This document shows positions 1 through 64,000 of a stretch of 64,000 bases of DNA, one piece after another. The notes under the pieces were generated by a model. That model saw nothing but the letters and a program-made list of their open reading frames with translations, was not told the DNA's origin and did not search any database. Source of the stretch: Rhodospirillales bacterium. GTDB taxonomy: Bacteria > Pseudomonadota > Alphaproteobacteria > Acetobacterales > Acetobacteraceae. The position numbers and the translations under genes were made by a program. The stretch's first letter is position 1. Each line of letters starts with the position of its first letter. The DNA is taken from assembly GCA_025352565.1 (NCBI GenBank), contig JANXTF010000149.1, positions 1 through 64,000 of the forward strand. The letters run 5' to 3'.

Positions 1-688
1 TGTTCTCGGGGTTGCGGAAGGTGGAGCCGCCGGTGCGGGCGCGGACAGGCTGCGTGGCGTCGCGGCTCGATCGGATCTCGGCCATGCGGCTTGCGATGGC
101 GGCCGTGTCGCCGAGGCGCCCGCGCAATTTCGCACGCACCACGACGCTGCCGGGGGGAAGTGCCGAGTGGCGGTAGGCAAACGCCAACTGCGCCGCGTGC
201 AGCCGCACGATATCGCCCGCGCGCGTCACGATCTCGGCCCATTCCAGGCAGCCCGCCACACCGCCGCCATAGGCGCCCGCATTCATCGCGACCGCGCCGC
301 CGATGGTGCCTGGGATGCCGGAGAGAAATTCGAGGCCCGCGATCCCGGCGGCGGCGGCGTGTTCGGCCACGGTCAGGTCGAGCGATGCGGCGCCCGCGAC
401 GATGCTGTCGCTATCGACGGAAATACCGTTGAAGCCGCGTGCCAGTTTCACCACCACGCCATGCACGCCGCCATCGCGCACGATCAGGTTTGAGGCGGCG
501 CCGATGGCCACGACCGGGATTTCGTCGGGCAACGCGGCAAGGAACCCGGCGAGATCGCGCGGATCGGCCGGGCGCACCAGAGCCTCCGCCGGGCCGCCGA
601 CGCGGAACCACGTGACGGGGCCGAGCATCGCGCGGGCCTGGACGCGGCCACGCAAGGCGGGGAGCGCATCGGCGAGCATCGCCATCAT
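1..688 (-). CDS. murB: UDP-N-acetylenolpyruvoylglucosamine reductase (partial, 3' end beyond window)
   Basis: MurB uses FAD and NADPH to reduce UDP-GlcNAc-enolpyruvate to UDP-MurNAc in cytosolic peptidoglycan precursor synthesis. About 229 N-terminal residues are present and the C-terminal part lies outside the window. The FAD_binding_4 region is clear: WFRVGGPAE near residue 27, [13 protein letters not shown] near residue 62, and [21 protein letters not shown] near residues 118-138. [12 protein letters not shown], which carries the catalytic-domain serine, ends the visible part. ATG at 688 overlaps the murC stop as ATGA; a second ATG at 685 is equally possible. It is the last visible gene of the dcw operon. 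Identification is secure. Confidence 0.95.
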
Positions 689-2127
689 TCGCTGCCTCCC
701 GCACGGCGTTGAGAGCCGGCCTGCAACTCCGCCAGCTGATCGGGGAGCGAAGCCGCCATTTGCGTGATGTTGCCGGCGCCGAGGCACACCACGAAATCGC
801 CGCTCCGCGCGATGGCATGGACCATCTCGGCCAGATGCGCCGGGTCGCTCAGCGGCACCACGCTGCGATGGCCGCGCGCGCGCAGGCCTTCCACCAGCGC
901 GTCGCGAGTGATGCCAGGGATCGGCTGTTCGCCGGCCGCATAGACGTCGGCGACGATCACGGTGCCCGCGTCGTTCATGCAGGTGCAGAATTCCTCGAAC
1001 AGCGAGGCGAGGCGCGTGTAGCGGTGCGGCTGCACGATGGCCACCACGTCGCGGGCACCGGCCTGCCGCGCGGCCTTCAGCACGGCGGCGATCTCGACCG
1101 GGTGGTGGCCGTAATCGTCGATCACCGTGATGCCGCCTGCCTCGCCGGTTTTGGTAAAGCGGCGCTTGACGCCGCGGAACGAGGCGAAGGCGCTGCGGAG
1201 CGTCGCGTCGTCCACCTCCATCTCGACGCCGATGGCGATGGCCGCGAGCGCGTTGGATACATTGTGCTGGCCCAGCATCGGTAGCCGGAACGGCGCCGTG
1301 GTGCGGCTGCGCCCACTGCGGGCGCGGTCGGCGATGGTCACCTCGAAGGTGGCGCCCATGCGGTCCATGATGAGGCGTTCCGCACGGATATCGGCCTGCG
1401 GCGAGAAGCCGTAGGTGATGACGCGGCGATCCGAGAGGCGCGGGATCATCTGCTGCACGGCGGGATGGTCGATGCACAGCACGGCGAAACCGTAGAACGG
1501 GATGTTCTGCACGAACTGGTCGTAACCCGCCGTCATGGCCTCGGGCGTTCCCCAGTGGTCGAGATGCTCGGGGTCCATGTTGGTGACCACCGCGATGGTG
1601 GCCGGCAGGCGGAGGAAGCTGCCGTCGCTCTCGTCGGCTTCCACCACCATCCAGTCGCCGCCGCCCATGCGGGTGTTGCTGCCATAGGCGTTGATGATGC
1701 CGCCATTGATGACGGTGGGGTCGAGTTTCGCGGTCTCCATCACGCACGCGATGAGGCTGGTGGTGGTGGTCTTGCCGTGCGTGCCGCCGACCGCGATGGA
1801 CCAGCGCAGCCGCATGAGTTCGGCCAGCATCTCGGCGCGGCGCACCACGGGGATCAGGCGCGAACGCGCCGCGCGAACCTCGGGGTTGTCGGATTTGACG
1901 GCGGTGGAGGTGACGACGACGCGGGCGGCGCCGAGATTTTCCGCCGCATGGCCGATCGCGACCGCGATGCCCGCTTCGCGCAGACGCTTGACGTTGGCGC
2001 TGTCGGCGATGTCGCTGCCCTGCACGGCGTAGCCGAGCGTGTGCAGCACCTCGGCGATGCCCGACATGCCGATGCCGCCGATGCCGACGAAATGGATGGC
2101 GCCGATGTCGAGCGGAAGCGCCCTCAT
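685..2127 (-). CDS. murC: UDP-N-acetylmuramate--L-alanine ligase
   Basis: MurC is the ATP-dependent cytosolic ligase that adds L-Ala to UDP-MurNAc. The 480-residue product has the usual Mur ligase order. An N-terminal Rossmann domain begins [18 protein letters not shown], the ATP loop is [14 protein letters not shown] near residue 115, the central domain contains [10 protein letters not shown], and the C-terminal domain contains [10 protein letters not shown]. The reading frame stays open far upstream over murG, but the conserved N-terminus begins at the ATG at 2127, which overlaps the murG stop as ATGA. This tight spacing suggests translational coupling within the dcw operon. Confidence 0.97.
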
Positions 2128-3167
2128 GCCGCGATTTCCTGCTCGACGAGATCGGCCAGGCGCGAGGCGGCGTCGGCGCGGCCGCAGGCAGCGGCTTTTG
2201 CGGCGGCTTCGATGCGATGGCGCGGGTTGGACAGGAGCGCCAGCAATTCGGCAGCGAGGCGATCGGGCGTGAAGTCGCGCTGGGCGATCACCACCGCGCC
2301 ATCGAGGGCGCGGGCATTGGCGCTCTGGTGATCGTCGATGGCGCCGGGGAGGGGCACGAGGATGGCGGGGCGGCCGACGATGGCGAGTTCGGCGACGGTG
2401 GAGGCGCCGGCGCGGGCGATGACGAGGCCGGCTTCGGCCAGAAGCTGCGCCACGTCGGGGAAGAACGGGGCGAGCGTCGCCACGACGCCGAGTTCCGCGT
2501 AGGCGGCTTGCACGCGCGCGAGGTCTTCGGCGCGGCATTGCTGGACGATCCGGCGGCGCATGGCGTGGGGCAGCAGGGCGATGGCGGCGGGCACGATATC
2601 GCTGAACACGCGGGCGCCGAGCGAGCCGCCGAGAATGAGCAGGGGGCCGTCGGGCTGGTATGGGGAGGCGACCAGGGTGGGACGCACGGGATTGCCGGTG
2701 AGTTCCACGCGGCGGCGGGCCGGAATGCGCGCGGTGTCGGCGAAGCTGGTGGCGAGCACGTCGGCCATGCCGGACAGCGCGCGGTTGGCGCGGCCGAGGA
2801 CGGCGTTCTGTTCGTGCAGCACGATGGCGGGGCGGCGGCGCATCAGCCTTGTGGCGGCAATCGGGGCGACGCAGGGGTAGCCGCCGAAGCCCACGATGGC
2901 TGCGGGGCGGATGCGGGCCAGCAGGCGGCGCGCCTGGACGGTGCCCATCGCCAGCGCGCCTATCGCCTTGGCGCCACGCCACGCGCCACGGCCGGCGATG
3001 CCCGCGCCGGAAAGGACGTGGCGTTCGGTGAAGGCGGCGCTGGGTTGGGTGCGCGCGTCGGTCATCAGCGCCACGCGATGCCCGCGCGACGCGAGTTCGG
3101 TGGCCAGCGCCTCGGCAGGGAAGAAATGCCCACCCGTGCCGCCGGCCGCGATGACCACGGCGCTCAC
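2124..3167 (-). CDS. murG: UDP-GlcNAc--lipid I N-acetylglucosaminyltransferase
   Basis: MurG is the inner-leaflet GT28 glycosyltransferase that converts lipid I to lipid II. The 347-residue product starts with [19 protein letters not shown], the nucleotide/lipid-binding GGTGGH loop. It contains the family's [11 protein letters not shown] and [12 protein letters not shown] segments, and [10 protein letters not shown] plus a DDHQSANA segment in the donor-binding domain. The start is a GTG at 3167, chosen because it gives the canonical N-terminus and overlaps the ftsW stop as GTGA. Length and motif order are normal for the family. Confidence 0.97.
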
Positions 3168-4285
3168 AGCAACTCCCCCTGATGGCGTCGCCGCGTCAGC
3201 GCCAGCAACATGCCCATCGCCAGCGCGATTGCCATGACGGAGGAGCCGCCATAGGAGACGAAGGGGAGCGTCATGCCCTTGGTCGGTATCAGCTTCAGCG
3301 TGGAGGCCATGTTGACGAAGGCCTGCAGGCCGAAGCTGGAGACGAGGCCGGTGGCCGCCAGGACCACGAACAGGTCGTGCTCCTTCACCAGCAGCAGCAG
3401 CCCGCGCAGCACGATGAAGGCGAACACGGCGAGCAGGAGCACGCAGATGATCAGGCCGAATTCCTCGCCCGCGACGGCGAACACGAAATCGGCGTGGGCA
3501 TCGGGCAGCACGTCTTTGACATGGCCCTCGCCGGGTCCGCGCCCGAACAGGCCGCCGGCGCCGAAGGCTTCCAGCGCGCGATTCACCTGGTAGTTGTCGC
3601 CCGCCGCCGGGTCGAGGAAGCGGGTGACGCGGCTTTGGACGTGGGGGAACATGAAATAGGCGCCGACCGAGGCCGCCGCGATGCCGCCCGCGCCGATGCC
3701 GACCAGCACGAGGTTGAGGCCGTTGACGAAAAGCTGGGCGAAGAACACGGCGGTGACGACCGCGAGCATCCCGATATCGGGCTGGGATTTCAGCAGCAGC
3801 GCGATTAGGCCGTAGACGCCGAACGCGATCAGCAGGCCGGGGAAGCGGCCGGGGCGCTTGCCTTCGGCGATCAGCCAGGCGGCGACCACGGCGAAGCAGG
3901 GCTTGAGGAATTCGCTGGGCTGGAGGCCGAGGCCGGGCAGCGCGATCCAGCGCCGGGCACCCTTGATCTCGACGCCGATCACGAGAGTCGCGGCGGTGAG
4001 CACGAGGGCGACCAGGCAGCCGGCCAGCGCCACGCGGCGGACGCCCTTGGGCGAGAGCAGGCTGACGACCACGACGGTGCAGCCGGCCAGCGCCAGGAAG
4101 AACACCTGCTTGAAGATGAACACGTCGCGCGCCTGGTGGATGCGCTCGGCGACCGCCGGGCTCGCGGCCAGCATCATCACGTAGCCGGCGCCGATCAGGG
4201 TCGCGATGGCCACCAGCGTCCAGCGATCGACGGTCCACCACCAGCGGCCGATCAGCGAGTTGTCGGCGCGGGAAAGGGCGGGCAT
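3164..4285 (-). CDS. ftsW: Lipid II polymerase / septal peptidoglycan glycosyltransferase FtsW
   Basis: FtsW is the SEDS-family polytopic membrane protein that polymerises lipid II at the division septum together with FtsI. The 373-residue product shows about ten hydrophobic segments. SEDS signatures are [41 protein letters not shown], and near the C-terminus [13 protein letters not shown]. The reading frame continues far upstream over murD, but the ATG at 4285 gives the normal short cytoplasmic N-terminus and overlaps the murD stop by one base (TGATG). FtsI, its partner, is encoded in the same operon at 9440-11407. Confidence 0.96.
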
Positions 4286-5586
4286 CAGGCGGCGCCCGCC
4301 GCGATGGCGCGGGCGAGGGTGCGGAAGCGGTCGCCGCGCTGGTCGAAGCCGGTGAACTGGTCCCAGCTCGCGCAGGCGGGGGAAAGCAGGACCGGGATTT
4401 CCGCCTCTCGGGCGATGTCCCATGCGACGCGCACGGCGGCGTCGAGCGTGCCGACCTCGCGATGCGGCACGCCGTGGGCGGCCAGGGTGGCGGCGAGTAT
4501 CGGCGCATCGCGGCCGATCAGGAGGGCTTCGGCGATGCGGGGAAAGAACGGCGCGAGGCTCTCGATGCCGCCTGCCTTGGCGGTGCCGCCGGCGATCCAG
4601 ACGACGCGCTGGTGGCAGGCGAGCGCCCAGGCGGTGCTGTCGGCGTTGGTGGCCTTGCTGTCGTTGATGAAACGCACGCCGCGCGCTTCGGCCACGAGTT
4701 CCTGCCGGTGGGGTAGGCCGGGGTAGCTGGCGAGCGAGGCCGCGATGGTGGCGCCAGCCACGCCGAGGGCCAGCGCCATCTCGGTGGCGGCGGCGGCGTT
4801 TTGCGCGTTGTGGGCGCCTTGCAATGTGGCGGCGGCGGCGCAGCCGGGCACTTTGGTCGCCGACGAGACGGTGACCACGCGCGCGGGTTTTTCGCGCAGC
4901 CATGCGGCCATGTCGCGCGAGGCTTCGTCGTCCACGCCGACGACAGCAATGTCGCCCGCTTCCTGGCGGTCGAAGATGGCGCGTTTGGCGGCGACGTAGC
5001 CTTCCATGTCGCCATGGCGGTCGATGTGGTCGGCGCTGATGTTGAGCATGGAGGCGACATCGAAGCGGAGAGTGGCGAGTCGTTCCAACATGTAGGACGA
5101 CATCTCGAGCACGTACACGCCGTTATCCGGCAGGTGTGGCAAAGCGAGCGCAGCTTTGCCGAGATTGCCGCCGGCGGCGACGGGGATGCCGGCGTATCCG
5201 AGTATGTGGGCGAGCAGGGCCGTGGTGGTGGATTTGCCGTTGGTCCCGGTGATGCCGGCGAATTTGGCGCGCGAGCCGGCGGCGCGCACGGCGCGGAACA
5301 GCAACTCGGCGTCCGACAGGATCGGCACGCCAGCCTGTTGCGCGCGCACGGCGATCGGGTGGGCGCGGGGGGGCAGATGCGGGATGCCGGGGGAGAGCAC
5401 CAGCGCGTCGAGGCCGGCCATGTCGGGGTCGGCGACGACGATGCCCTCGGCGGCGGCGGCTTCGCGCGCGGCCTCGGAATCGTCCCAGGCGGTCACTTCG
5501 GCGCCCAGTTCGCGCAGGCGCCGTGCGGCGGGCAGGCCGTTGCGGCCGAGACCGACGATCGCGAATTTCCGGCCTTTGAAAATCAT
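4285..5586 (-). CDS. murD: UDP-N-acetylmuramoylalanine--D-glutamate ligase
   Basis: MurD adds D-Glu to UDP-MurNAc-L-Ala, ATP-dependent and cytosolic. The 433-residue protein has an N-terminal nucleotide-binding fold (FAIVGLGRNGLPAARRL), the Mur ligase ATP loop ITGTNGKSTTTALLAHI near residue 115, a central HIDRHGDMEGY segment with LEMSSYMLE, and a C-terminal domain with FINDSKATNADST and LLSPACASWDQF. All expected elements are present at normal length. ATG at 5586 overlaps the mraY stop as ATGA, the usual arrangement across this cluster. Confidence 0.97.
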   Translation of the reverse strand: MIFKGRKFAIVGLGRNGLPAARRLRELGAEVTAWDDSEAAREAAAAEGIVVADPDMAGLDALVLSPGIPHLPPRAHPIAVRAQQAGVPILSDAELLFRAVRAAGSRAKFAGITGTNGKSTTTALLAHILGYAGIPVAAGGNLGKAALALPHLPDNGVYVLEMSSYMLERLATLRFDVASMLNISADHIDRHGDMEGYVAAKRAIFDRQEAGDIAVVGVDDEASRDMAAWLREKPARVVTVSSATKVPGCAAAATLQGAHNAQNAAAATEMALALGVAGATIAASLASYPGLPHRQELVAEARGVRFINDSKATNADSTAWALACHQRVVWIAGGTAKAGGIESLAPFFPRIAEALLIGRDAPILAATLAAHGVPHREVGTLDAAVRVAWDIAREAEIPVLLSPACASWDQFTGFDQRGDRFRTLARAIAAGAA

Positions 5587-6674
5587 CGGATCTTCAACGT
5601 GGCGAGGCCGGCCAACGCCAGGATCATGGAGATGATCCAGAAGCGGATGACAATGGTGGGCTCCTGCCAGCCCTTCTTCTCGAAATGGTGGTGGAGCGGC
5701 GCCATCAGGAACACGCGGCGGCCGGTGCGCTTGTACCAGAACACCTGGATCAGCGAGGACGCGAGCTCGACCACGAACAGCCCGCCGACGATGCCCAGCA
5801 CGATCTCGTGCTTGACCACGACGGCCACGGCACCCAGCGCGCCGCCGAGCGAGAGGGCACCGATATCGCCCATGAAAACGGCGGCGGGCGGCGCGTTGAA
5901 CCAGAGGAAGCCGATGCCGGCGCCGACGAGGGCCGATAGAAAGACGCAGAGTTCGCTGGCGCCCGGCACGCCGTTCAGTTGCAGGTAGTCGGCGAACAGG
6001 CGGTTGCCGACCAGGTAGGCGATCAGCGCGAACACGCCGGCGGCGATAATGGTGGGCACGATGGCGAGGCCGTCGAGCCCATCGGTGAGGTTCACCGCGT
6101 TGGAGAAGCCCATCATCACGATCATGCCGAAGATCGGAAAGAAGATGCCGAGCGGGATCAGCACGTCCTTGAACACCGGGATCGTGACGCCGGTGCCGAG
6201 CGGGCCGCGGGTGAGGTAGGAAATCCAGAACGAGGCGGCGAGGCCGAGCACGACCTGCACGATCAGCTTGCCGCGCGGGGAGACGCCGCGATGGTTCTTC
6301 TTCACCAGCTTCAGGTAGTCGTCCCAGAAGCCGAGCGCGCCGTAGCCGAGCGTGAGCGCCAGCACCGCCCAGACGTAGCCGTTGCGCAAATCCACCCAGA
6401 GCAGGGTGGAGATGGTCAGTGTGGCCAGGATCAACACGCCGCCCATGGTGGGCGTGCCCTTCTTCTCGATCAGGTGGCGCGCGGGGCCATCGGGGCGGAT
6501 CGGCTGACCGGTGCCCTGCATGGCTTTCAGCCAGCGGATGACCATGGGGCCGAATAACAGGCTCAGTGCCAGCGAGGTGAGGCAGGCGGCCCCCGCACGG
6601 AAGGTGACGTAGCGGAACAGGTTCAGCGCGGCGGTTGGTTCGCCGAGCGGATGGCCGAGCAGGTTGAACAGCAT
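5583..6674 (-). CDS. mraY: Phospho-N-acetylmuramoyl-pentapeptide transferase
   Basis: MraY is the polytopic inner-membrane enzyme that transfers phospho-MurNAc-pentapeptide from UDP to undecaprenyl phosphate, forming lipid I. The 363-residue protein shows about ten membrane segments and the diagnostic cytoplasmic motifs: KKGTPTMGG near residue 71, the aspartate pair in GFWDDYLKL, NLTDGLDGLA near residue 195, FMGDIGALSLGG near residue 267, and the histidine cluster APLHHHFEKKGW near residue 325. ATG at 6674 is chosen over the long in-frame extension over murF; it shares one base with the murF stop. Confidence 0.97.
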   Translation of the reverse strand: MLFNLLGHPLGEPTAALNLFRYVTFRAGAACLTSLALSLLFGPMVIRWLKAMQGTGQPIRPDGPARHLIEKKGTPTMGGVLILATLTISTLLWVDLRNGYVWAVLALTLGYGALGFWDDYLKLVKKNHRGVSPRGKLIVQVVLGLAASFWISYLTRGPLGTGVTIPVFKDVLIPLGIFFPIFGMIVMMGFSNAVNLTDGLDGLAIVPTIIAAGVFALIAYLVGNRLFADYLQLNGVPGASELCVFLSALVGAGIGFLWFNAPPAAVFMGDIGALSLGGALGAVAVVVKHEIVLGIVGGLFVVELASSLIQVFWYKRTGRRVFLMAPLHHHFEKKGWQEPTIVIRFWIISMILALAGLATLKIR

Positions 6675-8041
6675 CAGGCCGCCTCGCTTTCCATCGCCCG
6701 CACCACCAGCCGCATGCGGCTGCCGAGGCTTCCCTTGACCAGCACCGCGTCGCCCGGACGCAACGCCGCCGCGACGAGCGGGGCGAGCGACTGGGCGTCC
6801 TCGGCGTGCGCCGCGCGTATGCCCGACGGCACCGAGTCGAACAGACCCCGCATCAGGGGGCCGCAGGTGAACAGCAGGTCGGCGTGGGCCTGGACGTGCG
6901 AGGCGAGGCCGGCGTGTTCGGCGGGGCCGTGGTCGCCCATCTCCAGCATGTCGCCCAGGACGGCGATGCGGCGGGTGGCGGGTTGCAGGGCGAGCACGGC
7001 CAATGCCGCGGCGACCGAGGGGGCGGAGGCGTTGTAGCTTTCGTCGAGCAGCAGCGCGGTGCCGCCCGCGACGGCGATGTCGCGCCGGGCGCCGCGCCCG
7101 ATGACGGGGGAGAAGGCGGCGAGCGACGCGGCGCCGCGTTTGATCTCGGCGCCGAGCGCGTGGGCGGCGGCCAGGGCTGCCATGGCGTTCATCGCCATGT
7201 GGGTGCCGGGGGCGCCGATGGTGAAGGTGAGCGCGGCGCCGTGGATGACGGCTTCGACGGTGCAGCCCGCGGCGGTGGAGATGGCCGAGACGAGCCTTGC
7301 GTCGGCGTTGGCGGCGCGGCCGAAGGTGACGGCGCTGACGGCATAAGGGAGCAGGAGGGGGAGGGAGGGGCTGTCGGCGGGCAGGATGGCGATGCCGCCG
7401 GGCACCAGGCCGGAGAGGATGGCAGCCTTTTCCTCGGCGATGGCGGCGAGGCTGCCGAGATGGCCGATATGGGTGGCCTCGATATTGGTGACGATTGCGA
7501 CATGCGGTGCCGCCATGGCGGCCAGGGGGCCGATCTCGCCCGCGTGGTTCATGCCGATCTCGGCCACGCACCAAGCGGCGCGGGCGGGCAGGCGCGCGAG
7601 CGTGAGGGGCACGCCCCAATGGTTGTTGTGCGACGCCTCGGCGGCCCAGGTCTTGCCCTGGGCGGAGAGGATGGTCCGCAGCATCTCCTTGGTGGTGGTC
7701 TTGCCGACGCTGCCGGTGATGGCGGCGAGCCTGCCGGCGAAGCGGGCGCGGCCGAAGCGGCCCAGGGCGCGGAGGCCCGCCATGGTGTCGGCCACCTGGA
7801 GCAGCGGCGCGTCGTCGGCCACGCCCTCGGGAAAGGCGTGGACCATGGCGCCCGCGGCACCGCGCGCCAGGGCGGCGGCGACATGGGCATGGCCGTCGCC
7901 ATTCTCGCCGACCAGCGCCACGAACAGGTCGCCGGGACGCAACGTGCGGCTGTCGATGGAGACGCCGCTGGCCGTGAACGGCACGCGCAACGCGCCGCTG
8001 GTGGCATCCCGGAGAGCTTGGGCGGTCCAGAGCGCGCTCAT
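6674..8041 (-). CDS. murF: UDP-N-acetylmuramoyl-tripeptide--D-alanyl-D-alanine ligase
   Basis: MurF adds D-Ala-D-Ala to the UDP-MurNAc-tripeptide and completes the cytosolic precursor. The 455-residue product contains an N-terminal substrate domain with SIDSRTLRPGDLFVAL, the ATP loop ITGSVGKTTTKEML near residue 110, a central domain with AEIGMNHAGEI and NIEATHIGHLGS, and a C-terminal domain with LLDESYNASAPSVAAAL and AVLGDMLEMGDHGP. Order and length are standard. The ATG at 8041 overlaps the murE stop as ATGA. Confidence 0.97.
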   Translation of the reverse strand: MSALWTAQALRDATSGALRVPFTASGVSIDSRTLRPGDLFVALVGENGDGHAHVAAALARGAAGAMVHAFPEGVADDAPLLQVADTMAGLRALGRFGRARFAGRLAAITGSVGKTTTKEMLRTILSAQGKTWAAEASHNNHWGVPLTLARLPARAAWCVAEIGMNHAGEIGPLAAMAAPHVAIVTNIEATHIGHLGSLAAIAEEKAAILSGLVPGGIAILPADSPSLPLLLPYAVSAVTFGRAANADARLVSAISTAAGCTVEAVIHGAALTFTIGAPGTHMAMNAMAALAAAHALGAEIKRGAASLAAFSPVIGRGARRDIAVAGGTALLLDESYNASAPSVAAALAVLALQPATRRIAVLGDMLEMGDHGPAEHAGLASHVQAHADLLFTCGPLMRGLFDSVPSGIRAAHAEDAQSLAPLVAAALRPGDAVLVKGSLGSRMRLVVRAMESEAA

Positions 8042-9435
8042 GCGAGCGCCCGGATGGTGTCCGCGTCGTCGAACGGCAGGATTTCGGCGCCGACGATCTG
8101 GCCCTGCTCGTGGCCCTTGCCCGCGACCACCAGCACATCGCCGGGGCCGAGGCCGGCGAGGCCGGCGGCGATGGCGGCGCGGCGGTCGCCGATCTCGATG
8201 GCGCGCGGGCAGCCTTGCAGGATTTCGGCCCGGATGGCGGCGGCGTTCTCGCGGCGGGGGTTGTCGTCGGTGACGATGATGCCGTCGGCGTGGGCGGCGG
8301 CGGCCTGAGCCATGAGCGGGCGCTTGCCGCGATCGCGGTCGCCGCCCGCGCCGAACACGATCGCGAGGCGGCCTTTGGTGTGGGCGCGCAAGGCGGTCAG
8401 CAGCCGGGCGATGGCGTCCGGTGTGTGGGCGTAGTCCACATAGGCGGCGGCGCCGTTGGGCAGCCGGGCGGCGAGTTCCATGCGGCCGCGCACGCCGAGG
8501 AGGCGGGGGAGGGCGTCGATCGCATTCCGGGTGCCGGTGGCTTCGGCAATGGCGGCGGCCATGAGGGCGTTGTCGGCCTGGAAGCGGCCGGGGAGTGCGA
8601 GCTTCACGTCACGCCGGGCGCCGCCGATCAGCAGGCGGAGCATCTGGCCGTCGGGAAGCGGGATCGCCTCGATCAGCCGGATGGCGTTGCCGTCCGCACC
8701 CACGGTGCGAAGGTCGAGCCGGCGGGCGCTCGCCACGTCGCGCAGGGCGGCGAGGCTGTCCGCGTCGAGCTCGGTGCTGGCGATGGCGGGGGCGCCCTGG
8801 GGGAGCAATTCGGCGAACAGGCGCAATTTGGCCGCGCGATAGGCCTCGATGGTGCCGTGATAGTCCAGATGGTCGCGGGTGAGATTGGTGAAGCCGGCGG
8901 CGGCGAGGCGCAATCCGTCGAGGCGGAACTGGTCGAGGCCGTGCGAGGAAGCCTCCAGCGCGGCGCGGCCGATGCCGGCGCGGGCGAGGGCCGCCAAGGT
9001 GGCGGCCAGCGCCACCGGGTCGGGCGTGGTCAGGCCGGGGCCGGGCGGGAAGCCGGGGGCGATCACGCCGAGGGTGCCGAGGCTGGCGGCGGGGGCGGCC
9101 TCGCTCCAGATCTGGCGGAGGAAATCGACGGTGCTGGTCTTCCCGTTGGTGCCGGTGACGGCGACCAAGGTGGCGGGCTGCGGGCCGGCCAGCACGGCGG
9201 CGATCTCGGCCAGGCGCCGGCGGGGTTCGCGATCGTGGATCAATGGGCGGGGGGGCACGCCGGGGGGCCAGATGGTGCCCTCGGGGGCCAGCACGGCGGC
9301 GGCACCGTTGGCCACCGCGTCGGCGATGAAGGCGCGGCCGTCCGTGTGCGCGCCGGGGAGGGCCGCGAACAGGAAGCCGGGCGTGACCGCGCGGCTGTCG
9401 GCGGTGATGCCGGTGACGGGAGGCAGGCCGCGCAT
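8038..9435 (-). CDS. murE: UDP-N-acetylmuramoyl-L-alanyl-D-glutamate--2,6-diaminopimelate ligase
   Basis: MurE adds the third peptide residue to the precursor. The ATP loop VTGTNGKTSTVDFLRQ is near residue 103. The C-terminal DDNPRRE motif, with its Asn-Pro-Arg core, is the signature for meso-diaminopimelate rather than lysine, so this organism should make DAP-type peptidoglycan. I place the start at the ATG at 9435, four bases after the ftsI stop, giving 465 residues. An in-frame TTG at 9468 would add 11 residues but lies inside ftsI. The N-terminus from 9435 (TADSRAVTPGFLFAAL) is a little short for the family, so the TTG start cannot be excluded. Confidence 0.95.
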   Translation of the reverse strand: MRGLPPVTGITADSRAVTPGFLFAALPGAHTDGRAFIADAVANGAAAVLAPEGTIWPPGVPPRPLIHDREPRRRLAEIAAVLAGPQPATLVAVTGTNGKTSTVDFLRQIWSEAAPAASLGTLGVIAPGFPPGPGLTTPDPVALAATLAALARAGIGRAALEASSHGLDQFRLDGLRLAAAGFTNLTRDHLDYHGTIEAYRAAKLRLFAELLPQGAPAIASTELDADSLAALRDVASARRLDLRTVGADGNAIRLIEAIPLPDGQMLRLLIGGARRDVKLALPGRFQADNALMAAAIAEATGTRNAIDALPRLLGVRGRMELAARLPNGAAAYVDYAHTPDAIARLLTALRAHTKGRLAIVFGAGGDRDRGKRPLMAQAAAAHADGIIVTDDNPRRENAAAIRAEILQGCPRAIEIGDRRAAIAAGLAGLGPGDVLVVAGKGHEQGQIVGAEILPFDDADTIRALA

Positions 9436-9439
9436 GACC

Positions 9440-11407
9440 TCAGCGGCCTGTGACGGCGGGCGCGACAAAACTCGCCTCGTGCCGGATGTCGCGGGCGGCC
9501 GGGACCGCCGGGGCGGCGGGCTGTTGGGTCTGGGCGGGCCGCACCAGCGGCTTGGGGGTGGCGCGCGCCATCGGAACGGAACCGCGGCCGGGCTCCAGCG
9601 GAATGGCGATGGAGGCCTCGATGGCAGCCACGTTGTCGAGTTGCGGCAGCAGGCCGAGCATCGGGCCGATGCGGGCGATGACCTTGCCGGCGGCCGGGGC
9701 GCTCACGTAACCGGCGGTGGAGTAGCCATGGGTGGCGGACGTGGCCTTGGGCTCGTCCAGCATCATATACACGGCGTAGCGGGGCGCGTTCATCGGGAAT
9801 ACGCTCATGAAGGCGCTGACGTTGGTGTGCTTCTTGTAGCCGTGCGCGCCGACCTTTTCCGCCGTGCCAGTCTTGCCGCCAACATAGTAGCCCGGCACCT
9901 CGGCCGGCTTGCCGTAGCCGGCGGTGACCACGAGGCGCATCAGCTTGCGGACCGTGTCGGACGTGGATTGCTGCATGATCCGCTCGCCCTGGGGCTTCAC
10001 GTCGGGCGGCAGGGCCAGAATGGTCGGGCGCAGCACGATGCCGCCATTGGCCAGGGCGGCCGTACCGCGAACCACGTGCAGCGGCGAGACCGCGATGCCG
10101 TGGCCGAAACCCACCGTCATGGTGGCCACGTCCTTCCAGTTGGACGCGGGCGGCACGATCGGCAGGCCGGCCTCGGGAAGCTCGATGCCGATGCGGGAGA
10201 ACATGCCCATGCGGCCGAGCCAGGCGCGCTGCCGCTCGGTGCCGACCGCCATCGCCATGCGGGCGGCACCGAGGTTGGACGAGTAGGCCAGCACCTCGGG
10301 CAGATAGAGCGGGCGGTGCTTGCCCTCGAAATCGGTGATGGTGAAGCGGCCGATATGGATCGGCGCCGAGGCGTCGAAGATGCTCCAGATCTGGGCCGCG
10401 CCGCTGTCGAGCGCCATGCCGGCGGTTTGCAGCTTGAAGGTGCTGCCGGGCTCGTACATGGCATTGACGCCGCGATTGTGGCGGGCGTCCTCGTCGGCCT
10501 TTCCCGCCTCGTTGTTGTCGTAGTCGGGCAGGCTCACCATGGCGATGACCTCGCCGGTGTTGACGTCCATCACGATGCCGCAGGCGGCGATGGCGCTGAA
10601 CTGGGTCATGGCCGAGAGCAACTCGTCGTGGACCACGGCCTGAACGCGCACGTCGATGGACAGGCGGAGTGGAGAGCTGTCCTCGCGCAGCCGCGTGTCG
10701 AAGGCGCGTTCAACGCCACCCACGCCCTTCCCGTCCACGTCCACTTCGCCCAGCACCTGGGCGGCGGCGCGTCCAAGCGGGTAGCGGCGGCGTTCGGTCG
10801 GCTCGAAATAGATGCCGGGGATGCCGAGCGCGTTGATGGCGACCTGCTCGGCGGGGGTGATCTGGCGGGCGAGGTAGATGAACTGCTTGCCGCTGCCGAG
10901 CTTGGCCCGGACGGTCTCCACGTCGAGGCGCGGAAGCACCTTCTTGAGCCTCTCGGTCGTTTCGTTGAGGTCGATCATCTCGCGCGGGTTGGCGTAGAGG
11001 CCGGCGGTGGCGAGCGAGAGTGCCAGCACCTGGCCGTTGCGGTCGGTGATGTTGGCGCGTTGGGCGTGGATGTGGGGCGTGGGTGCGGGCGTCGCCGGCG
11101 TGCCGTCCGGCTTCGGCGGCTCGGGCCGGCGCTCGATTTCGGCCACGCGGGGCTTCACCGGCTGGATCACGGTGGCGTCGGCCAGCTTGACGACCACGCC
11201 CGCGAACAGCAGCGCAAAGCCGCCGGCGGCGATGACCAGGCGGGAGCGGGTCTTGTCGAGCGCGGCGCGGCGCAGCAGGTCCGGCGCCGTGACCCGCACA
11301 TGCTCCATGCGCGGCACCGAAGCGTCGCGCGGCGCGCCGAAGCGGCGGGCGGGGCTGGAGGGCGGCGGGCCTGACGAAGCGGCGGCCGGGGTGGGCCTCC
11401 GCGTCAT
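9440..11407 (-). CDS. ftsI: Peptidoglycan D,D-transpeptidase FtsI (PBP3)
   Basis: FtsI is the septal class B penicillin-binding protein that cross-links strands made by FtsW. The 655-residue protein has a proline-rich cytoplasmic N-terminus, one membrane anchor near residues 57-77, a class B pedestal domain starting at ANITDRNGQVLA, and a transpeptidase domain. The three active-site motifs are present: SxxK in EPGSTFKLQ, SxN in AYSSNLG, and KTG in VGGKTGTAEK. The C-terminus ends in a proline/alanine-rich tail of about 60 residues. ATG at 11407 overlaps the preceding ftsL-like stop as ATGA. Confidence 0.96.
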   Translation of the reverse strand: MTRRPTPAAASSGPPPSSPARRFGAPRDASVPRMEHVRVTAPDLLRRAALDKTRSRLVIAAGGFALLFAGVVVKLADATVIQPVKPRVAEIERRPEPPKPDGTPATPAPTPHIHAQRANITDRNGQVLALSLATAGLYANPREMIDLNETTERLKKVLPRLDVETVRAKLGSGKQFIYLARQITPAEQVAINALGIPGIYFEPTERRRYPLGRAAAQVLGEVDVDGKGVGGVERAFDTRLREDSSPLRLSIDVRVQAVVHDELLSAMTQFSAIAACGIVMDVNTGEVIAMVSLPDYDNNEAGKADEDARHNRGVNAMYEPGSTFKLQTAGMALDSGAAQIWSIFDASAPIHIGRFTITDFEGKHRPLYLPEVLAYSSNLGAARMAMAVGTERQRAWLGRMGMFSRIGIELPEAGLPIVPPASNWKDVATMTVGFGHGIAVSPLHVVRGTAALANGGIVLRPTILALPPDVKPQGERIMQQSTSDTVRKLMRLVVTAGYGKPAEVPGYYVGGKTGTAEKVGAHGYKKHTNVSAFMSVFPMNAPRYAVYMMLDEPKATSATHGYSTAGYVSAPAAGKVIARIGPMLGLLPQLDNVAAIEASIAIPLEPGRGSVPMARATPKPLVRPAQTQQPAAPAVPAARDIRHEASFVAPAVTGR

Positions 11408-12186
11408 TGATTTCCGCCGAAAGCGGGGGCCGCGTAGGCGGTGCCGATGGCCGAAGGCAGCCGGTAGGACCGCGCCATGCCGAGTGCCGACCCGGTTTGC
11501 ATGGGCGCCGCCTGATTCGAGCGGGCGGGTGCGTAGCTGGCAGTGTCATAGGCGGGATTGGCGTAGCTGTATTGCCGGGGAGCTGAGGCCAGCACCGATG
11601 ACACCACAGGGGTCACGACCGGGTTGGGCAGCGCCGCGATCCGCGCCGTGCCTGGGGCCGTGCCTGGGGCCGTGCCTGGCGCGGGGACGCCGCGCGGGGC
11701 GGGGGCCACGGCGCGGGCGGCCATGACCCCGGGCGCCTGCGTTTGCCCCTGCGGTTGCGCGGGCTTCGGCGCCGGCACCGCGGGCGCGGCCTGGGCGATT
11801 GCAACGGGGGCCATGGTCGGCGGGATTGGGGGCAAGGGCAGGTCGTCGGCCGAGCCGAGCTGGGTCTCCAGCGGCAGCGTGTCGGTCTCGGCCGGCAGGC
11901 CCACCGGCGGCAGGCGGCGTTCGAGATCGGCCCAAGTGCTGAACTGCCCAGGTGCGGTCGGACGCAGGCTGAGATGGGAGGCCGCGAGGTCGCCCAGGCG
12001 CTGCGGGTCGCTGAGCAACTGGTATTCGGCCTGCAGCACGCCGGTGCGCGAGCGCGCCGCGTCGGCCGACTTCATCACCTGGGTGATCTCGCGGTCGAGC
12101 AACTGGGCGCGGTGCTTGGTCTGGTACAGGAACAGGCCCGAGCCGAGGGCCAGGAACAGGCACAGCCAAGTGAGCGGTTTGGTCAT
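11404..12186 (-). CDS. ftsL: FtsL-like cell division protein with long low-complexity tail
   Basis: Position between rsmH and ftsI, a single N-terminal membrane segment ([19 protein letters not shown], residues 4-22) and a following coiled-coil-like stretch (residues 25-75, ending in a [11 protein letters not shown] segment) identify this as FtsL, the septal scaffold that acts with FtsQ and FtsB. At 260 residues it is about twice the usual length of 90-130. The extra 150 residues are rich in Pro, Ala and Gln and include a tandem PGTA triplet near residues 170-181. Sequence identity in FtsL is low in general, so the call rests on position and topology. ATG at 12186 overlaps the rsmH stop. Confidence 0.85.
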
Positions 12187-13151
12187 GCCGCGGCTCCGGT
12201 CGGGGATGCGAGACGTTGGAGAGCCCGCAGGCGCGCGCTGCGCGAGCGGGGATTGGCGTTCACCTCGTCATCCGCCGGACGAAGCGCCCTGGTGGTGAGC
12301 AGGCGGAATGCGGGGGCGGCGGCCTCTGTCATGCCACGCGGGTCGTGGCGGGAAAAACCGCCCTCGCGGCCGGCGGCGGCCAGCATGAAGCGCTTGACCA
12401 GCCGGTCCTCCAGCGAATGGAACGACACCACGACGAGGCGGCCGCCGGGGCCGAGCAGGCTTGCGGCTTGGCCGAGCGCCTTTTCGATCTCGCCGAGCTC
12501 GTCGTTCACGCGGATGCGGAGCGCCTGGAAGCTGCGGGTGGCCGGGTGGATGCCGGGGCGCTCGGGCGGCACCACGCGACGGATGATGGCCGCGAGGCGC
12601 GCGGTGGTGGCGATCGGCTCCTCGGCGCGGGCGGCGACGATGGCCCGCGCGATGCGGCGGGACAGACGCTCCTCGCCCAAACGGAACAGCACGTCGGCGA
12701 GCGCCGTCTCGTCGAGCGTGTTCACGAGGTCGGCGGCGGTGGACCCGTCGCGCCCCATGCGCATGTCGAGCGGGCCGTCGTTGCGGAAGCTGAAGCCGCG
12801 TTCGGCCTCGTTCAGCTGGAACGAGGAGACGCCGAGGTCGAGTACGATGCCGTCGAGCGCGGTCACGCCGGCCGTGCCGAGCAAGCCCAGCATGTCGCCG
12901 AAACGGCCTTCGATGAGGTGCAGGCGGCCGGGGTGGTCGGCGGCCAGGCGGGCGCCGCGCGCGATGGCGTCGGGGTCGCGGTCGATCGCCCAGAGCGTGC
13001 AGGCGGCCTTGTCCAGGATGGCCGAGGCGTAGCCGCCGCCGCCGAAGGTGCCGTCGAGATAGGTTTCGCCGGGAGCGGGGGCGAGCATCGCCAGCACCTC
13101 GCGCAGCATGACGGGGACGTGGCCTTCCTGGGCCATGCGGACCGGCATCAT
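12183..13151 (-). CDS. rsmH: 16S rRNA (cytosine(1402)-N4)-methyltransferase
   Basis: RsmH (MraW) methylates N4 of C1402 in the 16S rRNA P-site using SAM. The 322-residue product has the typical start [13 protein letters not shown], the SAM loop [16 protein letters not shown] near residue 31, [10 protein letters not shown], and the catalytic-domain segments [21 protein letters not shown] and LDMRMG. The C-terminal half contains [16 protein letters not shown] and [13 protein letters not shown]. It is the second gene of the dcw operon; its ATG at 13151 overlaps the mraZ stop. Confidence 0.97.
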
Positions 13152-13606
13152 GCGGACGCGCCCGCAATGGTCAGGCCGCGCGAGCGCGCGCGTTCGCGGG
13201 CTTCCGCGCGGCGCCGGTCGGCGGCGGCGGGTTCCCAGATCTGAAAGATGCGCCCAAGGCCCATGAACACGGCGGTGTCCGAAAGGCCGGCATGGGCGAC
13301 GAGGCTTTCCGGCAGTACGATCCTGCCCTCCTTGTCGGCTTCGAGCGGATAAGCGTCCGCGTACAGAGTGGCCGCGAGATCGTCATGCTCCTCGCTGAAC
13401 ACGTCTAACCGTTCCAGCGGAGTCGCAAGCGCCTGAAACGCAGCAATCGGCCACGCCTCGATGCATTGCAGATTATGTGACGGGCGAAGCACAAGACTGG
13501 CCGCCTCGCCGGGCGCGGCGCGCAGGCTGGCGCGGAACGGGGCCGGGATGGAGATACGGCCCTTCGCATCCAGCTTGTTCACATGCGTGCCCAGGAATTG
13601 GGTCAT
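13148..13606 (-). CDS. mraZ: Transcriptional regulator MraZ
   Basis: MraZ is a ring-forming AbrB-fold DNA-binding protein that represses its own dcw promoter in E. coli. The 152-residue protein has the two SpoVT-AbrB repeats, first [18 protein letters not shown] (residues 8-25) and second [18 protein letters not shown]. The C-terminal tail is arginine-rich. The start at 13606 is supported by an AGGAGG Shine-Dalgarno about 10 bases upstream. It is the first gene of the operon, and a repeat array of the expected MraZ-operator type lies 55-100 bases upstream, so autoregulation is likely. Confidence 0.95.
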
Positions 13607-13660
13607 CCGGCCGGATTGCCTCCTCCTGGTGGGTGCGCGCGGGCGGCGAAGGGCCTTTGC

Positions 13661-13706
13661 GTGGGAAGATTTGGGATATCATGGGCAAATATGGGCGTCA
13701 AAGGGA
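13661..13706 (-). promoter_or_regulatory. mraZ promoter and putative MraZ operator (five TGGG-type repeats, 10-base period)
   Basis: On the plus strand TGGG occurs at 13662, 13672, 13682 and 13692 and AGGG at 13702, exactly ten bases apart. MraZ of E. coli is known to bind TGGGN repeats with five-base spacers upstream of mraZ, which gives the same period. A plausible minus-strand promoter overlaps the array: TTGACG at 13701-13696, a 17-base spacer, then TATCCC at 13678-13673. A bound MraZ ring would cover the promoter, fitting autorepression. A short palindrome, CCCGCA-TT-TGCGGG, lies just upstream at 13711-13724. Confidence 0.8.
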
Positions 13707-13814
13707 TTGTCCCGCATTTGCGGGCTGGCATCAGGTAGTTGCTGGTTGTCGCCGAATAGCCACGCCGCGTTACGCGGTCGCGCGCAGTATTCATGGTTCG
13801 TTCTTGGGGGAAGA

Positions 13815-14231
13815 GTGCCAGACGGCCTGTAAGCCGGGTTCTGTCCGCCCCCTTTCGGCAGCGGGACGACCATTCATCTGCGACGCGCGTCGCCGCGCGC
13901 CTCGTGCGACCAACCCGGACGGCGGGCGGGAATGCCCCTGCGTCACGGATGCAAGCATCCGCCGCTGGCCGCCCCTATTCGGTCTTGCTCCCGGTGGGGT
14001 TTGCCCTGCCGCCCCTGTTACCAGGGGCGCGGTGCGCTCTTAACGCACCGTTTCACCCTTGCCTGCCGCTGATCCCCGGCGAACCGGAGGCGGCGGGCGG
14101 TTTGTTTTCTGTGGCACTTTCCCTGAGGTCGCCCTCGCCGGCCGTTAGCCGGCACCGTATTCCCGTGGAGCCCGGACTTTCCTCCACCGTGGCGTCGCCG
14201 CCCCGGCAGCGGCCGTCCGGCCGTCTGGCGG
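13815..14231 (-). ncRNA. rnpB: RNase P RNA (bacterial class A)
   Basis: This is the catalytic RNA of RNase P, which matures tRNA 5' ends. Read on the minus strand it contains the conserved GAGGAAAGTCCGGGCTCC core near the 5' end, an AGGGTGAAACGGTGCG segment in the middle, and the invariant 3' segment GGACAGAACCCGGCTTACAG. The two ends form an 11-bp P1 helix: 14229-14219 pairs with 13827-13817. Length is about 415 nt. End points are set from P1 and may be off by a few bases. It lies between mraZ and nth, on the same strand as both. Confidence 0.95.
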
Positions 14232-14235
14232 GCGG

Positions 14236-14264
14236 GTGATGCGCCTGGAGAACGGAGGCGTCAA
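14236..14264 (-). promoter_or_regulatory. Putative rnpB promoter
   Basis: On the minus strand TTGACG (14264-14259) and CATCAC (14241-14236) are separated by 17 bases. The predicted transcription start, around 14229-14230, coincides with the 5' strand of the P1 helix. The -35 is good; the -10 is weak. Confidence 0.5.
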
Positions 14265-14275
14265 TGCCGCGCGGT

Positions 14276-14971
14276 CTATGCTGAACGCCGCATCCGCGGC
14301 GCCGGCGTCTTGTCGGGGAAATTGCACCACTCCGCCGCCACGCAGCGCCAGCACTCCGGCGTCCGCGCCTTGCACACGTAGCGTCCGTGCAAGATAAGCC
14401 AGTGATGCGCGTCGCGCAGCAGGTCGGTCGGGATGCGCTTCACCAAGCCGTCCTCCACCTCCCGTTCGTTCTTGCCTGGCGCGATGCCGGTGCGGTTGCC
14501 CAGGCGGAACACATGCGTGTCCACCGCCATCGTCGCCTGCCCGAACGCCACGTTCAGCACCACGTTGGCGGTCTTGCGCCCGACCCCCGGCAGCGCCTCC
14601 AGCGCCGCGCGATCGGCCGGGACCGCGCCGCCATGGCGCTCCACCAGCAGCCGCGACAGTTCGCCGACGTTGCGCGCCTTGCCCTGCCACAGCCCGATGC
14701 TCTTGATATGCGGCCCGATTCCCTCCGCCCCGAGTGCGGCCATCGCCGCCGGCGTGGGGCCAGCCGCGAACAGACCGGGTGTCGCCTTGTTCACCGAGGC
14801 ATCGGTCGCCTGCGCCGACAGCACCACCGCCACCAGCAGGGTGAACGGGTCGCCATAGGCCAATTCGCTCTGGGGCTCGGGATTGGCCCGCGCGAGGGCG
14901 GCGAGGAACAGCTTCACCCGCTTGCGGGTCATGGGCTTGGCACGGCGCGGCGGGCGGGCGGGGACGGGCAT
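14276..14971 (-). CDS. nth: Endonuclease III
   Basis: Nth is a bifunctional DNA glycosylase/AP lyase that removes oxidised pyrimidines. The 231-residue protein has the helix-hairpin-helix LEALPGVGRKTANVVLNVAF with the catalytic lysine, followed by the catalytic aspartate in VDTHVFRLGNRTG. The C-terminal [4Fe-4S] loop follows the C-x6-C-x2-C-x5-C pattern (CKARTPECWRCVAAEWC). The ATG at 14971 is preferred over the 33-residue in-frame upstream extension, which lacks family similarity. The gene is divergent from the DUF2244 gene, a common alphaproteobacterial pairing. Confidence 0.95.
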   Translation of the reverse strand: MPVPARPPRRAKPMTRKRVKLFLAALARANPEPQSELAYGDPFTLLVAVVLSAQATDASVNKATPGLFAAGPTPAAMAALGAEGIGPHIKSIGLWQGKARNVGELSRLLVERHGGAVPADRAALEALPGVGRKTANVVLNVAFGQATMAVDTHVFRLGNRTGIAPGKNEREVEDGLVKRIPTDLLRDAHHWLILHGRYVCKARTPECWRCVAAEWCNFPDKTPAPRMRRSA

Positions 14972-15060
14972 GGTGACGCCATGATGGACAAACCGACTGG
15001 AAAGTATATCCGGTAGATCCCGGATCTGGCGTTTCCGGCCGCGCGGCCCACATGCCCGCC

Positions 15061-15570
15061 ATGGACCCATTCCCCGACGCGATGTTCTTCGAGGCGGTGA
15101 TTACGCCGCATCGGAGCTTGTCGCGTGCGGGCATGCGGCGCCTGCTGGCGGCGATCTGCCTCATGTGCGGCGCTTCGGCATCGGTGTTCTTCTGGCTGGG
15201 CGCCTATCCGGTGGTGGGCTTCACCGCCATCGAACTCCCGCTCGTCGCGTGGCTGTTGCGCCGCAACGCCCTGGCCGCCCGTGCCAGCGAGATCGTGACG
15301 ATTTCACCCAGCGCTCTTGATATCCGCCGCACAACGCCCGAGGGCAGACGCATCGCCGTCAGCCTGCCGGTGGCCTGGCTTCAGGTCACGCTGCGTGAAG
15401 CTCCTGGCCGTGTGCCAACCCTGCTCGTCGGCACACGCGGCGACCGGCAGGAGATCGGCCGCAGCCTCGGCGAGGAGGAAAAGCGCGACCTAGCGCGCGC
15501 CATCGAGGGGGCGCTGCACCGCTGGCGCAACTTTTTTCCCCCTCCCCCTCGTGGGGAGGGGGGAAGATAA
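15061..15570 (+). CDS. DUF2244 family membrane protein
   Basis: The 169-residue protein begins MFFEAVITPHRSLSRAGMRR after a short leader, the typical DUF2244 opening. Two membrane segments follow near residues 29-46 and 49-65. The soluble C-terminal half contains VTISPSALDIRRTTPEGR and an FFPPPPRGEGGR end. DUF2244 has no established function. ATG at 15052 is an alternative start three codons upstream. The last dozen codons lie in a GC-rich palindromic element (15538-15562), so the natural C-terminus has probably been replaced or extended by that repeat. Confidence 0.8.
   Translation: MDPFPDAMFFEAVITPHRSLSRAGMRRLLAAICLMCGASASVFFWLGAYPVVGFTAIELPLVAWLLRRNALAARASEIVTISPSALDIRRTTPEGRRIAVSLPVAWLQVTLREAPGRVPTLLVGTRGDRQEIGRSLGEEEKRDLARAIEGALHRWRNFFPPPPRGEGGR
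15538..15562. repeat. REP-like palindrome (CCCCCTCCCC / GGGGAGGGGG)
   Basis: A 10-bp perfect inverted repeat with loop CTCGT. It shares the CCTCCCC-CTCGT-GGGGAGG core with the element near 19361-19390 and resembles the palindrome at 58715-58749. It overlaps the 3' end of the DUF2244 coding sequence. No T-run follows on the plus strand, so an ordinary terminator is unlikely. Confidence 0.7.
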
Positions 15571-15575
15571 CGAGG

Positions 15576-15923
15576 TCAGGCGGCCGGCGCGTGCGCGATG
15601 CCCTTCTCGGCCAGCAGCGTCTCCAGCTCGCCCGACTGATACATCTCGGTCACGATATCGCAGCCGCCGACGAATTCGCCGCCCACATAAAGCTGCGGAA
15701 TGGTCGGCCACTGCGAGAAGCTCTTGATCCCGTCGCGCAGTTCCGCATCCTCCAGCACGTTCGCGGTATGGAACTTCACGCCCAGATGCGTGAGGATCTG
15801 CACCACCCGGGCGGAGAAGCCGCATTGCGGGAACAGCGCGTTGCCCTTCATGAACAGCATCACCGGGTTGACGGCGATGTCGGACTGGATTTTGGCGATC
15901 GCGGGCGTCGTGGTCTGGCTCAT
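15576..15923 (-). CDS. grxD: Monothiol glutaredoxin, Grx4 family
   Basis: A 115-residue CGFS-type glutaredoxin, a family that binds and transfers [2Fe-2S] clusters, often with a BolA partner. The active site [13 protein letters not shown] is near residue 33, and the glutathione-binding [20 protein letters not shown] is near residues 72-91. The ATG at 15923 begins [16 protein letters not shown], the usual N-terminus. The bolA gene lies 13 bases upstream on the same strand, so the two products probably form the known Grx-BolA complex. Confidence 0.95.
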
Positions 15924-15936
15924 GGGAAAACCTCGT

Positions 15937-16170
15937 TCAAGCGGGAAAGGATGTCTGCAGCGCGAGGGCGTGAAGCTCGCCCCCCATGCGGCCGCGCAGG
16001 GCCGCGTAGACAATCTGATGCTGGCGCACGCGCGAAATGCCGCGGAAGCTCTCGCTGACCACGCTGGCGGCATAGTGGTCGCCGTCGCCGGCGAGGTCCT
16101 CGATGGACACCACGGCATCCGGCAGCGCCGCCTTGATCAGGGCCTCGATCTCCGCACCCGCCATCGCCAT
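15937..16170 (-). CDS. bolA: BolA family protein
   Basis: This 77-residue protein matches the BolA fold (class II KH-like). It has [21 protein letters not shown] followed by the helix-turn region [28 protein letters not shown] with the conserved histidine. BolA proteins pair with monothiol glutaredoxins in iron-sulfur cluster sensing or delivery. It sits between purL and grxD on the same strand, a conserved alphaproteobacterial order. The start could be 16170 or the second ATG at 16164. Confidence 0.93.
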
Positions 16171-16181
16171 TGCCGAAACTC

Positions 16182-18358
<2,177 letters not shown>

Positions 18359-18362
<4 letters not shown>

Positions 18363-19039
18363 GCCGCGAGCCCGTCGAACAGGGGTTTGCCATCGGTGCC
18401 GCCCATCAGCGGATCGACCAGATCCTCCGGATGCGGCATCAGCGCCATGACGCGGAAGCCGGGAGCATAAATGCCGGCGATGCCGCGCGCGCTGCCGTTG
18501 CGGTTGGCTTCCGCTGTCATGTCGCCTTCAGGCGTGACATAGCGGAACGCCACCAGCCCCTCGCCCTCCAGCCGGTCCAGCGTCGCGTCATCCGCGAAGT
18601 AGTTGCCGTCGCCATGCGCCATCGGCGCCCGGAACACCTGCTTGGCCGCATACTTCCCGGCAAACACGGTGTCGTTGCGCTCCACCCGCAGGTGGCAGTC
18701 CATCGACAGAAACCGCAGGCCGGCATTGCGCAAAAGCGCCCCCGGAAGCAGCCCGGCTTCCGTGAGGATCTGGAAGCCGTTGCACACCCCCATCAGATAC
18801 CCGCCCCGCGCCACATGAGCCCGGATCTCCGCCATCACCGGCGACTGCGCCGCCATCGCCCCGCAGCGCAGATAATCGCCATAACTGAATCCGCCCGGCA
18901 CCACGATGAGGTCAAGCCCCGACAGATCGGTCTCCCGATGCCAGATCATGCGCGGCTTGCGGCCCGAACTGCCTTCCAGCGCGATCGCCATGTCGCGCTC
19001 CCGGTTGATCCCCGGAAACACCACGATCCCCGCCTTCAT
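18359..19039 (-). CDS. purQ: Phosphoribosylformylglycinamidine synthase subunit PurQ
   Basis: PurQ is the class I glutamine amidotransferase subunit that supplies ammonia to PurL. The 226-residue protein has the oxyanion region [18 protein letters not shown], the nucleophile in [13 protein letters not shown] near residue 87, and the His-Glu pair in [13 protein letters not shown] near the C-terminus. Length is normal. It begins two bases after the purS stop and overlaps the purL start, so all three subunits should be co-translated. Confidence 0.97.
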
Positions 19040-19041
19040 CG

Positions 19042-19281
19042 TCAGGCGACCTCGACCCGGAAGCTCTCGATCACCATGTTGGCCAGGAGCTTGCGCGCCA
19101 TCTCCTCGGCCCGCGCCTTCGCCCGTGCCGGGTCGGTCTCGTTCAGCTCAAGCTCGATCACCTTGCCCGCGCGCACCTCGCCCACCTCGGGGAAGCCCAG
19201 GCCGTGCAGCGCCTGGCCAATCGCCTTGCCCTGCGGGTCGAGCACGCCGGATTTCAGCATGACTGTAACGATTGCCTTCAT
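19042..19281 (-). CDS. purS: Phosphoribosylformylglycinamidine synthase subunit PurS
   Basis: PurS is the small dimeric subunit that bridges PurL and PurQ. The 79-residue product begins [20 protein letters not shown], contains [21 protein letters not shown], and ends in a helix with [11 protein letters not shown], all typical of the family. ATG at 19281 is chosen because the 25 in-frame codons upstream lie in a repeat-rich region (19324-19390) without family similarity. Confidence 0.96.
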
Positions 19282-19323
19282 GGCGATTTCTGACCCTGGT
19301 TCGTGCCGTTGCCCCCCGCCCCG

Positions 19324-19390
19324 CCCTCCCATCGAAAGGGAGGGAGCAGGACGCATCCGCCTCCCCCTCGTGGGCCCCCTCGTGGGGAGG
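19324..19390. repeat. Intergenic GC-rich palindromes between purC and purS
   Basis: Two palindromic units are present. The first is CCCTCCC (19324-19330) and GGGAGGG (19338-19344) around loop ATCGAAA. The second is a CTCCCCCTCGTGGG unit beginning near 19361, immediately followed by CCCCCTCGTGGGGAGGG up to 19391. The second unit shares its core with the element at 15538-15562. The position inside the pur operon could affect mRNA stability or termination. Confidence 0.6.
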
Positions 19391-19401
19391 GCAGCCTCTC
19401 G

Positions 19402-20166
19402 CTACTGAATGGTCTCCGGACCCTTCATGTCCCGCATCCCCGCCTCGGGCAGGATGCCGAGGCGCTTGGCGACCTCCTGGTAGGCCTCCTCGACGCGGCC
19501 CATGTCCCGGCGGAAGCGGTCCTTGTCCATCTTCTCGTTGGTCTTGCTGTCCCATAGCCGGCAATTATCCGGGCTGATCTCGTCGGCCAGCACGATCCGC
19601 ATGTCCTCGTTCTCCCACAGCCGGCCGAACTCGATCTTGAAATCGACCAGCGTGATGCCGACGCCCAGGAACAGCCCGGTGAGGAAATCGTTTATCCGCA
19701 GGGTTAACGCCACCATGTCGTCCATGTCCGGCGGTGCCGCCCAGCCGAACGCGGTGATGTGCTCCTCGGCGACCATCGGGTCGCCCAGCGCGTCGTTCTT
19801 ATAATAGTATTCTATTATGCTCCTGGGCAGCCGCGTGCCCTCGGCGATGCCCAGCCGCTTGCTGATGCTGCCGGCGGCCACGTTGCGAACCACCACCTCG
19901 ATCGGGATGATCTCCACTTCCCGAATCAGCTGCTCGCGCATGTTCAGCCGCCGCACGAAATGCGTCGGCACGCCGATCTCGGCCAGGCGCAGCATCAGGT
20001 ACTCGCTGATGCGGTTGTTCAGCACGCCCTTGCCGGTGATGATGCCCTTCTTCTCGCCGTTGAGGGCGGTTGCATCGTCCTTGAAGTATTGCACGAGGGT
20101 GCCGGGCTCCGGCCCCTCGAACAGGATTTTCGCCTTACCTTCGTAAAGCTGGCGGCGACGGGCCAT
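19402..20166 (-). CDS. purC: Phosphoribosylaminoimidazole-succinocarboxamide synthase
   Basis: PurC (SAICAR synthetase) ligates aspartate to CAIR using ATP in purine synthesis. The 254-residue protein begins [20 protein letters not shown], the nucleotide-binding glycine-rich strand. It contains the signatures [16 protein letters not shown] and [11 protein letters not shown], plus [15 protein letters not shown] near residue 205. All are in the correct order at the usual length. It precedes purS on the same strand with about 120 bases of repeat-rich DNA between. Confidence 0.97.
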
Positions 20167-20241
20167 GTCGGCTCCCTGAATAAAGCCGGGCTATAGCAGC
20201 GGGGACACCGAGATACCACGCCTCAGTATTTTCCGGATCGC

Positions 20242-21579
20242 TCAACTGTCGCCGAACACCCGCGCGAACACCCGATCCAGCTCTCGCAGATGCGGCGCCG
20301 GGTCCATCGCCGCGTCCAGCACGTCCGCTGCTATCCGCCCCGCGATCTCCGGGTCCGCCTCCAGATTCTCGCGGAACCCCCGCGCGCCCGGTTGCCCCAG
20401 GCGGCTCCACGTCTCCATCGCCGCACGCTGCACGATGCGGTACGCGTCCTCACGCAGCACCCCCGCGCGCGCCAGCGCCAGCAACACCTCGCCGGAATGC
20501 ACCACGCCGCCGAGGCTATCGAGATTCGCCAGCATCCGCTCCGGATACACCGTGAGCTTGCTCATCATGTCCGCCAGGCGCGCCAGCGCGAAGTCCAGCG
20601 TGACCGTGGCATCCGGCCCGATCGCCCGCTCCACGCTCGAATGGCTGATGTCGCGCTCATGCCACAATGCCACGTTCTCCAGCGCCGGCACCACGGCGGC
20701 CCGCACCACGCGCGCGAGCCCGGTCAAATTTTCCGACAGCACCGGGTTGCGCTTGTGCGGCATGGCCGACGAGCCCTTCTGGCCGGGATGGAAGAACTCC
20801 TCCGCCTCCCGCACCTCGCTGCGCTGCAAATGTCGCACCTCGGTTGCCAACCGCTCCACCCCGCTCGCCACCACGGCAAGCGCGCAGAAATACGCGGCAT
20901 GGCGGTCGCGCGGGATCACCTGGGTCGAAACCGGCTCCACCGCCAGCCCCAGCCGCGCCGCAACGAATTCCTCCACGCGCGGATCGACATGGGCGAACGT
21001 GCCCACGGCACCCGAGATGGCGCACACCGCCACCTCCGCCCGCGCCGCCACCAGCCGCTGCCGGTTGCGGGCGAACTCGGCGTAATGCCCGGCGAGCTTG
21101 AGGCCGAAGCTGGTCGGCTCGGCATGGATGCCGTGGCTGCGCCCGATGGTCAGCGTGTGCTTGTGCTCGATTGCCCGCGCCTTCAACGCCGCCATCACCG
21201 CGTCCACGTCGGCGATCAGGATATCGGCCGCCTGCGTCATCTGCACCGAGAGGCAGGTGTCCAGCACGTCGCTGCTGGTCATGCCCAGATGTACGAACCG
21301 GCTGTCCGGCCCGATTGCCTCGGCGAGCCAGGTCAGGAACGCGATCACGTCGTGGCGCGTTTCGCGTTCGATGGCATCGATCCGCGCGACCTCCCCGGCA
21401 TCGATGCCGGCAAGCTTCGCCCCACCCTTCTCGCGAATGACGCGGGCGGCTTCGGCCGGGATCGCGCCCACCGCGGCCATCGCCTCGGCGGCGAGCGCCT
21501 CGATTTCGAACCAGATGCGAAACCGGTTCTCGGGCGCCCAGATGGCGGCCATGGCCGGACGAGTGTAACGGGGGACCAT
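20242..21579 (-). CDS. purB: Adenylosuccinate lyase
   Basis: PurB cleaves SAICAR and adenylosuccinate to release fumarate. The 445-residue product has the fumarase/aspartase superfamily elements: VHLGMTSSDVLDTCLS near residue 97, GRSHGIHAEPTSFGLK with the catalytic histidine near residue 150, and the signature loop GSSAMPHKRNPVLSEN near residue 273. The start at 21579 gives MVPRYTRPAMAAIW, the common PurB N-terminus. It heads the purine run on this strand. Confidence 0.96.
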   Translation of the reverse strand: MVPRYTRPAMAAIWAPENRFRIWFEIEALAAEAMAAVGAIPAEAARVIREKGGAKLAGIDAGEVARIDAIERETRHDVIAFLTWLAEAIGPDSRFVHLGMTSSDVLDTCLSVQMTQAADILIADVDAVMAALKARAIEHKHTLTIGRSHGIHAEPTSFGLKLAGHYAEFARNRQRLVAARAEVAVCAISGAVGTFAHVDPRVEEFVAARLGLAVEPVSTQVIPRDRHAAYFCALAVVASGVERLATEVRHLQRSEVREAEEFFHPGQKGSSAMPHKRNPVLSENLTGLARVVRAAVVPALENVALWHERDISHSSVERAIGPDATVTLDFALARLADMMSKLTVYPERMLANLDSLGGVVHSGEVLLALARAGVLREDAYRIVQRAAMETWSRLGQPGARGFRENLEADPEIAGRIAADVLDAAMDPAPHLRELDRVFARVFGDS

Positions 21580-21638
21580 GCTATCTCCATCGCGCGGGGC
21601 ACCCCTGCTTTACGGGTCGCCCACCCAGGCGGCAACCG

Positions 21639-22232
21639 ATGAACCCTGACCTCTGGCATTCGCTGGCCGCGTTCGCGCAGGTCATTCTCATCGACATCAC
21701 GCTCGCGGGCGACAACGCCGTCGTGGTGGGCCTCGCCGTCGTCGGTCTGCCAGCCCGTCAGCGCCGTGCCGCGATCATCGTCGGCATCGGCGCGGCATGC
21801 GTGCTGCGCATCGCGCTCGGTGCCGTCACGCTTCAGTTGCTGCAGATCGTGGGCCTGCTGCTCGCGGGCGGCATCCTGCTGCTCTGGGTTTGCTGGAAGA
21901 TGTTCCGCGAACTTCGCCGCCCCGACCATGCCGGCGAGGCGGCCGCGCCGAAATCCCTCACCCAGGCGATGGTCCAGATCGTGCTGGCCGACCTGTCGAT
22001 GAGCCTCGACAACGTGCTGGCGGTGGCTGGCGCGGCCCAGGGCCACCTCTGGGTGCTGGTCACCAGCCTCGCCGTCTCGGTGGTCCTGATGGGCCTCGCT
22101 GCCAACCTCATTGCCCGCCTGCTCGAGCGCCACCGCTGGATCGCCTGGGTCGGTTTGCTGATCGTGCTGTATGTGGCGCTCAGGCTGATTTGGGACGGCG
22201 CGCAGGATGTGGCCGGTCATTTCGGGATGTGA
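21639..22232 (+). CDS. TerC family integral membrane protein (YjbE type), probable manganese exporter
   Basis: The 197-residue protein has about seven hydrophobic segments and the two acidic repeat motifs of the TerC superfamily: DITLAGDNAVVVGLAV near residue 18 and DLSMSLDNVLAVAGAA near residue 121. TerC/YjbE-type proteins are linked to Mn(II) export in several bacteria. Here the gene lies close to mntR and mntH, which supports a role in Mn homeostasis; that link is inference. I looked for a yybP-ykoY Mn riboswitch in the 59 bases upstream and did not see its conserved core. Confidence 0.88.
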   Translation: MNPDLWHSLAAFAQVILIDITLAGDNAVVVGLAVVGLPARQRRAAIIVGIGAACVLRIALGAVTLQLLQIVGLLLAGGILLLWVCWKMFRELRRPDHAGEAAAPKSLTQAMVQIVLADLSMSLDNVLAVAGAAQGHLWVLVTSLAVSVVLMGLAANLIARLLERHRWIAWVGLLIVLYVALRLIWDGAQDVAGHFGM

Positions 22233-22342
22233 TCCGTGGACCGGCCGGTCGCGGGTTCCGGGTGGGTCGGAGGCGCATCATCGCCGCCGCTCGGGAACGC
22301 GGCCCCGACGCCCGCGTTCAGGTCTTATCTTCGGAGGCAATC

Positions 22343-22699
22343 ATGCGACACTCACTCGTGGCGATGGTCCTCGCCGCCATTCTGGCCGCCGGAATGCCGG
22401 TTGCATCGCGCGCGCAAATGCCCCAGGCCGGCACCACGGCGACCGGGCCCGCGCGGTCAGGCGAGGTGGCCGACGCCCCCGTTCCAGCGGTCATGCCTTC
22501 GATCCCATCGAACGGCGCGCCGTCGTCGGTGCCGGACCGCATCGCGGCCTCGCCGGGGGCCGCGGCCGGTCCCGCGAACGCCACGCCGTTCAGCGCGGCG
22601 CCAAGCAGCCTGCTGCCGAAAAGCGGCATTGGGTCCACCACGCTGGGACCGATCGGCGCGGATGGCGCCGTCAACCCCCTGCCCAGTTTGGCGCGCTGA
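22343..22699 (+). CDS. Small secreted Pro/Ala/Ser-rich protein of unknown function
   Basis: A 118-residue reading frame begins with a clear signal peptide: MRHSLVAMVLAAILAAGMPV then an ASRAQ cleavage region. The mature part is low complexity, rich in Pro, Ala, Ser and Gly, with no recognisable domain. The ATG at 22343 has a GGAGG Shine-Dalgarno 7 bases upstream, which supports translation. The stop codon lies inside the first unit of a 14-bp tandem repeat (22693-22748). It is convergent with mntR. Function is unknown. Confidence 0.65.
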   Translation: MRHSLVAMVLAAILAAGMPVASRAQMPQAGTTATGPARSGEVADAPVPAVMPSIPSNGAPSSVPDRIAASPGAAAGPANATPFSAAPSSLLPKSGIGSTTLGPIGADGAVNPLPSLAR

Positions 22700-22748
22700 A
22701 CCGGGCGCGCTGAACCGGGCGCGCTGAACTCGGCGCGCTGAACCGGGC
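22693..22748. repeat. Four tandem copies of a 14-bp repeat
   Basis: The unit GCGCTGAACCGGGC is repeated at 22693, 22707, 22721 and 22735; the third copy differs only at CTCGGC. The repeat starts in the last codons of the small secreted protein gene and fills most of the gap to mntR. The unit contains TGA, and because 14 is not a multiple of three it places stop codons in all plus-strand frames. Confidence 0.9.
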
Positions 22749-22772
22749 GCACCCATTCTCGTCGGCGATGTG

Positions 22773-23228
22773 TCAGCGTGACCGTTTGAGAAAGCGGTCG
22801 AAGGCGACGAGGGTGACGGCCGACACATGATGCTCGATGCCTTCCGCGTCCTGCTCGGCGGTCTCGGCGGGTATCCCGAGCGCCAGCAGAACCTCGACCA
22901 CGAGCCGGTGGCGGGAGCGTACGCGCTGGGCCAGGGCGTTGCCCTCGCTGGTGAGAAAGATGCCGCGATACGGCTTGGACGTCGCCAGCCCCTCGCGCTT
23001 CAGCCGCGCCACGTTCTTGATCGCGGTGGCATGCGAAACACCGAGGCGGCGTGCGATATCGGTCGGCCGTGCCTCGCCCGCCGTATCGTGCAGGTCCGCG
23101 ATCAATTCGGCGTAATCCTCCAGCAATGCGGTGGATTGCGCCGCTCGGGCCTTGCTGAACCGGCGCGCCTGGGTCGGCTCTGCCGGCATCGCCGCGGCGG
23201 TAACCAATTTGGCTTTTCTGAGCGTCAT
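22773..23228 (-). CDS. mntR: Manganese-responsive transcriptional regulator MntR (DtxR family)
   Basis: The 151-residue protein has a DtxR-type winged helix: EDYAELIADLHDTAGEARPTDIARRLGVSHATAIKNVARLKREGL near residues 37-81, with the wing in YRGIFLTSEGNALA. A metal-binding dimerisation helix follows, with ETAEQDAEGIEHHVS near residues 124-138. The family senses Mn(II) and represses uptake genes. It is divergent from mntH, and both intergenic palindromes described below could be its operators. The basic 25-residue N-terminal extension is longer than in E. coli-type MntR at the same position only slightly, so the start at 23228 is reasonable. Confidence 0.92.
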   Translation of the reverse strand: MTLRKAKLVTAAAMPAEPTQARRFSKARAAQSTALLEDYAELIADLHDTAGEARPTDIARRLGVSHATAIKNVARLKREGLATSKPYRGIFLTSEGNALAQRVRSRHRLVVEVLLALGIPAETAEQDAEGIEHHVSAVTLVAFDRFLKRSR

Positions 23229-23266
23229 GACGGGCCGCGTTTTGCTGGTTCGGTCGTCTGCATGAC

Positions 23267-23284
23267 CCTACATCAATTTGTAGG
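23267..23284. promoter_or_regulatory. Palindrome upstream of mntR
   Basis: CCTACA-TCAATT-TGTAGG, a perfect 6-bp inverted repeat with a 6-base spacer, lies 39-56 bases upstream of the mntR start. Its TGTAG half resembles the TGTAGCC half-site in the mntH promoter, so it may be a second MntR site. Confidence 0.45.
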
Positions 23285-23334
23285 TATGGCAACATTTTCA
23301 CCTTTTGTGTGACAAGGCACCACCTTCCACCGCA

Positions 23335-23368
23335 TTGACAGAAGTGTAGCCTCGGTTACATATCGAGG
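23335..23368 (+). promoter_or_regulatory. mntH promoter with probable MntR operator
   Basis: TTGACA (23335-23340) and TACATA (23357-23362) are separated by 16 bases, a strong sigma70-like promoter. The near-perfect palindrome TGTAGCC-TC-GGTTACA (23345-23360) fills the spacer and overlaps the -10, the classic position for a repressor. The predicted transcription start falls at or next to the ATG at 23370, so the mRNA may be leaderless or translation may begin at the ATG at 23415. Confidence 0.6.
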
Positions 23369-23369
23369 T

Positions 23370-24671
23370 ATGAGCATCACCTCGCCCCCAACTCCACGCG
23401 AAGCGCGCCGGACCATGAGCGACCGTACGCGCGTCGCGGTCTCCGAGGTATTGAACGGACGCAGGCGGGGGTGGCGGGCGCTCCTGCCGACCGCGGGGCC
23501 CGCGGTTATCGCGTCGGTCGCCTATATGGACCCGGGTAATTTCGCGACCAATATCGGCGCGGGCGCGGCGTATGGGTATGGCCTGCTATGGGTTGTCGTG
23601 CTGGCCAACCTTGTCGCGATGCTGTTCCAGGCAATGAGCGCCAAGCTCGGTATCGTGACCGGGCGCAACCTGCCGGAATTGTGCCGCGAGCAGTTTTCGC
23701 CCTGGCTGGTCTGGCCGATGTGGGGGGCGAGCGAAATCGCGGCCATGGCGACCGACCTCGCGGAATTCCTGGGCGCCGCCATCGGGTTGTCGCTGCTGTT
23801 CCATCTGCCGCTGATGCTCGGCATGGTCGTGACCGGGGTCGTGACCTACGTCATCTTGAGCCTCGGCCGGAACGGCTTCCGGCCGATGGAATTGCTGATC
23901 GCAGCGCTCGTGGGATTGATCGGCCTCGGCTATCTCATCGAGTTGCTGATCGCGCCGCCGGATTGGGGAGCCGCCGCGTTCCACAGCGTGATGCCGCAAT
24001 TGGCCGATGGCGGTGCCGTCACGCTGGCGGTGGCAATCGTCGGCGCGACGGTCATGCCGCACGCGATCTATCTGCATTCCAGTCTGACGCAAGACCGTTT
24101 CCCGAATGCGACGCCGAGCGAAAAAGCCAAGCTGATCCGCTATTCCAATCGCGAGGTGCTGGTGGCGCTGTCCTATGCCGGGCTCGTCAACATGGCCATG
24201 GTGATCATGGCAGCCGCCGCGTTCCATGATGGCCACAGCGGCGTGACGGAGATCGAGACCGCGTATCACACGCTGATCCCTCTTCTGGGCGTGGGGGCGG
24301 CGTCGGTGTTTTTGATGGCGCTGATGGCGTCGGGCATCTCCGCGTCGGTGGTCGGCACGATGGGCGGGCAGGTCATCATGCAGGGGTTCGTGGGGTTCCG
24401 CATCCCGGTCTGGGTCCGCCGGCTGGTGACGATGGTGCCGGCCTTCGTGGTCGTGGCGCTCGGCTACAACGCCACCGTGTCGCTGATCATCAGCCAGGTC
24501 GTGCTGAGCGTCGTGCTGCCGGTGCCAATGGCGGCGCTGCTGGTGATCGGGCGCCGGCGCGCGGTGATGGGTGAGTTTCGCACGTCCATGCCGGTGTTCG
24601 CGCTGGCGATTTTGGTGACCTTGGTCGTGCTTGGACTGAATGCGATCCTGCTGGTGCAGACGATCACATAG
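23370..24671 (+). CDS. mntH: Nramp family divalent metal (Mn2+) transporter
   Basis: MntH is a proton-coupled Mn(II)/Fe(II) importer of the inner membrane. The 433-residue protein has about 11 membrane segments and the Nramp metal-site motifs: YMDPGNFATN in TM1 near residue 52 and VMPHAIYLHSSL in TM6 near residue 228. The sequence is full-length. The conserved part starts near RAVAGPAV-like TM1 entry, so the first 15-30 residues are not conserved; ATG at 23415 is an alternative start given the predicted promoter position. Divergent mntR and the nearby TerC gene support a Mn function. Confidence 0.95.
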   Translation: MSITSPPTPREARRTMSDRTRVAVSEVLNGRRRGWRALLPTAGPAVIASVAYMDPGNFATNIGAGAAYGYGLLWVVVLANLVAMLFQAMSAKLGIVTGRNLPELCREQFSPWLVWPMWGASEIAAMATDLAEFLGAAIGLSLLFHLPLMLGMVVTGVVTYVILSLGRNGFRPMELLIAALVGLIGLGYLIELLIAPPDWGAAAFHSVMPQLADGGAVTLAVAIVGATVMPHAIYLHSSLTQDRFPNATPSEKAKLIRYSNREVLVALSYAGLVNMAMVIMAAAAFHDGHSGVTEIETAYHTLIPLLGVGAASVFLMALMASGISASVVGTMGGQVIMQGFVGFRIPVWVRRLVTMVPAFVVVALGYNATVSLIISQVVLSVVLPVPMAALLVIGRRRAVMGEFRTSMPVFALAILVTLVVLGLNAILLVQTIT

Positions 24672-25173
24672 AGGCGGTAACGATCCACGGCAGATCGGTC
24701 CCGCCGGGGTCCTGGCCGTGGCGTGTGAGCAGGGCGTGGACCTGGCCGCGATGATGCGTCTGGTGGTTTAACAGGTGAGTGAGCAGCAAGGCGCGGTTGG
24801 CGCGGCGCTCGGCCTGCGACCCTCCGCTGAACCATACGAGGTCGCTGTCCAGCCACGCCGCGTCCACGGTGTCCGCCCAGGCCTGGATGCGTTCGTCGGC
24901 GTCGGTGCGGGCTTGGCGGAGGGTGTCGAAGTCGTCGATCAGCTTGGCGCTGTCCTTCTGGTTGTGGGTGGGCTTGTCCCAGCCGGCGAAGCGGGACATC
25001 CACATCTGATCGGCCCACAGCAGATGGCACAGCGTGCCATGCACCGAGCCCCAGAAGGCGCCCTGCTCGGCGCGCCGCTCGGCGTCGGTGAGCCGGGCGG
25101 CCGCGCCGTACACCCGGCGGTTCATCTCGGCGTTGTAGGCGGCCATGGTGCGGGCGTAGGCGGGAGTGATCAT
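24664..25173 (-). CDS. DinB family protein
   Basis: This 169-residue protein fits the DinB/YfiT four-helix-bundle family of putative metal-dependent enzymes. The three metal-ligand histidines are visible: FWGSVHGTLCHLLWADQMW near residues 41-59 and the C-terminal HLLNHQTHHRGQVHALL near residues 133-149. The internal ATG at 25173 overlaps the stop of the upstream serine hydrolase gene as ATGA, suggesting coupled translation. The substrate is unknown. It converges on mntH with an 8-base overlap of coding sequences. Confidence 0.88.
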   Translation of the reverse strand: MITPAYARTMAAYNAEMNRRVYGAAARLTDAERRAEQGAFWGSVHGTLCHLLWADQMWMSRFAGWDKPTHNQKDSAKLIDDFDTLRQARTDADERIQAWADTVDAAWLDSDLVWFSGGSQAERRANRALLLTHLLNHQTHHRGQVHALLTRHGQDPGGTDLPWIVTASM

Positions 25174-26771
25174 TTGGGTTCTCCCTCGCGACGGAACAGC
25201 AGCCCGCGCACCCGGCCGCCGTCGGCCAGCAACCCGGTGACCGCGCCGGCGGCATCGCGCTGCACGCGCACGTCGAGCCAGCTGTCGAACAGCAGACGCG
25301 GCAGGCAGAGGCGGATACAGTCGCCCTCGATCGGCTCGACCGTCCAGTCCTCGGCGCCGACGATGGGCCCCGCGACATGCACTTGCGCCCCTGCGATGGT
25401 CCAGGTCGCCGCGATCTCGGCATTGACGTAGCGGCCCGGCAACCCTGCCGGCAGGGTCGCATCGGGTGCGGTCCGGGCATAGGTCGCGGTGTGGCCGGCA
25501 TCGGCTGTCACCTCCATCCCGGTGGGCGTCAAGCGGGCCGCGAAATCGGATGCGGCGCGGCTCGCCCGCATCCAGCCATCGCCGCGCGCGACCAGGCGGA
25601 ACGGCACGCCGTGGGTGCGGCCGATCAGGCGGCCTTCCGCGTTCAGTTCCACATCGACCGTGGCGCTGCTGGCGCGGTCGAGGTAACGGCCCGGCCAGCG
25701 CTCCAACTCGCCGCGGTCCGGCATCGCCGGGGTCGCAACGACGCCGGGCCTGCCGTCGAGCAGCATGTCCAGCACGTCGAATCCCAGGTGATAGGGATCG
25801 GCGGTCGCGTCGTTGGAAATGGCGACCACGAGCAGGCCGTGCTCGGGCGCCCTGAGGAACTGCGTCTTGAAGCCCGGCCACAATCCGCCGTGGCTCTCGA
25901 TGCGCGCGCCCCGGTGCGCGCCGATCTGCAGGCCGCGCGCGTAGCCGTTCGGCTCCCCGTTGGGGAAGGCGTGCTGCCTGGCCATTTCGGCGTGCAAGCT
26001 GGGGCCGCCGACGCTGCCGGTGGCGAGGTTGCGGTCCCAGATCGCGAGGTCAATCACGGACGAGACCAGGCCGCCCTCGCCGCCGAGCGGGTAGGCGTGT
26101 GGCGCGCGCTGCCAGCCCGCTCCGTTCGGGAAATATCCGGTGGCGAGGCCCGGAACCGGCTCCAGCGTGCTTGGCGTCATGCGCGTCATGCTCATGCCGA
26201 GAGGCGCGAGGATGCGGGCCTCCAGGAAGGCGGGGAGCGGGACGCCGGCAAGCTTCTCCACGACCAGGCCGAGCAGCCAGAAATTGCTGTTGCTGTAGAG
26301 GTAGCGGCTGCCCGGCGCGAAGTTCAGCGCGCGCTGCCGGTGGATGCCGGCGGTCATCTGGGCGGCGCTGACCGGCTGGCCGAGATCCGAGCCGCCGAGG
26401 CGCAGCACCTCGAACATGTCCCGCACGCCGGCGCTGTTGTGCATCAGGTGAGCGAGGGTGATGCGTTGGCCGATGTCCGGCAATCCCGCCAGATGCGTCC
26501 GCACGTCGTCGTTCACACCCAGCCGGCCCTCGGTGGCCAGCAGCAGGATGGCGGCGCAGGTGAATTGCTTGCTGACGGAGGCGATGCGGAAGGTCGTCGC
26601 GGGTCCGATCGGGACGCCGAGATCGATGCTGGCGAGGCCGGCGCTGCGATGGAGCACCAGGGCGCCCTCGCGCGCCACGCCGATGGTGACGCCTGGACCC
26701 GGCCGGTCCCGCCAGGGCTCCAGCAGGCGATCAACACGGCGCGACAGGGTCAGGGATGCAAGATTTTCCAT
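25170..26771 (-). CDS. Serine hydrolase of the beta-lactamase/D-aminopeptidase (DAP) family
   Basis: The 533-residue protein has an N-terminal penicillin-recognising catalytic domain: SxxK in IASVSKQFT near residue 65, the YxN motif YSNSNFW near residue 158, and an HxG-type motif HGGLWPG near residue 297. A C-terminal part of about 200 residues has beta-rich sequence (RFLFDSWLDVRVQRD and similar), fitting the two lipocalin-like domains of Ochrobactrum-type D-aminopeptidase. No signal peptide is evident. It is coupled to the DinB-like gene. D-aminopeptidase activity is inferred from the family only. Confidence 0.85.
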   Translation of the reverse strand: MENLASLTLSRRVDRLLEPWRDRPGPGVTIGVAREGALVLHRSAGLASIDLGVPIGPATTFRIASVSKQFTCAAILLLATEGRLGVNDDVRTHLAGLPDIGQRITLAHLMHNSAGVRDMFEVLRLGGSDLGQPVSAAQMTAGIHRQRALNFAPGSRYLYSNSNFWLLGLVVEKLAGVPLPAFLEARILAPLGMSMTRMTPSTLEPVPGLATGYFPNGAGWQRAPHAYPLGGEGGLVSSVIDLAIWDRNLATGSVGGPSLHAEMARQHAFPNGEPNGYARGLQIGAHRGARIESHGGLWPGFKTQFLRAPEHGLLVVAISNDATADPYHLGFDVLDMLLDGRPGVVATPAMPDRGELERWPGRYLDRASSATVDVELNAEGRLIGRTHGVPFRLVARGDGWMRASRAASDFAARLTPTGMEVTADAGHTATYARTAPDATLPAGLPGRYVNAEIAATWTIAGAQVHVAGPIVGAEDWTVEPIEGDCIRLCLPRLLFDSWLDVRVQRDAAGAVTGLLADGGRVRGLLFRREGEPK

Positions 26772-26858
26772 AGCCGAAACCCTAGCCTGCCCGCGCGCGG
26801 GCTTGCACCCCCCTGGCCCGCCTCCCTACACAGCCGCTACCTGGGTTGGAGCGAGACC

Positions 26859-27923
26859 ATGACGGACAAATCGGCGGCGGACGCGAATTCCATCTGGGAT
26901 CGACGCTACGAGTCCGGCGGGCATGTCGGCACGGCGATGATAAACGAGGGCGACCCGATCGATTTCACCCAGCACAAATTCCTCTACCGGCACGCGGTCG
27001 CCAAGCCGACCACGGGATCGGAGGATGGCTGGATCATCGACAAGCTGGCGGCCGATTTCATGACGCCGCCGGTGGAGAAGATTCTCGCGATCGGCGTCGG
27101 CATGGCGTGGGTCGAGGAGCATCTGGTGGCGCACGGCCACGCCCGCCACATCACCGCCTACGAGATGTCCACCACCGCCATCGAGGCGGCCCGCGAGCGG
27201 GTGCGCGACAAGGAATACGCGAGCCGGCTGGATCTGCGCACCGGCGATGTGCTGGAGGAGAACCTGCCGACCGGGGAATACGACGTGGTATTCGTGCAGG
27301 CCGCGATCCATCACTTCGACCGGATCGAGGAGATGTTCCAGCTGATGCACCGTGTGCTGAAGCCGGGCGGGCTGCTGATGTACGACGAGTATGTCGGGCC
27401 CGACCACCATATGTACGAGCCCGAGGTGATGGCCGTGCTGAATGCCATCAACGCCTGCCTCGCCCCGCAGTACCGCTGGAACGTGCTGACCAACGAGACG
27501 CGCGAGGCGATCCCGGAGCCGAACCTCGAATTCATGATGCAGCACGACCCGTCCGAAGGGGTGCATGCGTCCCGCATATTGCCGCTGACCTATCAGTATT
27601 TCGACGTGCTCCACCGCGGCGATTTCGGCTGCACGGTGATCCGCCCGTTCTTCACCGGCATCCTGCCGAACTTCAACTGGGAAGACCCCAAGGACCAGAC
27701 CGTGGCGCGGCTGATCGTGCTGTTGGAACAGATGCTGACCAGGCACGGCGTGCTGCCGCATCACCACACCAACGTGGTGGCGCGCCGGCGCAAGCTGCCG
27801 CGGCCGCCATTGACGGCGGAGGAGGCGGCGCGGATCAACTTCGCGGATTGGCCGGGGGTGCGCGAGGTGGAGCGGCCGGCAAAGGCGGGTGGAATTATCG
27901 CTCGGGTGTTCGGGAAAGGGTGA
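26859..27923 (+). CDS. Class I SAM-dependent methyltransferase
   Basis: The 354-residue protein contains a Rossmann methyltransferase core: KILAIGVGMAWVEEHLVAHG near residue 74 (SAM loop), YEMSTTAIEAAR, GDVLEENLPTGEYDVVFVQAAIHHF near residue 128, and LKPGGLLMYDEYVGP. Flanking N- and C-terminal regions do not match a substrate-specific family I recognise. The ATG at 26859 follows GGAGCGAGACC, a plausible ribosome site. It stands alone, divergent from the serine hydrolase and convergent with the tRNA gene, so context does not reveal a substrate. Confidence 0.82.
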   Translation: MTDKSAADANSIWDRRYESGGHVGTAMINEGDPIDFTQHKFLYRHAVAKPTTGSEDGWIIDKLAADFMTPPVEKILAIGVGMAWVEEHLVAHGHARHITAYEMSTTAIEAARERVRDKEYASRLDLRTGDVLEENLPTGEYDVVFVQAAIHHFDRIEEMFQLMHRVLKPGGLLMYDEYVGPDHHMYEPEVMAVLNAINACLAPQYRWNVLTNETREAIPEPNLEFMMQHDPSEGVHASRILPLTYQYFDVLHRGDFGCTVIRPFFTGILPNFNWEDPKDQTVARLIVLLEQMLTRHGVLPHHHTNVVARRRKLPRPPLTAEEAARINFADWPGVREVERPAKAGGIIARVFGKG

Positions 27924-27956
27924 GGGAGGGCGCTTGCCCGTGCCGACTCCGAGGGG

Positions 27957-28031
27957 TGGTAGCGGCGGGCGGATTTGAACCACCGACCAAGAGATTATGA
28001 TTCTCCTGCTCTACCACTGAGCTACGCCGCC
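27957..28031 (-). tRNA. tRNA-Met (CAU)
   Basis: The minus strand folds into a full cloverleaf of 75 nt including an encoded CCA (27959-27957). The anticodon loop is ATCATAA, giving anticodon CAU. The anticodon stem lacks the three G-C pairs of initiator tRNA, so this is an elongator Met tRNA; tRNA-Ile2 (CAU with lysidine) cannot be fully excluded. The first acceptor pair reads G1-U72, all others are Watson-Crick. Confidence 0.93.
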
Positions 28032-28156
28032 ATGCCCTTCGGAGGCGGCGAGATAGCGCCCTGGCGGCGAGGCGTCAACCGGCGGCTGGCATTGGCGGTG
28101 GGGCGTCGGCAATCGCCTGGAGCGTTCCCGCGCCTCCCGCGACGACGGATGTCCGT

Positions 28157-29233
28157 TCAGGCTGCCGCGTTGGCGGGGCGCGCGCGGATGAAGCCGCCGC
28201 CGAGCACGCGGTCGTTGTCGTAGAACACGCAGGCCTGACCGGGCGCGGGCAGTGCTGGCGCGTCGAGCGTGACGCGCGCACCAGTGCCGTCGGGCTCCAC
28301 CCAGGCCCCATGCGGCGCCTCGCGGGCGCGCAGTTTCACGGTAGCGCGCAGGCGGGTGGGGGGCACCAGCCAGTTCACGTCGCGCAAGGCCACGCCGGAG
28401 GTGCCGGTGCTGGCGGGGCCGACCACCACGCGGCGGCGGGCCGGGTCCAGCGCCACCACCACGCGGCGCTCGCCGTGTTCCGTGGCAGCGGTGCCGAGTC
28501 GCCTGGCCTGGCCCACGGTGTAGCGCGCGAGACCGTCATGGCGGCCCAGCACGATGCCGGCCGCGTTGACGATGTCGCCCGGCTCGGCGGCGTCCGGGCG
28601 CATCCTCGCCACCAAATCGGCGTAGCTGCCGGTGGGGACGAAGCAGATGTCCTGGCTGTCGGGCTTGGCGGCGACCGCGATGCCGAGGCGCTCGGCTTCG
28701 GCGCGGACCGTCGCCTTGTCGACAAGGTCGCCCAGCGGGAACATCGAGCGGGCGAGCTGGTCGCGCGTGGTCGCGAACAGGAACCAGCTCTGGTCGCGCG
28801 CCGGGTCGGTGGCGCGGTGCAGCTCGGGGCCGTCTGGGCCGTCGATACGGCGCACGTAGTGGCCGGTGGCCAGACGCTCCGCCCCGAGGTCGTGCGCGAG
28901 GGCGATGAGGTCGGTGAACTTGACGGTCTGGTTGCACCGGATGCACGGCACCGGCGTCTCGCCCGCCGCATAGGCATCGGCGAAATCGGCGATCACGGCG
29001 GAGCGGAAGCGCGCCTCCGCGTCGATCACGTAATGCGGAATGCCGAGATGGTCGGCCACGCGGCGCGCGTCGTGGATGTCCTGCCCGGCGCAGCACGCCC
29101 CCTTGCGGCCGGTCGCGGCGCCATGGTCGTACAGCTGCAGCGTGACGCCGATCACCTCGTGACCCTGCTCGGCGAGCAGGCCGGCCACGGTGCTGCTGTC
29201 CACACCTCCGGACATGGCGACCAGGATACGCAT
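28157..29233 (-). CDS. mnmA: tRNA-specific 2-thiouridylase MnmA
   Basis: MnmA thiolates U34 of tRNA-Lys, -Glu and -Gln using ATP and sulfur relayed from a cysteine desulfurase. The 358-residue protein begins with the PP-loop RILVAMSGGVDSSTVAGLL. It contains the catalytic cysteines in TPVPCIRCNQTVKF near residue 101 and in SQDICFVPTGSY near residue 193, and ends in the usual beta-barrel domain. It is downstream of ferredoxin and two cysteine desulfurases, so the operon supplies its own sulfur donor. Confidence 0.96.
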   Translation of the reverse strand: MRILVAMSGGVDSSTVAGLLAEQGHEVIGVTLQLYDHGAATGRKGACCAGQDIHDARRVADHLGIPHYVIDAEARFRSAVIADFADAYAAGETPVPCIRCNQTVKFTDLIALAHDLGAERLATGHYVRRIDGPDGPELHRATDPARDQSWFLFATTRDQLARSMFPLGDLVDKATVRAEAERLGIAVAAKPDSQDICFVPTGSYADLVARMRPDAAEPGDIVNAAGIVLGRHDGLARYTVGQARRLGTAATEHGERRVVVALDPARRRVVVGPASTGTSGVALRDVNWLVPPTRLRATVKLRAREAPHGAWVEPDGTGARVTLDAPALPAPGQACVFYDNDRVLGGGFIRARPANAAA

Positions 29234-29246
29234 GGGCGGCGGCTTG

Positions 29247-29579
29247 CTATCCGGCCTGGAGGTTGCGCGTGCCGGCGGGCAGGCGGACCACGAGGCCGTC
29301 CAGCTTCTCGGTCATCACGATCTGGCAGCCCAGGCGCGAGGTCTTTTCCAGGCCGAAGGCGAGGTCGAGCATGTCCTCCTCGTCCTCGGTCGGCTCGGCA
29401 AGCCTGGCGAACCAGGACGGGTCGACGATCACGTGGCAGGTGGAGCAGGCGAGCGAGCCCTCGCAGGCGCCCTCGATGTCGACGCCGTGCTTGTGGGCGA
29501 TTTCGAGCACGGAGAGGCCAAGCGGGGCGTCGACCTCGCGGGGCGTGGCGTTGCGCTCGATGAAGGTCATCTTGGGCAT
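29247..29579 (-). CDS. fdx: [2Fe-2S] ferredoxin, ISC/adrenodoxin type
   Basis: The 110-residue protein has the vertebrate-type ferredoxin ligand set [10 protein letters not shown] (residues 39-48) with the fourth cysteine in SRLGCQIVM near residue 85, and the acidic [11 protein letters not shown] helix used for partner docking. This type supplies electrons for Fe-S cluster assembly. It sits 7 bases downstream of the cysteine desulfurase gene and 13 bases upstream of mnmA, fitting a sulfur/Fe-S operon. Confidence 0.94.
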
Positions 29580-29586
29580 GGTCGGA

Positions 29587-30765
29587 TCAGGCCTCGGCTA
29601 ATGCGGCGGCATGGGCCTCCGCGTGGGCCTCCGCCAACAAGGCGGCGGCGGCATCGATGTCGGCGGCGGAGGTAAAGCGTCCGATCCCGATACGCAAGCT
29701 GCGGGCCGCCTGGGCGTCCGACAGGCCCAGCGCGCGCAGCACGTAGGACGGCTCGAGGGCGGCGGACGAGCAGGCGGAGCCGGTGGAGACGCACAGATCG
29801 GGCGTCGCGCGCATCAGGTCGATGGCGGTGGCGGCGGGGAAAATGAGGTTGAGGTTGCCGGAGATGCGCGCGGCCGTGTCGCCGTTCAGCGCGATGCCGG
29901 GGATGGCGCGGCGCAACCGGTCCATCAGGCGATCGCGCAGGGTGGCGATGCGGCGATCGTCTGCCGCCATCTCGGCGCGGGCGAGGCGGCAGGCCTCGCC
30001 CAGCCCCACGATCAGCGGCGGGGCGAGCGTGCCCGAGCGCAGGCCGCGCTCCTGCCCGCCGCCGGAGAAGAGCGGGGCGAGGCGCACGCGCGGACGGCGG
30101 CGCACGAACAGGGCGCCGACGCCTTTGGGGCCATACAGCTTGTGGCCGCTGATCGAGAGCAGGTCGATGCCGAGCGCCTGGACGTCGAGCGGGATCTTGC
30201 CGACCGCCTGGGCCGCGTCGGTGTGGAACAGCGCGCCGTGGCCGCGTGCCATCGCGGCGAGGCTGGCCAGGTTGTGGATCAGGCCGGTCTCGTTGTTCAC
30301 CGCCATGATGCTGACCAGCAGGGTGGGCGTGGCCAGAGCCGCCGCCAGCAAGGCGGGGTCGACATGGCCGTCCGGGCACACCGGGAGAATGACCGGCTCG
30401 AACCCCTCGGCGGCAAGGTCGCGCACGGATTCCAAGACGCATTTGTGCTCGGTGGCCAGCGTGACCACGCGGCGGCGCGGGTTGCTGGTGGCAGAAGCGT
30501 GCCGGGCGGCGCCTTTGATGGCGATGTTGTTGCTCTCGGTGGCGCCCGAGGTCAGCACGATCTCGCGCGGCTCGGCCCCGATCAGGGCGGCGATGTGGGC
30601 GCGGGCGGCCGCGACGGCGTCCTCCGCCTCGATGCCCATGGCGTGCTCGGCGCTGTGCGGGTTGCCGAAGCGTTCGGTGAACCACGGCAGCATGACGGCC
30701 AGCACGCGCGGGTCGCATGACGTGGTGGCCTGGTTGTCGAGGTAGATGCGTTGCATGGCCGGCAT
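29587..30765 (-). CDS. iscS: Cysteine desulfurase (IscS-like)
   Basis: A PLP-dependent class V enzyme converting cysteine to alanine plus enzyme persulfide. The 392-residue protein begins [18 protein letters not shown], contains [17 protein letters not shown], the histidine in [12 protein letters not shown], the PLP lysine in [16 protein letters not shown] near residue 206, and the persulfide cysteine in [16 protein letters not shown] near residue 330. The start could be 30765 or the ATG at 30756. It lies 6 bases after a second desulfurase gene. It probably feeds MnmA and Fe-S assembly; which paralogue does which is not visible. Confidence 0.94.
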
Positions 30766-30771
30766 ATGGGG

Positions 30772-31848
30772 TCAGGCGGCGCGGCGTGCGAGACGGGCGG
30801 CCATGGCCGTGTAGGCCGCGATGAAGGCGTCGATGTCGGCCTCGGTGGCATTCCATGGCAGCGAGACGCGAATTGCCTCGCCCGCGAGTCCCCCCAGCCC
30901 CATGGCGTCGAGCACATGGCTGCGCGCGACCTTGCCCGAACTGCACGCGGCCCCGGCCGAGACGGCGATGCCGGCGAGGTCGAGTGCCATCACCTGCGTG
31001 TCGGCGCGCACCCCCGGCAAGGCGAGACAGGTGGTGTTGCCGAGCCGCGCGGCACCCGTGGCGAGCGCCGTGCCACCGGCGGCGATGGCGGCCCGTTCCG
31101 CGCGGTCGCGCAGAGCGGCGAGGTCTCGCGGCGGCTCCAGGGCAGCGGCGAAGCCCGCGATGGCGGGAAGCGGGGGCGTGCCGCCGCGCCGCCCGCGCTC
31201 CTGCCCGCCGCCCACGATCAGCGGCGGCAGCGCCCGGCCGGGCGCCAGCAGCAGCGCGCCCGCGCCAAGCGGACCGCCGAGCTTGTGGCCGGAGAGGGCG
31301 AGGCTGTCGGCGCCGAGTTCCGCGACATTCACCGCGATCCGCCCGGCGGCCTGCACCGCATCCACATGCAGGAAGGCTCCGGCCGCGCGGCAGAGCGCGG
31401 CGGCCTGGACGACGGGCTGGATCGTGCCGGTCTCGTTGTTGGCCAGCATCAGGCAGACCAGCGCGGGCGGCCCGCGCAACGCATCCGCCAGGGTGGCGAG
31501 GTCGATGACGCCGTCGCGGTCCACCGCGATCGTCACCGCGGCCCCGCCCGCCGCCGCGCGGACGGCGTCGTGTTCGGTGGCGCCGACGATGACGCGACGG
31601 CCCCCGCCAAGCCCCGCGATCGCCAGCGCATTGGCCTCGGTGCCGCCGGACGTGAACACGATGTCGCCGGGCGCCGCGCCGAACCGCGCGCCGAGGCGGT
31701 CGCGCGCATCCTCCAGCAGCCGTCGCGCGGCACGGCCGGGGCCATGGACCGAGGAGGGGTTGCCGACGCTGTCCAGCGCGGCGAGCACCGCCGCGCGGGC
31801 CGATGGGCGCAGCGGTTCGGTGGCGTTGGCGTCAAGATATGTCATCAC
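30772..31848 (-). CDS. Cysteine desulfurase family protein (second paralogue)
   Basis: The 358-residue protein is a class V PLP enzyme: MTYLDANATEPLRPSARAAVL, VFTSGGTEANALAIAGL, histidine in GATEHDAV, PLP lysine in LALSGHKLGGPLGAG near residue 196, and the persulfide cysteine in SAGAACSSGKVARSHVL near residue 315. Both catalytic residues are intact, so it is probably active. It is shorter than the adjacent IscS-like protein by about 34 residues. It is the first gene of the four-gene desulfurase-ferredoxin-mnmA operon. Confidence 0.92.
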   Translation of the reverse strand: MMTYLDANATEPLRPSARAAVLAALDSVGNPSSVHGPGRAARRLLEDARDRLGARFGAAPGDIVFTSGGTEANALAIAGLGGGRRVIVGATEHDAVRAAAGGAAVTIAVDRDGVIDLATLADALRGPPALVCLMLANNETGTIQPVVQAAALCRAAGAFLHVDAVQAAGRIAVNVAELGADSLALSGHKLGGPLGAGALLLAPGRALPPLIVGGGQERGRRGGTPPLPAIAGFAAALEPPRDLAALRDRAERAAIAAGGTALATGAARLGNTTCLALPGVRADTQVMALDLAGIAVSAGAACSSGKVARSHVLDAMGLGGLAGEAIRVSLPWNATEADIDAFIAAYTAMAARLARRAA

Positions 31849-32058
31849 GTGCGCGTATGGCGGTGTTTACGGAAAAACATGAACGGCGTGCGACAATTCC
31901 ATTATGTATGACGCACTTCACTCAACTATAGTCGCATCGGTCCGAACATTGAAGGCTTGCCCCTTCCGTGCCGGAAACGTCCGGTCGGCCCACGGCCGAG
32001 TGCCATGAAGCTGCGGGTGCTTTGATCCCGCGCGAACAGGAACGGAATTCGGAACACC

Positions 32059-32724
32059 ATGCCTGAAGTCATGTTCGCCGGCCCTGACGGCCGGTTGGAG
32101 GGTCGCTATCACCACTCCAAGGAGACGGGCGCCCCGCTCGCGCTCATCCTGCACCCGCATCCGATGCATGGCGGGACGATGAATAATCGCATCTCCTACA
32201 CGATGTATCAGTCTTTCCAGCGGCTTGGCTTCTCGGTGATGCGGTTCAATTTCCGTGGGGTCGGCCGCAGCCAGGGCCGCTACGACGGCGGCACCGGCGA
32301 GATCGGCGATGCGGCGGCCGCGCTCGACTGGATGCAGGCGGTGAACCCGAGTTCGGGCGGATTGTGGATCGCCGGCTATTCGTTCGGCGCTTTCATCGGG
32401 ATGCAGCTGCTGATGCGCCGGCCGGAGATTTCCGGCTGGGTCAGCGTCGCACCCCCGGCCAACCACTATGATTTCGGCTTCCTCGCCCCCTGCCCGTGCG
32501 GCGGGCTGATGCTGCACGGCGACAGCGACGAGCTGGTGCCGGAGCCGGCGGTGAAGAAGTTGGTGGACAAGCTCAACACGCAGAAGAACGTGCAGGTCGA
32601 TTACCGCATCTTCGCCGGTGCCGACCACGTGTTCGCGAGCCACGCGGATGCCACGTCCGAGGCGGTCGAGGACTATGTGAAGAAGACCATGGCCCGCAAG
32701 ACGATGGCGCTCGCCGCCGACTGA
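32059..32724 (+). CDS. Alpha/beta hydrolase
   Basis: The 221-residue protein is a compact alpha/beta hydrolase: ALILHPHPMHGGTMNNRIS near residue 30, FNFRGVGRSQGRYDGGTGE, the nucleophile elbow GYSFGAFIGMQLL near residue 113, and an acid/histidine pair around GDSDELVPEP and GADHVFASHADA. No signal peptide. Close relatives are often annotated as dienelactone-hydrolase-like or KANL3/Tex30-like; no substrate can be named. It is divergent from the desulfurase operon and followed by a clear terminator. Confidence 0.88.
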   Translation: MPEVMFAGPDGRLEGRYHHSKETGAPLALILHPHPMHGGTMNNRISYTMYQSFQRLGFSVMRFNFRGVGRSQGRYDGGTGEIGDAAAALDWMQAVNPSSGGLWIAGYSFGAFIGMQLLMRRPEISGWVSVAPPANHYDFGFLAPCPCGGLMLHGDSDELVPEPAVKKLVDKLNTQKNVQVDYRIFAGADHVFASHADATSEAVEDYVKKTMARKTMALAAD

Positions 32725-32749
32725 GCGGGCGATCGGGCTCCCGAAAAGA

Positions 32750-32782
32750 GGCGCCGGGGCGAAAGCCGCCGGCGCCTTTTTT
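32750..32782 (+). terminator. Rho-independent terminator
   Basis: GGCGCCGG (32750-32757) and CCGGCGCC (32769-32776) form a perfect 8-bp stem, followed by six T residues (32777-32782). It lies 25 bases after the alpha/beta hydrolase stop and just before the end of the convergent DUF4239 gene. Confidence 0.9.
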
Positions 32783-32785
32783 CGT

Positions 32786-33571
32786 TCAGACCCGTTTCGC
32801 CATCACCGTGATCGAGCGTTCCAGCGCCGCCGGCTTCACGGCCGCGTCGCCTTCGAATGGCACGTCGAGGATCACCACCAGGGCGCATAGCATCGCCACC
32901 GCCGCGATCATGCCGCCCAGCGTTAGCGTGCGGTCCAGCGTGGGCGCGATCAGGCCGGACAGGATCACCAGCATCGTGAACAAGGTCGCGATCACGTTCC
33001 AGAACAGGCTGGGGAGCGCCAGCGTGGCCGCCGACAGGCGAGTTTCGCGCAAGTCGGAGATGTCGTCGAGGCCGCGCACGATCTCGGCGAAAATGGTCTG
33101 CTGGCGGGGCGTGGCGGGGTCGATCGCGCGCGCCGGGCGCGATACGTCGTTGTAGAGCGTGTCCACTTTTTCCGCCCGCCCCGTCGTCATGTTCGGCCAC
33201 TCGTCGGTCACGATGGCGCGGGCGTAGGTGAGCAGCGCCGGCCGGATCGCGGCCATCTTCGGATCGGCGAAACGCAGCATCGCGCGGTCCACGTTGGCGA
33301 TGGCGCTGGCTTCCTTGACCACCAGCTCTTCCGCCGAACGCAGGTTACCGTTCACCTGCACGAGCGAGAATGACAGCAGCACGCCGGTGAACGCGATCAC
33401 TGTCTTGAAGGAGTCGATGATGCCGCCGGACTGCCCCTCGATCCCCAGTCGGTGCACCGCGCGGCGGGCGAGGAAGGGGGCCAGGACCACGGCCGATACG
33501 CAAACGAAAACGATCGTGGCGAAGACGGCCACGTTGGGCTGGCGGGTAAGCCAGTGGATGATGGATGCCAT
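32786..33571 (-). CDS. DUF4239 (bestrophin-like) membrane protein
   Basis: The 261-residue protein has an N-terminal membrane segment near residues 13-33, a second near residues 50-70 ([20 protein letters not shown]), a long soluble middle region, and two C-terminal membrane segments near residues 195-215 and 223-243. This topology and the [23 protein letters not shown] segment fit DUF4239, a family of uncertain function with similarity to bestrophin channels. ATG at 33571 is preferred because the 34 in-frame upstream codons overlap the tyrS promoter region. Confidence 0.8.
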
Positions 33572-33627
33572 TGGGAGTTCTTGCCCGATGGCGGGAGGCG
33601 TGGGAAGGGAGGCGCCCGAGTCCACGG

Positions 33628-34881
33628 ATGTTCGCCATGCCCGCAAGCCCCTTCCTGCATGAAGCCGTCGCACGCGGCTTCGTGTTTCAGTGTACCGATG
33701 CCGACGCGCTCGACTCGGCGCTGCTGGCGGGTAAGGTGTCGGGCTATATCGGGTTCGACTGCACCGCCGACAGCCTCCATGTCGGGAGCCTCGTACAGAT
33801 CATGCTGCTGCGGCTGATGCAGCGCCACGGCCACCGCCCGGTGGTGCTGATGGGCGGCGGCACCACGCGCATCGGCGACCCGTCGGGCCGGGACGAGGTG
33901 CGGCTGCCGCTGACCGACGCGCAGATCGCGGCCAACATGGCCGGTATCCGCCGCTGCTTCGACCCGTTCATCCGCTTCGGCGACGGCCCTTCGGACGCCC
34001 TGATGCCCAACAACGCCGACTGGCTCGACCGGCTCGGCTACATCGAGCTGCTGCGCGAGGTCGGCGCCCATTTCAGCATCAACCGCATGATGAGCTTCGA
34101 CAGCGTGCGGTCTCGGCTGGAGCGGGAGCAGGGGCTGACCTTCCTGGAGTTCAATTACTCCATCCTCCAAAGCTACGATTTCCGCGAACTGCACCGCCGC
34201 CACGGCGTGGCGCTGCAGATGGGCGGCTCGGACCAATGGGGCAACATCGTCTCGGGGGTCGATCTGGTGCGCCGAACGGATGCGCGCACGGTGTTCGGGC
34301 TGACCACGCCGCTGATCGCGACCAGTTCGGGCGCCAAGATGGGCAAGAGCGCCAAGGGCGCGGTGTGGCTGGTGGCCGACCGGCTGCCCGCGTACGAGTA
34401 CTGGCAGTTCTGGCGCAACACCGAGGACGGCGATGTTGGCCGTTTTCTGCGGATGTTCACCGATATTCCGCTAATCGAGATCGCGCGCCTGGAGGCGCTC
34501 GGCGGCTCGGAGATCAACGAGGCCAAGAAGATCCTCGCCACCGAAGCCACGCGGCTCGCCCATGGCGATGCCGCGGCCGAGGCGGCGGCAGAGACCGCGC
34601 GGCGGACCTTCGAGCACGGCGAGGCCGCAGAGTCGCTGCCCAGCATCTCGGTGTCGCGCGCCGATCTGTCCGAGGGGATCACGCTGGTGCGGCTGCTCGT
34701 GCTCGCGGGCCTGGCGGCGAGCAACGGCGAGGCGCGTCGGCTCATCAAGGGCGGCGGCGCGCGGGTCAACGATATGGCCGTGGGCGACGAGGCGCGTGTC
34801 GTGGGCCTGGACGACATGCGCGGCGACGCGATCAAGTTGTCAGCTGGGCGCAAGCAGCATCGGCTGGTCCGCGCGGCGTAG
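33628..34881 (+). CDS. tyrS: Tyrosyl-tRNA synthetase
   Basis: A class I synthetase of about 417 residues. It has [20 protein letters not shown] with the HIGH-like HVGS near residue 49, the tyrosine-site segments YSILQSYDF and [14 protein letters not shown], and [12 protein letters not shown] (KMSKS-like) near residue 233. An S4-type RNA-binding domain is at the C-terminus ([19 protein letters not shown]). The start is at 33628 or the ATG at 33637; earlier in-frame codons lie over the divergent gene. It meets the SGNH hydrolase gene tail-to-tail with one base between. Confidence 0.95.
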
Positions 34882-34882
34882 C

Positions 34883-35638
34883 CTACTGCCCCATCAGCCG
34901 GGTGATCTCGGGCTCCAGCCCTTCGGCCAGTTTGTAGTAGCCGTTGGGGGTCAGGTGCAGATGGTCGAATGACATCTGGTCGGTCAGCCGGCCCGCCGGA
35001 TCGAGCACGCGGGAGGCGCCGTCATAGCTGAACACGACCTGGTTGTCGGTGCAGCGAGTGATCAGCGCGTTCACCTGGTCATTGGCCAGGCGCATTCTGT
35101 CGGAAGGCTCGACGCCGCGCGGCAGCAGCGAAAGCAGCAATATCCTGGTGGCGGGCAGGCGCGCGTGAATCAGACGGACGATCTGGGCGATACCCAGGGC
35201 CGTGTTCTCGGGTGCGCTGCCGGTGCCGGTGTTGTTGGTGCCGGCGAGCAGCACCACCACCTTCGGCCGCAAGCCTGCGAGTTCGTTATGCGAGAGCCGG
35301 TACAGGATTCCCTCGGTCCGATCGCCCCCGATGCCGAGCAGCAGGGGAGTGAGGGGGCCGAAGAATTTCGAGAAGATCGGCGGGTCCCACGACGCGGTGA
35401 TCGAGTCGCCGACGAACACCACCTGGAACGAGGCGCGGTTCACCCGCGCCAGCGCGGAGTCGATGTAGGCCGAGGCCTCTTTCCAGCCGGGATAGTCGAG
35501 TGCGGCCGGCACGGCCTCGCGGGGCAGCGGCGCGTGGGCGGGCAAGCCCGGGCAAAGCTCGGCAGCGTGCGCCGTGGCCGTGCCGAGAAGGGTGGCGCCG
35601 AGAAGGGTGGCGCCAAGAACCAGAGCGGCCCGAAGCAT
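34883..35638 (-). CDS. Secreted SGNH/GDSL hydrolase
   Basis: The 251-residue product has a signal peptide (about residues 1-25, ending ATAHA) and the four SGNH blocks: VVFVGDSITASW near residue 73, GIGGDRTEGILYRL, LLAGTNNTG near residue 127, and the C-terminal DHLHLTPNGYYKL with the Asp/His pair. It resembles the PAF-acetylhydrolase-like subgroup. It is the last gene of the acetylation module, 5 bases after the AlgF/WssG-like gene, so it may add, remove or edit acetyl groups in the periplasm; this role is inference. Confidence 0.85.
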   Translation of the reverse strand: MLRAALVLGATLLGATLLGTATAHAAELCPGLPAHAPLPREAVPAALDYPGWKEASAYIDSALARVNRASFQVVFVGDSITASWDPPIFSKFFGPLTPLLLGIGGDRTEGILYRLSHNELAGLRPKVVVLLAGTNNTGTGSAPENTALGIAQIVRLIHARLPATRILLLSLLPRGVEPSDRMRLANDQVNALITRCTDNQVVFSYDGASRVLDPAGRLTDQMSFDHLHLTPNGYYKLAEGLEPEITRLMGQ

Positions 35639-35643
35639 GCGGC

Positions 35644-36318
35644 TCACCGCTGGTAAGGGGCGATGAAGTCCTGCGCCATGAAGGTGACAGGCGTGCCACC
35701 CGGCGCCATCAGCCAAACGCTGTACAACGCGCCAGCATTCAACTCGCCAAGGTCGAGGCTTGGCACCGCCGCCGCGCCGCACGTGGCGTGAACGCGGGCC
35801 TCGTCCACCGGGCTGATACTCCGGGTCTTCATCGTGGCAGTCGCGACGGCGCTGAACACAACCTGGTTGGCCGGCTCCAGCAGCAACGACGCGGTCGGGC
35901 AGGTGGACGCCGCGTTGTAGAACGAAAGCTTGGACCGCAGCTGGTTGTACTCGGTCACGTCGGTCACAAGTTTGCCGGCAAGCCTGGCGCCGCCTTCGGT
36001 CAGCAGGAATGTATGGAACTTCCCGGCGGCGAGCTGGAAGCTGACGGTGCCACCGTCCTTCGTGGTGGCGGTCAGCGTCTTGCCCGCCGCACCCTCGACC
36101 ACGCGATATTGCGAGATGCGGGATGCGCCGTCGGTGCCGAGTTTCACCGGATCGGTGAAGGCCGGCGCCAGGTCGAGCGGCCCGGTCGTGGTGTTGGCGA
36201 AGCGGACAAAGGCGAACCCTTCGGGCAGCCGCCCCTCGTACAGCGCGATTTGCGCGCCTGCGGGTGCGACGAAGGCAATCGCAGCGACCATGCCCGCGGC
36301 AAGCGCCCAGCGTCGCAT
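35644..36318 (-). CDS. AlgF/WssG-like periplasmic O-acetylation protein
   Basis: The 224-residue protein has a signal peptide (RRWALAAGMVAAIAFVAPAG, then AQ) and the AlgF-type pattern: IALYEGRLPEGFAFVRFANT at the mature start, a middle beta-rich domain, and a C-terminal half with GELNAGALYSVWLM and TFMAQDF. AlgF in alginate and WssG in acetylated cellulose synthesis act with AlgI/J homologues in periplasmic acetyl transfer. Length matches WssG. ATG at 36318 is chosen over a longer in-frame extension lacking similarity. Confidence 0.78.
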   Translation of the reverse strand: MRRWALAAGMVAAIAFVAPAGAQIALYEGRLPEGFAFVRFANTTTGPLDLAPAFTDPVKLGTDGASRISQYRVVEGAAGKTLTATTKDGGTVSFQLAAGKFHTFLLTEGGARLAGKLVTDVTEYNQLRSKLSFYNAASTCPTASLLLEPANQVVFSAVATATMKTRSISPVDEARVHATCGAAAVPSLDLGELNAGALYSVWLMAPGGTPVTFMAQDFIAPYQR

Positions 36319-36320
36319 CG

Positions 36321-36983
36321 TCAGTGCCGTACCAGCGCCTGAACGGCGGGGACCCGGTTGAGAGCGGCGGTAATCGCCCGGCCCCATTGCTGGTAGCCCG
36401 CATAGGTGTGGTGCTGCCCATCGAAGGTCGGCCATTGACCGGGCTGGGACAAGGCCAGGCTGTCGATGTAGGTGCAGTTGGTCAGTGTCGATTTCATGTA
36501 GTCGTTGAATTCCTTCACCCGTGCATAGGTCTTGAAGTACGGCCCGCCCTCGGTGCCCCAGCTTGGGCCGATCCATACGCATGCCAGATTATTGGCGCGG
36601 ATGCGGGTTGTCAGCGCGTTGACGTTCTCGCTGATCCAGCCGCGCGGCAGGTCTTTCTGGTTGTAGCCTGCCATCGTGTCGCCGATTTCGATCAGCACGA
36701 CGTTCGGATGCACCTGCTGGATCAGTTGATCGACGCCCCAGCTGCGCGCGCTCGGCGTCTTGTTCTCCTGCACCGGGCCGGTCCCGATGCGCTGGGCGGA
36801 GCCGCAGGGGACTTCACGGGGCGACACCCAGGCACCCGCCGGCACGCCGCATGCGCCGAACGAATCGACCTTGGCCCCTTCGGAGAGCAGCGCATCGTGG
36901 AGGGTGGAGATCAGGTATCGCGAAGTGGCGAGATGGCTGTCACCGATCACCAGAAAACTCAGGCCTAGCAGCAGGTTAGACAT
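36321..36983 (-). CDS. WssF-like SGNH-fold protein
   Basis: The 220-residue product starts LLLGLSFLVIGDSHLATSRY, with a block I GDS motif at residues 14-16, DSFGACGVPAGAWV, VLIEIGDTMAGYN, and a C-terminal FDGQHHTYAGYQQW with the Asp and His of block V. The N-terminus is only weakly hydrophobic and the GDS lies within it, so export is uncertain. Position between AlgJ-like and AlgF-like genes and the 220-residue length match WssF of the Pseudomonas wss cellulose-acetylation operon. Catalytic activity is plausible but not shown. Confidence 0.72.
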   Translation of the reverse strand: MSNLLLGLSFLVIGDSHLATSRYLISTLHDALLSEGAKVDSFGACGVPAGAWVSPREVPCGSAQRIGTGPVQENKTPSARSWGVDQLIQQVHPNVVLIEIGDTMAGYNQKDLPRGWISENVNALTTRIRANNLACVWIGPSWGTEGGPYFKTYARVKEFNDYMKSTLTNCTYIDSLALSQPGQWPTFDGQHHTYAGYQQWGRAITAALNRVPAVQALVRH

Positions 36984-37049
36984 CTCAATCTCCGGAATAG
37001 GCGGTCAAAGCCAGAATGGGATCGATCATCGCAGCCTATCGAGGAACAA

Positions 37050-38234
37050 TTAAGGCGTGTTCTTCGCCCCGTCCATGCTAAAATCCAACGTTTGTAGAGA
37101 CTTGTCATCGACGCCCAGCGGCTGACCCATCACGCGTTCCGGGATTTCCCAGATCACCAGCTTGGGCGGCGACTCGCGGAACGTGGCGCCGCCAAAATAA
37201 ACGCGGGCGGCGCTGGCGAAACCGCCGCCGGCCTGTGCGAAATTGCCGATGGGAGCGCGTATCGCCTCCGCCAGCCGGCCGGCAAAGTTCGCGTTCACCG
37301 AGTAGGAACTGCCGAGCAGCGCGACCTCGATGGCGGGGCCGTCATCTAGCATATTTTTTACCGCGACTGCCGCGACCGGGGCGGTCTGTTCGACATGCTG
37401 CCGATCGGCGGGCGGCCGCAGTTTCACCGGAAGGTTGTCCGGAACGTGCTCGAGACTCATCAGCCGCAGCAGATCTCCGGCCCACGCCGTCTCGGCTGGA
37501 TCGGCCGTCGTGCGGAACGCATGAGTGCGGTCGAGCGGCGTCTTGATCGCGGCGGCGATGGCGCGCGCGGCGGCGGCGGCGCCCGGCTGGTTCCAGTGGG
37601 TGTCGGTACGGTAGTAGAGCGGTCCCGCGTCGCGGTCGGTGGCGGCGCGCGCGCCGGAAAGGGCGTCGAACAGGTTCACGGTCGGCACTTGCGCCACCGC
37701 GAGGCGGCGCAGCAATTCGGGATACCGGGCTTCGGCCTGCGCCGAGCGCGGGCCGTCCATCTCGGCACGCAGCACGCGCGCCTTGTCCGGCACCAGGGCG
37801 ACCAGCAAGCCGATGTTGCGTGAGGCCAGCGCATCCTGCACGTGTTTGAGGCTGGCGATGCGCGCGCGCACGGCCTCATCCGCGTCGGGAAACGGCCGCA
37901 ACTCCTCGGTCAGGAACAGCCAGTCATGCCGGCCGACCCAGACCTGCGGGCCGCCGGAGTCGAACAGGCGCCAGCGCAGCGCGCCGCCCGTTGCCCGCAA
38001 TGCCTCGTCGATGGGCAGATAATGCGCGGTGACGAAATTCACGGCGGCGGCGGTGCGGCCGGCCACCATCGAGCGGAAATCGAGCGTCCCGTCGAGCCGG
38101 CGTCGAGCGGCCGGCGTGAGCATGGCGGCGATGGCAAGGCAGAAGCCGCCCGCCAGCGCCAGCGCCATCGCAGCACCGAGAACCCGGTCGGCGACGGTCT
38201 CCGGCGGCGTACTGGGGGTCGGGGAAGGTGCCAT
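37050..38234 (-). CDS. AlgJ/AlgX/WssI-like O-acetyltransferase (SGNH-like)
   Basis: The 394-residue protein has an N-terminal membrane anchor near residues 19-39 and a periplasmic catalytic domain. It carries the hallmarks of the AlgX/AlgJ family: WVGRHDWLFLTEELRPF near residue 99, the Asp-His motif YYRTDTHWNQPG near residue 204, and the nucleophile block ALLGSSYSVNANFAG near residue 313. These enzymes take acetyl groups passed through AlgI and acetylate the polymer. ATG at 38234 shares one base with the algI stop (TGATG), so the two should be made together. Confidence 0.87.
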   Translation of the reverse strand: MAPSPTPSTPPETVADRVLGAAMALALAGGFCLAIAAMLTPAARRRLDGTLDFRSMVAGRTAAAVNFVTAHYLPIDEALRATGGALRWRLFDSGGPQVWVGRHDWLFLTEELRPFPDADEAVRARIASLKHVQDALASRNIGLLVALVPDKARVLRAEMDGPRSAQAEARYPELLRRLAVAQVPTVNLFDALSGARAATDRDAGPLYYRTDTHWNQPGAAAAARAIAAAIKTPLDRTHAFRTTADPAETAWAGDLLRLMSLEHVPDNLPVKLRPPADRQHVEQTAPVAAVAVKNMLDDGPAIEVALLGSSYSVNANFAGRLAEAIRAPIGNFAQAGGGFASAARVYFGGATFRESPPKLVIWEIPERVMGQPLGVDDKSLQTLDFSMDGAKNTP

Positions 38235-39685
38235 CAGAATTGAAAATACAGGAAGGGGACGGCGTCGCGGCTGTAGAGCAGGACGATGGCCAGTACGAAG
38301 CCTGCCAAGGGAGCGATCACCGGCAGGGCGGCGGTCCAACCCGTTCGCGGGAGCGCCGGGGCGGATGCCCGGCGGCCTTGCAACAGCGGCAGGTAGATGA
38401 AGAAGATCGCGATTGGGATGAACCAAAGCCGGTCCGGTGTCGCCTGCCATGCCAGCGCGTCCGAGAGCCCGATCCCGTGCGAGCCGGCCCCGTGCGAGCC
38501 CGTCCCGTGCAGCCCCAGCATGCCTGCGTACATGCTCAGCGCCGTTCCGATATCCTTGGCCCGGAACAGCACCCAGCCGATCAGCACGCCGAGCATGGTG
38601 AGCGCGTTGCCGAGCGCGAACGGCATCGGCCTGGCCCCCGGCCGGCGGGACCACCAGCGATGCGCCGCCAGCATTCCGCCATGCAGGATGCCCCAGAAGA
38701 TGAAGTTCCAGCTCGATCCATGCCACAGCCCGCCGATCGCCATGATCGTCATGAGATTGACATAGGTGCGCCCCGGCCCCTTCCGGTTACCACCGAGCGG
38801 GAAATACAGGTAGTCGCGCAGGAAGCGCGACAGCGTCATGTGCCAGCGCTGCCAGAAATCCTGGATCGAGCCGGACAGATAGGGGTTGTCGAAGTTCTGC
38901 GGGAAGTGGAAGCCGATGGTCCGCGCGAGCCCGATTGCCATCAGCGAGTAGCCGGCGAAGTCGAAATAGAGCTGCAGCGTGTAGGCGGTGGCGCCAAGCC
39001 AGGCATCGGCGAGGTTGGGCGTGGCCAGGGTGAAAGCGGCATCCACCAACGGGCTGAGCGTGTCGGCCAGCGCGGTCTTCATGGCAAAGCCGATCATGAA
39101 GATGCGGGCGCCGGCGCCGAACTGCGCCAGGGAGTGGTGGCGGTATTTCAGCTCCTGCTCGATTTCCGCGTAGCGCACGATCGGCCCAGCGATGAGCTGG
39201 GCGAAGATGGCCTTGTAGGTGGCGTAGTTCAGGAAATCCCGGTTGACCGGGACCACGCCGCGGGCGACATCGACGAGATAGCTGACCGATTGGAGCACAT
39301 AGAACGAGAGCCCGATCGGCAGCACGATCTCGGCCCAGGCAACGGGCGCGTGCCCGGCTGCCCCGATCAGCTGGTTGAAGGTCGCGACACCGAAATTCGC
39401 GTATTTGAAATAGGCGAGCACGGCGACGTTGCCGACCACGCCGAACAGCATCCAGCGCCAGCCAGCGGATGAGCGCGGGTCTGCCGAGTCCATCGCCCGG
39501 GCGACCAGCCAGGTGAATACGGTCACCGCGATCAGCAGCAGCAGGAAGTCGATCCGCCACCACGCATAGAACGCCCAGGAGAAGAGCAACATGGGCCAGT
39601 TCCGCAGGCGGAACGGCGTGAGAAAATAGACCGCGAAGAACAGCGGCAGGAACAGGAACAGGAATTCGAACGAGGCGAAGATCAC
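38234..39685 (-). CDS. MBOAT family O-acyltransferase (AlgI/WssH-like)
   Basis: A polytopic membrane O-acyltransferase of 483 residues that is thought to move acetyl groups across the inner membrane to AlgJ/AlgF partners. It begins FASFEFLFLFLPLFFAVYF, contains LPIGLSFYVLQSVSYLVDV, AIFAQLIAGPIVRY, QLYFDFAGYSLMAIGLAR, and the catalytic-histidine segment GGLWHGSSWNFIFWGILHG near residue 320. An odd insertion with three HG-x-GS-type units sits near residues 391-404, encoded by a short DNA repeat at 38473-38517. Confidence 0.9.
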   Translation of the reverse strand: MIFASFEFLFLFLPLFFAVYFLTPFRLRNWPMLLFSWAFYAWWRIDFLLLLIAVTVFTWLVARAMDSADPRSSAGWRWMLFGVVGNVAVLAYFKYANFGVATFNQLIGAAGHAPVAWAEIVLPIGLSFYVLQSVSYLVDVARGVVPVNRDFLNYATYKAIFAQLIAGPIVRYAEIEQELKYRHHSLAQFGAGARIFMIGFAMKTALADTLSPLVDAAFTLATPNLADAWLGATAYTLQLYFDFAGYSLMAIGLARTIGFHFPQNFDNPYLSGSIQDFWQRWHMTLSRFLRDYLYFPLGGNRKGPGRTYVNLMTIMAIGGLWHGSSWNFIFWGILHGGMLAAHRWWSRRPGARPMPFALGNALTMLGVLIGWVLFRAKDIGTALSMYAGMLGLHGTGSHGAGSHGIGLSDALAWQATPDRLWFIPIAIFFIYLPLLQGRRASAPALPRTGWTAALPVIAPLAGFVLAIVLLYSRDAVPFLYFQF

Positions 39686-39724
39686 CGCGAGCCGTCTCCG
39701 CCAACCCTCACAAAGAAGACTGTA

Positions 39725-42367
39725 TCAGCCTCCGGTCGTTCCGCCAACCTGCTGCAACCGAAGTTCGCGTGCGCGCCGCAGGGCGGCGAGCGCGCGACCG
39801 GTGTTGCCGCGGGCGCGGGCGACGTCGGCGATCATCAACTGCGTGCGGTAATCGTCGGGTGCCTGCTGCTCGGCCTCGGCGATCAGGGAATTGGCGCGGC
39901 TGTAATCGCCGGCCTGGATCGCCGAGTCCACGGCCGCGTGCCGCACGTCGAGATCGCTTGGATCGCGTTCCAGCACCGCCTCGTTGATCCGCAGCGCCTG
40001 ATCCGGTTTCTTGTCCGAGGAATAGAGCCGGCTGAGCGCCATGTTCAGGTCCGGTGCATCGGGCTTGCTGGCCAGGCGAGGCGCCAGCGCCTCATACGCG
40101 GCAGCCCGCTTGCCCTCCTGGTTCAGCGTGTCGGATTGCTGGATGGCGATGCCGTTGCGCAGGCCCTCGAGCGCCGAGCGCTGCAGCGGATTGAGGCTGG
40201 CGGGCTCGACGTTGTTTGCCAGCGACGCGGCCCCCTGCTTGTCGCCCGCGTCGAGCAGCGGCGAGACATAGGCGAGACGTTGCGCCGAGGTCTGCGGCCG
40301 CGTGTTGAGCAGCCCCAGCCGGATCGCCTCGCGCGCGCCGGCCTCGTCGCCGGCCGCGAGCAGACGCTTGGAGACCGCCGCCGCCCGCTCGCCCGTCGGG
40401 TCTGGGCGCGAAGCCACCTGCAGCAGCCGGGCGCGGGCGGTGTCGCGATCCGCACCCGCCAGGGCGCCGTTGATGTCGGCCTTCAACGCCGCCTGCTGCT
40501 GGAGCGAACGCATCTCGGGGGTGCGGTCCTTCGCGGGCACGTACTCGATCACCTGGGCCGCGCGAGCGAGGTCGCCCTGCTCCTGCGCGTAGATCATCGA
40601 GGCCTGGATCTGGTCCTTGGTGGGACGCGCGCCAGTGATGGCTCCGTCCATCACCTGGCGTGCCTGCTCGTGCTGGTTCTGTGCGTCGAGCGCGCGGGCG
40701 AGTTCGAGGCGGGTCCAGGGAAAGGCCGGATCGGCCGCGACGGCTTCGCGGAACAGGCTGGCGCGGCGGGCCGGGTCGGGTTCGGCCTGCGCCTGCTTGC
40801 GCAGCGCCACGGCGCGATTCTCGGCGATTCCCTGCGCGCCTGGGGCGCCGGCGGAAACGCCCGCCTTTGCGAGCAACTGCCTGGCCTCGTCGCCCCGGTT
40901 CTCGCGCTCCAGCACGCCGGCAAGATTGACGGCGGCGGCCGAGTTGCGCGAGTTCAGGCGCATCGATCGGCGAAGGCTGGCCTCGGCCTCGGCAAGCTTG
41001 CCCTGCTGGGCCTCCAAGGCGCCAAGTTGGAGGTAGTTGCCCCAGTTGCCGTCGCGGCCCATCAGCTTGCGGAGAAGCGCCTCCGCCTCGGCGTTACGAC
41101 CGCTGCGCGACAGGATGTTGACGCGCGCGTACTGCGCGGCGATGGCCCGCCCGGCGCCATTGTCGCCGCCACGGCCGTTATTCCCGGAAGGCTCGTAGTT
41201 GGCGCCCTTCAGCGCGCCCTCCCACGCCGGGTCGATCTGCGAAGCGCGGCCAAGCAGGTCGCGTGCTTCGGGCAGACGGCCCTGGCGTTGCCGCACGAGT
41301 CCCAGTCCGCCAAGCGCGTCCTTATCGTTGGGATCGATGCTCAGCGCGTTCTGGAACGCGACTTCCGCCTCGCCGAGCCGGTTTTTCTCCAACGCGGTGA
41401 AAGCGTCCTGCCGCGCCCTTCCCGGCGGGTTGCGCGCCAGTTCCAGCTTGGTTTTCAGATCGGTGTCGCTGGGATTGCGGCGCAGATAGGCGTCCAGGCT
41501 ATCGACCGAGCTGGGCTCGTTCGGTAGCCAGGTCAGGGCCTCCTTCAGCGCCTTGTTGGCCTGCTCGCCCACAGCGGGCCTGGTGGCCAACAATTCGAGG
41601 CGCTTGATGCCCTCGAGGCGCGTGCTTTCCCGGAAGGTCTGGATCTGGGCGAAGGCGAGCTGGGCGCGAAGGTCCTGAGGGTTCTGGGTCACCAGGCGTG
41701 CGAGTGCATCGCGGGCCTGATCGAACCCGCCCTCGCTGCCGCCGAGGGTCTGGTAGTATTCGATGGCGAGTCCGGGAAGGGGCGTCTCGCCCTTGAACAC
41801 GCGCTGATAGGCGAGCACCGCGTCAGACGCGTGGCCCTCGCTCGCCAGCCGGCGGGCCTCCGCCAACTGTTTCTGGTCGAGTTCGCCCGATTTGAGACTC
41901 TGGTCGACGCTGGCGATGCGCGGATCGGCGGGATGGGCCGCGCGCAGACGGGCGAGGCTGTCCTGCGCCGCTTGGGCCTGGCCCAGTTCCGCCTGGATCG
42001 GCGCCAACATCGCGAGCGCGTCGGCGTTGGACTTGTCGATGAGCAGAACCCGCGAGAGGCTCTCCATGGCGCGGTCGGACTGGTACTGCGACCGCCAGTA
42101 GGATGCCTGCTCGAGCAGGATGCGGATCGCCGCGTCGGATTTGTCGCTGGCACGCTGTGCCGTCGCTGGATCGGCGGGCGTGCGAGCCGAAGGCTGGGAG
42201 GTGTTGCGCGAGGTCGCGCCAAATTCCGCGAGCGGCTTCACGGTGGTCGGGATCTGCGCCCACGCCGAGCCGCCGATGAGCGTTCCGATGGCGACCGACA
42301 CCAGCAACGCGGCCCGCGAACGAGTCGGGCGCGAAACGCAGCCTGCACGGATCGTCGAGTTTCGCAT
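39725..42367 (-). CDS. BcsC-like TPR protein lacking the outer-membrane barrel domain
   Basis: The 880-residue protein has a signal peptide (residues about 17-38, ending SAWAQ) and then TPR units throughout, for example RAMESLSRVLLIDKSNADAL, LGEAEVAFQNALSIDPNDKD and KLAEAEASLRRSMRLNSRN. The repeat arrangement matches the periplasmic TPR part of BcsC/WssE, the cellulose export subunit. BcsC normally continues with a roughly 350-residue 16-strand barrel; here the gene stops after the last TPR helix (RARELRLQQVGG). It leads the acetylation operon, 39 bases before algI. It probably acts as a periplasmic scaffold; a separate porin would be needed. Confidence 0.8.
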   Translation of the reverse strand: MRNSTIRAGCVSRPTRSRAALLVSVAIGTLIGGSAWAQIPTTVKPLAEFGATSRNTSQPSARTPADPATAQRASDKSDAAIRILLEQASYWRSQYQSDRAMESLSRVLLIDKSNADALAMLAPIQAELGQAQAAQDSLARLRAAHPADPRIASVDQSLKSGELDQKQLAEARRLASEGHASDAVLAYQRVFKGETPLPGLAIEYYQTLGGSEGGFDQARDALARLVTQNPQDLRAQLAFAQIQTFRESTRLEGIKRLELLATRPAVGEQANKALKEALTWLPNEPSSVDSLDAYLRRNPSDTDLKTKLELARNPPGRARQDAFTALEKNRLGEAEVAFQNALSIDPNDKDALGGLGLVRQRQGRLPEARDLLGRASQIDPAWEGALKGANYEPSGNNGRGGDNGAGRAIAAQYARVNILSRSGRNAEAEALLRKLMGRDGNWGNYLQLGALEAQQGKLAEAEASLRRSMRLNSRNSAAAVNLAGVLERENRGDEARQLLAKAGVSAGAPGAQGIAENRAVALRKQAQAEPDPARRASLFREAVAADPAFPWTRLELARALDAQNQHEQARQVMDGAITGARPTKDQIQASMIYAQEQGDLARAAQVIEYVPAKDRTPEMRSLQQQAALKADINGALAGADRDTARARLLQVASRPDPTGERAAAVSKRLLAAGDEAGAREAIRLGLLNTRPQTSAQRLAYVSPLLDAGDKQGAASLANNVEPASLNPLQRSALEGLRNGIAIQQSDTLNQEGKRAAAYEALAPRLASKPDAPDLNMALSRLYSSDKKPDQALRINEAVLERDPSDLDVRHAAVDSAIQAGDYSRANSLIAEAEQQAPDDYRTQLMIADVARARGNTGRALAALRRARELRLQQVGGTTGG

Positions 42368-42429
42368 CTAAAACCTTCTCTTCGTATCGTCAAACGCATG
42401 CGATTTATGCAGCAAACGCGCCGCCTTCG

Positions 42430-42786
42430 CTACAGTTTAGGCGTGTCACGCCCTGGACCAGCTCCCGCACAGGATCGAAGCGGCGACGACAGTTCCGTAT
42501 ATGCTAAGTCCGAGCGCCAATGCCATGAATAGCGCGGTGGCCATGAATAGCGCGGTGATCGAGCCAGTGGCCCGAAAGGCCAGCCGCCGCCGGTCGCCAC
42601 GATGACGCCGGGAAATACCAGCGCCATGCCAGCCAGCGCATTGATGCCGAGGCCGTCGCGGAACTCATCGAACCGCGTGAGGCCGCCGGCGGCATCGCGC
42701 AGGATCAGGATGCTGCACCACTCGCCCACCCGGTCGAGGCTGTGGAAGATGGGGTCGCACAAGGACGGGTCGGTATCATTTTGCAA
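42430..42786 (-). pseudogene. Truncated HxlR-family regulator fused to unrelated sequence
   Basis: The first 49 residues of this frame match the start of HxlR winged-helix regulators: a cysteine, then SLDRVGEWCSILILRDAAGG and LTRFDEFRDGLGI. The rest of the helix-turn-helix domain is missing. After about 42640 the sequence becomes hydrophobic (ALAGMALVFPGVIVATGGG), and one frame over, GSITALFMATALFMALALG continues a membrane-like stretch before a stop near 42455. This looks like a deletion joining an HxlR gene start to the end of a membrane protein gene, with a later frameshift. An 18-bp direct repeat (GCCATGAATAGCGCGGTG) lies at 42521-42557. Confidence 0.6.
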
Positions 42787-42792
42787 GTGACA

Positions 42793-43569
42793 TTAGGCGG
42801 CCTTCGTCATCTCCGGCGCACCCAGTTCGATCAGGTGGCCCCAGCGCCCGGCCGAATGCAGGTGCGCGAAAATGGCCGCAAGCCAGCCTTTGTGGCGCCA
42901 TTCGAGGAACGTCGCGTCGCTCAGCTTGTCCAGCCGGTCCGCCAGCAGCAGCTTGAAGCCGCGGATGCGGGTGTTGCCGCCGGCGGTGAAGTTGATGTTG
43001 GCCTCCTCCTCCGCCAGCAGCCCGGCCTCGTCCAGCGCGTGGGCGAACACGCCGGCGGCCGTCAGGTTGTCGCGATAGCTGGAGCAGAAGCCGATCGCCT
43101 CGTTCAGCGTGGCGCTCGGCTTGCCGTCCTCGAACAACTTCATGCCGACGTTGTGGCGCAGGCAGGCCGCGTCCGGCTCCATGCCGACATAGGTGGTGTT
43201 CGCGGCCGCGTCCTCGACGAAGATGAACGGGAAGGCGCGGATATAGGCGGGGATGTAGCTGTTGGGCCGCCATGTGCCGTCCGGCTGGACAAACAAGTTA
43301 TGGCCCTGCCGCAAGCCGAGCAGCGCCACCGGCATCGGATTGGGCCCCGTGGTGAACACGATCGGGAAATGCTGGGCGGCGGCCTCGAACTCGCCCAGGC
43401 CCAGCGGGACGGACTGCGCCTCGGCGCTGAAGGCATAGCCCACGCCGCGGTCGAGCCGGATGTCGCCATGCAGGCCAGGGTTCACGCCCACGACGCGCTT
43501 GTAGAACAGCGGCAGCGGCGGGCGGGGGGCTTCGAGGGCGGCGGTCACGGTCGGTGTGGCGTCGGACAT
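42793..43569 (-). CDS. SapC family protein
   Basis: The 258-residue protein fits the SapC family (named after an S-layer-associated protein; function uncertain). Seen in order: LPLFYKRVVGVNPGLHGDIR near residue 19, FPIVFTTGPNPMPVALLGL near residue 68, YIPAYIRAFPFIFVED near residue 105, and a C-terminal INFTAGGNTRIRGFKLLLAD followed by LDKLSDATFLEWRHKGWLA. No signal peptide. The gene stands alone between the HxlR remnant and the CinA-like gene. Confidence 0.88.
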   Translation of the reverse strand: MSDATPTVTAALEAPRPPLPLFYKRVVGVNPGLHGDIRLDRGVGYAFSAEAQSVPLGLGEFEAAAQHFPIVFTTGPNPMPVALLGLRQGHNLFVQPDGTWRPNSYIPAYIRAFPFIFVEDAAANTTYVGMEPDAACLRHNVGMKLFEDGKPSATLNEAIGFCSSYRDNLTAAGVFAHALDEAGLLAEEEANINFTAGGNTRIRGFKLLLADRLDKLSDATFLEWRHKGWLAAIFAHLHSAGRWGHLIELGAPEMTKAA

Positions 43570-43655
43570 GCGGCTGGGTTCCTTGGAGGCGTGACCGAAT
43601 CTTGCCTGATCGGTGGCAGGCGGTCGAGGGCAAGGCCAGGACGGTCCATCGACGG

Positions 43656-44135
43656 TCAGGCGAGGTGGCGTTCCAGCAGCGACAATGCCGCCTGGGCGAA
43701 GGCGCGCATGTTGGCCGCGCGGACGTCATGGCCGGTTTCCACCGTCTCGGTCGCCTCGTCAGGCCCCGTCACGGCGAGGCACACATGCCCGGCGGCATCG
43801 CCGTAGCGGTTGCCGGCGGGACCGGCCGCGCCGCTCTCGCCGAGACCCCAGGTGGCTTCGAGGCGCATCTGCGCGGCACGGGCCAGCAGGAGCGCGTAGG
43901 GTTCGGTCGCGCCGCGCAGCCCAACCATCGCGTCCTCGCTGATGCCGAGCAGGCCGTAGCGGGCGGCGCGGGTGTAGATGACGCCGCCGCCGAGGAAATA
44001 GGCCGAGGCGCCGGGCACGGCCAAGAGAGCGGCCGAGATCAGGCCACCGGTGGAGGTTTCCGCGACCGCGAGGGTCTCTCCCCGCGCGCGCAGCCGGGAC
44101 GCGATGCGTTCGGCGCTCGGCATCAGGCTTTGCAT
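43656..44135 (-). CDS. pncC: CinA C-terminal-domain protein (nicotinamide-nucleotide amidohydrolase)
   Basis: The 159-residue protein is the stand-alone CinA C-terminal domain, known in PncC to deamidate NMN to nicotinate mononucleotide. The active-site segment LAVAETSTGGLISAALLAVPGAS is near residue 22, and GLGESGAAGPAGNRYGDAAGHVCLAV near residues 97-122. The usual Cys/Ser variation in ESxTGG is seen as ETSTGG. ATG at 44135 has a strong GGGAGGG ribosome site 6 bases upstream, preferred over the longer in-frame start. Confidence 0.9.
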   Translation of the reverse strand: MQSLMPSAERIASRLRARGETLAVAETSTGGLISAALLAVPGASAYFLGGGVIYTRAARYGLLGISEDAMVGLRGATEPYALLLARAAQMRLEATWGLGESGAAGPAGNRYGDAAGHVCLAVTGPDEATETVETGHDVRAANMRAFAQAALSLLERHLA

Positions 44136-44220
44136 GTGGTTCCCTCCCGAGGTTGTCGCTTGCCATGTTGGCACGATTTCGCTCGTGTGTGCGGCCGACG
44201 GGTTTGCAGGAGACATCACG

Positions 44221-45195
44221 ATGTCCGGTTTCGCTTCCACCACCGACATGGCGGAGAAGAAGGTCTCGTTCGACGAACTGGGCGCCGGCCTCTACGCCTA
44301 CACCGCCGAGGGCGACCCCAACAGCGGCATCGTGGTGGGACCGAAGGGCGTTACCGTGGTCGATGCCCAGGCCACGCCCGCCATGGCCGCCGAGGTCCAG
44401 GCCAAGGTCGCCGAGGTCACCACGCTTCCGGTCGATCGTATTCTGCTGACGCATTACCACGCCGTGCGGGTGCTCGGCGCCTCGGGCTATCCGGCGCATT
44501 CGGTGATCTGCTCGGACGTGACACGCGACCTGATCGTCGAGCGTGGCCAGCAGGACATGGATAGCGAGATCGGCCGCTTCCCGCGCCTGTTCCGGGGACG
44601 CGACGGCATTCCGGGTTTGACATGGCCGACCGAGACGTTCCATGGGCGGATGACGCTGTGGTACGGCGAGCGCGAGGCCCAGGCGATCCAGATCGGCCGC
44701 GCGCACACCGCCGGAGACACCATTCTGTGGTTCCCGAAGGAGCGTGTGGTGTTCGCCGGCGACACGGTGGAATTCGGCGCGACGCCCTATTGCGGCGACG
44801 CGCATTTCACCGACTGGCCCGCGACCATCCGCAAGCTGCGGGATCTGGGCGCCGAAAAGATGGTGCCGGGGCGCGGACGCGCGCTGCTGAACGCGAAGGA
44901 GGTGGCCGAGGCGCTGGATGGCACCGAGGCGTTCACCAGCCGGCTGTTCGGGATCGTGAAGGAGGGCGTCGCCAAGGGCGGCGGGCTGCACGCGATCTAT
45001 GAGGAGGCGATGGCGCGGATGCGGCCGGAGTTCGGCCATTGGGTGATCTTCGACCATTGCATGCCGTTCAACGTCAGCCGCGCCTTCGACGAGGCGAGCG
45101 GGCATGACCGCCCGCGCATCTGGACGGCGGCGCGGGACGTGGAGATGTGGCGGGCGCTGGAAGGCCATGCGAAGGACGGCGAAATCCGGGGGTAG
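44221..45195 (+). CDS. Metallo-beta-lactamase-fold protein with altered metal motif
   Basis: The 324-residue protein has the MBL fold but an unusual motif 2: LLTHYHAVRVLGAS near residue 79 where H-x-H-x-D-H is expected, so the Asp and third His are replaced by Val and Arg. Later ligands are present: GRAHTAGDTILWFP near residue 160, FAGDTVEFGATPYCGDAHF, and a histidine in WVIFDHCMPFN. It may bind one metal or use another site. Its stop is two bases before the FAD hydroxylase start, and it leads an operon with that gene, DUF2783 and maiA, so a role in aromatic catabolism is likely. Substrate unknown. Confidence 0.83.
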   Translation: MSGFASTTDMAEKKVSFDELGAGLYAYTAEGDPNSGIVVGPKGVTVVDAQATPAMAAEVQAKVAEVTTLPVDRILLTHYHAVRVLGASGYPAHSVICSDVTRDLIVERGQQDMDSEIGRFPRLFRGRDGIPGLTWPTETFHGRMTLWYGEREAQAIQIGRAHTAGDTILWFPKERVVFAGDTVEFGATPYCGDAHFTDWPATIRKLRDLGAEKMVPGRGRALLNAKEVAEALDGTEAFTSRLFGIVKEGVAKGGGLHAIYEEAMARMRPEFGHWVIFDHCMPFNVSRAFDEASGHDRPRIWTAARDVEMWRALEGHAKDGEIRG

Positions 45196-45197
45196 CG

Positions 45198-46760
45198 GTG
45201 CAGTCCACCTATACCGCGCCGCGCTACGCGTATCGCCCGGCGGGGGATGCCGGCGCGCACCATGCGGTGATCGTGGTGGGCGGCGGTATGGTGGGGCTGA
45301 CGGTGGCGCTCGATCTCGCCCAGCGCGGCCAGCGCGTGGTGGTGCTGGACGATGACGACACGGTCTCGGTCGGCAGCCGCGCCATCTGCTTTGCCAAGCG
45401 CACGCTGGAAATCTACGGCCGGCTGGGGCTCGGGCGGAAGGCGCTGGCCAAGGGTGTCACTTGGCACGTCGGGAAGGTGTTCTTCCAGGACCGGCCCATC
45501 TACGAGTTCGATCTGCTGCCGGAGATGGGACACGAATACCCGGCGTTCGTGAATCTGCAGCAATACTATATCGAGCAATGGCTGGTCGAAGCCTGCGTCG
45601 CGACCGGGTTCGTGGATATTCGCTGGCGCAGCCGGGTGGTAGGGGTCCTGAATCACGCTGGGGGGGCCACCATCGAGGTGGAGACGCCGGACGGGCGGCA
45701 CATGCTGCATGCCGATTGGCTGCTGGCCTGCGATGGCGCCCGCAGCTTCGTGCGAGACAGTCTCGGGCTGCCCTTCGTGGGGAAAGTGTTCCGCGACCGC
45801 TTCCTGATCGCGGATGTGGTGATGAAGGCGGATTTCCCGGCCGAACGCTGGTTCTGGTTCGACCCGCCATTTCATCGCGGCGGCTCGGTGCTGCTGCACC
45901 GGCAGGCCGACGACGTGTACCGGATCGACTTCCAACTCGGCTGGGATGCCGACCCCGAGGCGGAGAAGGAGCCGGGGCGCGTGGCGGCGCGGGTGCGGGA
46001 GATGCTGGGGCCGGATCGGCCGTTCGAGCTGGAATGGGTGAGCGTGTACACGTTCCGCTGCCGCCGGATGGAGCAGTTCCGCCATGGCCGGACGCTGTTC
46101 CTGGGCGATGCCGCGCATCAGGTGAGCCCGTTCGGCGCGCGGGGAGGCAATGGCGGGGTGCAGGACGCGGACAACCTGGCGTGGAAGCTGGCGGCCGTGC
46201 TGGACGGCACGGCACCCGAGGCACTGCTCGACAGCTACGATACCGAGCGCGTTCCGGCGGCCGACGAGAACATCCTGAACTCCGCCCGCAGCACGGATTT
46301 CATCACGCCCAAAAGCGACGCCGCGCGGGCGTACCGCGACGCGGTGCTGGAATTGGCCGAACACCATGCCTTCGCACGGCCTCTGGTCAATTCCGGGCGC
46401 CTGTCGCGGCCCGCCGTGCTGCGGGACAGCGTGCTCAACACGCCGGACGCCGAACCCTGGGACGGCGGCGTGCTTCCGGGGGCGCCGGCCATCGACGCGC
46501 CGTTGGCGGATGGGTGGCTGCTGGGCGCGTTGCGGCATGATTTCGCGGCGCTGGTGTTTGGCGACGCGGGCGATGTTCCCCAAGGCGTGCGTCCGGTCCG
46601 GATTGGAATGGGCGCGATCGACGCCGTGCGGCGCTACGCGGCACACTCCGGCACCGTGGTGTTGATCCGGCCGGACCAGCACGTGGCCGCGCGCTGGCGC
46701 GGCGTCGACGCGGCGGCGATCGCGGCCGCGCGGGACCGGGCCTTGGGTCTCGGCGCGTGA
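45198..46760 (+). CDS. FAD-dependent aromatic-ring hydroxylase (MhpA/PHBH-like)
   Basis: A 520-residue group A flavoprotein monooxygenase. The FAD Rossmann loop HAVIVVGGGMVGLTVALDLA is near residue 18, SRAICFAKRTLEIYGRLG follows, the second FAD motif ADWLLACDGARSFVRDSLG is near residue 174, and the ribityl motif LFLGDAAHQVSPFGARGGNG is near residue 301. A thioredoxin-like C-terminal region follows. Relatives hydroxylate phenolic acids. The start is GTG at 45198, two bases after the upstream stop. With maleylacetoacetate isomerase downstream it probably supplies a gentisate- or homogentisate-type substrate. Confidence 0.88.
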   Translation: MQSTYTAPRYAYRPAGDAGAHHAVIVVGGGMVGLTVALDLAQRGQRVVVLDDDDTVSVGSRAICFAKRTLEIYGRLGLGRKALAKGVTWHVGKVFFQDRPIYEFDLLPEMGHEYPAFVNLQQYYIEQWLVEACVATGFVDIRWRSRVVGVLNHAGGATIEVETPDGRHMLHADWLLACDGARSFVRDSLGLPFVGKVFRDRFLIADVVMKADFPAERWFWFDPPFHRGGSVLLHRQADDVYRIDFQLGWDADPEAEKEPGRVAARVREMLGPDRPFELEWVSVYTFRCRRMEQFRHGRTLFLGDAAHQVSPFGARGGNGGVQDADNLAWKLAAVLDGTAPEALLDSYDTERVPAADENILNSARSTDFITPKSDAARAYRDAVLELAEHHAFARPLVNSGRLSRPAVLRDSVLNTPDAEPWDGGVLPGAPAIDAPLADGWLLGALRHDFAALVFGDAGDVPQGVRPVRIGMGAIDAVRRYAAHSGTVVLIRPDQHVAARWRGVDAAAIAAARDRALGLGA

Positions 46761-46966
46761 GCCTGCTCACCGAGCCGCGCCTCGATGACGCGGACCTGCT
46801 GTTCGAGACGTTGGTCGAGGCGCATCGTGATCTCGATGCCGAGGCATCCCGCAGGCTCGACGCGCGTATCATCCTGCTCCTGGCCAACCATATCGGCAGC
46901 GTCGAGACCGTCCGGGAGGCGGTGCTCGTCGCGCGCGAGGCCGTCAAACCCCGGAAAAACCCATGA
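46757..46966 (+). CDS. DUF2783 domain small protein
   Basis: A 69-residue acidic/helical protein, LDDADLLFETLVEAHRDLD followed by LDARIILLLANHIGSVETV, characteristic of DUF2783. This family is repeatedly found beside FAD-dependent aromatic hydroxylases, but its function is unknown. The GTG start at 46757 overlaps the hydroxylase stop as GTGA, and its own stop overlaps the maiA start as ATGA, so it is translationally coupled on both sides. Confidence 0.85.
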   Translation: MSLLTEPRLDDADLLFETLVEAHRDLDAEASRRLDARIILLLANHIGSVETVREAVLVAREAVKPRKNP

Positions 46967-47610
46967 AGCTCGTGACCTATTTCCGCTCCTCGGCGGCTTA
47001 TCGCGTGCGCATCGCGATGAACCTCAAGGGGCTCGCCTACGACCCGGAGCCTGTCCATCTGACCCGCGGCGGCGGCGGGCAGCACATGGCGGGGTTCCGC
47101 GCGCGCAATCCGCTGGGCCTGGTGCCGCTGCTGACGCTGGAGAACGGCGTGGAACTCACGCAGTCGCTCGCGATCGTCGAATATCTGGAGGAGACGCACC
47201 CGTCGCCGGCGTTGCTGCCGAAGACGCCGCTGGAGCGCGCGCGCGTGCGGGCCTTCGCGCTGGCGATCGCGTGCGACATTCACCCGATCGATAATTTGCG
47301 GGTGCTGCGCTACCTCAAGCACGAGATGGGGCAGGAACAAGCAGCGATCGATGGCTGGTATCGCCACTGGATCGCGCAGGGCCTGCCCGCCCTGGAGGCG
47401 ATGCTTGTGCAATCAGGTGGCGAGGGGCCGTTCTGCTTCGGCGCCACGCCGAGCCTCGCGGATATCTGCCTCGTCCCGCAACTGGCCAATGCGCGGCGAT
47501 ACGATTGCCCGCTCGGCGCGTTTCCCCGCCTGCTGCGGGCCGACGTGGCGTCTGGCGCGCTGGATGCGTTCAAGATGGCGGCGCCCGATGCGCAACCGGA
47601 CGCGGCATGA
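46963..47610 (+). CDS. maiA: Maleylacetoacetate isomerase (zeta-class GST)
   Basis: MaiA converts maleylacetoacetate (or maleylpyruvate) to the fumaryl isomer with glutathione in tyrosine/gentisate breakdown. The 215-residue protein has the zeta-class signature KLVTYFRSSAAYRVRIAMNL at residues 2-21, the GSH-binding NPLGLVPLL and LTQSLAIVEYLEET, and a helical C-terminal domain. Length is normal. It is coupled to DUF2783 upstream and to the esterase reading frame downstream (both ATGA). Confidence 0.93.
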   Translation: MKLVTYFRSSAAYRVRIAMNLKGLAYDPEPVHLTRGGGGQHMAGFRARNPLGLVPLLTLENGVELTQSLAIVEYLEETHPSPALLPKTPLERARVRAFALAIACDIHPIDNLRVLRYLKHEMGQEQAAIDGWYRHWIAQGLPALEAMLVQSGGEGPFCFGATPSLADICLVPQLANARRYDCPLGAFPRLLRADVASGALDAFKMAAPDAQPDAA

Positions 47611-48643
47611 CCCGCTTGAGCACGGCGCGCGGGCTGATGCGCGTGCGCGGGATGCGTCGGGTTTGGAAAAGCACCATGAAGTTGGTCGAGACCGTGTCTC
47701 GGCTGGCACCCGTCACCGGGCTGAAGCTGGCCCGCAAGCCGGCGCCGAAGCGCGTCGCCGCACGGCCACAAGCCGGCTTTTCGACAGTAGAAGCCTTCGG
47801 CAGCAACCCGGGCGCGCTGGCGATGCATGTCTACCTGCCGCGACGGCTGAAGCCCCTCGCGCCGCTCGTGGTGGTGCTGCATGGCTGCGGCGAGCAGGCG
47901 CGCGATTTCGCAAAAGATACCGGCTGGATGGCGATGGCCGACAGGCTCGGCCTTGTGCTCGTGCTTCCCGAGCAGTCGGCCGCGAATAATCACGGGCGCT
48001 GCTTCAGCTGGTACCGTCCGGGCGACATCGCGCGGGGCTCGGGCGAGGTTCTGTCGATCCGGCAGATGGTGGCGACCGCGCGGCGCCTCGCGGGCAATGG
48101 CGGAAGGCGCGTGTTCGTGGTCGGCCTTTCGGCCGGTGGCTCGATGGCGGCGGCCTGCCTTGCGGCCTATCCGGAGGTGTTCACCGCCGGCGCCGTGGTG
48201 GCCGGGCTGCCGGTCGCCGCAGCCAGCAATCTGGCCTCGGCAATGGGGCGAATGGCGCATGCGGGCTCGGACCTCGGACCTGAGCACTGGGCGGCGATGG
48301 CGCGCGCCTCGGCGCCCGCGCATACCGGGAAATACCCGCGGCTGTCCGTGTGGCAGGGCGACGCGGACCGCACGGTCGATCCGGCCAATGCGGGGAATCT
48401 CGTCGCGCAGTGGCGCGGTCTCGCGGCGCTGGGCGCCGAACCGAGGGTGGACGAAACCCGCGACGGCCCGCGGCACCGCGCCTGCGCGGTGCTGCGGGGC
48501 AGGTGTTTGTGGAGGAATGGACGATTCCGGGCATGGCGCATGGCTACCCGGTCAAGGCCGGGGTGTTTGCCGATCGCTTCGTGCTGGCAGTGGGCATCGA
48601 CGCGACCGCGGCGATCGCGCGGTTCTGGGGGCTGGCGGCCTGA
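47607..48643 (+). pseudogene. PHB-depolymerase-family esterase, frameshifted
   Basis: From ATG 47607 the frame encodes an alpha/beta hydrolase of the PHB depolymerase/LpqC type: PLVVVLHGCGEQARDFA near residue 88, FSWYRPGDIARGSGEV, and the lipase box FVVGLSAGGSMAAACLAAYP near residue 171. Around 48470-48510 the family C-terminus switches to another frame: GQVFVEEWTIPGMAHGYPVK, with the catalytic His, continues to a stop at 48643. One base lost (or two gained) near the GC-rich run at 48470-48505 explains this. It is either an inactivated gene or a sequencing error. ATG overlaps the maiA stop. Confidence 0.8.
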
Positions 48644-48686
48644 AGGCGCGGCTCGCATTGACGGGGGTTACCGTCCCGCAAATCCG

Positions 48687-49679
48687 TCAGTTGGCGAGAA
48701 TATGGGCATCCTCGGGTGCGAAGCCCGCGACCACGCGATCTCCGAGGGCGACGGGGTGGGCGTGGAACTCGGCCTCGCTGAGCAGCACGCTATGCGCGGC
48801 GCCGTCGTCGTCGCGGAGCGCGAGGCGGACGAAGGGACCATGATATTCGACGGCGGTGATCCGGCCTGGCAGGCGGCGCGGCAGGTTCGCGGGCGGCATC
48901 AGGCGCATGCGGTCGCTGCGGATGGCAATGCGGTTCGCACCGTCCTGCAGCACCACATGGCCGCCCAGGAAGCGGGCGACGAAGGTGGTGGCGGGGCGCT
49001 CGAACACCTCGCGCGGGCTGCCGGTTTGCAGGATGCGGCCGCGCTCCATCACCACGACGAGGTCAGCCAGCGCCATCGCCTCGTCCTGCGCGTGCGTCAC
49101 GTGGATGAAGGTGATGCCGATTTCGCGTTGCAGCCGCTTCAGCTCCTCGCGCATCTGGCCGCGCAGGAAGGGGTCGAGCGCCGAAAGCGGCTCGTCGAGC
49201 AGCAGCACACTTGGGTTGGTGATCAGCGCGCGGGCGAGGGCGATGCGCTGCTGTTGGCCGCCGGAGAGCTGGGCCGGTCGGCGCTCGGCAAGGTCGGCCA
49301 ATTGCACGCGCTCCAGCATGGCGCGGGCCTGGGCCCGGCGTTCGGCTTTCCCGATGCCGCGCATCTTGAGGCTGAAGGCGACGTTGTCGAGGCAGGAGAG
49401 ATGCGGGAACAGGGCGTAGCTCTGAAACATCATGGCCGTGCCGCGCCTGGAGGGCGGCAGGGCGGTGACGTTCAGGCCGCCGATCAGGATGTCGCCGGCG
49501 GTCGGCGTTTCGTGGCCCGCGATCATGCGCAGGGTGGACGTCTTGCCGCAGCCGGACGGGCCGATCAGGCAGCAATAGCTGCCGGCGGGGATCGCGAGGT
49601 CGATGCCATCGACAGCCGCCATCAAGCCGAACAGCTTCGATACCGCGACCAGTTCGACGCCCTTGGTCTCAGCCGTCAC
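48687..49679 (-). CDS. ABC transporter ATP-binding protein (PotA/spermidine-putrescine type)
   Basis: The 330-residue ATPase has Walker A GPSGCGKTSTL near residue 44, the Q-loop MMFQSYALFPH, the signature LSGGQQQRIALARAL near residue 138, Walker B VLLLDEPLSALD, and the H-loop VTHAQDEAMAL. A C-terminal TOBE-type region follows (RMRLMPPANLP and after), as in PotA/MalK-type importers. I take GTG at 49679 with an AAGGGGG site upstream; an ATG extension of 46 codons lies in a palindrome-rich region. No permease or binding protein is adjacent, so the substrate is not evident. Confidence 0.9.
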   Translation of the reverse strand: MTAETKGVELVAVSKLFGLMAAVDGIDLAIPAGSYCCLIGPSGCGKTSTLRMIAGHETPTAGDILIGGLNVTALPPSRRGTAMMFQSYALFPHLSCLDNVAFSLKMRGIGKAERRAQARAMLERVQLADLAERRPAQLSGGQQQRIALARALITNPSVLLLDEPLSALDPFLRGQMREELKRLQREIGITFIHVTHAQDEAMALADLVVVMERGRILQTGSPREVFERPATTFVARFLGGHVVLQDGANRIAIRSDRMRLMPPANLPRRLPGRITAVEYHGPFVRLALRDDDGAAHSVLLSEAEFHAHPVALGDRVVAGFAPEDAHILAN

Positions 49680-49765
49680 GGATGGTGGCCCCCTTGGCTG
49701 CGCGCGTACCGGTAAGGGTTTGATGGCAATTAATCGCTTCAAGATTCGCACAGCCGTATCATCCC

Positions 49766-49793
49766 GTGATGGTCGGCGGAGGCCGACCATCAC
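49766..49793. repeat. Perfect 12-bp inverted repeat
   Basis: GTGATGGTCGGC, loop GGAG, then GCCGACCATCAC, in the gap between the ABC ATPase gene and the MprF-like gene. It could be part of the 5' leader of the ABC gene, a terminator-like structure after the MprF-like gene, or a REP-type element; no T-run follows on either strand. Confidence 0.8.
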
Positions 49794-49826
49794 GACTTTC
49801 CGAGACCCGCCCTGCAAGTCGTGGAG

Positions 49827-49844
49827 GGTCCGCCTTCGCGGACC
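49827..49844. repeat. Second inverted repeat in the same gap
   Basis: GGTCCGC-CTTC-GCGGACC, a 7-bp stem with a four-base loop, 34 bases from the larger palindrome. It is flanked by near-identical GTCGTGGAGG and GACGTGGAGG segments. The 49680-49940 gap otherwise shows no coding potential. Confidence 0.7.
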
Positions 49845-49940
49845 ATGACGTGGAGGAGTTCGTAAGCGATTCCAACTGATTCAGTTATTTACCAACCGAC
49901 ACTAAGGGCGGAGCAAGGGATGTGCCAGCGGTTCGCGAGG

Positions 49941-51965
49941 CTACTCCGTCACCCGTTCGGTATGCCCGGCCAGTTTCGGCAGGAGCGGCAGCAGCACCGG
50001 CAGGTCGCGTTCGGCGACGCAGACCAGGAAGTGGCGGGCGCTGGCATCGAGTGCCTCGTCCTCGCCGCGCGGCAGACCGTGTTCGTCAAGCGGCAGGGCG
50101 GCGAGGCCGAGGTCGCCATAGACCTTGAGCAATCCGCGCTCGGCGCGCCACACGGCGGGGTCCAGTCCCTCCTGCAGGGCGAGATCGCGCAGGCGCCACA
50201 CGGCGCTCACGCGGTCGGTCTCCATGCCGGCGGGGTCGCCGAGGCCGAGCAGCACGCGGCCGATGCGGCGGAACGGGATGCCGGCACGTTCGGTTTCGCC
50301 CCAGACCACGCCGTCGGCTTCCGCGGGCGGAATGCCTCCGAACGAGGCATAGCGGAGGCGGGCCTCGGCGTTCCAGGGCAGGAAGCCCACGCGGCTGGGG
50401 CGCACCAGGCCCCAGATCGCGACCAGCGCCAGGATGACGGTGAGCGCCACCGTGAAGCGCAGCGAGTTGGGCACGTCGCGCGAGAGGATCACCTCCCAGA
50501 AGGAATTGTTCGACAGCCAGCGCACATGCGGCTCGAATGCCGCGAGCGCCAGGACACAGGCCACCAGTGCGAACAGCGGGACGGCGGTGCCCGTGTCCAG
50601 ATTGCCGGTGAGCAGCTTGGCGTGGCGGTAGAAGGCGGAGCGGAACGGGGCGATCAGGACGGCCGCGACCAGAAGCGCCGCCGGCACCCAGGACGGCGCG
50701 CCCTGTGCCACGGTGAATGCGGCACCCACAAGCAGCAGCACGATGGTGCTGCCCCAGGCCAGCGTGACGCGGCGCGACATGGCGACCGCCAGCACGATCA
50801 GCGCGGCGCCGATCAACGACGGGATGAACTGGCCGGCGGAATTGGCGACCTCGGCGAAATCGGGGTCGATCCAGGAGAAATCGGGCCGGTTGTCGAGCGC
50901 GCCCAGAATCAGCAGCAGGGCGCCGCACAGGGCCACGGCTCCGGTGGCGGCCGCAATGGCGAAATCGGGCTCGCTCCAGCGCCAACCGGCCGGGCGGGCG
51001 GGAGCCTGCTTGTCGCCGCGTTTCACCAAGGAACGCCCGCGCAGCAGGATCTCGTTGCCGGCGAACAGCCCCCCGGCGATGAACAACGGGATGATATAAT
51101 AGTATAACCGGAACACGACGATCGCGCCGATGGTCTGCTCGGGCGCCAGATACGGCTCCATGCCGAGCAGCATGGCGGTGTCGAACACGCCGATGCCGCC
51201 TGGCAGGTTGGCGGCCAAGCCCGCGCTGTAGGACGCCACATAGACGCCCAGGAAGCGCAGATAGGTGAGGCCGGGAGCCTGCGGCAACAACGCATGGAAG
51301 ATGGCCGCCGTGACCGCGACATCGAGCGTGGCCAGCAGCACCTGGACGATGGCCATGCGCCAGCCGGGCAGCTCGATGATGTTCCCGCGGATCTTGATGA
51401 CGCCGAAGATGCGGGACAGCACGATGTAGGCGAGCACTATCGCCCAGAGCAGCGCGCCGACGCCGTAGAGTGCCACCAGCGGCAGCTTGGCGCCGAAGAA
51501 CGGGATGGCGGTAGGCTCGAAGAACAGGATGATGCCGCCGAGCACCATGCCGCCGAGGCCGAAGGTGAGGCTGCAGAACGCCACGACCTTGCCGATCTGC
51601 AAAGGCGTCAGGCCCCAATGGGCGTAGAGGCGGTAGCGGACGGCGGCGCCCGACACGGCGGCGAAGCCGAGGTTGTGGGACAGGGCGTAGGCGCAGAACG
51701 AGGCGAAGGCCACGCGGCGATAGCTGACCGGCTTGCCGGCGTAGTAGGTGCCGAGCCGGTCGTAGAAGGTCAGGATGCCGTAGGACAGGATGGTCCAGCC
51801 GAACGCGATGATCAGCGCGCGCTGCGGGATTGCCGAGAGCGCCAGTTTGATGTCGGCGATCTTGAGGCTGCGGAACTCCTTCTGGACGACGTAGACTGCG
51901 CCGACCAGCAGCGCCACGCCCAGCAAAGCGGGCAGATGACGCACGTATTTTTTGAACCCTCCCAT
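49941..51965 (-). CDS. MprF-like lipid flippase with truncated synthetase domain
   Basis: The 674-residue protein begins like MprF: VRHLPALLGVALLVGAVYVV and then an UPF0104-type flippase region with about eight membrane segments (SYGILTFYDRLGTYYAGKPV, LGVYVASYSAGLAANLPGGI, AIVVFRLYYYIIPLFIAGGL). Further membrane segments run to residue about 500. The cytoplasmic domain starts normally (RLRYASFGGIPPAEADGVVW, then VLLGLGDPAG) but stops after about 125 residues, so the second half of the GNAT-like aminoacyl-transferase domain is missing. It may move rather than make aminoacyl-phosphatidylglycerol. It lies 9 bases after lysK. Confidence 0.85.
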   Translation of the reverse strand: MGGFKKYVRHLPALLGVALLVGAVYVVQKEFRSLKIADIKLALSAIPQRALIIAFGWTILSYGILTFYDRLGTYYAGKPVSYRRVAFASFCAYALSHNLGFAAVSGAAVRYRLYAHWGLTPLQIGKVVAFCSLTFGLGGMVLGGIILFFEPTAIPFFGAKLPLVALYGVGALLWAIVLAYIVLSRIFGVIKIRGNIIELPGWRMAIVQVLLATLDVAVTAAIFHALLPQAPGLTYLRFLGVYVASYSAGLAANLPGGIGVFDTAMLLGMEPYLAPEQTIGAIVVFRLYYYIIPLFIAGGLFAGNEILLRGRSLVKRGDKQAPARPAGWRWSEPDFAIAAATGAVALCGALLLILGALDNRPDFSWIDPDFAEVANSAGQFIPSLIGAALIVLAVAMSRRVTLAWGSTIVLLLVGAAFTVAQGAPSWVPAALLVAAVLIAPFRSAFYRHAKLLTGNLDTGTAVPLFALVACVLALAAFEPHVRWLSNNSFWEVILSRDVPNSLRFTVALTVILALVAIWGLVRPSRVGFLPWNAEARLRYASFGGIPPAEADGVVWGETERAGIPFRRIGRVLLGLGDPAGMETDRVSAVWRLRDLALQEGLDPAVWRAERGLLKVYGDLGLAALPLDEHGLPRGEDEALDASARHFLVCVAERDLPVLLPLLPKLAGHTERVTE

Positions 51966-51974
51966 CGTGCGGCT

Positions 51975-53567
51975 TCAGCTCTCCGTTCGCGCGAGCGCGG
52001 TTTCAATCAGGCCGATCGTTTCGGCCACTCCGTAGAGCGCCGCGAAGGGCCCGAAGCGGGGGCCGTCGGGTTGGCCGAGCAATACCTGATAGAGGCAGGC
52101 GAACCAGGCCCGCAACTCGGGGAACGGGTGCCGCTTGCCGATGTCGTACAGCAGGGTCTGGATCTCGTCCGCCGAGGCGCCTTGCGGCAGGGCGCGGAGC
52201 GAGGCGGCGAGGTCCATCAGCGCCGCGCGCTCGACCAGGTCCGGCGCGCGGAATTGCTTGGCGGGGCGGATGAAGTCTCCGTAATAGGCGACCGCGTGGT
52301 CGGCCAGGCGGGCCAGCAGCGGCATCTCCTCGGGCGAGGCCTCCGGAATGTAGCGGCGGATGAAGCCCCACAGGATTTCGGCGCGGTCGGCGTTCACCAC
52401 GCTGGCGAGGTTCAGCAGCATGGCGAACGAGATCGGGCTGCTGGCCGATTGCGGCACCTCGGCGGCGTGGATGTGCCAGGCCGGGTTGTCCTGCCGCTCG
52501 ATCGCGGATTGGACGGGAGCCTTTGCGGCGTTGGCGAGGTATTCGTCCACCGCGCGCGGAATGGCGTCGAAATACAGGCGCTTGGCCCGCTGCGGCTGGT
52601 TGAACATGAACTGCGACAGACTCTCGGGCGGGGCGTAGCGCAGCCACTCGTCCACCGAGAGGCCGTTGCCGCGGCTCTTGCTGATCTTTTGCGCCTGTTC
52701 GTCGAGGAACAACTCATAGGTGAACCCCTCGGGCGGCGTGGCGCCGAGGATGCGGCAGATTTTGCCCGAGAGGCGGACGCTGTCGATCAGGTCCTTGCCG
52801 GACATCTCGTAGTCGATGCCGAGCGCGAACCAGCGCATCGCCCAGTCCGCCTTCCATTGCAGCTTGCAGGCGCCGCCCGTGACGGGGCTTTCGATCAGGG
52901 CGCCGCCATCGGGATCGCGCCACGAGACTGTGCCGGCGGCGAGATCGCGCGCCACGATCGGCACCTGCATGACGATGCCGGTGCTGGGGTGGATCGGCAG
53001 GATCGGCGAATAGGTGGCGCGGCGGTCCGGCCCGAGGGTGGGCAGCACGACGGCGAGGATCGGGTCGAACAGTTCCAGCACGCGCAGCAGCGCCGGATCG
53101 AACCGGCCGGTGGCGTAGTATTCGGTGGCGGAGGCGAATTCGTAATCAAAGCCGAAATTGTCGAGGAAGGCCCGCAGGCGGGCGTTGTTGTGTTCGCCGA
53201 AGCTCGCATGGGTGCCGAACGGGTCGGGGATGCGGGTGAGCGGCCGGCCGAGATGCCGGGCCAGCATCTCCTTGTTCGGCACGTTGTCCGGAACCTTGCG
53301 CAGGCCGTCCATGTCGTCGCTGAAGGCGATCAGGCGGGAGGGCAGGCCGGTGAGGGCCGTGTAGGCGTGGCGCACCCAGGATGTTCGCGCTACCTCGCCG
53401 AACGTGCCGATATGGGGCAGGCCGGAGGGGCCGTAGCCGGTCTCGAACAGCGCCTCGGATTTGCCGGACGCGGCCAGCCGCGCGACGACCTTCCGCGCTT
53501 CCTCGAAGGGCCAGGAACGGGGGGTCGCCGCCGTCGGCGGGGCATCGTTGCGAAGTGTTGCGGACAT
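51975..53567 (-). CDS. lysK: Class I lysyl-tRNA synthetase
   Basis: The 530-residue protein is the archaeal-type class I LysRS found in many alphaproteobacteria. It has the HIGH-like motif in [19 protein letters not shown] near residue 47, an [14 protein letters not shown] substrate loop, and the KMSKS-like [15 protein letters not shown] near residue 288. The C-terminal domain is helical, as expected for tRNA binding. The start at 53567 is internal to a much longer open frame. It is immediately upstream of the MprF-like gene, whose family uses Lys-tRNA as a substrate. Confidence 0.94.
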
Positions 53568-53629
53568 TGCGCGACGGTAGGCAGGGGGGGTGCCTTGGTC
53601 AATCCGGCCACCTCCGTATAGTGATACGG

Positions 53630-56494
53630 ATGAGTTTTTCAGCAACCCCGGCCCCCTCCTTCGGAGTCGGCCGAGTCCTGATGTTGCCGGACGCGCCTGC
53701 GTTGGTCGCGGGGGTCGGCCGGGCCGTGATTCTGACGGTCGATGGCGAGATGCTGGATGTGCCGACAACGCATGTGGCCGCCGCGTTGCGCGGCATGCCG
53801 CCGCCCCTGCTGGTCCATGCTCCGGCCACGTTGCGGCGGCTGGGCGCGCGGGCGTGGCCGTCGCTCGATCTGCTGGAGCTGTTCGCGTTCGTGCTGCCCG
53901 CCCGCACATTGGCGCCGACGCCGCGCGGGTTGGCGCTGGCGCTCGACATGGACCCGCCGCACGGGGCCGAGGCGGCGGCGTCCGCGTTGTCCGGCATGGC
54001 GCAGGCGCTGCTGGCGCGGCTGGCCGCCGGGCGCGACCTGCCGTCGAACCGCGAGGCGGCGCGGCTGGCCGCCCGGATGGGACAGGCGGGCTGGGGTTGG
54101 GCGCCGTTCGTGGCGGCGGCTTTGGGTGATCCCGCCGCGATGCCGTCGATCGAGGGGATGCGGGTGTGGAAGCGTCTGCCCGAATGGGAGGAGCAGGCGC
54201 CGCCTCCGCCGCCATCGGCGCATCCCGTGCCGCCTGCCGAGGCGCGGGCGCGGCTCGCCGCAATTCTGGGTCCGGGGGCGGAGCAGCGGCCGGGGCAGTC
54301 GGACTACGCCGCCGCCGCCGCCGCCGCCTTCGCGCCCCGCGAGCAGCGCGGCGACCCGCATCTGGTGCTGGCGGAAGCGGGCACCGGCACCGGCAAGACG
54401 CTGGGCTACATCGCGCCGGCCAGCCTGTGGGCGGAGCGCAACAAGGGCGCGGTGTGGATCTCCACCTATACGCGCCATCTGCAACGCCAGATCGAGGCGG
54501 AATTGTCCCGGCTGTTCCCGGACCCCGTCGAGCGCCGGCGTCGGGTGGTGATCCGCAAGGGGCGGGAGAACTATCTTTGCCTGCTGAATTTCGAGGATGC
54601 GGTGAACGCCTCGCAATCGGGGCTGGCCGCCACCACGATCCCGCTCGGCCTGATCGCGCGCTGGACGGCGGCGACGGCGGACGGGGATTTGCAGGGCGGC
54701 GACCTGCCGGGATGGTTCGCGGAGTTGTTCGGGCAGGCGACCCTGTCCGCGCTGGCCGACCGGCGCGGCGAATGCATCCATGCCGGCTGCCCGCATTGGA
54801 AGAAATGCTTCGTGGAGCACACGATCCGCCGCGCGCAGGGGGCGGACCTGGTGGTGGCGAACCACGCGCTGGTGATGGCGCAGGCGGCGTGGGGCGGCAT
54901 CGACGATGCCCGCGTGCCGGTGCGCTATGTGTTCGACGAGGGGCATCACGTGTTCGACGCCGCCGACAGCGCGTTCGCCGCCGAGCTTTCGGGGGTGGAG
55001 ACGGCGGAATTGCGCCGCTGGCTGCTGGGGGCGGAAGGGGGGCGTTCGCGCGCGCGGGGATTGCGGGCGCGGGTGGCGGAGTTGGTGGCGGGCCACGCCC
55101 ATCTGGAGGCGCCGTTGGATGCGGTGTTGCAGGCGGCCCGCGCCTTGCCTTCGGTGGGCTGGTCGGGACGGCTGTCGGCCGACATGGCGGAACTGCGCCG
55201 CGTGGGGCTCGAGGGTGCGGAGCCGGGGCGGGCCAACCCGACCGAGAACTTCCTGCGCCTCGCGCGGCGGCAGGTGCTGGCGCGCACCGAGGGCGGCGAT
55301 GACTCGGCGGCGCGCGGCAATGTGGAGTGCGACCTGTATCCGGTGGCGCCCGAATTGCCGGATGCGGCGCGCGACCTCGCCCGCGCGCTGAGCCGGCTGG
55401 AGGCGCCGCTGAGGACGCTGATCGAGCGGCTGGCGGCGCGGCTGGAGGACGAGGCGGAGGAGTTGGACGCGGCCACCCGCAACCGCATCGAGGCGGCGTG
55501 CCGGTCGCTGAAGCGCCGGGCGCTGGACCCGGTGCGGGCGTGGCAGGCGATGCTGGCGGCGGTGGCGGCGGTGCCACCCGAGATCGGTCAGCGGCCGGAC
55601 CACATCCAGTTTCTGCGGCTGGAGCGGCGCGCCGAGGAGGGGCGGGTGCGCGACCTCGATGTCGGGCTGCACCGGCATTGGCTCGACCCCACCGTGCCGT
55701 TCATCGCCACCTTGGCGCAGCCGGCGCAGGGACTGCTGGTGACCTCGGCCACCTTGCGCGACGCGGGCGAACGGGATGCGGAACTCGCCTGGGCCACCGC
55801 CGAGACGCGGGTGGGGGCGGCGCATCTGCCGTCGCCCGCGCATCGCGTGGCCGTGGCGAGCCCGTTCGACTACGCGGCGCAGACGCGGGCCTTCGTGATC
55901 TCGGACGTGAACGCGCGCGACATCGCCGCGCTGGCGGCGGCCTACCGCACCCTGTTCCTGGCGAGCGGCGGCGGCGGGTTGGGGCTGTTCACCGCGATCA
56001 GCCGGCTGCGCGCGGTCCATGCCCGCATCGCGCCCGCGCTGGAGGCCGCCGGCATCCCGCTGCTGGCGCAGCATGTGGACGCGATGGGCAACGCGACGCT
56101 GGTGGACGTGTTCCGCACCGAGGAGGAGAGTTGTCTGCTGGGCACCGACGCGATGCGCGACGGCGTGGACGTGCCGGGCCGGGCGCTGCGGCTGGTGGTG
56201 TTCGAGCGCGTGCCCTGGACCCGGCCGGATATTCTGCACCGCGAGCGCCGCGTGCATCTGTCGGCCGGCGACCCGACCGGCTTCGACGACCGCGCGGTGC
56301 GGATGCGCCTGCGCCAGGCGTTCGGCCGGCTGATCCGCGCGGGGACGGACCGGGGCGTGTTCGTGTTGCTGGACCGGCAGACTCCCACGCGGCTGCTGTC
56401 GGCGTTCCCAGAGGGGGTGGAGGTGCGCCGCGTGGGGCTGGCGGAGGCGGCGCGGGAGATCGCGGGGTTTCTAAACGCGGAGCAGATTGCGTAA
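53630..56494 (+). CDS. ATP-dependent DNA helicase, DinG/XPD family with Fe-S cluster
   Basis: A 954-residue superfamily 2 helicase. A 230-residue N-terminal extension ([20 protein letters not shown] and after) precedes the motor. Walker A is [14 protein letters not shown] near residue 252, helicase motif Ia [19 protein letters not shown] follows, and the DEAH-like box is [13 protein letters not shown] near residue 436. Fe-S ligands are seen as ENYLC near residue 316 and [12 protein letters not shown] near residues 381-392. Motif VI is [20 protein letters not shown]. It probably unwinds 5'-tailed DNA or R-loops in repair. ATG at 53630 is preferred over an upstream in-frame extension antisense to lysK. 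Confidence 0.92.
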
Positions 56495-56536
56495 GTGTAG
56501 TGCGTGCGCGTAGTTTGCCTCGTCAGGAGGATGCCC

Positions 56537-56782
56537 ATGGGTGTGCCGATTTCAATACGGCTTGACGAGCAGATTCGCGGCGAACTCGAGTCCGAGGCGC
56601 AAACGCGGGGGATCGGTCTCGCCACTCTGCTGCGCGAAATCGCGACGCAGGCCGCGCTGGACCTGCGCTTCGCACGGATGCGGGAGGCGAGCGCCCGGGT
56701 GGGCGGGCATATTGCCAGCAACGCCGAGGCGAAGGAGTTCTCCGACTTTTGGGGAACCCCTGGATGCGGCCTCGGCGAGTAA
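56537..56782 (+). CDS. Ribbon-helix-helix antitoxin-like protein
   Basis: The 81-residue protein opens VPISIRLDEQIRGELESEAQ, a MetJ/Arc-type ribbon followed by GIGLATLLREIATQAALDLR, the two helices of an RHH DNA-binding domain. The C-terminal part is acidic (AEAKEFSDFWG), as in toxin-neutralising tails. ATG at 56537 sits 6 bases after AGGAGG; the ATG at 56531 directly abuts that site and is less likely. It is four bases upstream of a PemK-like toxin gene, the standard antitoxin-first order. Confidence 0.85.
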   Translation: MGVPISIRLDEQIRGELESEAQTRGIGLATLLREIATQAALDLRFARMREASARVGGHIASNAEAKEFSDFWGTPGCGLGE

Positions 56783-56786
56783 CGCC

Positions 56787-57167
56787 ATGACTCGTTTTGG
56801 ACCAGGTGAGATCGTGCTCGTCGACTGGCGCCGCGATGGGCGGTTGGGCGAGCCGAACAAACTCCGCCCCGCCATCGTCGTCGAAAACAGCCGTGCCTTC
56901 TCCGATGGGCACGCGACCGCGATCCTCGTGCCGCTGTCCGGCGATGCGCTTATGGTCATTCCTGGCTTGGCACTGGCGATCGAGCCGGAAACGGAAAACG
57001 GGTGCACAAAGCGGTGCTGGGCGCTGTCGTACCTGGTCACGACGCTTTCGAAGACGCGCTTGCGGGGGACGCATTCTCGCATCACACCCGACCAGCTTCA
57101 GACGGTTCGCAATCAGGTCGTGGTTGCTGTCGGTGCCGCTCCCTGCCCGGCGACCCAATCGGCATGA
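56787..57167 (+). CDS. PemK/MazF-family toxin
   Basis: The 126-residue protein fits the PemK/MazF fold: FGPGEIVLVDWRRDGRLGEP at the start, then KLRPAIVVENSR near residue 25, TAILVPLSGDA, and a C-terminal SYLVTTLSKTRLRGT-type strand with VTTL. These toxins are usually ribosome-dependent or free mRNA endoribonucleases. The sequence is intact. It follows the antitoxin gene by 4 bases, and its stop codon overlaps the next gene's start (ATGA at 57164-57167). Autoregulation by the toxin-antitoxin complex is usual for this family. Confidence 0.87.
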   Translation: MTRFGPGEIVLVDWRRDGRLGEPNKLRPAIVVENSRAFSDGHATAILVPLSGDALMVIPGLALAIEPETENGCTKRCWALSYLVTTLSKTRLRGTHSRITPDQLQTVRNQVVVAVGAAPCPATQSA

Positions 57168-58189
57168 AGGCATTCTGGAACCCCGTTCAACTCGGCCATG
57201 CCCCGCGCTTCTTCCTGCAACGCGGCGTCGTGCGACCCAATTTCGAGACGCCGGCCCGCGCCGAGGCATTGCTGGCGGCGTGCCGCGCGATGCGCCTCGA
57301 CATCGTCACGCCGCCCGAGGCGCCCCGCGCCACGCTGACGGCAGTGCATGGCGCGGACTACCTCGATTTTCTGCGTGACGGCCCGGCCGCCTGGGATGCG
57401 ATGCCCGAGCATGGGCCGGAGATGGTGGCGAACATCCATCCGAGCCCGGAGATGCTTGCGAACGGGGCGCGGCCGTCCGGGACCATCGTGGGGCAGGTCG
57501 GCTGGTTCACCGCCGACACCTCGTGTCCGATTTCCGCCCGGACATGGCCGTCCGCGCTGGCGGCGGCCTCGGGCGCGTTGGCGGCGGCCGATGAGGCGGC
57601 TTCGGGGCGCCATGCCTACGCGCTGGCCCGGCCGCCGGGCCATCACGCCTATCCCGGCCGTGCCGGCGGGCATTGCTACCTGAACAACGCGGCGATCGCG
57701 GCCGAACGGCTGCGGTCGCTGGGGGCCGCGCGGGTGGGCGTGCTCGACATCGACAGCCATCACGGCAACGGCACCCAAGGCTGCTTCTGGGAGCGCGACG
57801 ACGTGGCGTTCGCCTCGGTGCATGGCGACCCGAACGGCTACTATCCTTGGTATGTCGGCCATGCGGATGAACGCGGCGGCGGGCAAGGCCTTGGTCACAC
57901 CCATAATCTTCCCCTCGCGCGCGGCAGTGGCGACGGGACGTGGCTGGCAGCGGTGGCGGCAGGGTTGCGACTCCTCGGCCCGGTCGATGCGCTGGTCGTC
58001 AGTCTTGGCTTCGACGCCTCCGTCGACGAGCCGCTGAGCTTCCTGGCCGTCACCGGGGACGGGTTTGCCCGCGCGGGCGAGATGATCGGCGCGGCGCGGC
58101 GTCCCACGGCATTCATCCAGGAAGGCGGCTACAACACCGACGTGATCGGCGGCCTGCTCGATCGGTTCATCAACGGCGTGCTAGCGTGA
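57164..58189 (+). CDS. Histone deacetylase-like amidohydrolase (acetylpolyamine aminohydrolase type)
   Basis: The 341-residue protein is a bacterial class II HDAC-family zinc amidohydrolase. The tandem active-site histidines are in LARPPGHHAYPGRAGG near residue 160, zinc ligands are in GVLDIDSHHGNGTQG near residue 193 (Asp and His) and in SLGFDASVDEP near residue 283, and the catalytic Tyr loop is QEGGYNTD near residue 322. Substrates in bacteria include acetylpolyamines; no nucleosomal target is implied. The ATG at 57164 overlaps the toxin stop by four bases, an unusual coupling to a toxin-antitoxin pair. Confidence 0.9.
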   Translation: MKAFWNPVQLGHAPRFFLQRGVVRPNFETPARAEALLAACRAMRLDIVTPPEAPRATLTAVHGADYLDFLRDGPAAWDAMPEHGPEMVANIHPSPEMLANGARPSGTIVGQVGWFTADTSCPISARTWPSALAAASGALAAADEAASGRHAYALARPPGHHAYPGRAGGHCYLNNAAIAAERLRSLGAARVGVLDIDSHHGNGTQGCFWERDDVAFASVHGDPNGYYPWYVGHADERGGGQGLGHTHNLPLARGSGDGTWLAAVAAGLRLLGPVDALVVSLGFDASVDEPLSFLAVTGDGFARAGEMIGAARRPTAFIQEGGYNTDVIGGLLDRFINGVLA

Positions 58190-58211
58190 CGGCACAACCA
58201 AGGAAGAAGCC

Positions 58212-58706
58212 ATGAGGAAATTGCTCGTCTCCGCTTTGCTCGCCGCGATCGCCGCGGCACCCGCTGCGGCCAAGAACGTGTCTTTGCCTGACGGCAAGCC
58301 GGCCATTTCCGCCGTGCTGCCGGATAGCTGGAAGCCGACCGAGACCGAGCGCGGCATGGAAGCGACCTCGCCGGGCGGGGACGTCTATGCCTCGGTGGAA
58401 TACGCGAAGGACTACAAGGCGGATCTGCAGGCGCTGATGGCGGCGAACGGCAAGTGGATGAAGGACAACAAGATTGTGCCGGTGCCCAATTCGGTCGATC
58501 GGGACTTCACCCTCAACGGCATGGCGGCGCACGAGATCAGCTACGCCGCGAAGGACAAGGACGGGCCCACCAAGGTGACGTTCGTGCTGGTGGAACTGCC
58601 GAAGGACGCGATCGGGGTGGTCACGGTTTGGGCCTCGGACAAGGAGCGCGCGACCCAGACCAAGGCGATCGAGGCGATCATGAGCAGCGTGAAGGCGGTT
58701 CAGTAG
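58212..58706 (+). CDS. Small secreted protein of unknown function
   Basis: The 164-residue product has a signal peptide (RKLLVSALLAAIAAAPAAA, then KN). The mature part reads like a compact alpha/beta domain with ISAVLPDSWKPTETERGMEA, DVYASVEYAKDYKADL, and a repeated beta pattern in KVTFVLVELPKDAIGVVTVW, ending in a helix with TKAIEAIMSSVKAV. I do not recognise a named family; the pattern resembles DcrB/PsbP-like periplasmic domains. It lies 22 bases after the deacetylase gene with an AAGGAAG site, so it may share its transcript. Confidence 0.75.
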   Translation: MRKLLVSALLAAIAAAPAAAKNVSLPDGKPAISAVLPDSWKPTETERGMEATSPGGDVYASVEYAKDYKADLQALMAANGKWMKDNKIVPVPNSVDRDFTLNGMAAHEISYAAKDKDGPTKVTFVLVELPKDAIGVVTVWASDKERATQTKAIEAIMSSVKAVQ

Positions 58707-58714
58707 CGCGAAGC

Positions 58715-58749
58715 GCTGTCCTCCCCCTACAAACGAGGGGGAGGACAGC
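58715..58749. terminator. Strong 14-bp inverted repeat between convergent genes
   Basis: GCTGTCCTCCCCCT, loop ACAAACG, then AGGGGGAGGACAGC: a perfect 14-bp stem in the 46-base gap between two converging genes. It could act as a bidirectional terminator although no T-run is present. Its CCTCCCCCT core resembles the elements at 15538-15562 and near 19361. Confidence 0.65.
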
Positions 58750-58752
58750 GGA

Positions 58753-59907
58753 TCAGCCCGGCACCAGCTTCCAGGCGCCATGGTCCAGCTTCACCATCAC
58801 GCGGGACCGCTCGTCGGTGCCCCAGCGGCTGGCCGGGGTGAAGGTGTACACCGCATGGGTGCCGACCAGCTCCTTTGTGCTGGCCAGCGCCTCGCGCACG
58901 GCCATGCGGTATTCCAGCGTGCCGGGGGCGATGCCCTTGGCCGCCACGCGCCTGGCCGCGTCGGCGGCGATCAACATGCCGTCATAGGCGTACGCGGCGA
59001 AGGCGTCGGTGCTCGGCGCGCCGTTGGCCTTGAGGTAGTCGGTGCGGAATTGCAGCGCCACCTTCTTGATCGGGTTGGAATCCGGCAGCTGCTCGGCCAC
59101 CACGACAGGGCCGGTGGGAGCGACCAGACCTTCCACGGCAGCGCCGCCGACGCGGACGAACTCGCTGTTGATGATGGCATGAGTGCTGTACTGGGCGCCC
59201 TTGTAGCCCCGTTCGCTCAACGCGATGTGCGGCAGGGCGCCGGGCGAGCCGGAGCCGCCGGTGAGCACCGCGTCGGGCTTCAGCGCGATGATCTTGAGCA
59301 CCTGCGGCGTCACGCTGGTGTCGGCGCGGGCGAAGCGCTCATTGGCCACGATGGCGATGCCGGCCTTGTCGGCGGCGGCCTTCAGGCTGTTGTAGACGAG
59401 GTCGCCCCAGGCATCGTTGTAGCCGATATAGCCGACCGTCTTGATGCCGGCCTTCTTCATCAGCTCGATGTCGGCGTCGATCATCAGCGGCGGCGGCTGC
59501 GGGACCGTGACCTCCCACTCGCCCTTCTCGCCCGCAACGCCGCCATTGGCGAGGAACACCATCGGCGTCTTCAGCTCGGCGGCGACGGCGTACATCGCGA
59601 GCGAGACCGGCGTGCCGGCGGAGCCCATGATGACATCGACATGGTCCTCCTCGATGAGCTTGCGCGCGGCGCGGGCGGCGACCGCGGGGTCCGAGGTGTC
59701 ATCCAGGGTGATGACGGTGAGCTTCTGGCCGTCGAGCACGCCGCCATTCGCCATCGCGGCGGCGATGCCCTTGTTATACGGAATACCGATCGAGGAGACC
59801 GGCCCCGAGGCCGAGTTGACCACGCCGATCTTCATCTGGGCATGGGCCGCGAAGGCGGCCAACGACATGGCGCCGGCCATCAGCGCCGTTCTGAAACTCG
59901 TCCGCAT
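58753..59907 (-). CDS. Branched-chain amino acid-type ABC transporter substrate-binding protein
   Basis: The 384-residue protein has a signal peptide (ending about residue 23, AAHAQ) and a type I periplasmic binding fold: MKIGVVNSASGPVSSIGIPY at the mature start, KLIEEDHVDVIMGSAGTPVS near residue 82, VGYIGYNDAWGDLVYNSLKA near residue 145, and a C-terminal lobe with AYDGMLIAADAARRVAAKG. This is the LivK/Peripla_BP_6 group. No Liv permease or ATPase is adjacent, so ligand and partners are unknown. ATG at 59907 is chosen because it starts the signal peptide. Confidence 0.9.
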   Translation of the reverse strand: MRTSFRTALMAGAMSLAAFAAHAQMKIGVVNSASGPVSSIGIPYNKGIAAAMANGGVLDGQKLTVITLDDTSDPAVAARAARKLIEEDHVDVIMGSAGTPVSLAMYAVAAELKTPMVFLANGGVAGEKGEWEVTVPQPPPLMIDADIELMKKAGIKTVGYIGYNDAWGDLVYNSLKAAADKAGIAIVANERFARADTSVTPQVLKIIALKPDAVLTGGSGSPGALPHIALSERGYKGAQYSTHAIINSEFVRVGGAAVEGLVAPTGPVVVAEQLPDSNPIKKVALQFRTDYLKANGAPSTDAFAAYAYDGMLIAADAARRVAAKGIAPGTLEYRMAVREALASTKELVGTHAVYTFTPASRWGTDERSRVMVKLDHGAWKLVPG

Positions 59908-59971
59908 GGCAGTCTCCCGCTTCCGTTTCAGGGCAGTATCGGGAAGCGGGAGAGCCCTGTCCATCGCGCCG

Positions 59972-61000
59972 TTAAGCCGCCTTGCGCGCCAGGATGCCCT
60001 GGGCCACCAAAGTCTCGGCGATCTGCACCGCGTTCAGCGCGGCGCCCTTGCGGAGGTTGTCGCTGACCACCCAGAACGACAGCCCGTGTTCGACCGTGGG
60101 GTCCCTCCGGATGCGGCTGACATAGGTGTCGTCCTCGCCCTGGCATTCGAGCGGAGTCATGTAGCCGCCATCCTCACGGGTATCCATCACGCGCAGCCCC
60201 GGCATGGCGCGGAACGCGGCGCGGGCCTCGGTGACGTTGATCGGCCCCTCGAACTCGACGTTCACCGCCTCGGAATGGCCGATGAACACCGGCACGCGCA
60301 CGCAGGTGGCCACCAGCTTGATGTCGGGATCGAGGATCTTGCGGGTCTCGACCGCCATCTTCCACTCCTCCTTGGTCGAGCCGTCCTCCATGAACTTGTC
60401 GATGTGCGGGATGCAGTTGAAGGCGATCTGCTTGGTGAATTCCTGCGGGCGAACCGGGTCGTGCACGAGGCTCGACCGGGTTTGCGCGAACAGCTCGTCC
60501 ATGCCGTCCTTGCCGGCGCCCGAGACGGATTGGTAGGTGGCGACCACCACGCGCTTGATCCGCACCCGGTCGTGCAGCGGCTTCAATGCCAGCACCAGTT
60601 GGATGGTGGAGCAGTTGGGGTTGGCGACGATGCCCCGGCGGATGCGGCCGAGTGCCTGCGGGTTCACCTCGGGCACCACCAGCGGCACGTCCGGCTCCAT
60701 GCGGAACTGGCTCGTGTTGTCGATCACGATGCAGCCGGCCGCGGCGGCGCGGGGCGCGTGGATGGCCGAGACGGCGGCGCCGGGGCTGAACAGGCCGATG
60801 TCGCAGCCCGCGAAGTCGTACGTCTCGAGGTTCTGCACCTTGAGCACGGTCTTGCCGCCGAACGAGACTTCCTTGCCGGCGGAGCGGGGAGAGGCGAGGA
60901 CCACGACCTCCCTGACCGGGAAATTCCGCTCGGCCAGCGTTTTGATGATCTCGCGCCCGACCGCCCCGGTGGCGCCGACAACCGCGACCTTGTAGCCCAT
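59972..61000 (-). CDS. asd: Aspartate-semialdehyde dehydrogenase
   Basis: Asd reduces aspartyl phosphate to aspartate semialdehyde with NADPH, the branch point to lysine/DAP, threonine and methionine. The 342-residue protein begins YKVAVVGATGAVGREIIKTL. It contains the catalytic cysteine in GIVANPNCSTIQLVLAL near residue 129, the catalytic His in VFIGHSEAVNVE, and YQSVSGAGKDGMDEL. Length and order are standard for the Gram-negative type. DAP made from this branch would feed MurE encoded at the other end of the window. Confidence 0.96.
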   Translation of the reverse strand: MGYKVAVVGATGAVGREIIKTLAERNFPVREVVVLASPRSAGKEVSFGGKTVLKVQNLETYDFAGCDIGLFSPGAAVSAIHAPRAAAAGCIVIDNTSQFRMEPDVPLVVPEVNPQALGRIRRGIVANPNCSTIQLVLALKPLHDRVRIKRVVVATYQSVSGAGKDGMDELFAQTRSSLVHDPVRPQEFTKQIAFNCIPHIDKFMEDGSTKEEWKMAVETRKILDPDIKLVATCVRVPVFIGHSEAVNVEFEGPINVTEARAAFRAMPGLRVMDTREDGGYMTPLECQGEDDTYVSRIRRDPTVEHGLSFWVVSDNLRKGAALNAVQIAETLVAQGILARKAA

Positions 61001-61210
61001 CCCACTGCTCCTGCTTGCGTATCGGACGAGGGTTACGCGCGGGCAGGCATGGTTTCAAGCAGGATACGCGCGGATCAGCGGCCGAAATGCCGCATGGAGA
61101 AGCTGACGACGAGGACGAAGAGGACGCGAACAACGCGCATGCCGATCATCCGACGGAAGGTCAAACGTGTTTTCGCTCGACGAGCTGAGCGGGCCACAAA
61201 CCGTCATTAG

Positions 61211-61222
61211 TTCAACGTTGAA
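61211..61222. promoter_or_regulatory. 12-bp perfect palindrome upstream of amiC
   Basis: TTCAACGTTGAA lies 62-73 bases upstream of the amidase start, in the divergent asd-amiC gap (61001-61283). It could be an operator; no regulator can be named. The rest of this gap shows no gene I can support. Confidence 0.35.
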
Positions 61223-61283
61223 GGTGTGTTTCTGAACCTGATGTGGTAACTGGCGGCCAGCGCAATCGTCACGAGGCCATGCC

Positions 61284-62099
61284 GTGATCCATCGTCGTTC
61301 ATTGCTTGCCGCCGCCGCCCTGGCTCCCGTTGCGGCGCAGGCCGCGCCGCCACGATTGGAGGCGGCCAATCTCCGCGCGCCGAAAAGTGCCGCGAGGGCG
61401 AAGCTGCCGCTCGTGCTGCTCGATCCGGGGCATGGCGGCAAGGATCCGGGGGCCATCGGCGTGTCCGGCACCTTTGAGAAGCACATCGCGTTCGCCGCCG
61501 CGCAGGAGCTTCAGCGCCAGTTGCTCGGGGCCGGGCGCTACCGGGTGGAATTGACGCGGGGGCGGGACGTGTTCGTCCCGCTGGAGGACCGCGTGGGCGA
61601 CGCCGAGCGGCGGGGGGCTGCATTGTTCGTGTCGATGCACGCCGACGCGTTGACCGATCACGCCGTGCGCGGCGCAAGCGTCTATACCCTCGGCGCCACC
61701 GCGTCGGACGCGCAGACGGCGGCGTTGGCACGGCGGGAGAACAGTGCCGATCGGTTCGGCGGCCCCGCCTTCGCCGACACGCCGCCCGAGGTGGCGAGGA
61801 TATTGGCCAGCCTGGTGCGACAGGAGACGCGGGCCGGGTCGGCGCGGATGGCGCGCAGCGTGGTCGGCGAACTCGGGCGGGACGTGGGGCTGTTGCAGAA
61901 CCCGTCCCGCCATGCCGGATTCGTGGTGCTGAAGGCCGCCGACATCCCCAGCATCCTGGTCGAGATGGGATTTATGTCGAACCCGGTCGATGAGGCGGCG
62001 TTACGCAAGGCAGACCATCGGGGCCGGATCGCGGGCGCCATGCATCGCGCGATCGACGCCTATTTCGCCCAGGTGCCGACGCTGCGCGTGGCTGGTTAG
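61284..62099 (+). CDS. amiC: N-acetylmuramoyl-L-alanine amidase (Amidase_3, AmiC-like)
   Basis: This periplasmic zinc amidase cleaves the MurNAc-L-Ala bond, as in septal splitting. The 271-residue product starts with GTG at 61284 and a short Tat/Sec-like signal (IHRRSLLAAAALAPVAAQAA, with two arginines). The catalytic domain has LLDPGHGGKDPGAIG near residue 45 (zinc His), a Glu in GTFEKHIAFAAA, the second His in LFVSMHADALTD near residue 117, and the catalytic Glu in ILVEMGFMSNPVDE. It lacks the AMIN domain of E. coli AmiC. It is 50 bases upstream of mrcA, a conserved alphaproteobacterial pair. Confidence 0.92.
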   Translation: MIHRRSLLAAAALAPVAAQAAPPRLEAANLRAPKSAARAKLPLVLLDPGHGGKDPGAIGVSGTFEKHIAFAAAQELQRQLLGAGRYRVELTRGRDVFVPLEDRVGDAERRGAALFVSMHADALTDHAVRGASVYTLGATASDAQTAALARRENSADRFGGPAFADTPPEVARILASLVRQETRAGSARMARSVVGELGRDVGLLQNPSRHAGFVVLKAADIPSILVEMGFMSNPVDEAALRKADHRGRIAGAMHRAIDAYFAQVPTLRVAG

Positions 62100-62149
62100 A
62101 AAAGCTTGAGGCTGCGCGGGCGGCCGGGGAAGTGTTAGGGATGCCGCCA

Positions 62150-64000
62150 TGACCGAGCCTTTCACTGCTGGCGAGCCGCTTTCGCCCCCCAATCGTCCCG
62201 CCGCGCCCGAGCCGACAGCCCCCAAACGCGGCCGGGCGCCGCGTGCGCCCAGGCGCGGCCGCAGCGTTCTTGCGGTCATCGGCCGCATCGCGGGCGCCGT
62301 GGCGGCGCTGTGCGTGCTGGTCGGCATCGTCGCCGGTATCGCGCTTTATGCCGGCTACCGGCATTTCAATGACGGTCTGCCCGACCTTGCCGGCCTGCAA
62401 AACTACCAGCCGCGCCAGATGAGCCGGGTCTATGCCGGCGATAGCCGCCTGCTGTCCGAGCTTGCCACCGAGCGGCGTATCTTCGTGCCATACACGGCCG
62501 TGCCGGACCTCGTGAAGCGCGCCTTCGTCTCGGCCGAGGACCAGAATTTCTTCAACCATCGCGGCGTGGACCCCATCGCGATCATGCGCGCGGCCATCAC
62601 CGACCTGCAGCAATACGGCCATGGCCGCCGCCCGGTTGGCGCCTCGACCATCACCCAGCAGGTCGCCAAGAACATGCTGCTGGGCAACGAGGTATCCATC
62701 ACCCGCAAAGTGCGCGAGGCGCTGCTGGCGCTGAAGATCGAGGAGAGCCTCAGCAAGGACCGCATCCTCGAATTGTATTTGAACGAGATCTATCTCGGCC
62801 TGTCCTCCTACGGCGTGGCGGCGGCGGCCCAGACCTATTTCAACAAATCGCTCGACGACCTGACGGTCCCCGAGGCGGCGTTCCTGGCGGCGCTGCCCAA
62901 GGCGCCCAACAACCTCAATCCGTTCCGTTTCCCCGACGCGGCGCGCGGACGCCGCGATTACGTGCTCGACCGTATGGCGGACGATCGGATCATCACCGCC
63001 GAGCAGGCGGTTTCCGCCAAGGCCACGCCGATCACGCCCTCGCCGTTCCGCCGCCCCGACAGCGTCACGGGGGCCGAATATTTCGCCGAGGAGGTCCGCC
63101 GCCAGTTGATCGATAGGTTCGGCGCGGACCAGACCACCCAGGGTGGCTTCGTGGTGCGCACCAGCCTCGATCCGGTGCTCCAGGCCCGTGCCGACAAGCT
63201 GATGCGGGCGGCGCTGATGAAATACGATCTCGCCCGTGGCGGCTGGCGCGGCCGCGCGGCGCATCTCGATGGCGGCACGCCGGCCTTGCGCAACGGCTGG
63301 GCGCAGGCGCTCGGCACCGTGCCGCGTCCGCCCGGCATGCTGCCCGAGTGGCGCATGGGCGTGGTGATCGAGGAGACCGACGGGGAGGCCAAGATCGGCG
63401 TGCTCGACCGCGCGCCCGACGGCGCCGCCGCGCCGCGCATTCTGCCCCTCATGCTGTCCGATCTCGGCTGGGCGCGGCCGGTGAAGGACGACATCCTCGG
63501 CTCCCAGCCGCGCCGCCTGTCCGACGTGGCGGTGGTGGGGGACGTGGTGATGGTGGAGCCGACCGTGTCGCCGCCGCCCGCCAAGGGCCCGGCGCGGCCG
63601 GAACGGGTGCTGCTGCGTCAGATCCCGCTGATCGAGGGGGCGCTGGTGTCGCTCGAACCCGCCACGGGCCGCGTGCTCGCGATGTCGGGCGGCTGGAGCT
63701 TCGAAGGCAGCCAGTTCAACCGCGCGACTCAGGCGAGCCGGCAGCCGGGCTCGAGCTTCAAGCCGATCGTGTACCTCACGGGCATGGAGCAGAACATCTC
63801 GCCGTCGCAGAAATTCCTCGATGCGCCGTTCGTCCTCGATCAGGGCGCCGCCGGCCAGTGGCGACCCAACAACTACGAGATGGATTACAGCGGCCCGGTG
63901 CCGCTGCGCATCGCGCTGGAGAAGTCGCTGAATCTCGTGACGGTCCGACTGGCCGAGCGGGTCGGCATGTCGAGCGTGGCGGCCAATGCGATCGCGTTTC
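62150..64000 (+). CDS. mrcA: Penicillin-binding protein 1A (partial, 3' end beyond window)
   Basis: PBP1A is a bifunctional class A enzyme that polymerises and cross-links peptidoglycan. About 617 residues are visible. After a proline/arginine-rich cytoplasmic tail and one membrane anchor near residues 47-68, the GT51 domain shows SAEDQNFFNHRGVDPIAIMR with its catalytic Glu near residue 130, GASTITQQVAKNMLL and KIEESLSKDRILELYLNEIY. An OB-like insert follows, then the transpeptidase domain with SxxK in QPGSSFKPIVY near residue 534 and SxN in KSLNLVT near residue 595. The KTG motif lies outside the window. Confidence 0.95.

Follow-up and report, generated by a model that had tools for sequence, protein, structure and literature searches.

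A six-gene Wss-like acetylation operon

Between positions 42367 and 34883 of the window (the whole 64,000-nucleotide stretch of DNA that we analysed), six open reading frames lie on the minus strand. All are intact and they are packed tightly:

42367-39725, minus strand: TPR protein (BcsC-type arm), 880 amino acids, open reading frame
39685-38234, minus strand: MBOAT acyltransferase of the AlgI/WssH type, 483 amino acids, GTG start
38234-37050, minus strand: SGNH acetyltransferase of the AlgJ/WssI type, 394 amino acids
36983-36321, minus strand: SGNH protein of the WssF/BcsX type, 220 amino acids
36318-35644, minus strand: AlgF/WssG-like secreted protein, 224 amino acids
35647 (GTG) or 35638 (ATG) to 34883, minus strand: GDSL/SGNH hydrolase-like secreted protein, 254 amino acids

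The start of the AlgJ gene overlaps the stop of the MBOAT gene (at 38234). A scan of 34600-42900 for sigma-70-like promoters gave no site and was uninformative. An earlier note on this DNA had described a six-gene, Wss-like acetylation operon with a TPR gene, ending in an additional secreted SGNH hydrolase. The reading frames, Pfam matches and family support bear this out, and the last gene encodes a GDSL protein (Lipase_GDSL_2, PF13472, E = 7.6e-23). The note also held that the gene order matches that of Pseudomonas wss, which was mistaken: the window has H-I-F-G, as does Methylobacterium, while wss is described as F-G-H-I (PMC10302187).

The MBOAT protein (PF03062, E = 3.9e-25) and the AlgJ-like protein (PF16822 or ALGX, E = 2.2e-60; AlgJ structure 4o8v from the PDB, E = 2e-32) make up the WssH-WssI pair, a Wss trait. 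The MBOAT protein is 83% identical to the copy in a sister genome of the same genus and 69% identical to that of Methylobacterium indicum. By eye, the AlgJ-like protein has an N-terminal membrane segment. Its D211, H213 and S310 are invariant across the aligned columns, and, as the equivalent residues are in AlgJ and AlgX, they are presumably catalytic.

The WssF-like protein matched no Pfam family, and a PDB sequence search gave a chance match only, which we discarded. Its AlphaFold2 model has a pLDDT of 95, and the Foldseek matches are SGNH esterases. The residues of a candidate triad (S16/D188/H191) are invariant in the alignment; BcsX, with 54% similarity to WssF, has its triad at Ser16/Asp187/His190 (PMC9318390). 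Relatives are encoded at 22 named loci, with an AlgF-, MBOAT- or AlgJ-like gene in the fetched stretch at 19 (of the other three, L169 and L177 have no such gene there, and L171 has bcs genes). The gene is also syntenic in the wss-type clusters of Bordetella and Achromobacter. Judged by the BcsX residue numbering and by this synteny, the predicted protein qualifies as a WssF homolog. Read by eye, it has no clear signal peptide, which tells against the function proposed below.

The match of the AlgF-like protein to PF11182 is weak (E = 4.3e-6; 26.8 bits, under the cut-off of 34.4). We keep it as a putative WssG/AlgF homolog because 10 of the 12 proteins in its alignment match that family (E ≤ 0.01). 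In the GDSL protein, G77-D78-S79, N135, D225 and H228 are invariant, and its gene adjoins the AlgF-like gene in several relatives. It is a second candidate for an O-acetyl transferase or esterase.

A BcsC arm without a barrel

The TPR protein matches the NCBIfam BcsC model (E = 1.5e-38), but its best stretch, BcsC positions 24-655, scores 132 bits, far under the whole-protein cut-off of 858. It also matches the BcsC structure 9b8a (E = 2.5e-18) and Pfam TPR families. Read by eye, its N-terminus carries a Sec-type signal (...GGSAWA/QIP), and no lipobox cysteine is apparent beyond the hydrophobic part. A genome search found no BCSC_C barrel on the window's contig; the one match in the genome is on another contig, C83. 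The earlier note's "BcsC-like protein" is thus right as to the N-terminal TPR arm and wrong as to the barrel. The protein is a barrel-less BcsC-type arm and presumably serves as a periplasmic scaffold.

The arm nests among BcsC arms; its closest full-length relatives are about 44-47% identical to it. The arm in the sister genome (853 amino acids, versus 880 in the window) is likewise intact. Per 50-residue block, the two are 27-47% identical over residues 1-550 and 56-87% identical over residues 551-880; the last 330 residues as a whole are 75% identical. In the tree, the N-terminal halves of the two arms fall in different clades, and the window's half groups with the BcsCs of G006, G065 and Methylobacterium at 97. 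Judging by these alignments and trees, the barrel-less arms are mosaic, which counts against the reading proposed below. A single whole-arm tree had placed the arms of the window, G010, G142 and G163 with the BcsC of G006 at 99, but because the halves give different clades, we no longer rely on it alone.

The barrel lies beside a cellulose synthase

We searched the rest of the genome for bcsA and bcsB and found them on C83, which encodes BcsZ, a reading frame of no known identity, a fused BcsAB (1578 amino acids) and a short BcsC (721 amino acids) with the genome's only BCSC_C barrel. The BcsA, BcsB, BcsZ and BcsC genes lie there and are absent from the acetylation operon, unlike in Wss. The AlphaFold2 model of the short BcsC has 2.5 TPRs (residues 90-175), an unstructured region of low confidence (181-333) and the barrel (337-714). 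Residues 789-875 of the window arm are 49% identical to its TPRs. The two loci sit on separate contigs, with a distance of at least about 37.6 kb between them. The claim that there is no local synthase holds as far as PF13641 glycosyltransferases go: a profile search gave no match on the operon's contig (C158). We also looked for a bcs operon with acetylation genes of its own and did not find one. No homologs of the window's acetylation proteins were found on C83 (19.4 kb), and the window's AlgJ is the only PF16822 match in the whole genome.

At the level of gene content, BcsC is divided between two loci, with the arm in the window and the barrel plus about 2.5 TPRs on C83. The last ~2.5 TPRs are present in both pieces. 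In a 104-column tree the two sets do not come out as sisters, which weakens the case for simple gene fission. Duplication with complementary loss would fit better.

Distribution among relatives

In a survey of 220 genomes of the family, the module was present in 18. (Weak AlgJ matches in G005, G039, G041, G084, G105 and G198, the best at E = 3.2e-14, were not counted.) A BcsC barrel is found in 17 of the 18 module genomes versus 58 of the 202 others (Fisher p = 4e-8, phylogeny not corrected). Barrel-less arms are found in six of the 18 and none of the 202 (p = 1.3e-7, again not corrected for phylogeny), and seven of the eight such arms adjoin acetylation genes.

In the sister genome, BcsAB and BcsZ adjoin a short BcsC of 746 amino acids, while the arm sits inside GDSL-AlgJ2-AlgF-arm-MBOAT-AlgJ. 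In the barrel tree, the short BcsCs of G010 and G000 pair with each other and then join the full-length BcsC of G006 (SH-aLRT 98 and 99). In G142, a single bcs cluster combines a short BcsC with acetylation genes and two arms; the match of the second arm crosses one TGA at its C-terminal end (reading frame of 862 amino acids), with no BCSC_C there. In G003 and G201, arms occur together with BcsCs that keep their own arms; the BcsC at G003:C80 (1082 amino acids) is moderately short. G084 and G147, which belong to another genus, carry shortened BcsCs of 963 and 776 amino acids. Among the four candidates scored in each of them, no separate arm appeared at E ≤ 1e-15; a short BcsC may thus work without an arm.

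Those five (G000, G010, G142, G084 and G147) are the shortened BcsCs that we kept. Short frames at G027, G137, G160:C428, G206:C271 and G212:C99 were dropped, as they run into or start at contig ends. G111:C23 is partial and was not kept, and the fragments at G094:C625, G060 and G104 were left out. Five arms were also dropped because their frame or match runs up to the end of a contig (G206:C501, G206:C254, G105:C196, G074:C307 and G087:C205).

Full-length BcsC can also adjoin acetylation genes. These include MBOAT and AlgJ in G106, G174, G044, G011, G215 and G123, and are AlgJ2 and AlgF only in G006, G105 and G015. Acetylation genes adjoin a full-length BcsC in M. indicum too. On plasmid pMaq22A_2p of M. 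aquaticum the order is bcsA-B-C-D-MBOAT-AlgJ-WssF-AlgF-GDSL, all in one direction. Where the arm's N-half belongs to the acetylation clade, acetylation genes are in the fetched stretch at 13 of 14 loci, versus 2 of the 13 other loci whose flanks total 4 kb or more; the window, a linked locus whose N-half falls outside that clade, is in neither count.

Proposed function

We propose that the operon probably supplies the modifying part of an acetylated-cellulose system, with the synthase part encoded elsewhere in the genome, and that the split BcsC arm would scaffold acetylation. The earlier note had suggested a free-standing module that modifies a polymer made elsewhere. The second part fits, with cellulose the most likely substrate; "free-standing" fits less well, as the first gene encodes a barrel-less BcsC arm and the BcsC on C83 lacks most of its own.

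Cellulose pushed out by BcsAB would enter the periplasm, where the free arm would dock on BcsB by its first TPRs, as TPR#1 of E. coli BcsC does (PMC11379886). It would also hold the acetylation enzymes, in the way that AlgK holds AlgX (PMC9734138). WssH (MBOAT) would hand acetyl groups from the cytoplasm to WssI (AlgJ-like). Cellulose would receive them from WssI itself or by way of WssF or the GDSL protein. WssI is reported to act on cello-oligomers (PMC10302187), and AlgF/WssG might be an adaptor in the transfer, for which AlgF is a precedent (PMC10641220). The acetylated chain would exit through the short BcsC barrel. This cellulose exporter would be laid out like that of alginate (AlgK plus AlgE); the gene for the arm shares an operon with those for the modifying enzymes and is presumably expressed with them.

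Alternatively, the operon might acetylate another exopolysaccharide, made by another GT2 enzyme, with the arm recruited from BcsC to a new pathway. The operon is unlinked to bcs, and the genome has 20 PF13641 matches (BcsAB among them), including a 943-amino-acid protein on C164 with a weakly BcsA-like domain. G163 (92% complete) has the module and two arms with no match to BcsB or BCSC_C; an arm can thus have another role or be a leftover. However, the four best PF13641 matches that we scanned are the hopanoid enzymes HpnI and HpnB and two proteins that fall far under the cut-offs of the synthase models, and the operon's own contig has none. The near-constant presence of a BcsC barrel in module genomes, and the acetylation genes beside bcs genes in several relatives, also point to cellulose. 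We consider another polymer unlikely.

It is rather less probable that the TPR gene is an ordinary scaffold of the BcsK or AlgK type and that the short BcsC is self-sufficient, in a rearranged but conventional acetylated-cellulose system. TPR-only BcsK is described as often replacing BcsC in type III systems (PMC11470070, PMC6559018), and G084 and G147 seem to manage with a shortened BcsC. But the window arm resembles, and nests among, the arms of full-length BcsCs; and BcsK systems are described with BcsK rather than BcsC, while this genome has a BCSC_C barrel. (BcsK is set apart here by description.) That the arm is a decaying relic of an operon BcsC that lost its barrel, with no remaining role, is very unlikely: the full BcsC (with BcsD) directly before the same genes in Methylobacterium makes barrel loss plausible and the N-half is strongly divergent from that of the sister species, but 880 and 853 codons are intact, the last 330 residues are well conserved, and barrel-less arms recur in six genomes, mostly beside acetylation genes.

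More speculatively, if a split acetylated-cellulose system is what we have, cellulose export may have been rebuilt on the alginate plan repeatedly, with the solenoid freed from the pore into an acetylation operon. The cell could then export plain cellulose by the short pore and make the acetylated form when the arm and enzymes are expressed, and the N-terminal TPR half would be an exchangeable module that travels with acetylation genes. We offer this as a possibility that we doubt more than we believe.

Repeat scaffolds are part of the porin in the cellulose, Pel and PNAG systems and are separate in alginate (PMC9384988), and type III Bcs systems have BcsK, which consists of the scaffold alone (PMC11470070). 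If the BcsC arm and barrel are indeed separate genes, they would be a natural test of whether the arm recruits enzymes, guides the chain, or both. Acetylated-cellulose operons were found in four of the species surveyed in PMC7112194; the presence of the module in 18 of 220 genomes from a single family would widen that range.

Comparison with known systems

The Wss systems of Pseudomonas fluorescens, Bordetella and Achromobacter share homologs of WssH, WssI, WssF and WssG (AlgF-like) with the window; in Bordetella and Achromobacter these follow BcsB-BcsZ-BcsC. The window differs in its operon without synthase genes, its TPR-H-I-F-G-GDSL order, its divided BcsC and its extra secreted GDSL protein. 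The clusters of M. aquaticum and M. indicum have MBOAT-AlgJ-WssF-AlgF-GDSL in the same order and direction as the window (WssF is 63% and MBOAT 69% identical in M. indicum). On the Methylobacterium plasmid, however, bcsA, bcsB, a full-length bcsC and bcsD come just before, whereas the window keeps only the TPR arm. That arm is homologous to BcsC over nearly its entire length, with similar C-terminal TPRs, but the barrel, with ~2.5 TPRs, is a separate gene on C83.

In the bcsII operon of Komagataeibacter (bcsABII-bcsX-bcsY-bcsCII), BcsX is a WssF homolog with near-identical triad positions; the acyltransferase described there is BcsY, and the account names no MBOAT/AlgJ pair (PMC9318390). The same account treats bcsCII as a single gene, disrupted or incomplete in some strains.

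BcsK is, like the window arm, a TPR-only periplasmic scaffold for cellulose secretion (the window arm being periplasmic by its signal as read by eye). The window arm is instead related to BcsC, lies in an acetylation operon outside any bcs cluster, and coexists with a BCSC_C barrel beside the BcsAB fusion, so BcsC is not replaced as in type III systems. None of the best 40 of 171 plasmid matches is annotated as BcsK. As for alginate, AlgK is described as lipid-anchored with Sel1-like repeats (PMC9384988), whereas the window arm is of the BcsC type with no lipobox evident by eye. The likeness to AlgK-AlgE and AlgIJFX is that the TPR protein and the barrel are separate, and that the TPR protein goes with acetylation proteins of the AlgI/J/F kind.

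The acetylation operon

The earlier note's operon proved real on ORF inspection: its six genes are tightly packed. The features in and around it are:

34883-42367, minus strand: operon, from 42367 downwards, encoding a BcsC-type, presumably periplasmic TPR protein without an outer-membrane barrel (the "arm"; 39725-42367), an MBOAT protein (AlgI/WssH), AlgJ/WssI, a WssF/BcsX-type SGNH protein, an AlgF/WssG-like protein, and a GDSL protein
upstream of the operon: gene for a SapC protein (Pfam)
downstream, convergent: ORF resembling, by eye, tyrosyl-tRNA synthetase
29587-31848, minus strand: two adjacent ORFs, both resembling, by eye, cysteine desulfurases (NifS type)
49278-49362: tRNA-Ala with anticodon AGC (ARAGORN), which is unusual in bacteria; perhaps a false call

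Pfam names four of the proteins (TPR, MBOAT, ALGX, and GDSL), while a Pfam scan gave no family name for the 220-aa SGNH protein. The AlgF-like protein matches Pfam's AlgF below the family cut-off, and PF11182 (AlgF) matches 10 of 12 aligned AlgF-like proteins (E ≤ 0.01). In the WssF-like SGNH protein, G14, S16, H17, D188, and H191 are invariant across 20 relatives; S16, D188, and H191 correspond to the triad of BcsX (Ser16/Asp187/His190), which is 54% similar to Pseudomonas WssF, according to PMC9318390. Its predicted structure is confident (pLDDT 95), and Foldseek paired it mainly with SGNH/GDSL esterases; the peptidoglycan O-acetyltransferase PatB came in at rank 49.

The synthase on another contig

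The earlier note saw no synthase in the window and suggested looking elsewhere in the genome (4.5 Mb in 164 contigs; the window is the first 64 kb of its contig, C158, which is 95.7 kb long). This search succeeded: BcsB matched once, on contig C83, where the gene order is:

BcsZ (GH8)
354-aa ORF (L005:14378-15442), no Pfam or NCBIfam match
1578-aa BcsAB fusion with PilZ
721-aa BcsC

At the same place, the sister genome G010 has a partly similar 231-aa ORF (L089:15916-16611).

We found no homologs of the window's acetylation proteins on C83. Even with the contigs placed end to end, the coordinates would put at least about 37.6 kb between the two loci. The genome's one match to PF16822 (ALGX/AlgJ) is the window AlgJ. 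None of its 20 matches to PF13641 (glycosyltransferase) is on C158. We followed up the best four of the 20, which are HpnI, HpnB, and proteins on C164 and C116 that match synthase models far below cut-offs; BcsAB is among the other 16. We also note another MBOAT gene on C75 (L006), near an ORF that by eye resembles an AMP-dependent ligase; this is perhaps a D-alanylation-like set.

BcsC is divided between the two loci

In its best NCBIfam stretch, the arm covers BcsC positions 24-655; it also matches the sequence of a solved BcsC structure, and it lacks the barrel. The genome's single match to the barrel family (BCSC_C) is the C83 BcsC, which is clearly similar to the arm only over arm residues 789-875 (49% identity; 761-878 in another comparison). 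Its AlphaFold2 model, with a mean pLDDT of only 65 and a pTM of 0.56, has helices at 90-175, a very-low-confidence stretch at 181-333, and a barrel at 337-714.

This division is present in both genomes of the genus that we compared. G010 has a 746-aa BcsC after BcsAB, and its arm locus reads GDSL-AlgJ2-AlgF-arm (853 aa)-MBOAT-AlgJ, with AlgJ cut by the contig end. Unlike G010, the window has no AlgJ2; a WssF-like gene was not found in the G010 stretch examined.

Distribution in the family

The window AlgJ has matches in 24 of 220 family genomes. We counted the acetylation module in 18: 17 with at least 48% AlgJ identity, plus G010 (70% over its truncated fragment), leaving out six genomes with weak matches. 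BCSC_C was found in 75 of the 220 genomes, including 17 of the 18 with the module versus 58 of the 202 others (Fisher p = 4e-8, not corrected for phylogeny). BcsB was found in 17 of the 19 genomes searched (the 18 and G105), with a short and weak match in G160 and none in G163 or G203.

A full-length BcsC adjoins acetylation genes including MBOAT and AlgJ in six genomes (G106, G174, G044, G011, G215, and G123) and AlgJ2 and AlgF only in three (G006, G105, and G015). As in the window, the MBOAT-AlgJ pair is on a different contig from BcsC in G006, G003, and others. In G142, one cluster holds BcsAB, a short BcsC, MBOAT, AlgJ, AlgJ2, AlgF, two arms, and GDSL.

Eight arms have frames clear of contig ends, from six genomes: ours, G010, G142 (two), G163 (two), G201, and G003. 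All six carry the module (6/18 versus 0/202, p = 1.3e-7), and acetylation genes adjoin every arm except the one on G163:C22. Because we scored four candidates per genome, further arms may have been missed.

Origin of the arm

Between the window arm and the G010 arm (L088:1653-4214), identity per 50-residue block is 27-47% up to residue 550 and 56-87% beyond. The abrupt shift near residue 550, about 36% on one side and about 75% on the other, would fit an exchange of the N-terminal TPR half. The same comparison gave no such step in three full-length pairs and two other arm pairs. The C-halves of these two arms are sisters (support 100). The window N-half groups with BcsC of G065, G006, and Methylobacterium (97), while the N-halves of the G010, G142, and G163 arms form one clade (100) within a clade of 15 rows from 14 loci (100). 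Judged from these sequences, the arms are mosaics.

Acetylation genes lie in the fetched stretch of 13 of those 14 loci. The comparison set was 13 other loci whose flanks total 4 kb or more, of which 2 have such genes; a further 22 offered too little flank for a verdict. The window was left out of these counts; it would add one more locus with such a link, from outside the clade.

In a quick IQ-TREE barrel tree (SH-aLRT support only), the two short BcsCs of the genus (ours and that of G010) group with the full-length BcsC of G006 (98 and 99), which is followed by AlgJ2 and AlgF. The terminal TPRs of the arm and of the short BcsC form separate pairs, not sisters, in a tree of 104 columns with few resolved forks. 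The best fit is a duplicated gene whose copies lost complementary parts, with later recombination between arms, though the events may have come in another order. Elsewhere in the tree stand the arms of G003 and G201, which points to repeated origins of arms or to their movement.

Evidence against a divided exporter for acetylated cellulose

Several observations count against this reading. In G084 (963 aa, L093) and G147 (776 aa, L094), the BcsC next to BcsAB is shortened, its TPR arm being greatly reduced, and no separate arm was found among the four candidates scored in each. G163 has two arms without a barrel (L113 and L114), AlgJ2, AlgF, and a MBOAT-AlgJ pair (L087), and searches for BcsB and BCSC_C gave no match. 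G003 and G201 have arms alongside BcsCs with arms of their own. Finally, the WssF-like protein has no clear signal peptide, a doubt also voiced for BcsX (PMC9318390). It is possible that the operon serves another polymer than cellulose.

Proposed role and comparison with known systems

In E. coli, BcsC contacts BcsB through TPR#1 (PMC11379886). PMC9734138 and PMC10641220 describe binding of AlgK to AlgX and of AlgF to both AlgJ and AlgX; according to PMC10302187, cello-oligomers receive acetyl from WssI, and in the leading Wss model acetyl passes from WssH to WssI to WssF. By homology, the arm of the divided BcsC would link BcsB and the acetylation enzymes to the short pore. What the sequences themselves establish is the gene content, the split of BcsC, the co-occurrence, and the conservation; from them we infer these contacts, the substrate, and the direction of acetyl flow. 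The GDSL protein may be a transferase or a trimming esterase.

Scanning named genomes with a WssF-like alignment gave 22 loci, in Methylobacterium indicum, Roseomonas-group species, Acidisphaera, Bordetella, Achromobacter, and some MAGs. Bordetella and Achromobacter loci read BcsB (twice)-BcsZ-BcsC-WssF-WssF-AlgF-MBOAT-AlgJ; MBOAT there is preceded by an unlabelled gap. A plasmid of M. aquaticum is annotated bcsA-bcsB-bcsC-bcsD-MBOAT-hypothetical-SGNH-DUF4397-GDSL, where the hypothetical protein is AlgJ by search, the SGNH protein is WssF, and DUF4397 is at the AlgF position. This is the window's gene order preceded by a complete BcsC and by BcsD; on this comparison, the window operon resembles a Methylobacterium-type cluster that retained only the arm of BcsC.

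Searches on a divided or TPR-only BcsC and on Wss-type acetylation turned up, in titles and abstract openings of the open-licence literature, no description of this arrangement. PMC7112194 lists operons for acetylated cellulose from four species and reports that some alphaproteobacteria have lost BcsC. TPR-only scaffolds are known, namely AlgK and, in type III systems, BcsK (PMC11470070; PMC6559018, PMC9012009), and Wss is a known acetylated-cellulose system.
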